From Myxococcales bacterium (lineage in GTDB: Bacteria > Myxococcota > Polyangia > Fen-1088): a DNA stretch of 25,031 nucleotides. The notes below the pieces were generated by a model. That model was not told the origin of the DNA and did not search any database. It was given only the letters and a program-made list of their open reading frames with translations. Where the stretch lies: positions 9,852 through 34,882 of the forward strand of contig PMBY01000473.1 of NCBI GenBank assembly GCA_003153875.1. Direction: 5' to 3'. The position numbers were made by a program, and so were the translations under genes. Positions within the stretch are counted from its first letter, which is position 1; every line of letters starts with the position of its first letter. Positions 1-25,031 of this stretch are shown piece after piece.

Positions 1-98
1 TGTGGGCCGTGGCGGTCAACCTTTTCGGCGCCATGACCTTCGATCACTTGACCCAGTTCAGCTACGACGATTCCTTCTTCCCGCACGGGAACAACTGA
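1..98 (+). CDS. 3' end of an unidentified gene (partial)
   Basis: An open frame runs in from the left window edge (first full codon at 3) and ends at a TGA at 96-98. The last 31 residues begin WAVAVNLFGAMTF and end in FFPHGNN. The tail is too short to assign to a family. The hydrophobic stretch before a polar, aromatic end could belong to a membrane or exported protein, but this is only an impression. No convincing terminator follows; the 71 bp to the next gene hold one weak 5-bp stem (104-117) without a T-run. Confidence 0.5.
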   Translation, partial: WAVAVNLFGAMTFDHLTQFSYDDSFFPHGNN

Positions 99-169
99 GC
101 GGATGCGGTAGACCGCAGGTCGCCCCTACGACAGTAGCCAGATTCATCGAAAAGCCTTAACCTGGCGCC

Positions 170-1183
170 ATGCTGTCCATGGTTGGAACACGCCGCTGGT
201 TGTTGTTCGCTGGTCTGCTGAGTTTCTCCTGCGCGACGGCGCCCAAACCGCCCGAGAAGACCGAGGCGCCGCCCCCGGTCGCTCCGCGTCTGGAGAAGAT
301 GCGCGAGCCACTCGAAGTCCTGCCGCTGGAGCTATTCTTTTCCGGCGTGCACGGTGTGGCCAGCTCGAGTGAGTCGGTGACCATTCGCAACACCGGCGAC
401 GAATCGGTGGCGATAAGCGATCTCATGATCGTGGGCAGTCAGGCCATCACCTTCAAACTGAGCAACCTGCCTCCCTTGCCGCTCTTGCTGCGGCCCAGTC
501 TGTCAGTGACGGTCAGCGTGGGGTTTGCGCCGCCCGCCGACGCCGAGCCGGGCGTGCATCGCGCACGCCTCCGCATCGTGCGTTCAGGCGACGATGACGG
601 CCCGCCCTGTGACATGTCGGCCCTGGTCACCAAGGGAACCGATCTAGCCAGTGAGCCTCCTGTGCAGCAGATCCTCGATACGCTGGGCTACGCGCCCGAG
701 AAAGAGCTAGCCGTCCCCGTGGCTTCCGACGCCAAGGCCGACGGCCAGGGGCTGTCGGGGCTGTTCCAGCATGCCAAGCCGGGCAACGTAGGCTTGTATG
801 TGGTCGCGCGCTACTCGCAGGACGAAGTTTCCTCGTACGGCACCTATTCCGTCCAGAGCGGAAAGCCGGTCACCAAGCCCATGGGCACCATCGCCAAGGG
901 GCACAACCAGACACTCAACCCCGAGCTGGAGGGTGAAGGACAGACCAGTTTCGACCCAGGTGAGACGGCCTTCGGGATCTTCGTCAAGCTGCCCAAGCGC
1001 ACGCTGTATTCGGAGGACAAGCGCAACAGCGAAGCCGCCAAGCATGCGATGCGAATCTATCCCCTGCGCAGCCGAGGTGGCGCGCAGGTTCCTGACGCTC
1101 TGCTGGTCGTCGTCGACGAGGACGGCGATGGCGATTTCCAGGACTATGTGTTCACGCTGGTGAACGTAAAACCCGCGCAGTAG
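170..1183 (+). CDS. Lipoprotein with ASH/choice-of-anchor-D-like and DUF4114-like domains
   Basis: A 337-residue protein with a short basic N-terminus, a hydrophobic stretch and a lipobox-like LLSFSC with Cys21, which indicates a lipid-anchored protein. A Pro/Glu-rich linker (about 22-45) leads to a beta-sandwich-like segment (about 50-150) containing VTIRNTGDESVAI and a later VGFAP motif. This pattern is typical of ASH/HYDIN or choice-of-anchor-D domains, which bind proteins or act as spacers. The C-terminal part (about 165-337) has FGIFVK, LYSEDKRN and a final DEDGDGDFQDYVF segment resembling the acidic Ca-binding end of DUF4114-type domains. A second in-frame ATG at 179 is an equally possible start; neither has a clear Shine-Dalgarno. 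The gene is convergent with the Tyr-rich gene, with only 2 bp between stops. The function is unknown; a surface binding or structural role is inferred. Confidence 0.8.
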   Translation: MLSMVGTRRWLLFAGLLSFSCATAPKPPEKTEAPPPVAPRLEKMREPLEVLPLELFFSGVHGVASSSESVTIRNTGDESVAISDLMIVGSQAITFKLSNLPPLPLLLRPSLSVTVSVGFAPPADAEPGVHRARLRIVRSGDDDGPPCDMSALVTKGTDLASEPPVQQILDTLGYAPEKELAVPVASDAKADGQGLSGLFQHAKPGNVGLYVVARYSQDEVSSYGTYSVQSGKPVTKPMGTIAKGHNQTLNPELEGEGQTSFDPGETAFGIFVKLPKRTLYSEDKRNSEAAKHAMRIYPLRSRGGAQVPDALLVVVDEDGDGDFQDYVFTLVNVKPAQ

Positions 1184-1185
1184 CT

Positions 1186-2178
1186 CTATCGCCGACGGCC
1201 GCCGCCGCGCGAGGAACCGCCGCCGAAGGATCGCGCGGCCGGGGCTGCCGGGGCTGCGGATCGAAATGGGGCGGCTGCCGGAGCCGGGGCGGAGGGTCGA
1301 TACGGGGCGGCGGGGGCACCTGGCGTGGCAGCTCGATACGGGGCGACCGGCGCCGGTGCACCCACGTTTGACCGCGGCACCGACGTTGAGCCGCGCCAGC
1401 CATTCGCGGGATGGGCTGGGGGTGGGGAATGCCAGCCCGCTGAACCGGTGCCCGGCGTTCCCACGACATGCGCGGGCGGCGGCACGCGGTGAATGGGCGG
1501 CGCGACAGCATAGCCGCCATGATGGAAGCGCCCACCGACGTAGTAGTTGGGATAGTAGCTTCGATAATAGAACGAGTAGTAGGGCCAGTAGGCCCAGAAA
1601 TACGGATCATAGGCCCCTTCCCAGTAGTACCAAGAGCCAACCAACGCGAAATTCGGCGACCAGGGCCGCCACAGGTGCGTGTGGGGCCCGATCATGAAGC
1701 ACCAACCTCCGCCGTAGATGTCGAGAATGGGGTGCGCGCCGTAGTAGCTGAAAGTCGGTCCCGCGTAGCCGAAGTCGCGCGGATCCCCGACGAAGTAGTA
1801 GCAGCCGTCTCTCAGCTCGAAGAGCCGCAAATCCAAGGGCGGGTACGCGTGCACGTGCGCGCCCGGGGTGTCGTCCCATGGCCCACCGGCCGAGACGCGG
1901 GTGTCGACCGGATGAGGCCCAAAGTAGCAGTAGCCTCCGCCCGGAACCGCATAGGCCGATCCCTCGACATTGGGGGGGATTGGCGGAGGCGCAGGCTCGG
2001 TCTCGCCAGGGTTGCTAGGTGGGGGGCCGTACTCGGACGGCGGCACTTGCTGCGCTTGGTCGGCAGCTTGAGCTTGAACATATTCCTCGGTCTCTTCCTG
2101 CGCGACGGCCAAACGGCCCAAGCCCGCGACGAACCAAGGAACGAGCGCCAGGGCGAGCGGTTTTGCAAAACGGTTCAT
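1186..2178 (-). CDS. Secreted Tyr/Trp-rich protein with Ala/Pro/Ser-rich tail
   Basis: A 330-residue protein of no family I recognise. The start at 2178 is chosen because it gives a clean signal peptide (MNRFAKPLALALVPWF followed by a cleavage-like AVAQ) and has a GAGG 8 bases upstream; the frame extends 19 codons further without such support. After a Pro-rich spacer, residues about 70-185 are extremely aromatic, with several GGxCYF/GCYYF/GGWCF motifs and a dense run including SWYYWEGAYDPYFWAYWP. The last third is low-complexity Ala/Pro/Ser and ends in Gly/Arg (RGGGRRR). Cys residues recur in an aromatic setting (YCYF, CYYF, WCFM), suggesting repeated small units. It is probably exported; a structural, adhesive or envelope-matrix role is a guess. 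It is divergent from the YqeY gene and convergent with the upstream lipoprotein gene. Confidence 0.72.
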   Translation of the reverse strand: MNRFAKPLALALVPWFVAGLGRLAVAQEETEEYVQAQAADQAQQVPPSEYGPPPSNPGETEPAPPPIPPNVEGSAYAVPGGGYCYFGPHPVDTRVSAGGPWDDTPGAHVHAYPPLDLRLFELRDGCYYFVGDPRDFGYAGPTFSYYGAHPILDIYGGGWCFMIGPHTHLWRPWSPNFALVGSWYYWEGAYDPYFWAYWPYYSFYYRSYYPNYYVGGRFHHGGYAVAPPIHRVPPPAHVVGTPGTGSAGWHSPPPAHPANGWRGSTSVPRSNVGAPAPVAPYRAATPGAPAAPYRPSAPAPAAAPFRSAAPAAPAARSFGGGSSRGGGRRR

Positions 2179-2213
2179 GGGCAACCTCAAGGAGCAGTGT
2201 GTTCCTAGCAAGG

Positions 2214-2222
2214 ATACTAGCA
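2214..2222 (-). promoter_or_regulatory. Candidate extended -10 promoter of the Tyr-rich gene
   Basis: Read on the - strand this is TGCTAGTAT, an extended -10 (TGn followed by TAGTAT) about 35 bases before the ATG at 2178. It would give a leader of roughly 28 bases containing the GAGG ribosome site. No good -35 is visible, as expected for an extended -10. This is pattern matching only. The rest of the 2179-2457 spacer shows nothing else convincing apart from a 5-bp hairpin at 2383-2397. Confidence 0.3.
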
Positions 2223-2457
2223 AGCGGCGGGCCAAGCCTCAGAGCGGGTGGCCTAAGCGGAAACGCCAGGCTCGTCCTGGAATTTGGGCCGTTTCGATCC
2301 GTCCTGGCGCGCACGGCCTAGTTGGGGCAGGCGATCCGTGCTCGTGGCCAGCAAAAGCGTGGCAGAAATGCGTGCGGCTGGTGTGAATCTGCTTCACGGC
2401 CGAGGTGATGGGAGGCAGACTTGGCCTACCCGTCAGGGTGTGAAAAGGGACACGACC

Positions 2458-2913
2458 ATGGCCATAGAAACCGAGCTTCAGGATCTGCTCAAGGCCGCCA
2501 TGCGCGCCAAAGACAGCCGCACGGCCGATTGCATTCGCATGATCAAAACCAAGCACATGGAGCGACGAACCGCGGCTGGATTCAAGGGGCCGCTCGATGA
2601 TGCCCTGTGGTTGGACGTGATTGCCGCCTACCAGAAACAGATGCGCAAAGCCCGAGAAGAGTACGCGGGGCTAGGCGAGCGGGGAGCCGAGCACCTGCCG
2701 CAAATCGACTTCGAGATCGAGTTCTGCGCGCGGTTCTTGCCCAAGGCCGCCAGCGACGACGAAGTGCGCGCCGTGGTCAAAGAGACCATCGCACGCCTGG
2801 AGGTCAAAGACCTCAAGCTGGTGGGCAAGATCATGGGCGAAATCATGAAGGCTCATAAGGGCAATTTCGAGCCGCCCACGGTCAAGCGCATCGTCGAGGA
2901 AGAACTCAAGTAG
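2458..2913 (+). CDS. GatB/YqeY domain-containing protein
   Basis: A 151-residue protein matching the YqeY family, which is usually about 150 residues. Family marks include the N-terminal helix with LLKAAMRAKDSRTADCIRMI, the central EYAGLGERGAEHLPQIDFEI, and a C-terminal helical region with LKLVGKIMGEIMKAHKGNF. The family shares the tRNA-binding helical tail domain of the GatB amidotransferase subunit, but a standalone YqeY has no catalytic domain; a role in tRNA metabolism is assumed, not proven. The start at 2458 is preferred over the longer frame (from 2284) because the family begins here and AGGGA lies 7-8 bases upstream. Its stop codon directly abuts the stop of metF on the other strand, with zero bases between them. 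Confidence 0.9.
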   Translation: MAIETELQDLLKAAMRAKDSRTADCIRMIKTKHMERRTAAGFKGPLDDALWLDVIAAYQKQMRKAREEYAGLGERGAEHLPQIDFEIEFCARFLPKAASDDEVRAVVKETIARLEVKDLKLVGKIMGEIMKAHKGNFEPPTVKRIVEEELK

Positions 2914-3795
2914 TCAGTAGCCGCGACGGGCGTACAGGGCCGTCAAGATCATACGCGTCGCCGGCGACTGGTTCAGCGTATAGAAGTGTACCCCGGGTGC
3001 GCCGCCCAGAAGCAGATCCACGCACTGGGCAGTCGCCTGGGCCACACCGAGCTGGGCCACGGCGGCCTTGTCGGTGCGGCGTCTTTCCAGCTCGGCCCGC
3101 AAGACGACCGGGACGCTGGCACCGCACATCTGAGTCATGCGCTGGATCTGCGCCACGTCGGTGATGGGCATGATGCCGGGAAGGATGGGCACGGTGATGC
3201 CGGCCGCGCGGGCGCGCGCCACGAAGTCGAAATAGAAGCGGTTGTCGAAGAAGAGTTGGGTGATGATGAAATCCACGCCGGCGCGCACCTTGGTCACAAG
3301 GTGCTGCATGTCGAGCGCCAGGTCGCGACACTGGGGGTGGCCCTCGGGATAGCCCGCACCGGCCAGACACAGGCGCTCGCGGTAGCGCTGCCGGATGAAA
3401 GTCACCAGATCCGAGGCGTGCGCGAAAGCGCCAGGCGGCGGCACGAAGTTGTGCGCGCCAGCGGGCGGATCGCCACGCAGGGGAATCAGGTTCTCGATTC
3501 CTGCGTCGACCAGACGATCAATCAGTGCCGCGACCTCGGCCTGTCCGGACGCGATCCCGGTCAGGTGGGCCATGGCGAGAAGGCCGTGCTCGTGCTGGAC
3601 GCGGGTCACCAGATCGACCGTGCGATCGATGGTCGAACCGCCGGCGCCGTAGGTGACTGAGACGAAAGCCGGGGCGAGGTCGGTCAGCTCCGCGAGGGTG
3701 TGTTCCAAAGTGGCCACGCCAGCCTCGGTCTTGGGCGGATAGACCTCGAAGGAGAAAATCGGGCGGCCTTTGCCGAAGAGTTCACTGATCTTCAT
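2914..3795 (-). CDS. metF: 5,10-methylenetetrahydrofolate reductase
   Basis: A 293-residue protein of normal MetF length. MetF is an FAD TIM-barrel enzyme that reduces 5,10-methylene-THF to 5-methyl-THF, the methyl donor for methionine synthesis. Visible marks are FSFEVYPPKTE near the N-terminus (Glu17 corresponds to the catalytic Glu of the FEFFPP motif), VSVTYGAGGST (about 46-55), NLIPLRGDPP (Asp109) and FIITQLFFDN. AGGA lies about 7 bases before the ATG. It sits 23 bp downstream of the ClpX-like gene on the same strand and is probably co-transcribed with it, so no dedicated leader or methionine riboswitch is present. The link between a ClpX-type unfoldase and folate metabolism is not explained by known pathways. 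Confidence 0.95.
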   Translation of the reverse strand: MKISELFGKGRPIFSFEVYPPKTEAGVATLEHTLAELTDLAPAFVSVTYGAGGSTIDRTVDLVTRVQHEHGLLAMAHLTGIASGQAEVAALIDRLVDAGIENLIPLRGDPPAGAHNFVPPPGAFAHASDLVTFIRQRYRERLCLAGAGYPEGHPQCRDLALDMQHLVTKVRAGVDFIITQLFFDNRFYFDFVARARAAGITVPILPGIMPITDVAQIQRMTQMCGASVPVVLRAELERRRTDKAAVAQLGVAQATAQCVDLLLGGAPGVHFYTLNQSPATRMILTALYARRGY

Positions 3796-3818
3796 GTCAA
3801 TCCTGCGGGGAAGGCTAG

Positions 3819-4889
3819 CTAATCGCGCGCACCGGCGCCCTCGCCCAAACGTCCCAGCCGGGCCGCGGCTGTCTCGGCGTCTATCACGATGGTCTCGCCC
3901 CGCCGCTCGGGGGCTTCGAACATTACCTCGTGACAGATTTCTTCGACCAGGGCGCGCAGCGTGCGCGCGCCGGTCTTGCGCCGCAAGGAGAACTGCACCA
4001 CCTCGCGCAGCGCCTCGTCCTCGAAGCGCAGGTCCACGCCGTCGATCTTGAGCAAGGCCTGATACTCGCGCACCACGGAATCCGACGGCACGGTCAGGAT
4101 CTGGAAGAGATCATCTCTTGACAGGGGATCCAATTCCACCCGCACCGGAAGCCGGCCGAGAAACTCGGCCAGCAGGCCGTAGTCGAGCAGCTCTTTCTCG
4201 GTGATGGGCGGCGAGCGCCGGTTCTCGCTGTCCGTGCTGCCAAACCCGACGGTGCGGCTTTCCTGATACAGGCGCAAATCGGTGAAGGTCCCCGCGGCGA
4301 TGAACAGGATGTCCTGCGTGTCGACAGGCGTGAAGTCGTGCTTGTTCCAGTGCTGCGTCAGGTTCTGCGGAACGAAGATCTCGCGGCCCTCGAGCAGCTT
4401 GAGCAAGCCCTGCTGCACCCCCTCGCCACCGATGTCGCGCGCACCCGCGCCGGTGCGCGCGCTGTGCGTGCGGCGGGCGACCTTGTCGACCTCGTCAATG
4501 AACACGATGCCTCGCTGGGCCTCCTCGACGTCCTGGCCGCACTTGTGCAGCAGCTCCGCGATCATCACCTCCACGTCCTTGCCGTAGTAGCCAGCCTCGG
4601 TGTACTCGGTCGCGTCTGCCACGGCAAAGGGCACATCAAGAAACTCGGCCAGAGTGCGGGCGATGTGGGTCTTGCCACAGCCAGTGGGGCCGATGAGAAG
4701 AAGGTTCGATTTCTTGATGAGTCGCTTGCCGGCCGCTGTCTTGTGCTCGCAACGCTTGAGATGATTGTAGGCCGCGATGGCCACCGTGCGCTTGGCCCGT
4801 TCCTGGCCGATCACATGGCGATCCAGGTACGCGACGATCTCTCGTGGCGTGGGCAACAACTTCTCGGCAGGACGGGGCGACGTCTTCAT
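3819..4889 (-). CDS. clpX: ClpX-type AAA+ unfoldase lacking the N-terminal zinc domain
   Basis: A 356-residue AAA+ protein aligning with the ATPase core of ClpX. It shows Walker A GPTGCGKT (67-74), pore-1 loop GYYG (100-103, usually GYVG), Walker B IVFIDEVDK (128-136), the RDIGGEGVQQGLLKLLEG stretch, a C-terminal EFLGRLPVRVELD and sensor-2 RRKTGARTLRALVEE. An SRTVGFG segment sits where ClpX carries its IGF ClpP-docking loop. The four-cysteine zinc-binding domain of canonical ClpX (usually over 400 residues) is absent: the ATG at 4889 precedes only about 20 residues before LDRHVIGQ. The frame stays open to 5033, but that extension has no zinc motif, overlaps the upstream gene and is unlikely to be coding. 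The RKH-type loop is altered (NKHDF). It is probably a second, specialised ClpX-like protein rather than housekeeping ClpX. metF lies 23 bp downstream. Confidence 0.85.
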   Translation of the reverse strand: MKTSPRPAEKLLPTPREIVAYLDRHVIGQERAKRTVAIAAYNHLKRCEHKTAAGKRLIKKSNLLLIGPTGCGKTHIARTLAEFLDVPFAVADATEYTEAGYYGKDVEVMIAELLHKCGQDVEEAQRGIVFIDEVDKVARRTHSARTGAGARDIGGEGVQQGLLKLLEGREIFVPQNLTQHWNKHDFTPVDTQDILFIAAGTFTDLRLYQESRTVGFGSTDSENRRSPPITEKELLDYGLLAEFLGRLPVRVELDPLSRDDLFQILTVPSDSVVREYQALLKIDGVDLRFEDEALREVVQFSLRRKTGARTLRALVEEICHEVMFEAPERRGETIVIDAETAAARLGRLGEGAGARD

Positions 4890-4953
4890 CGCGGCGGAGC
4901 ATCGCACGGCTGCGCAGACTCCGCCAAAGTACGGGTCTAAGTGGGCGGATTCA

Positions 4954-5484
4954 CTAGTAAGACACGACCTCGCCGGCGTCGTTGAGCCGGAGATTGCGAT
5001 GCCGGTGAGCACCGGTGAAACGCTCGACCTCACGCACCCACTCGGAATCGGGGTAGTGGTTCACCATATACTCGGCCTCACCACGCGCCTCGGAACGCTG
5101 CTCGGCATCGGCCAGGGCATGGATGAGAATCGCATGGCGCTCGGGCGCGTCCGCGCTATCAGGGAAGCGGCGATTTCCGTCGCGCGCAAGCTCGATGGCA
5201 GTAGCGTGATTGCTATCCTTGATGCTACGAAGCTGCGCCATGAGCTGGATTTCCTTGAGCGGACCAGCGGGCGCGGCCGTTGGGGCAGCAGGCACCAGTG
5301 CGGGCGGGCGGGGCGCCGCGGCCTGCCGCGCTGGGGCCGGCGCGGAAGATTCAGGCGCTTTCTCTTGCACCGACTCGCTCGGCTTGGGCTGGTCACACCG
5401 ACGAGCGGCCGTCACCAAAGCCAAGGCCGCGACGCCGCCAACCATCAGGACTCGAAATCCCATTTTGGAAAACCGCTCGCTCAT
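4954..5484 (-). CDS. Small membrane-anchored helical-repeat-like protein (paralog 1)
   Basis: A 176-residue protein with an N-terminal hydrophobic anchor (MGFRVLMVGGVAALALVTAA), an Ala/Pro-rich linker (about 30-75) and a helical C-terminal part containing ELARDGNRRFPDSADAPERH, AEYMVNHYPDSEW and a final RFTGAH. The same pattern of L-A..RF-DS...ER, then AR-.-.Y....-P, then -TG-H occurs in the two genes at 9049-9435 and 9446-9934, so the three are paralogs. The helix pairs and the ..YPDS.. pattern recall TPR/YbgF-type repeats; this is an inference. The ATG at 5484 shares its A with the TGA of the hydrolase gene (TGATG), so translation is coupled; an upstream in-frame TTG at 5493 is less likely. 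It probably faces the periplasm and works with the hydrolase. Confidence 0.78.
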   Translation of the reverse strand: MSERFSKMGFRVLMVGGVAALALVTAARRCDQPKPSESVQEKAPESSAPAPARQAAAPRPPALVPAAPTAAPAGPLKEIQLMAQLRSIKDSNHATAIELARDGNRRFPDSADAPERHAILIHALADAEQRSEARGEAEYMVNHYPDSEWVREVERFTGAHRHRNLRLNDAGEVVSY

Positions 5485-7112
5485 CAGGGACAACTATCAA
5501 TTGTCGTCTTCTGCGCATTGTAGAGGTTCTGCATCCCCGTCTGCATCGCGGGCCACGTCCAGTCTGCATCGTACGACCAAGCCCACGCGCCGTTGTAGCC
5601 AGTGGTGTAGATTTTAGTGAACAAGTCGTTCTGCGCGACACCGTCGGTTGCCGCGGCCGCGAACTCGCCCATCACGAGTTTCTTGTCCAAGGCCCAGTGC
5701 GACGCCGGGTACGTGAAACAGGAATTGGAAGCGCCATTCGACGTGTAGTAATGGACTTCGTAGTAATCGAGGGTTCCGTTTTGCTTGCTACCCACGTTCC
5801 TGAGGGCCGTGTCTGAATAGTAGTTGTTCTTGCCACTCACGCCTGAGCAATAGTCGAAGGTCTGAGCGCCATTGGTGACGAGCGCCGAGGGATCGGCGGT
5901 GTGAATCGCCGCCGCAAGCCAGTTCACGGTCTTTTGAATGTACGCTTCTGTAGTCCTGCCCCCGGTTGCCCAGCCACTCGGACCCATGCCCTCCGGCTCG
6001 TTGAAGATTTCCCAGGAGTACAAGCCGGGAGTACCTTTGATCGCGGCAACGAGCGGAGTCAGGTAGTTGTCTACGTAGGCTTGGCGGTTCGTGTCGTTCT
6101 CTAGCAGGGATTTGTTGTTTGCCAGCGTACCTGCCGGAATGTTCTCGCTGCCCTGAAGCATGTCGAAGGACCAGAGACTGATGACGATCGCTACTTTGTT
6201 GGTAGCCGCGGCGTTGAGGATGGCCTTGACGCCGTCGATGTGGGTTTGCGGAATCTTCTGGGCCTTGCCGCTCGAATCGTAGCCAGGGGTCACGGTTCCG
6301 TTGGTGTGGAACCACCACCGGATCACGCGCCCACCAGCATTGTAGGTGTTCTTGAAGATGGTATTGAACGTGGTGAGGTTCGGGTTGGGGACGTCGCCGG
6401 CGAAGCTGACCCAGGCCACGTTCAGCCCGCTGGAGAAATTGCAGACGGTGACAGGGCCACCGGTTCCTGTAGATCCCCCGTTGCTGCTGGAACCGCCCGT
6501 GCCAGCGCTGCCCCCGCTGCTGCTCGAGCCGCCCGAGCCGGTCTTGCCTCCGCTGGCGCCGCCACTGCCAGTCGAGCCGCCAGTTCCTGTCTTGCCCGCG
6601 GTGGCTGTGGCTCCTCCGCTGCTGTTGGAACCGCCGCTGGCGATAGTGCCTCCCTTGGCTCCTCCAGTGCCCGTGGAACCGCCAGGACTCGTCGCGCCGC
6701 CCGAGGCAGTCGTACCTGCGTTGCCACTTGTTCCAGCAACATTTATCGACCCGCCTGCGGCTTTCGTGCCGCCGAGGCTAGACGAACCGCCAGCGCCGGT
6801 GGTCCCGCCTGCGCTGGTTGCGCCTGCAAAGCTAGTGGTCCCGGCTGCAGCGGTTGCACCTGCCAAGCTGGTGGTCCCGCCCGCGCTGCTCACGCCGCCC
6901 GTGTCTCGCACGCCGCCCGTGTCGGGCGCACCTGCGCTGCCGAGGGAACCGCCAGACGGCTCACTCCCGCCGCTGCCAGCCGCGCCACTGTTGCCGGCTG
7001 AACCGATGCTGCCGCCAGCCGCATCAGCGTGCAAGACGTTGTTGTCCCCACTTCCTGCGAGACTGCAGGCGCCAAGGCCCAACATCACGACAAGTAGCAA
7101 CGGCTTCTTCAT
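5484..7112 (-). CDS. GH5-like (clan GH-A) glycoside hydrolase lipoprotein with Gly/Ser stalk
   Basis: A 542-residue protein with a lipoprotein signal (LGLGAC, Cys16). A low-complexity Gly/Ser/Thr/Ala stalk runs from about residue 30 to 220 (GGS, GGT and AGTT units). A TIM-barrel hydrolase domain follows from about 222 to 542. Family marks are VIRWWFHTNG, IVISLWSF, YSWEIFNEPEG with the likely acid/base Glu372, LDYYEVHYY, and LVMGEF with the likely nucleophile Glu483. This fits clan GH-A, nearest to GH5-type cellulases or mannanases; the substrate cannot be read from sequence. A strong GGAGGA (7116-7121) lies 3 bases before the ATG. It is divergent from a second hydrolase of the same build and coupled to the small partner gene downstream. 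The lipid anchor and long stalk suggest display at the outer membrane surface. Confidence 0.88.
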   Translation of the reverse strand: MKKPLLLVVMLGLGACSLAGSGDNNVLHADAAGGSIGSAGNSGAAGSGGSEPSGGSLGSAGAPDTGGVRDTGGVSSAGGTTSLAGATAAAGTTSFAGATSAGGTTGAGGSSSLGGTKAAGGSINVAGTSGNAGTTASGGATSPGGSTGTGGAKGGTIASGGSNSSGGATATAGKTGTGGSTGSGGASGGKTGSGGSSSSGGSAGTGGSSSNGGSTGTGGPVTVCNFSSGLNVAWVSFAGDVPNPNLTTFNTIFKNTYNAGGRVIRWWFHTNGTVTPGYDSSGKAQKIPQTHIDGVKAILNAAATNKVAIVISLWSFDMLQGSENIPAGTLANNKSLLENDTNRQAYVDNYLTPLVAAIKGTPGLYSWEIFNEPEGMGPSGWATGGRTTEAYIQKTVNWLAAAIHTADPSALVTNGAQTFDYCSGVSGKNNYYSDTALRNVGSKQNGTLDYYEVHYYTSNGASNSCFTYPASHWALDKKLVMGEFAAAATDGVAQNDLFTKIYTTGYNGAWAWSYDADWTWPAMQTGMQNLYNAQKTTIDSCP

Positions 7113-7115
7113 GGT

Positions 7116-7121
7116 TCCTCC
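7116..7121 (-). promoter_or_regulatory. Strong ribosome binding site of the left hydrolase gene
   Basis: On the - strand this reads GGAGGA, 3 bases before the ATG at 7112. It fixes the start and contrasts with the right-hand hydrolase gene, which has no recognisable ribosome site. Confidence 0.7.
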
Positions 7122-7250
7122 GGAGAAACTATATTCGACAGCACATTAGTGGAAACGAGAACACAAAAGTTAGCAAAAATGCGACGCGGCCGGCGACGGT
7201 CATCGCAGGATCAGGTTTGTTGCGTGCAGTCAGGGTCAGGCAAATCCCGA

Positions 7251-7281
7251 TTGAGCGCGGGATGCCAGTCGTGGTTAGAAT
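7251..7281 (+). promoter_or_regulatory. Candidate promoter of the right hydrolase, possibly leaderless
   Basis: TTGAGC (7251-7256) and TAGAAT (7276-7281) are separated by 19 bases, slightly longer than ideal. The -10 ends 6 bases before the ATG at 7288, so transcription would start at or next to the A of the start codon. No Shine-Dalgarno is visible upstream of that ATG, which agrees with a leaderless mRNA. Pattern only, unproven. Confidence 0.3.
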
Positions 7282-7287
7282 CGCCTC

Positions 7288-9048
7288 ATGAAGCTCATTC
7301 AACTCCTTTCGGTGGCCGTGTGCGCAGCGGCTTTGGTTGCAACTGGTTGCGAGCCCGGAAACAGCGGTGGAGGCGGCGGCGCGACCTCGACTGCTGGTTC
7401 ACATGCCAGCGGCCAAATCGCTTCTGGTGGCAGCGCAGCAGCCGGACGGAGCGGTACCACTGCACCTGGCGGAAGCGTGGCGGGCGCAAACGGTGGAACT
7501 CCGTCCGGTGGCAGCGGGGGAAATGCGGCAGGCGGAAGCACCAGCGCCGGCAGTGGCGGCAACAGCTCTGCGGGTGGCGGTGGAACGACCGGGAGCGCGG
7601 GTGCATCTGGTGGCGCCGGCGGATCGACCAGCGCCGGCGGATCGACCAACGTCGGCGGCTCGACCAACGTCGGCGGCTCGAAGAGTTCTGGCGGATCGAC
7701 CAGCGCCGGCGGATCGACAAACATGGGTGGCTCGACCGGCGCTGGCGGATCGACCAGCACGGGCGGCTCGAACGGTGGCACCGCTGGCTCTGCCACCGGT
7801 GGCTTGAACGGCAGCGGCGGCAACAGCTCGGCTGGCAGCGGTGGAACTGCCGGCAAAGGCGGTTCATCGGGCAGCACGGGCGGCGCAAAGGGTTCCGGTG
7901 GATCCGCCGGAGGCGCGGGCGGATCGGCCAGTGGTGGATCCACTAGCACTAGCAGCGGAACCGGAACCTGTTCCGCTTCCGCGGACACATGCCCCGCGCC
8001 GAATGGCGGCGTGACGTTCAACTGCAAGAAGCGCTTCAGTTATGGGGTCAACTACGCCTGGTCGTACTATGGCGGTGACTTCGGCGGCATCGCGGCCTGG
8101 AATCAGCAGGGCGTCGCGGGCGCCAAGGCCGCGCGCACCACCGACATGACTGACATGAAGAACAACGGCGTGGACGTTGTTCGCTGGTGGATGTTCCCTG
8201 ATCTTCGCGGGGACGGCATCAAGCTCGATAGCAGCAAGACACCGTCGGGCGTGGGCAGCACGCTAGTGGCCGACATCAACGCGGCCCTGGATATCGCAGC
8301 CACCCTCGACATGCACATCAAACTCACCCTGTTCTCTTTCAACGACTTCTACGCTGACTACACCGACAGCGGCCTCACCATCGTCGGGCTTCAGCCCATC
8401 GCCACCGACGCCACCAAGCGGGCCGCTCTCATCAAGAATGTCGTGATTCCTGTCGCCCAGACAGTCGAATCCAGCCCCAACAAGGATCGCATGGTGGCCT
8501 GGGACGTGATCAACGAGCCCGAGTGGTCCATCGCAGTAGGTTCAGATCCCTACGGAGATCAAGCATTCGACCCAACAATGACGGGCAGTAGCGGCCAGAC
8601 CACGACGACCCTGACCTTTGCGCAAATGGAAACCTTCGTGAAGGACGTGGTCACGGCTTTGCACGGCGCCAGCACTGCGCCGGTCACGGTGGGCAGCGCC
8701 GCGGTCAAATGGGCCAAGGCTTGGAGCCAAGTCGGCCTCGACTTCTACGACTTCCACTGGTACGGCTGGGTCGACCAGTACTTCCCTCACACCAACCCTC
8801 CGGCGTACTACAAGGTCAATGACAAGCAGGTCGTGGTGGGCGAGTTCCCCCTCAATCCGTCCGCCGATTCGAGTGGGACGTTCGGCGGCGCAACCTACGG
8901 CAAACTCGTCGACGACTGGTTCGCAGAAGGCTATGCCGGCGCTCAGGGATGGGCCTTCTCGGACACCGCCGGCGCCTTCAACTGGTCCAACGGCAAGGCC
9001 AACGTGAAGACCTGGGCCAGCGCCCACACTTGCTACACCCACTACTAG
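7288..9048 (+). CDS. GH5-like (clan GH-A) glycoside hydrolase lipoprotein with repeat stalk
   Basis: A 586-residue protein with signal and lipobox ALVATGC (Cys21), a long Gly/Ser/Thr/Ala/Asn stalk (about 25-225) that includes perfect-period GGSTxx hexapeptides, and a hydrolase domain (about 243-586). Marks are SYGVNYAWSYYGGDFGG, VVRWWMFPDLRG, VAWDVINEPEW (likely acid/base Glu410), LDFYDFHWYG, QVVVGEF (likely nucleophile Glu519) and a closing GAQGWAFSD. The order and spacing of motifs match the divergent hydrolase gene, but the catalytic domains are well diverged, so this is an old duplication or two recruitments of one family. The likely substrate is a beta-glucan or mannan, which is not determinable here. 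Two Cys pairs near the domain edges (Cys228/Cys235, Cys246/Cys582) could form disulfides. It is followed directly by the partner gene, whose ATG abuts this stop. Confidence 0.88.
   Translation: MKLIQLLSVAVCAAALVATGCEPGNSGGGGGATSTAGSHASGQIASGGSAAAGRSGTTAPGGSVAGANGGTPSGGSGGNAAGGSTSAGSGGNSSAGGGGTTGSAGASGGAGGSTSAGGSTNVGGSTNVGGSKSSGGSTSAGGSTNMGGSTGAGGSTSTGGSNGGTAGSATGGLNGSGGNSSAGSGGTAGKGGSSGSTGGAKGSGGSAGGAGGSASGGSTSTSSGTGTCSASADTCPAPNGGVTFNCKKRFSYGVNYAWSYYGGDFGGIAAWNQQGVAGAKAARTTDMTDMKNNGVDVVRWWMFPDLRGDGIKLDSSKTPSGVGSTLVADINAALDIAATLDMHIKLTLFSFNDFYADYTDSGLTIVGLQPIATDATKRAALIKNVVIPVAQTVESSPNKDRMVAWDVINEPEWSIAVGSDPYGDQAFDPTMTGSSGQTTTTLTFAQMETFVKDVVTALHGASTAPVTVGSAAVKWAKAWSQVGLDFYDFHWYGWVDQYFPHTNPPAYYKVNDKQVVVGEFPLNPSADSSGTFGGATYGKLVDDWFAEGYAGAQGWAFSDTAGAFNWSNGKANVKTWASAHTCYTHY
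7618..7761 (+). repeat. In-frame 18-bp tandem repeats in the stalk (8 units)
   Basis: Eight contiguous 18-bp units, consensus GGCGGATCGACCAGCGCC, encode GGSTSA-type hexapeptides (residues 111-158), and a ninth partial unit follows. Adjacent copies differ by only a few bases, which suggests recent expansion by slippage or unequal recombination. The stalk length is therefore likely to vary between strains. Confidence 0.85.
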
Positions 9049-9435
9049 ATGGCCAACGCGACAGCCGTTCGATGGCTGGCTTTGCCATTGGTCGTGGCTG
9101 CCTGCGCGAGCACCAGCGGGCAGGCTGCGACGATGGCACCGGCGCAACTCGACGAACCAGCTCTCATGGAAAAGCTGCGTGGCGATGTGAAACCCAACCC
9201 GGCCTCGGCCCTGGCGCTGGCCGACGAGGGTGAGCGGCGTTTCGCCGACTCGCCGAGCGCCGAGGAGCGGCGAGCCCTGGCCATCCAAGCGCTCATAAAC
9301 CTCGATCGCATCGGCGCGGCCCGCTCGCGTGCCTACCAGTTTCTCGCGCGCTACCCTGACGGCCCCTACTCGGCGCATGTGCAAGCCATGACCGGGGTTC
9401 ATCCCACGCCCGCGGGACCGGGCGGGCAGCACTAG
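9049..9435 (+). CDS. Small helical-repeat-like lipoprotein (paralog 2)
   Basis: A 128-residue protein whose ATG starts immediately after the hydrolase stop (TAGATG), so it is probably translated by re-initiation. The N-terminus is a lipoprotein signal (ALPLVVAAC, Cys19). The rest holds the conserved block LDEPALMEKLRGDVKPN, ALADEGERRFADSP, ERRALAIQALINLDRIGAARS and a closing MTGVHPTPAGPGG. This is very similar to the next gene and more distantly to the gene at 4954-5484. Helix-turn-helix pairs suggest one or two TPR-like units. The function is unknown; anchoring and tight coupling suggest an accessory of the hydrolase, such as a secretion, assembly or regulatory partner. Confidence 0.78.
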   Translation: MANATAVRWLALPLVVAACASTSGQAATMAPAQLDEPALMEKLRGDVKPNPASALALADEGERRFADSPSAEERRALAIQALINLDRIGAARSRAYQFLARYPDGPYSAHVQAMTGVHPTPAGPGGQH

Positions 9436-9445
9436 GCCACCCATC

Positions 9446-9934
9446 ATGCGGCGTGCTCGACAAATCGGCTTCTTCCTCGCGGTCTTGGCCTGCGCGGTTT
9501 TCCTCTACTGGCAGAGGAGCCAGCAGCCGCCCAAGTCATCGAAGAGTGCAGGCGACACCAGCGCGCAGGTTGCCCCGTCCGTGCCCCCTCCTCGCCTGGC
9601 GCTCGCGAAGCCAAGACAGGACGCGGGAACGGCTGACACCGGACGGAGCGTCTTGGACGAACCGACCCTGATGCAGCAGATCCGCACGCATGTGAAGAGC
9701 GACCCGCCGCTGGCCGAGGCCCTGGCGCGCGAGGCAAGACAGCGCTTTGCGGACAGCCCGGATAGCGACGAGCGCGATGCGCTCCTGGTCGACGCGCTCA
9801 TCAACCAGCAGAGGATTGGAGCCGCGCGCTCCGAAACCTACTACTACTTCAACCACCATCCGGGCGGCCGCTTCGCCGAGCATCTCTTCATCATGACCGG
9901 CGTCCATCCCCGCCCCGCGGGACCGGGACACTAG
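9446..9934 (+). CDS. Small membrane-anchored helical-repeat-like protein (paralog 3)
   Basis: A 162-residue protein with an N-terminal membrane segment (about 8-22, FFLAVLACAVFLYW; Cys16 could also serve a weak lipobox), a Pro/Ser/Ala linker (25-65) and the family block: VLDEPTLMQQIRTHVKSDPP, ARQRFADSPDSDERDALL, ALINQQRIGAARSETYYYF and MTGVHPRPAGPGH. It begins 10 bp after paralog 2 and is its closest relative, so the two arose by tandem duplication. Its stop overlaps that of the opposite-strand glycosyltransferase gene (a shared CTAG at 9931-9934), leaving no space for a conventional terminator. The function is unknown; see the other two paralogs. Confidence 0.78.
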   Translation: MRRARQIGFFLAVLACAVFLYWQRSQQPPKSSKSAGDTSAQVAPSVPPPRLALAKPRQDAGTADTGRSVLDEPTLMQQIRTHVKSDPPLAEALAREARQRFADSPDSDERDALLVDALINQQRIGAARSETYYYFNHHPGGRFAEHLFIMTGVHPRPAGPGH

Positions 9935-11874
9935 TACGCAACAATCTCGTCGACGGCCAGACCGCCGGTCGGCGACTCGTCTTCGACCAGCAACACCACT
10001 GACCGACCCATAAGGTCGCTGGTGTTCCAGTCGACCACGGTGGTTGCACCCGCAGGCGATGCCGTTCGCAGCGTCTGACCCTCGTCGAGCAAGGCCACGC
10101 GCAACGCCGGATCGGCAGGGCCGGACAGCACGAAACGCAGGTGCGCCTCGGCCACCGTGAAAGGAGTGGACCGCAGCGCCCCCTGCGCAGCCGGGCCCAG
10201 CCGCGTGGAGTCCGCAGCGAAACGGCCGTACATCCCAGGAGGCGCGGGCGCGGGTTTGTTCCCGAAGGCTTCTCCTTCGGCGACAAACATCTGCCAGACG
10301 CCAGCTTCGAAGTCAGCCAGACGACGGGCACCGGGCGGCAGGGGCGGCGGCTCGCGGGTGGGGATCAGCAGCGCGTTGGGAGAAGTCTCGGCACCGGCGA
10401 ACATGCGCACCGAGTCCCTGCCCTCACGCAACGACCACCACAGGTGGTAGCGCGAATCGACGAAGGGGAATTCGCCGGGCAGGGTCTTCCAGTCGAGCAC
10501 GACGGCCGAAAAAAATTGATCCTGCAGCGCCTGGTCCAGACCTTCAGGCCGGCCCAGCCCCATGCCCGCATCGCGCACGCCCATGCGATGGACAAAGGTT
10601 CGCTTGCCCACCAGCGCGCCGTAGTAGGTGTGAAAAGGTATGAAGAGATCGCCGGGCATGCTGCGCAGGCGATCGAGCAGGCGTCCAGCGGCAGCATGGT
10701 CAGACGGTCGGGGAACGTGAGCCGCCAGCGTGGGACGCGCGATGTGCTGGTTCTGCCACGCCAGGCCCAGCAGAACCGCAAAGGTCGGCACAGCCACCAG
10801 CCAGCGCCGACGGTCAAGCGCCTGCAGCAGCAGCCGCCCGGACAACACGGATGCGGCCAACACGGGAAAGAAGATCGCCGGAATATAGGCGTTGAAGAAC
10901 GCCCATCGCGTCGAGTAGCCCACCCCGGCTGCCGCCTCGCCCGCCAGGGCCGCAACCCACAGCATGATGTCGGTGCGACGCAGCCTGTGCGTGTAAGCCA
11001 GGACCACTGTGGCGATGATGAGCGCCGCAAGAGCCGGCCAGAGGTACTTGAGAGTGTCGGGCAACACCCCGGCCCAGATCACCCCCCAACGATAGCCGTG
11101 ACTCTGGTGCAACTTGAAAATGTACGTCCAGAACCAACCGTCCGAGGTCTTCACCAGAAAACCAACTCCCGCAGCCAGGGCCGCCGCAGCCGCGGCACCA
11201 TAGACCAGACCGCGCCGCCAGTTGACGATGAGCAGGCCCACGCCCAGACCTACACCCATGATGCTGGCGGTTTGCTTGGTGAAAAACGCGGCGGTGATCA
11301 CCAGTCCTGCGGCCACCGCGCTCTTCCAGGTGCTCCCTCGCACGATCAGCCACAAAGTCAGCGCTTCCAGCGCCAGCACCAAGCTGTCTGACCGCACCAG
11401 ATCGTAGAAGCCGCCGGTCAGGTCGAAGGCCGCCACGTAGGCCGCCGCGCCCGCCAAGCCGATGAGCGCGGCCAAGAAGCGCCGGCCGAGTGCCAGGCCC
11501 CTTGCTTCGCGCGCCACGCACGCCCCAATCAACACCAGCGCAAAAAAGAGAGCCAGCAGCGAAACCACGCGCCCGAGCAGGTAGCCGAGAGGAAACACGA
11601 ACGACAGCAGGGCCAGCAGCGCGGGATAGAGAGGCGTGTACAGATAGGGGACGAAATCCAGCGTCGGCTTGACGTAGATCCCCTGCCCCGCCGCGATCCG
11701 CTGCGCGTGGACCAGCATACCGCCTTCCATCCACTCGAGGTCGAGGGGGAAGCCCGCGCGGCCCGCGAAGAGGCGCAGGTGCCAACCAAGCTGCACCAGT
11801 GCCGGCACAGCCGCGACCACCAGCGCGACCGCCAGCAAGACGCCGATCAGTCTTTCCTTGGTCTTTGCAGTCAT
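9931..11874 (-). CDS. GT-C (family 39-like) polytopic glycosyltransferase
   Basis: A 647-residue protein with an N-terminal membrane helix, then DLEWMEGG (45-52) in the first periplasmic loop, the acidic motif position typical of GT-C enzymes that use polyprenyl-phosphate sugars. Many hydrophobic helices follow up to about residue 390. The C-terminal third (about 400-647) is soluble, with FIPFHTYYGALVGKR and a beta-rich ending that could be a carbohydrate-binding-like sandwich (about 540-647). The donor and acceptor are unknown; it probably adds a sugar to an envelope lipid or protein at the periplasmic face. The ATG lies 3 bp after the mutS2 stop with a GAGG inside the mutS2 end, so the two are co-transcribed, and this is the last gene of the run. 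Confidence 0.75.
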   Translation of the reverse strand: MTAKTKERLIGVLLAVALVVAAVPALVQLGWHLRLFAGRAGFPLDLEWMEGGMLVHAQRIAAGQGIYVKPTLDFVPYLYTPLYPALLALLSFVFPLGYLLGRVVSLLALFFALVLIGACVAREARGLALGRRFLAALIGLAGAAAYVAAFDLTGGFYDLVRSDSLVLALEALTLWLIVRGSTWKSAVAAGLVITAAFFTKQTASIMGVGLGVGLLIVNWRRGLVYGAAAAAALAAGVGFLVKTSDGWFWTYIFKLHQSHGYRWGVIWAGVLPDTLKYLWPALAALIIATVVLAYTHRLRRTDIMLWVAALAGEAAAGVGYSTRWAFFNAYIPAIFFPVLAASVLSGRLLLQALDRRRWLVAVPTFAVLLGLAWQNQHIARPTLAAHVPRPSDHAAAGRLLDRLRSMPGDLFIPFHTYYGALVGKRTFVHRMGVRDAGMGLGRPEGLDQALQDQFFSAVVLDWKTLPGEFPFVDSRYHLWWSLREGRDSVRMFAGAETSPNALLIPTREPPPLPPGARRLADFEAGVWQMFVAEGEAFGNKPAPAPPGMYGRFAADSTRLGPAAQGALRSTPFTVAEAHLRFVLSGPADPALRVALLDEGQTLRTASPAGATTVVDWNTSDLMGRSVVLLVEDESPTGGLAVDEIVAY

Positions 11875-11877
11875 CGG

Positions 11878-14232
11878 CTAGCCTCGCAGAGACACCACAC
11901 TGACCCCGTCGCCGCCCTCGCCCTTTCCGCCGGGCCGAAAGCGCTCGACATAGGGCGAAGTCGCCAGGTACTCGCGCACGACCTTGCGAAGCGCACCGGT
12001 GCCGTGGCCGTGGATGACGAACACGACATCGGCGCCTTCCAAGGCGGTGCGATCGAGAAACGCCTCCAACTCGCTCAGGGCTTCGTCGGCGCGCTGGCCG
12101 CGCAGGTCCAATGTGTTGGCCCTGGTTTGCCCACCCGCACGCTCGGCCTCGGCCCGCTCCGCCGCCTGTGCGGTAGCGGACGCGCCTGCCTTCTTGCTCG
12201 TCGCGGACACGCCCAGCGCTCGATTGGCCAAAGCCTGGCGCAGCTTGGACACGTCGAGCGGCTCCGCCGCGGGCAGCGACGCGGTGGCCTCCCTGGCTTT
12301 GCAATCAAGCGCGGCCCGCGCGACCTCCACCGCCTGCGCGGTACGCGTGCGCTTGGCCTCGCGCACGATCTCGGTGATGGCCTCGCGCGCCTCCCTCACC
12401 GCCGCGTCGATGGCCTCGCGCGAATGCACAGCCAGATCGCGTTCGCGCCGGGTGAGGGCATCCGCCGCCGCCTGCGACGCATCGGCCTGGGCGGCGAGAT
12501 CCTCTTTGGCCTGCTCCAGCTCGCTGCGGGTGGTTTCCAGCGCCTGATGTGATCGTTCGAGCGCCTGCTCGCGCTGCTGCAGGTTGCGCAGCGTCTCTTC
12601 CAATCCCAGGTTGCCGGCGTCCATCAGCACGCGCGCCCGGTCGAGCACCGCAGCCGGCATGCCGATGCGCGCGGCGATGTCGAAAGCGTAAGAGCGGCCC
12701 GGCACGCCATCCCTGAGCCGGAAGGTGGGCCGCAGCTTCTGCAGATCGTACTCCATACCCGCGTTGCGAAAGCGCGTGTCGGTCTCGGCCAGCGCCTTGA
12801 GGCTGTCGAAGTGGGTGGTCACCAGCACCAAACCCGGCGCATCGGCCAAAACCTCCAGCATGGCCCGCGCCAGGGCCGCGCCCTGTTCCGGGTGTGTGCC
12901 CACCATCAGCTCGTCACAGAGAATCAGCACATTCTCGTCACCGGCAACCTGCGCGAGATCGAGAATGCCCGACAGATTCGCCAGGTGGGCCGAAAAGGTC
13001 GACAGATCGCCCATGACTGACTGCTGGTCGCCGATGTCGGCCAGCACTTGGTGAAAGAAACCCACGCGACTTCCAGGCGCGGCCGGAACAGGCAAACCCG
13101 CGCGCGCCAGCAGCGCAGCCAGGCCCACCGACTTGAGCAGCACGGTCTTGCCGCCAGCATTGGGTCCGCTGACCACCAACGCCTTGGCCGTGCTGCGGTT
13201 GGGAACCAATCCGAGCGCCACATCGTTGGGCGTGACCTTCGACCCCGATTCAACCGCACGCAGAGCCAGCAACGGGTGGCGCAGAGACTGCAGATCGACG
13301 AGAGGATCGTCGACGATCTCGACTGCCGCACCGTCGTAGGCCACGGACAGACGGGCCGCAGCGGCCAAGACGTCGAGCCGCGAGAGAATCTCGCGATCCT
13401 GGCGCAGTCCCTCCGCCGCCTGCGACACCACTCCAGCGAGTTCTTCCAGGATGCGCCGGCTCTCGCGCCGGATCTCGATCTCGGCCACCTTGAGCCGGTT
13501 GTTCAGCTCGACCAGCACGGTCGGCTCGACGAACACGGTTTCGCCCGTGCGCGAGGTGTCGTGCACGATGCCCAGGCCCATGGACTTGAACGAGGCCCGC
13601 AGCGGCAGCACAAAGCGATCCTCGCGCAGGGTCACGAACTGGTCTTGCAAAAAGGGCGCGTATTCCTCGGACTGCAGCAGACGCTCGGCTTCGCTGCGCA
13701 CGCGGGACGCCGCCATGTCGCGCTCGCGGCGCAGACGGCCCAGATCAGGCGAAGCCCCGTCGCGCAGCTCGCCGGCGGCGTCGAAGGTCTCGCGCGCCAT
13801 GCGCACCAGCTCGTCGTGGTAGCTCAAGCCCGCGGCCAGCTTCGACATGCGCGGCGCCTGCATCTGCGGATCTTGGCCGGCGATGCGGCCATAGAAACGG
13901 CGGGCGTTGGCCGCGGTCTCGCAGAAGTCGGCCACCTGACGCAGCTCCTCGGGCCCGAGCGGCACTCCCTGCGCCACCGCCTGCAAGTGCGCCTCGATCT
14001 CGGGAAAGCCCAGCGCCGGCAGCGACTCGCCCAGCCGCAACAGGCTTTGCAGCTCGCTCACGTCGGCCATATGCTCGCGCGCCTCGGCCGCGGATTCACA
14101 CAGGGGCAAAGCCTGGCACGCCGCCGCTCCCCGCGACGACTGCGCCTGGCTGGCCAGTCGCGTGCACAGCTCGGGCCAGTCGAGAAACTCGCGGTACTGA
14201 CGGGCCAGGGAATCTTGTGCCGGGGACTTCAT
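11878..14232 (-). CDS. mutS2: Endonuclease MutS2
   Basis: A 784-residue protein of MutS2 length. It contains the MutS core and lever (LREDRFVLPLRASFK, GIVHDTSRTGETVFVEP), Walker A SGPNAGGKT (356-363), the Walker B Asp/Glu at 440-441, a coiled-coil-rich stretch (about 540-690) and a C-terminal Smr domain (about 705-784) with LDLRGQRADEAL and IHGHGTGALRK. MutS2 proteins suppress recombination and also act on collided ribosomes in Bacillus; the Smr domain is the nuclease part. The region after Walker B reads DELMVGTHPEQGAAL instead of the common DELGAGTDPxEGAAL, so the D-loop Asp is replaced by His. The start overlaps the stop of the DUF2130 gene by ATGA, giving translational coupling. Confidence 0.94.
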   Translation of the reverse strand: MKSPAQDSLARQYREFLDWPELCTRLASQAQSSRGAAACQALPLCESAAEAREHMADVSELQSLLRLGESLPALGFPEIEAHLQAVAQGVPLGPEELRQVADFCETAANARRFYGRIAGQDPQMQAPRMSKLAAGLSYHDELVRMARETFDAAGELRDGASPDLGRLRRERDMAASRVRSEAERLLQSEEYAPFLQDQFVTLREDRFVLPLRASFKSMGLGIVHDTSRTGETVFVEPTVLVELNNRLKVAEIEIRRESRRILEELAGVVSQAAEGLRQDREILSRLDVLAAAARLSVAYDGAAVEIVDDPLVDLQSLRHPLLALRAVESGSKVTPNDVALGLVPNRSTAKALVVSGPNAGGKTVLLKSVGLAALLARAGLPVPAAPGSRVGFFHQVLADIGDQQSVMGDLSTFSAHLANLSGILDLAQVAGDENVLILCDELMVGTHPEQGAALARAMLEVLADAPGLVLVTTHFDSLKALAETDTRFRNAGMEYDLQKLRPTFRLRDGVPGRSYAFDIAARIGMPAAVLDRARVLMDAGNLGLEETLRNLQQREQALERSHQALETTRSELEQAKEDLAAQADASQAAADALTRRERDLAVHSREAIDAAVREAREAITEIVREAKRTRTAQAVEVARAALDCKAREATASLPAAEPLDVSKLRQALANRALGVSATSKKAGASATAQAAERAEAERAGGQTRANTLDLRGQRADEALSELEAFLDRTALEGADVVFVIHGHGTGALRKVVREYLATSPYVERFRPGGKGEGGDGVSVVSLRG

Positions 14233-15500
14233 TCTGATTTGTCCACTTCGCCCAGGGCCTTCATCTCAAGCCCTTCGATCTCCTGCAGGGACTTGCCTGC
14301 GATGCCTTGCAGATCCCCGTACATCCCCACTGTGGCCTGCATGACCTGCTCGATCTGCTGCTCGCGCTTGGCCCACTGCTTGCCAATGACCTTTCGCTCG
14401 CGGTCCAGGTCTTCCTGCATCGAGGAGAAGGCTTCCACGATGGCCTGCACCCGCTGCCGAAAAGCCGAGCCGGTCAGGTACTGGTAGACCATCTCCATCT
14501 TGCCCTGCTGGCCTTGCTTGGCCTGGCGGGCTGCCGCCACCTCGACCAGCGAATGGCGCAAGGCGATCGCGACGGGAAGCACCGTGCGCGGGTGGGTCAC
14601 CCAAACACCGTCGACGAAGTCGAAGGTATCGATGCCCTTGGGAATCACCTGACTGACCAAGACCGAGAACTCGGCCTTGGCCGTGCGCTGGTCAGTGCGC
14701 AGCTTGGCCAGCCAGCCATCGCTCCAGTTCTTGGTGCGCTTCGACTCCCACAAGATGGTTCCGCAGGCCCCACCCATGGGTCCCATGACTTGATGAACGA
14801 CGTCGCCACCGTGCTCGCCCTTGGGCACGGGCTGGATGATGTCGCCGGGGAACTTCGCCTTCAGCAAGGCCTCGAGTTCCAGCTCCTGCACCTCGCCCTG
14901 AAGCTGCTGCGATCCTTGCTCGGCCCTGCGCTGGAGTTCCTCGATCGTCCGCTGCATCGAGGCGATGGTCTGCTCCCTCTCCGCAACCTTGAGATTGAGT
15001 TTCTCCTCGGCATCCTTGCGGGCCTGGGCGCGCGTGGCTTCCAGCCCTTGCTGGACGCGCGTCTCCACGGTCAGCTCGAATTCACGTCGGGCATCGTCCA
15101 GCTCACGCTGCTTGCGAATCAGCTCGGCCTGCGCCTTCTGCGCCTCGGCCAGCTTGCCCTCTCGCTGCTTCAGCACGTCCTGCAGCTCTGCGATCTCTTT
15201 TGCCTTCTGCTCGATGTCGCCAGAGAGAGCCAGCTTGGCGCTCTTGGCTGCATGGGCCTCGATTTGGGCGCGCTCGCACCTGAGCTTGTCCGCCACCTGG
15301 ACATCGATGGAGGCGCGTGCCTTGGCCACTCCTTCTTCGCGTGCGCGCAGGGCCGTTTCCCGCAGGGCCGCCTCCGCCTCCACGCTGGCCAGCCGCTGGT
15401 CGTATTCCCGACGCGCAACCTCGACGAGCGGCGCGGCCAGTGACTCGGTCAGCTTGATCTCTCTCTGGCAGTTGGGACAGATGATGGTGGGCTCAGCCAT
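14229..15500 (-). CDS. DUF2130 protein: half zinc ribbon, coiled coil, PD-(D/E)XK-like domain
   Basis: A 423-residue protein. It starts with IICPNCQREI (Cys8, Cys11; only one CxxC pair), followed by a long charged coiled coil (about 30-205). The C-terminal domain (about 206-423) carries LEALLKAKFPGD, GGDVVHQV (Asp233) and GTILWESKRTKNW (Glu252, Lys254). This E...D...ExK spacing is that of restriction-endonuclease-like folds, to which DUF2130 has been related. The biological role of the family is unknown. Coupling to mutS2 by an ATGA overlap suggests a nucleic-acid function, but that is inference. It lies 29 bp downstream of the sulfatase-like gene. Confidence 0.85.
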   Translation of the reverse strand: MAEPTIICPNCQREIKLTESLAAPLVEVARREYDQRLASVEAEAALRETALRAREEGVAKARASIDVQVADKLRCERAQIEAHAAKSAKLALSGDIEQKAKEIAELQDVLKQREGKLAEAQKAQAELIRKQRELDDARREFELTVETRVQQGLEATRAQARKDAEEKLNLKVAEREQTIASMQRTIEELQRRAEQGSQQLQGEVQELELEALLKAKFPGDIIQPVPKGEHGGDVVHQVMGPMGGACGTILWESKRTKNWSDGWLAKLRTDQRTAKAEFSVLVSQVIPKGIDTFDFVDGVWVTHPRTVLPVAIALRHSLVEVAAARQAKQGQQGKMEMVYQYLTGSAFRQRVQAIVEAFSSMQEDLDRERKVIGKQWAKREQQIEQVMQATVGMYGDLQGIAGKSLQEIEGLEMKALGEVDKSE

Positions 15501-15529
15501 GGCGATGCCTTCCGGCTCTGGTCATCTTC

Positions 15530-18343
15530 TCACTCCACCCGAATCGTGGTCACGCGCAGGCGATCTTTGCCGTCGTGAGCTGTGGGCGGCGTGACCGGCA
15601 TGCGGGCCGACTTCTTGAAAAGGCCCACGTACACCGTGTACAGGCCGGGCGGTGTATAGGCTGGGAACCCAATGCGCTGGTGGTCGCGAATGTGCTGCCC
15701 GGGCCGCCAGCGTTCGATGGGATAAGCGCCGTCCACCGGGACATGGTCCAAATTGCGGAAGCTGCCCCCAGGGCCGTCGAGGTGAAAAAACGGTCGCCAG
15801 CCGGCCGGCACGGGCGCCAGCGATTCGAAGTACACGGTCAGCTCGGTGTCACCGCCGCGGACAACCTCCGGCGATGAAAGGTCGTAGCCGGTCACGCGCA
15901 GGACTTCACCCATGCGTGCGTCGAGCGGATGGGTGGGCGCCGGCGCCGGCGTTCCTGGTGCCGACACGCCAGCCGCGATCTTCTCGCCGTAGCCCACTGG
16001 CAGCGACAGTAGGGCCACCCGCGTCCGCAGATCGGCCTTGAGCCGCGAGCACTCGGGCTCGCCCGCGGGCGTGCCCCACAGATCGCGCGCTTCGGCCGGA
16101 TCGTGGGCCAGGTCGTAGCACTCGGTGGTGTTGTCAGGCGTCCAGTTCCAGATCAGATGATGCGTGGCCGTGACCCAGGCCCGCCGCTTGACGTTGCCCT
16201 CGTAGCTGACCTCCTGGAACACGGGCTGTGGCGCCGCACCGTCGAGGCCTCCCGCCAGCAGGTCCACCGTGGAGCGGCCAAGGAACCCCGGCTGGTGCGG
16301 GCCGCGCGCCAGATTGACCAAAGTCGGCGCCAGGTCCACATGGCCCACCGGCGTGACAGAGCGCCGGGGCAGCAGGCCGGGCACGCGCACGATGAACGGA
16401 ACCTTGGTGTGGGGCGCGTACAGGTGATAGCCGTGGGCGCTTATGCCGTGCTCGCCCAGCGACTCGCCGTGATCGCCGGTGACGACAATCGCCGTCTTGT
16501 CCCACAGCCCCAAGCTCTTGAGCTCGTCGAGCACGCGGCCGAAATGATGGTCGGTGAACCAGATCTCGCCATCGTAAAGGTCGGCCTGGCCATCGCCGAA
16601 TGCGGGCGCCTCGGGGTGGCGTTGGTAATTGAGGTGCGGGTCATAGAAGTGCAACCACAGAAAGAACTTCTCTTGCCCGTGCTCGCGCAGAAATGCGATG
16701 CCGTCGTCGGCCATCTCGCGCGCGGAAGAGCCCACCGACTCCATGGGACCGTTGACGTTGACGTGCAAGGCTGCGCGCCGGTCGTCGTAGAAATCGATGC
16801 CGCGCTCGAAACCGCGGCGGTCGGCGCGGTTGAAGTAGAGATAGGCGTAGAAAGCCGCGGTGGTGTAGCCGAGATCGTGCAGCGCCTCGCCGATGGTGCG
16901 CATGCTGGGATCGATGCGCGGCCACCAGATGGACTCGTCCCACTTGATGGCTGACGGCCAGCGAGAGGTGGCGATGGCCGGCATCGAGTAGCGGGTCGAG
17001 GGCGCGTGCGCCCAGCCGTTCTCGAAGAGAACGCCCTCGCTGGCCAGCCGGTCGAGCACAGGCGAGGTCGGCCGCGGGTAGCCGTAGCAGCCCAGGTGAT
17101 CGGCGCGCAGGGTGTCGATGGTCACGAAGAGAAACTTGAGGTCCGCCGGCACCGAGGCTGGCACCGGGTGATAAAGCGGCGAGCGCAGCGCCTCGACGCT
17201 GGCGTCCTTGCCGTCGCAGTCCTGATCGATACCGTCATCGGGCCAGTCCTGGGCGCCCGGGTTGCGCCCGGGATCGTGGTCGTCGCAGTCGCCGCCGCCG
17301 AAAAAGCGCGAGTACCCGTCGTGGTCAAAGTCAAAGGTGCGCTGGCCCAGGGCCACCAGCTCACCAGTGAACCCCGCGTGCGCCGAGGCTGCCTTGCGCG
17401 CCGGCTCTGATTCGCTGACCACGAGCACGGTCGCGGCCGCCAGCACCGGCAGGCCCAGCAGTAGCACAACACGCAGCCAGGCGCGGCCCGCGGCGGGACT
17501 GCGTCGCAGGACCAAGGCCATGACCAGCGTGGCAAGCGCCAGCTCGACCACCACGAGTACCTCGTTCCACGCCACGAACTGAAAGTCCTGCGCCCAACGC
17601 GCACGAATCAGCAGCCCGGAGGGAACGCCGAACAGCAGCAGCGCTGTCCCCGTGGCCTTAAGCCAGGACAGACGAGGCCAGGCGAGACTGGCGCGGCTCA
17701 AGACCCAGGGCAGAAGGGCGGTGATCGTCCCGCCCAAGATCGAGCGCGCGACCCTCACGTCCCGAGGCAGAGGCGCGCGCGTACGCCAGACGATGAAGAA
17801 CACGCCCACCTCGAAACACAGGGCCGCAAGCGGCGCAAGCAGCAAGAGGCCAGCCGCGGTCACCGGCTTGCTCGCTGACCCTGGAGCGCTTGCAACTGTC
17901 TGCGATGTAGGTCGGAAAAATGGCAACGCGCGCGCCAGCGCTGGTGCGAGAATTCCCGCGACAGCCGTAGCCAGCAACGATGCCAGGGCCACGATGCCCG
18001 CGGCCAAGAAGCGGTTGTTGCGGTTTGCGGTCTCATAAAGGGCCACGACCGGCACAACCGCCGCCAGGCCGCCGACCACCAGCCAGCCGATCCCCGCAGT
18101 CACCCACCGGCTCGACCGCTGCCGTCCCCAGGCGCCCAGGCCCAGCAGCGCCGCCAGCACCACGCCGCCCGCCGCGCCGATCAGAAGATCGAACCCGGCC
18201 ACCAGGGCCACGCATGCAAGCAACGGCACTCCGCCGAGATGGCCGAGCCGTGCCGCCCGGATGCCGTCGACGATGCCTACCGCAGCCCCACTCAGGAGGG
18301 CGGCGCAATAGATCGTGGTCGAAAGGCTGCGGGGGCTGGACAC
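15530..18343 (-). CDS. Membrane-anchored sulfatase-like protein with MopE-type metal-binding segment
   Basis: A 937-residue protein with three parts. Residues about 10-310 carry around eight hydrophobic helices. Residues about 336-381 hold a MopE/DxDxDG-type segment (FDFDHDGYSRFFGGGDCDD, then DGIDQDCDGKD). From about 402 comes an alkaline-phosphatase/sulfatase-superfamily domain: VTIDTLRADHLGCYGY, HAPSTRYSMPAI, FLWLHFYDPHLNY, VVTGDHGESLGEHG and a metal-binding HG.HLY. At the nucleophile position Thr450 replaces the Cys/Ser of the CxPSR sulfatase motif, so a formylglycine sulfatase is unlikely; a phosphohydrolase or phospho-group transferase acting at the periplasmic face fits better. The C-terminal part (about 800-937) looks like a beta-sandwich (GLYTVYVGLFK). 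The start is a GTG at 18343 with an AGG about 6 bases upstream. Confidence 0.83.
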   Translation of the reverse strand: MSSPRSLSTTIYCAALLSGAAVGIVDGIRAARLGHLGGVPLLACVALVAGFDLLIGAAGGVVLAALLGLGAWGRQRSSRWVTAGIGWLVVGGLAAVVPVVALYETANRNNRFLAAGIVALASLLATAVAGILAPALARALPFFRPTSQTVASAPGSASKPVTAAGLLLLAPLAALCFEVGVFFIVWRTRAPLPRDVRVARSILGGTITALLPWVLSRASLAWPRLSWLKATGTALLLFGVPSGLLIRARWAQDFQFVAWNEVLVVVELALATLVMALVLRRSPAAGRAWLRVVLLLGLPVLAAATVLVVSESEPARKAASAHAGFTGELVALGQRTFDFDHDGYSRFFGGGDCDDHDPGRNPGAQDWPDDGIDQDCDGKDASVEALRSPLYHPVPASVPADLKFLFVTIDTLRADHLGCYGYPRPTSPVLDRLASEGVLFENGWAHAPSTRYSMPAIATSRWPSAIKWDESIWWPRIDPSMRTIGEALHDLGYTTAAFYAYLYFNRADRRGFERGIDFYDDRRAALHVNVNGPMESVGSSAREMADDGIAFLREHGQEKFFLWLHFYDPHLNYQRHPEAPAFGDGQADLYDGEIWFTDHHFGRVLDELKSLGLWDKTAIVVTGDHGESLGEHGISAHGYHLYAPHTKVPFIVRVPGLLPRRSVTPVGHVDLAPTLVNLARGPHQPGFLGRSTVDLLAGGLDGAAPQPVFQEVSYEGNVKRRAWVTATHHLIWNWTPDNTTECYDLAHDPAEARDLWGTPAGEPECSRLKADLRTRVALLSLPVGYGEKIAAGVSAPGTPAPAPTHPLDARMGEVLRVTGYDLSSPEVVRGGDTELTVYFESLAPVPAGWRPFFHLDGPGGSFRNLDHVPVDGAYPIERWRPGQHIRDHQRIGFPAYTPPGLYTVYVGLFKKSARMPVTPPTAHDGKDRLRVTTIRVE

Positions 18344-18376
18344 GTCAACCTATGGCTACCAGGGAAAACATTGGGT

Positions 18377-19339
18377 TCAAAGCCTGCAGCGCAGGAACGC
18401 GAACGGCGTGATCAGGCCGTTGGCCACAAGGGTGCGCACCCGCAGGATCACGGCCATGATGACCCCCAGCACGGGGTCGAGGCCAAGAAACTGGAAGAGG
18501 AAGAAGGAACTGCCTTCGGACACGCCCACGCGGGCCGGCAGAACCGCGGTCACGAATTCGGCCACATTCAGCGTCGCATAGGCAAGCGCCACTTGGCCGA
18601 AGCTGTAGCGCGCGCCCAGCGCCCGCAGCGCCACGGCGTAACTCGCCCATCCCGCCGTGCGCGCGACCATCTGGAGGAAGAAGACCTTGAGATAGGCGGC
18701 TGGTCGCTCATGCCAGAAGAGCTTGACCTCGCGGTCGATCTGGCGCGCCACCTCGCTCCAGCGGGCCGGATGTCGGCGCAGGATGGGAATCAGGTCCACC
18801 ACGCGCAAGAAACCTTTGGCGGCTCCGTAGCGAATGAAGAGCCACAAGCCGACATAGGGAACAAAGGCCAGCGCGTTGGCCGCCAGGATCACACCCACGT
18901 GAAAGCGATCGATCTCGCGGCACAGGGCCCAGCCGCACAGAGCCGCAGCCATCGAGAGCGCGGGACGCGAGATCTTGAACACGTAGTTCCAGATGATCGT
19001 GCCCGAAATGGCCGGCTGGGTACCGAACCGCTCACGCAGCAGAGTCCCCTTCAACACCTCGCCCGACTCCCAGGGCAGGATCAGGTTCAGCATGGAGCCG
19101 GCCGCGTTGACCGTGACGGCGAATCCCAGACCCAGGCGCTGGCGCATGACGACCCACAGGGCCACGGCGTCCGTCACCGACTCAATCCAGCCGAGCAGCA
19201 TCAGCATCGCCAGCGCCGGCCAGCCCACGCGTTGAAGCGCGCTGCCCACGGTGGCCCAGCCGATGCGGCCTAGCAGCCACGCCAGCCCGATCAGCGAAGC
19301 GGTCACGCACACGAGCTGGACCAAGGTCTTGCGTCGCAC
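18377..19339 (-). CDS. AglD / LPG-synthase-TM-like flippase family membrane protein
   Basis: A 320-residue polytopic protein with about seven to eight hydrophobic helices and the pattern of the UPF0104/lysylphosphatidylglycerol-synthase membrane domain: VNAAGSMLNLILPWESGEV in the middle and VLPARVGVSEGSSFFLF near the C-terminus. Members are associated with lipid or polyprenyl-glycan transfer or flipping; the substrate here is unknown. The start is a GTG at 19339 preceded by GGAGGGA (19346-19352 on the - strand), which fixes it. It lies between the radical SAM gene and the sulfatase-like gene (67 and 33 bp gaps), consistent with a shared envelope-modification task. Confidence 0.85.
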   Translation of the reverse strand: MRRKTLVQLVCVTASLIGLAWLLGRIGWATVGSALQRVGWPALAMLMLLGWIESVTDAVALWVVMRQRLGLGFAVTVNAAGSMLNLILPWESGEVLKGTLLRERFGTQPAISGTIIWNYVFKISRPALSMAAALCGWALCREIDRFHVGVILAANALAFVPYVGLWLFIRYGAAKGFLRVVDLIPILRRHPARWSEVARQIDREVKLFWHERPAAYLKVFFLQMVARTAGWASYAVALRALGARYSFGQVALAYATLNVAEFVTAVLPARVGVSEGSSFFLFQFLGLDPVLGVIMAVILRVRTLVANGLITPFAFLRCRL

Positions 19340-19407
19340 CTACTGTCCCTCCGTGTGCAGCGACAGCCCGCAGCCGATGGGCCAGAAGGTGCTCGGGTGG
19401 GCGATCT

Positions 19408-20409
19408 TCATGGTGGCCGGGAAACCCCGCGGGCCCTGTGCTTGATGAAGGGCCGGTAGCGCAGAAAGTAGTACGCGTAGCCCAAGCCGAATTGCACACG
19501 ACGCGGCCACGACAGCCCGTCGAAGCTCGGCCAGAACAGGTTGCATGTGCCACAGGGGGGGATCTGCTTGCGCCGGCCCGCGCGGTGCATGTCGCGGTAG
19601 GTGCGCGCACGCGGGCCGTTGTAGATGTCCAGGATCGATTCCTTGCGCGCGTCACCCCAGCCAAACTTCCCTTCCGTGTCCATGCAACACAGGGTGACCT
19701 GGCCGCTCGACAGGACATCGACGCGGGTCATGTGCTCGCAGGGAAACGACGGCACCGGCAGCGAGCTGTTCACGTCGCCCAGGTAGTTGAACAGCCCGAC
19801 GATCATGCAGTTGACCTTGCGCTGCTTGCAGTAGGCCACGAAGCGCGCCTGGTCGTCGGCAGTCGTGTCGTCGGTGCGGGTCATGCGCACCGTGATTTCG
19901 CGCGCCAGACGGTTTCGCCGCGAGGGATCGATGAAGTACTCGATGTTGTCCAGCGTGCGTTCCAGCCGCAGCCCCATGACCGCATGGTACTTGGCCGGAT
20001 CCAGGGTGTTGAGGCTGATGTAGAGGTGGTCGATGCCGATGCCCAGCAACTCGTCGACCCGCTTGGGCACCATGGCATAGCCGTTGCTGTAGAGCCGCAG
20101 CTTGGTGGCTGGCAGTCGCTCGCGCAGGTACGTCAGGCGCGGGACGATCTGTGGATCCATGAACGGCTCGCCGTTGAGAAACGGCTCGATGGCCTGCAAC
20201 TGGAAGGTGGCACAGTCGTCGATGATCTTGCGGTAGAGATCGTCCGACATCGTCTCCCGGTCGCGACTCATGACGCTGTTAGGACAGAACGCACACTTGG
20301 CATTGCACGCATTGGTGGTCTCGATGGCGACCAGGCGCGGGATCTCGCGCTTGTCGTGCAGGTGTTGAGGTCGGGTCGCTTCGATGGTTGGAAGGTCGCG
20401 GTTTTTCAT
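19408..20409 (-). CDS. Radical SAM/SPASM domain protein
   Basis: A 333-residue protein. It has a radical SAM cluster motif CNAKCAFC (Cys35, Cys39, Cys42), an ETTNACN lead-in and beta-strand marks such as FLNGEPFMDPQI and LYSNGYAMVP. The C-terminal SPASM-like region has CEH, VTLCCMD and PPCGTC cysteines that could hold extra Fe-S clusters. SPASM proteins modify peptides, sugars or other small molecules; here the envelope-type neighbours suggest a glycan or lipid substrate, but a ribosomally made peptide is not excluded. The ATG at 20409 is chosen because the family N-terminus begins here; the frame is open to 20802 but that extension overlaps the divergent gene. No clear Shine-Dalgarno is visible. 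It is the first gene of the six-gene - strand run. Confidence 0.87.
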   Translation of the reverse strand: MKNRDLPTIEATRPQHLHDKREIPRLVAIETTNACNAKCAFCPNSVMSRDRETMSDDLYRKIIDDCATFQLQAIEPFLNGEPFMDPQIVPRLTYLRERLPATKLRLYSNGYAMVPKRVDELLGIGIDHLYISLNTLDPAKYHAVMGLRLERTLDNIEYFIDPSRRNRLAREITVRMTRTDDTTADDQARFVAYCKQRKVNCMIVGLFNYLGDVNSSLPVPSFPCEHMTRVDVLSSGQVTLCCMDTEGKFGWGDARKESILDIYNGPRARTYRDMHRAGRRKQIPPCGTCNLFWPSFDGLSWPRRVQFGLGYAYYFLRYRPFIKHRARGVSRPP

Positions 20410-20613
20410 TGCGAAAAGGGAGGAGCCCGACGTACGGCGACGCGGGTCATGGCCTAGCCTACGTGCCGCAGACTCGGAGGCCAAGGGCAACCTATGGTCC
20501 CCTGATACCCTTTGCGACGCATCGTCGTCCCGCCAGGTAGCGCCATGTGCAAACCAAGTCCCGACGAGAAGTGGTTTCCCGACACGCAATCTCATGCTAG
20601 CAATCCCCGACAC

Positions 20614-21771
20614 ATGAAGCGACCATTGCGCGGCGCGATAGCTGGCTACGGATTCATCGCAGGCCAGGGCCACGCCCCGACCTACGCCAAGCACATGGGC
20701 AACGGCCGGGCGGTCGAGATCACAGCCATTGCCGACATCTGCGAAGCGCGCCGGCAGGCCGCGCACGAGATGTTCCCTTCTGCTCGCGTCTACCCGAACC
20801 ATGCCTCGCTACTCGCCGCCGAGGCTGGGGCGCTGGATTTCGTCGATATTGCGACCCCGCCGGTCCACCACGCTGAAATCGCGCACGCTGCGTTCGACCA
20901 GGGGCTGCACGTGCTGTGCGAGAAGCCCCTCGCGACCAGCGCGGAGGACGCTCAGGCCATGCTCCGGCGCGCGCGCGAGGCGCGCCGGGTGCTTTTCCCC
21001 TGTCACAACTACAAACATGCGCCGGTGGTCAAGGTCGTGCGCAGCGTTCTGGACGAGGGAATCATCGGTCCCGTGCACCTGGTGACCATGCAGACCTTCC
21101 GCAACACCCACGCCAAGGGCGTCAACGAATGGCGGCCCGACTGGCGCCGCGAGCGCGCGCTGTCGGGCGGTGGCATCGCCATGGATCACGGCAGCCACAC
21201 CTTCTACTTGGCCTTTGACTGGATGGCCGCCTACCCCACCACCCTCACCGCCCATTCTTCGACTGCCGACGGCCATGACACCGAGGACATCTTCGGCTGC
21301 ACCTTGACCTTCCCGACCGGCGTCGTGTCGGCCCACCTTTCGTGGACCGCGGGTGTGCGCAAGGTCATGTACACCCTACACGGCAAGAAGGGCGCAATCC
21401 GCGTGGAAGACGAGGATGTCGAGTTGGCCGTGCTGGAAGCGGGGCCTGGCGTGGTCGCGCCTGGATCACCGGGCCAGTGGCGCTTCGAGCGCCGGGTCGC
21501 GCCGTCTGATTGGATGGACGCCAGTCATGTCGGCTGGTTCGGCTCGCTCTTCGACGAATTCCGCGGCGCCGTCGCGCGCAGCGAGTACGTGGGCAAGGAC
21601 GCCCGCGAAGCCTGTCTCTGCGTCGAGCTCATCGAACGCGCCTACCGGTCCGCCGCCGAAGGCAGCCGCGTGGTCGAACTGCCCGAGGCCACCATGGATC
21701 GAGCCGCTCGCCCGCGCGCCCCACGACCGCTTCCGCAGGGCGAACTATGCGGCCGCGACCTGGGTGAGTGA
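20614..21771 (+). CDS. Gfo/Idh/MocA family NAD(P)-dependent oxidoreductase
   Basis: A 385-residue protein with the N-terminal Rossmann fold: RGAIAGYGFIAGQGHAPTYA (a GxGxxA-like nucleotide loop), DFVDIATPPVHHAEIA, and the catalytic-face HVLCEKPLAT with the Lys of the EKP motif. The C-terminal domain contains GGGIAMDHGSHTFYLAFDW, where the Asp and His fit the active-site positions. The family oxidises or reduces sugars, inositols and related compounds; the substrate is not determinable. The ATG at 20614 fits the family N-terminus; the 34-codon extension upstream does not. It is divergent from the radical SAM gene across a 204-bp spacer that shows no strong promoter or operator, so shared control is possible but unproven. 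Confidence 0.92.
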   Translation: MKRPLRGAIAGYGFIAGQGHAPTYAKHMGNGRAVEITAIADICEARRQAAHEMFPSARVYPNHASLLAAEAGALDFVDIATPPVHHAEIAHAAFDQGLHVLCEKPLATSAEDAQAMLRRAREARRVLFPCHNYKHAPVVKVVRSVLDEGIIGPVHLVTMQTFRNTHAKGVNEWRPDWRRERALSGGGIAMDHGSHTFYLAFDWMAAYPTTLTAHSSTADGHDTEDIFGCTLTFPTGVVSAHLSWTAGVRKVMYTLHGKKGAIRVEDEDVELAVLEAGPGVVAPGSPGQWRFERRVAPSDWMDASHVGWFGSLFDEFRGAVARSEYVGKDAREACLCVELIERAYRSAAEGSRVVELPEATMDRAARPRAPRPLPQGELCGRDLGE

Positions 21772-21794
21772 ATTCATCCCAAGGTACGCCCATC

Positions 21795-21947
21795 GCTGAG
21801 AACACAGAGGGGAGCGGGGAGCACACAGAGGCAGAAAACGGGGCCGCTCTACGGCGTTCCGAAGATGGACCTCTCAGGTTGCCACCCGGCACAAGGGCGG
21901 CGGCCGGCCCGCTCTGCGCCCTCTCCTCTCCCCTCTGTGTTCTCAGC
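21795..21947. repeat. Perfect 20-bp inverted repeat between convergent genes
   Basis: The left arm 21795-21814 (GCTGAGAACACAGAGGGGAG) is exactly complementary to the right arm 21928-21947. Pairing extends outward with two mismatches to 21787 and 21955, and a 7-bp inner pair (21812-21818 with 21908-21914) can form as well. The loop is about 113 bp. It may be a fossil MITE/REP-like element or a bidirectional stop and processing structure for the two convergent genes. An 8-bp direct repeat (GTGAATTC at 21768-21775 and 21971-21978) flanks the region but does not abut the arms. Confidence 0.8.
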
Positions 21948-21977
21948 CAGGGGCGTTCGAGAGCACGGAGGTGAATT

Positions 21978-23204
21978 CTACGGAATCGTCGAACTGAAAA
22001 GCAGATCCATCAAGGCCCGGCCCTTCAGCTTCTGGTACCGGCCGGACGCGCAGGTGGCTTCGTTGTAGCTTCGCAGGGTCGCATCGCCGGACACGCCTTC
22101 GCCGCAAACCATGAAGGGAACCGGGTCGCGGGTGTGCTTGCGCAGCTTGATGGGCACGGGATGGTCGGGCAGCACCATGATGCGCAGCTTGTCGTGGTGA
22201 ACCTTGCGATACTCGTCCAGAAAAACCTTTATGAGTCGGGCGTCGCAATCCTCGATGCCCTTGATCTTGTTGGGCAGGTCGCCCAGGTGGCCGCATTCGT
22301 CCACAGCCTCCACGTGAACGTAGACGAAATCGTTGCGGCGCAGAAGGTCCACTGCCGCGCGCGCCTTGTTCTCGTAGTTGGTGTCGAGAAATCCCGTGGC
22401 TCCCTCGGGGCGTAGCGACTCCATCTCGCCCAGCAGGCCGAGGCCCAGGATCACGTCCACCGCCGAAATGATACCGCCCTTCTTGCCGTGCAGTTTTTCG
22501 AACGACGGCATCTGCGGCTTGCGACCACCTGACCAGGGCCAGATGAGATTCGCCGGATTCTCCCCCCCTGCCCGCCGCTTCAGGTTTACGGGATGGTTCT
22601 CCAGAACTTCGCGCGACTTGAAGATCAGCCGGCAGAGAAGCTCGGCCGTCCGCTCGGCCTCAGGTTTGGCCGCCCGGGGAAGGATCTTCTTCCATTCCAA
22701 TCCATGCGACGAATCCGGCTTGTCGTAGGCCACATCAGGAGAGAATTCCTTGCCCACAAGATAGAGGATGTGGCGATAGGACACTCCCTTCTGGAGTCTG
22801 ATCTTGTCCGTTCCCATCTTCTCCGACAGGAACGCGATGAGCTCGGCCGCCTCGTGCTCGGAGATGTGGCCCGCTGAGTAGTCTTCGAGAATCTCTCCCT
22901 TGACCGTGATGAGGTTCATACGGAAGGCCACGGTTTGCTCGTCGAGCGGCACCCCCAGTCCGTAGCTCTCGATGGCGCCGCGTCCGGTGTACGCGCTGGC
23001 CAAGTCCCAGCCCAGTACCGACATGTTGGCCACGTCCGACGAGGTGGGAAACGGCTCGGGAAGAGTCACGAAGGTTCCGAACTGCGCCGCTTCCGCTAAC
23101 AAGTCCAGGGTGGGCGTGCGCGCAGCCTCGACCGGCGTCTTGCCGCCCAGCTCCGGCAGTGGGTAGTCGGCCATGCCGTCGATGAGAAAAACCACGTATT
23201 TCAT
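21978..23204 (-). CDS. apgM: ApgM-type 2,3-bisphosphoglycerate-independent phosphoglycerate mutase
   Basis: A 408-residue protein of the archaeal-type cofactor-independent phosphoglycerate mutase family (alkaline phosphatase superfamily). Marks are YVVFLIDGMADYPLPELGGK (Asp9 metal ligand), PFPTSSDVANMSVLGWD with the likely phosphoserine nucleophile Ser56, HVEAVDECGHLGD and VLPDHPVPIKLRKHTRDPVP. It interconverts 3- and 2-phosphoglycerate; some relatives instead act as homoserine kinase-like enzymes, which cannot be excluded. The ATG at 23204 has AGAAGGA 6 bases upstream; the 28-codon extension is discarded. It is the last gene of the - strand run, 19 bp after the aminotransferase. Confidence 0.88.
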   Translation of the reverse strand: MKYVVFLIDGMADYPLPELGGKTPVEAARTPTLDLLAEAAQFGTFVTLPEPFPTSSDVANMSVLGWDLASAYTGRGAIESYGLGVPLDEQTVAFRMNLITVKGEILEDYSAGHISEHEAAELIAFLSEKMGTDKIRLQKGVSYRHILYLVGKEFSPDVAYDKPDSSHGLEWKKILPRAAKPEAERTAELLCRLIFKSREVLENHPVNLKRRAGGENPANLIWPWSGGRKPQMPSFEKLHGKKGGIISAVDVILGLGLLGEMESLRPEGATGFLDTNYENKARAAVDLLRRNDFVYVHVEAVDECGHLGDLPNKIKGIEDCDARLIKVFLDEYRKVHHDKLRIMVLPDHPVPIKLRKHTRDPVPFMVCGEGVSGDATLRSYNEATCASGRYQKLKGRALMDLLFSSTIP

Positions 23205-23223
23205 GACGTCCTTCTGAGTCGTG

Positions 23224-24591
23224 TCAGACGGCAAACCACCGTTCGCGATCCACGCGATCAAATACCTCGCGCAGCACCGCCAGACCATTCTTGGCCGTGG
23301 CCTCGTCCATAGTCAACGCCGGCTGGATGCGGAAGTTGGCGGCGTAGGACATGGTGAGAAGACCGCGCCGCACGCACTCGTGGAAGATGCGCTCGGTCAC
23401 TGGCCGCGGCAGCGGCTCCTTGCTGGCCTTGTCCTTGACCAGCTCTACGCGCATGAACAGGCCCGAGCCCTGCACGCAGCCCACGAAGGGATAACGCTCC
23501 ACGAAGGTCTCCAGCTCGCGCAGCATGACGGCGCCAACCTGGGCCGAGTTTTCCACCAAGCGCTCGTCCGCAATGATCTTCAGCGCACTGGCCCCGGCCA
23601 TGGCGCCCAGCGGATTTCCGCCGTAGCTCGACGATGAACCCGAAGGATGGCTCCAGGGTTTGGCCGCGGAAATCTCATCGGTGGTCACGATGCCCGAAAG
23701 CGGGAATCCGCCGCCAAAGGCCTTGCCCACAGTCATGATGTCAGGCACGACGCCGCTGTGGTCCACGCCGAAGTTGCGGCCGGTGCGGCCCAACCCGGTG
23801 ATCATTTCGTCGGCGATGAGCAGCGCACCCAGATCGTGGGCCAAGTCCCGCACGGCCGGCAAGAACTCCTTGGGCGGAATGACGTTGCCCGAGGTGCCCT
23901 GCATGGGCTCGACAATCACCGCGGCGATCGAGCCGGCACTGCTCATGTGAATCTGCTTGCGCGCGAATTCCACGCAGGCCATCGAGCAACTGGGATAGGG
24001 CAGCTTGAGCGGACAGCGGTAGCAGTCCGCGTAGGGAACGCAGTGCGAGCCTGGCAGCATAGGCCCCAGTTTCTCCTTGAAACGCGAACCCATGAGCGAG
24101 AGCGCGCCCATGGTTTTGCCGTGAAAGCCGCCCCAGAAGCTGACGAATTCGTGCTTGCCGGTGTGGCACTTGGCCAGACGCAAGGCGCTCTCAACCGCCT
24201 CGGCGCCGCTGGAATAGAGCTGCAGCCTGTGCAACTTGGGCGAGGGTGAGAATGTCGCCAGGCGCTCGCACAGGTCGACGCGCGGCTCGCTGGTGAGTGC
24301 GCCCACTGACACGCGCGCCACCTGGTCCTGCAACGCCTTGACGTAGCTGGGGTGCGAGTGCCCCAGGGCGTTGACCGCGATTCCGCCAATGAAGTCGAGG
24401 TAGGTATTGCCATCGACGTCGGTGATGGCGCTGCCGCGTGCCTCGGCCACCGCGATCCCGGCCATGAGCGCATAGCCCTGCAGGCCAGGCGCGATGTGAG
24501 CATCCTCGCGCTTGCGCAGCGCCTGGCTGCGCGGGCCAGGAACAGCAGTGACGATGTTGGGTTTCTGATTCTTGGGTTGCGACGGGTTCAT
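23224..24591 (-). CDS. Class III PLP-dependent aminotransferase
   Basis: A 455-residue aminotransferase related to acetylornithine and 4-aminobutyrate aminotransferases. Visible are the N-terminal DVDGNTYLDFIGGIAVNALG, the phosphate-binding SSGAEAVESALRLAK (about 127-141), IADEMITGLGRTG (Asp261 for the PLP ring nitrogen), and Lys290 in TVGKAFGGGFPLSG for the Schiff base. A cysteine-rich insert YADCYRCPLKLPYPSCSMAC (Cys190, 193, 202, 206) is typical of one branch of the family, some members of which are amino acid racemases, so the substrate is uncertain. The ATG at 24591 overlaps the upstream gene stop (ATGA); the extended frame to 24768 lies inside that gene and is rejected. Confidence 0.9.
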   Translation of the reverse strand: MNPSQPKNQKPNIVTAVPGPRSQALRKREDAHIAPGLQGYALMAGIAVAEARGSAITDVDGNTYLDFIGGIAVNALGHSHPSYVKALQDQVARVSVGALTSEPRVDLCERLATFSPSPKLHRLQLYSSGAEAVESALRLAKCHTGKHEFVSFWGGFHGKTMGALSLMGSRFKEKLGPMLPGSHCVPYADCYRCPLKLPYPSCSMACVEFARKQIHMSSAGSIAAVIVEPMQGTSGNVIPPKEFLPAVRDLAHDLGALLIADEMITGLGRTGRNFGVDHSGVVPDIMTVGKAFGGGFPLSGIVTTDEISAAKPWSHPSGSSSSYGGNPLGAMAGASALKIIADERLVENSAQVGAVMLRELETFVERYPFVGCVQGSGLFMRVELVKDKASKEPLPRPVTERIFHECVRRGLLTMSYAANFRIQPALTMDEATAKNGLAVLREVFDRVDRERWFAV

Positions 24592-25031
24592 GCGGAGCGG
24601 GCCTGCAGGGAAGCGGCGATGCGGAAGAATCGCCGGACTGCGGACACGTTGGTCACTGTTGCTACCACCAAAACGGCAACCTCGATTGGGATTTCTCGAC
24701 TTAGATGCAGGATGGAAGTTCCTGTCACGGAAGGCCACGCCAGGCCCGCCACGGGGACAAAGGCACATCCGTGGATCAGGTACACGGCGCGCTCGGCCCG
24801 ACGCATCGCCCCCCTGGGCGGCGGAACGCCCAGGGATTCGGCCTTGGCCGTGGCATAGCTGACCATGAAGGATCCCTGAATCGCGGCCAGGGTAAGCATC
24901 AGCATGACCGGCGTGTCGCGGAAGTAGAAGACCAAGCCGGCCAAGAGGAAGAACTCCACGTAGCGATCCGCCGCGGCGTCGAACAGCTCGCCCACGTCAG
25001 AGGTCAATTTCAGATGGCGCGCCAGGATGCC
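24588..25031 (-). CDS. CDP-alcohol phosphatidyltransferase (partial, N-terminus outside window)
   Basis: The frame is open to the window edge. The visible first residues GILARHLKLTSDVGELFD, followed by AAADRY, reproduce the second half of the family signature DG(x2)AR(x8)G(x3)D(x3)D, the first Asp lying just beyond the edge. Hydrophobic helices follow (about 28-50 and further on). The family joins CDP-diacylglycerol or CDP-alcohols to an alcohol to make phospholipids; the specific product is unknown. The TTG at 25007 is an internal codon, not a start. The stop overlaps the aminotransferase start by ATGA. Confidence 0.85.
   Translation of the reverse strand, partial: GILARHLKLTSDVGELFDAAADRYVEFFLLAGLVFYFRDTPVMLMLTLAAIQGSFMVSYATAKAESLGVPPPRGAMRRAERAVYLIHGCAFVPVAGLAWPSVTGTSILHLSREIPIEVAVLVVATVTNVSAVRRFFRIAASLQARSA

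Follow-up and report, generated by a model that had tools for sequence, protein, structure and literature searches.

Two genes for stalked, mannanase-type lipoproteins in the window (the whole stretch of 25,031 nucleotides analysed here, from a soil Myxococcales bacterium) are directly followed by genes for small anchored proteins of a single, predicted TPR-type family. This pairing of a mannanase with a small TPR partner recurs in many relatives, where the partner also accompanies unrelated mannan-cutting enzymes. Stalked surface-type enzymes are numerous in myxobacteria, and little is understood of how they are exported and used. We tentatively favour a reading in which the small proteins are mannanase-linked, membrane-anchored TPR adaptors in two separate divergent units for the breakdown of beta-mannan. 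A family of small partners that goes with mannanases of unrelated folds predicts a substrate for unassigned neighbours, and allows tests for an envelope adaptor or a glycan carrier that fits neither the Sus nor the cellulosome model. Among the open-access papers listed in literature searches, the SusD paper PMC11267923 included, no title or beginning of an abstract described such a mannanase-TPR pairing.

The layout of the locus (positions 4954 to 9934, Table 1) agrees with that given in an earlier note on this DNA: the two glycosidase genes diverge from a 175-bp centre and small-protein genes stand directly behind each, one on the left and two in tandem on the right, with TGATG and TAGATG junctions. 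The close gene spacing that it described was likewise confirmed, since the ATG of smallL overlaps the stop codon of hydL as TGATG (a junction read from the sequence) and smallR1 starts directly after the TAG of hydR; smallR2 begins 10 bp after smallR1. The centre has equal length and 96% identity in the relative L001, and contains one sigma-70-like match, facing hydL, which is not evidence of function. An Rfam search over positions 4800 to 10100 gave no matches. A membrane protein without Pfam match is encoded at 9931-11874.

Table 1. Features of the mannanase and small-protein locus (positions in the window).
Feature	Position	Strand	Length	Description
smallL	4954-5484	(-)	176 aa	N-terminal hydrophobic anchor, Pro/Ala-rich linker, predicted TPR-type helical domain
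hydL	5484-7112	(-)		GH5_10-type beta-mannanase domain at residues ~221-542, behind a Gly/Ser/Thr stalk and a lipoprotein-type signal (LGAC, by reading)
Divergent centre	7113-7287	no strand	175 bp	Separates hydL and hydR
hydR	7288-9048	(+)		Second GH5 beta-mannanase-like domain at residues ~229-586, behind a Gly/Ser stalk and a lipoprotein-type signal (ATGC, by reading)
smallR1	9049-9435	(+)	128 aa	TPR-type domain with five predicted helices, behind a lipoprotein-type signal (VAAC, by pattern)
smallR2	9446-9934	(+)	162 aa	N-terminal hydrophobic anchor, Pro-rich linker, predicted TPR-type domain

The catalytic part of hydL matches the beta-mannanase structure 2C0H with an E-value of 4.4e-44 (154 bits), and both catalytic glutamates are aligned, in the motifs NEP and GEF, which we take to hold the acid/base and the nucleophile, respectively. 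Both marks of GH5_10, a clear similarity to the subfamily reference structure and the glutamate pair, are thus present in hydL. For hydR, the structure matches listed comprise mannanases only (2c0h, 4oou, 5y6t, 3vup), with NEP and GEF again aligned (7.5e-11 for hydR against 4oou; 1.7e-20 for a hydR profile against 2c0h), and no Pfam match stands among those listed up to an E-value of 10. An AlphaFold2 model of hydR, built on a seven-row alignment, reached a mean pLDDT of 49 and was set aside in favour of these PDB sequence matches. When the whole proteins hydL and hydR are compared by BLASTP, the match falls in the stalk alone (E 2.4); without the stalks, the catalytic domains align with 61.6 bits, E 3e-15 and 25% identity, and by this comparison they are homologous but far apart. 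Mannan is probably the substrate of both enzymes, as judged from these similarities.

The three small proteins belong, by sequence, to one family, as the earlier note had proposed for the two sides of the locus: BLASTP gives 6e-17 for smallL and smallR1, 1e-16 for smallL and smallR2 and 2e-34 for smallR1 and smallR2, and the three-way alignment has 27 invariant columns. Conserved positions of smallR1 include E36, M40, R44, R64, E73, R74 and R92. Their genes have dN/dS ratios of 0.18-0.28 against the L001 orthologues; they seem to be real coding genes, and they are under purifying selection. AlphaFold2 predicts five helices for smallR1, the one protein modelled, with pLDDT values of 91-99 per block in residues 31-120, forming two and a half hairpins; 87 residues of this model superpose on BamD at 1.8 A. 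The small domain is therefore predicted with high confidence to be a short TPR fold, from the model for smallR1 and by homology for smallL and smallR2. This fold resembles those of BamD and YbgF/CpoB, with about equal fits to further TPRs: the VIA-align rows also include many other TPR proteins (Fis1, SycD, prolyl hydroxylase), so that the fold alone singles out no TPR family. Pfam and NCBIfam searches with the three proteins returned sub-cut-off names alone, among them TPR, BamD and YbgF; TPR_14 of Pfam was below cut-off for smallL and smallR1 and not found for smallR2.

Most members of the family carry an N-terminal hydrophobic anchor followed by a Pro-rich linker, as seen with a regular expression and by reading of the sequences, on which the split between membrane and lipid anchors is also based. 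The anchor type of smallR2 is ambiguous because a lipobox-like AVLAC sits inside its hydrophobic anchor. The combination of anchor and linker fits the inner membrane or periplasm better than the surface, and the small partner is probably periplasmic. The surface location that the earlier note postulated for the unit is thus weakly supported for the small partner. The note's view of the partner as lacking any recognised function should be made more precise: the domain is predicted as TPR and belongs to a broader TPR group, in which some genes come after sigma genes.

Within the order, 18 genomes contain 44 family genes, of which 37 adjoin a glycosidase, against a crude expectation of 0.1; this figure treats genes as independent, although orthologues cannot be, and ignores the second GH5 type. 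The neighbouring enzymes are of two GH5 mannanase lineages, GH26 and another GH5; they were identified through tblastn matches to seed proteins, with representatives, not every locus, checked in Pfam or the PDB. The GH5 partner in L042 has no PDB match at an E-value of 0.01, and its link to mannan is unproven. A small gene accompanies all 13 near-full-length relatives of hydL (at least 53% identity) and all 7 relatives of hydR (at least 59% identity); enzyme relatives more distant than these mostly stand without one, as do 19 of 29 GH26 genes. Similarity between left and right small proteins and recurring linkage to hydrolases, on which the earlier note had staked its case, were thus both looked for and found.

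The glycosidase linkage was not seen in 7 more distant relatives, a count that excludes two 52-bit pieces (one in L041, one in L095); a 125-bit member in L095 adjoins hydL. Weaker matches (31-42 bits; L051 and L053-L056), with no seed glycosidase in the stretch, were excluded from the counts. The class search scored 12 small-protein candidates per genome and does not show absence outside the order. A phylum search with a wider profile, likewise kept out of the counts, scored 9 candidates per genome and retained 12 of the 377 genomes (E 1e-18); beyond the G001 and G017 loci no match exceeded 92 bits and most lay in longer frames, and this profile drifts into the general TPR superfamily.

In the adaptor reading, each unit would produce a stalked GH5 mannanase with a lipid anchor and, along with it, small proteins with a TPR domain. 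These proteins would be attached to the membrane through an N-terminal anchor in the case of smallL and smallR2, and through a lipid in that of smallR1. The tethered TPR domain would bind the freshly exported mannanase lipoprotein and hold, stabilise or sort it en route to the outer membrane, and the close gene spacing would keep the production of enzyme and adaptor in step. It is possible, though we doubt it, that Polyangia have a class of small anchored TPR proteins dedicated to mannan breakdown itself, which mannanases of unrelated fold (GH26 and both GH5 lineages) have come to share. If so, this class would be a minimal counterpart, outside Bacteroidota, of the Sus-type two-part glycan system.

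The SusD lipoproteins of Bacteroidota are TPR-built, capture glycan and pass it on. By analogy, the small protein might itself sit at the membrane, capture mannan or manno-oligosaccharides there and hand them on, a role that we consider unlikely. It would explain why the partners share a probable substrate and not a fold, and glycan-binding TPRs do exist (Foldseek lists the PNAG-binding TPR of PgaA, 7t8n, with a low probability). However, phenylalanine is the sole aromatic among the most conserved residues of the family (E, M, R, F, S, A, P, T), the domain is far below SusD in size, FGE- and sigma-linked members have no known link to mannan, and no transporter gene was recognised next to the cassettes of the window, though the membrane protein at 9931-11874 matches no Pfam family.

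Slightly less probable still is a role in envelope signalling, in which the small proteins, as kin of sigma-adjacent TPR proteins, would report mannanase export or mannan breakdown. The family profile detects the same domain in such TPR-like proteins (51-73 bits): more distant members follow sigma-70-type genes confirmed by Pfam (L045, L047, L048 and L120). These sigma-adjacent proteins share the domain with those of the window, but have other partner genes and lower scores. Three close members precede a sigma gene, in L040, L084 and L090; in L040 a gene for a FecR-domain protein comes next. The N-terminal anchors may cross the membrane; yet the ~8-11 residues ahead of them in smallL and smallR2 would not suffice for an anti-sigma domain, smallR1 looks like a lipoprotein by its sequence, and no sigma gene was seen next to the window cassettes. 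The literature listed on sigma factors and TPR proteins of myxobacteria showed nothing on this family.

The earlier note had interpreted the locus as an inverted, diverged duplication of one cassette. Diverged homologues are indeed present on both sides, since the small proteins are related and the catalytic domains match, and the order of a GH5 mannanase-type lipoprotein followed by same-family small proteins is repeated. A local and recent event is unlikely, however. The identity between the catalytic domains of hydL and hydR is low. In a tree built from 56 rows scoring over 72 bits plus 4 rows as outgroup (L045-L048), with several long branches and without L041 (whose frame is in pieces), smallL groups with GH26-linked partners (100/99), and smallR1 and smallR2 fall in two separate clades. 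The enzyme hydL is nearer to 2C0H (154 bits) than to hydR (62 bits; different programs). In several genomes hydL was found without hydR, or the reverse; in G011, G012 and G014, which are possibly incomplete, the hydL cassette adjoins clpX and no hydR was found. The inverted arrangement is not a conserved trait, both cassettes being head-to-tail in L006. An old duplication, after which the left partner type passed to GH26, would agree with the tree; we regard it as improbable, and duplication at this site as an inference weaker than the layout. That the small genes belong to an expanded lineage-specific TPR family and merely hitchhike is very improbable: first-look counts gave many TPR-like candidates in these genomes and many GH26 genes lack a partner, but the linkage far exceeds crude expectation, recurs across enzyme families and gene orders, and was not seen in the 7 more distant relatives.

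Among known systems, no SusD model stands among the Pfam matches listed for the small proteins, and no Tol-Pal genes were recognised in the window. YbgF/CpoB (TIGR02795) was rejected (smallL 13.7 bits against a cut-off of 90.1; smallR1 and smallR2 not among the matches listed), as was BamD (TIGR03302; smallR1 18.4 and smallL 12.8 bits against 81.4; smallR2 not among the matches listed). BamD, a lipoprotein of outer membrane assembly, has five TPRs, whereas the small domain has two and a half predicted hairpins and is linked to mannanases. LbcA (PA4667), in excerpts of its description, is a membrane-anchored TPR lipoprotein that activates an envelope enzyme, the CtpA protease; its match to the family profile is weak and not significant (E 0.045), it is much longer (at least 540 residues) and its partner is a protease, not a mannanase. 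According to passages of PMC3526467, 2C0H is a structure of GH5 subfamily 10, and passages of PMC3526467 and PMC5576741 record bacterial GH5_10 genes, none fully characterised there. Compared with GH5_10 mannanases (2C0H, 3VUP, 4OOU, 5Y6T), hydL aligns over the catalytic domain but is a putative lipoprotein with a long Gly/Ser/Thr stalk, its gene being followed at once by that of a TPR partner, and hydR, whose profile matches 2C0H, would represent a second, much diverged lineage.

The two GH5 beta-mannanase-like genes hydL and hydR point away from a 175-bp centre, as the earlier note had proposed, and this centre has equal length and 96% identity in the close relative L001 (L numbers denote loci, and G numbers genomes, of relatives). 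The small anchored TPR-type proteins smallL, smallR1 and smallR2 are indeed encoded immediately behind the hydrolases, with a one-base overlap (TGATG) on the left and the smallR1 start abutting the hydR stop on the right. The left flank encodes an AAA/ClpB_D2-small protein (Pfam), called clpX by reading, and beyond it a metF-like gene (by reading); the right-flank membrane protein has no Pfam match. A large protein at 15530-18343 of the window carries a sulfatase domain (PF00884, 3.1e-49) and a MopE-type metal-binding motif (PF11617).

Positions of the hydrolase and small-partner genes in the window
Gene	Position	Strand	Arrangement
smallL	4954-5484	minus	directly behind hydL
hydL	5484-7112	minus	diverges from hydR
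hydR	7288-9048	plus	diverges from hydL
smallR1	9049-9435	plus	starts right after hydR stop
smallR2	9446-9934	plus	behind smallR1

The small-protein family recurs beside hydrolases in other genomes, as had been anticipated. A 19-row profile detected 44 family genes at 100 bits or more in 18 genomes of the order, and 37 of them (orthologues included, in mostly fragmented genomes) have a glycosidase neighbour, versus about 0.1 of 44 expected by chance on a crude estimate (based on 48 of these enzyme genes across 101 Mb). These 37 genes lie behind hydL (11), hydR (6 first and 6 second copies), GH26 (9) or another GH5 (2), or are convergent with GH26 (3). The remainder follow FGE-sulfatase-domain proteins (2), precede a sigma gene (3), lie at a contig end (L099) or are without such a partner (L041). 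Partner enzymes were labelled by tblastn to seed proteins, and representatives were checked in Pfam (GH26, PF02156, 1.9e-33 and 6.2e-40; GH5, PF00150, 6.7e-11; FGE, PF03781, 9.9e-37). In the class, 21 of 289 genomes have a match at E 1e-20; eight of ten genes from outside the order adjoin GH26, hydL or hydR types; of the other two, one adjoins a sigma gene and one lacks such a neighbour. The small gene precedes the hydR type in L117, L118, L119 and L208. None of seven more distant relatives (51-70 bits; L045-L050 and L103) adjoins these enzymes, upstream sequence being shorter than 600 bp in L049 and L103; the upstream gene in L045, L047 and L048 is a Pfam-confirmed sigma factor.

GH26 and small gene stand tail to tail in L044, L089 and L093, which belong to three genomes, and in same-strand order elsewhere. 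Two smallR2-like genes (L037 6045-6509, L038 6960-7436) follow FGE-sulfatase-domain proteins, not glycosidases, the L038 partner being truncated by the contig end. Three related smallR2-like genes, on a long branch in the tree, directly precede a sigma gene (L040 2467-2958, L084 6101-6574, L090 5689-6168), which in L040 is followed by a FecR-domain protein. The member at L041 8147-8634 reads in two overlapping frames, apparently as the result of decay or of misassembly.

Starting from the enzymes, each of the 13 hydL relatives that are near full length and at least 53% identical has a small gene within 1.5 kb; no small gene lies within that distance of three more distant ones (32-34%) or of a fragment in G015 that spans 54 residues. 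The small gene accompanies 7/7 hydR relatives of at least 59%; at 29-53%, it is clear in four and weak (35 bits) in one of 25 examined (31 found), and none occurs in 13 kb at L005 (50%). GH26 genes have it in 10 of 29 examined (31 rows found, two being one split gene and one having no locus). A stalked GH12 lipoprotein gene (L039 3-1286; PF01670, 4.1e-15) comes after a hydL-smallL pair, and two genes upstream of hydL on a short contig of G002 (L052 3028-3666) resemble IS66 accessory genes.

The catalytic part of hydL matches the mussel GH5_10 mannanase 2C0H (4.4e-44), and the two catalytic glutamates align. hydR is more distant from known mannanases: queried singly, it matches 4OOU at 7.5e-11, and a profile of seven relatives matches 2C0H at 1.7e-20. 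According to two papers (PMC3526467, PMC5576741), characterised GH5_10 enzymes are endo-mannanases, one beetle xylanase excepted, and bacterial members had hardly been characterised when these appeared; mannan is therefore a substrate predicted for both enzymes from homology.

The earlier note had also read the arrangement as an inverted, diverged duplication of a hydrolase-partner cassette. Homology of the catalytic domains upholds part of this reading: compared alone, they share 25% identity (E 3e-15, 61.6 bits), and hydL matches relatives' hydR genes at 42-66 bits, the whole proteins giving no match beyond the stalk. In the small-protein tree, the smallR1 orthologues share a clade (99/92), those of smallR2 cluster with FGE-linked and three sigma-linked members (98/99), and hydL-linked and GH26-linked members form a joint clade (100/99); inside it, the GH26/GH5b-linked set makes up a single branch (100/99), adjoined by two hydL-linked rows (L095, L115; 96/83). 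The hydR-linked rows of L114 and L117-L119 have long branches and no firm placement near the base. These groupings indicate that the left partner is more closely related to proteins paired with an unrelated enzyme family than to those on the right, and that the right tandem pair is old. As, in addition, hydL-smallL stands beside clpX in genomes in which no hydR was found (L086, L087, L091) and both cassettes run in the same direction in L006, a recent inverted duplication is unlikely; a very old cassette duplication, with a partner later handed over to GH26, is possible.

Most small proteins begin with an N-terminal hydrophobic anchor and a Pro/Ala-rich linker, most rows of the smallR1 group start with a lipobox (both by pattern and reading), and the enzymes read as lipoproteins, mostly stalked. 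For these reasons we favour a membrane-tethered TPR protein that would act in the periplasm as an adaptor for the mannanase lipoprotein. A role in signalling stays alive as an alternative through the sigma-linked members. Binding of the substrate rather than the enzyme would suit partner enzymes whose common feature is probably substrate, not fold, but the conserved residues are charged rather than aromatic. The favoured adaptor role would have a precedent in LbcA, a lipoprotein reported to activate the CtpA protease.
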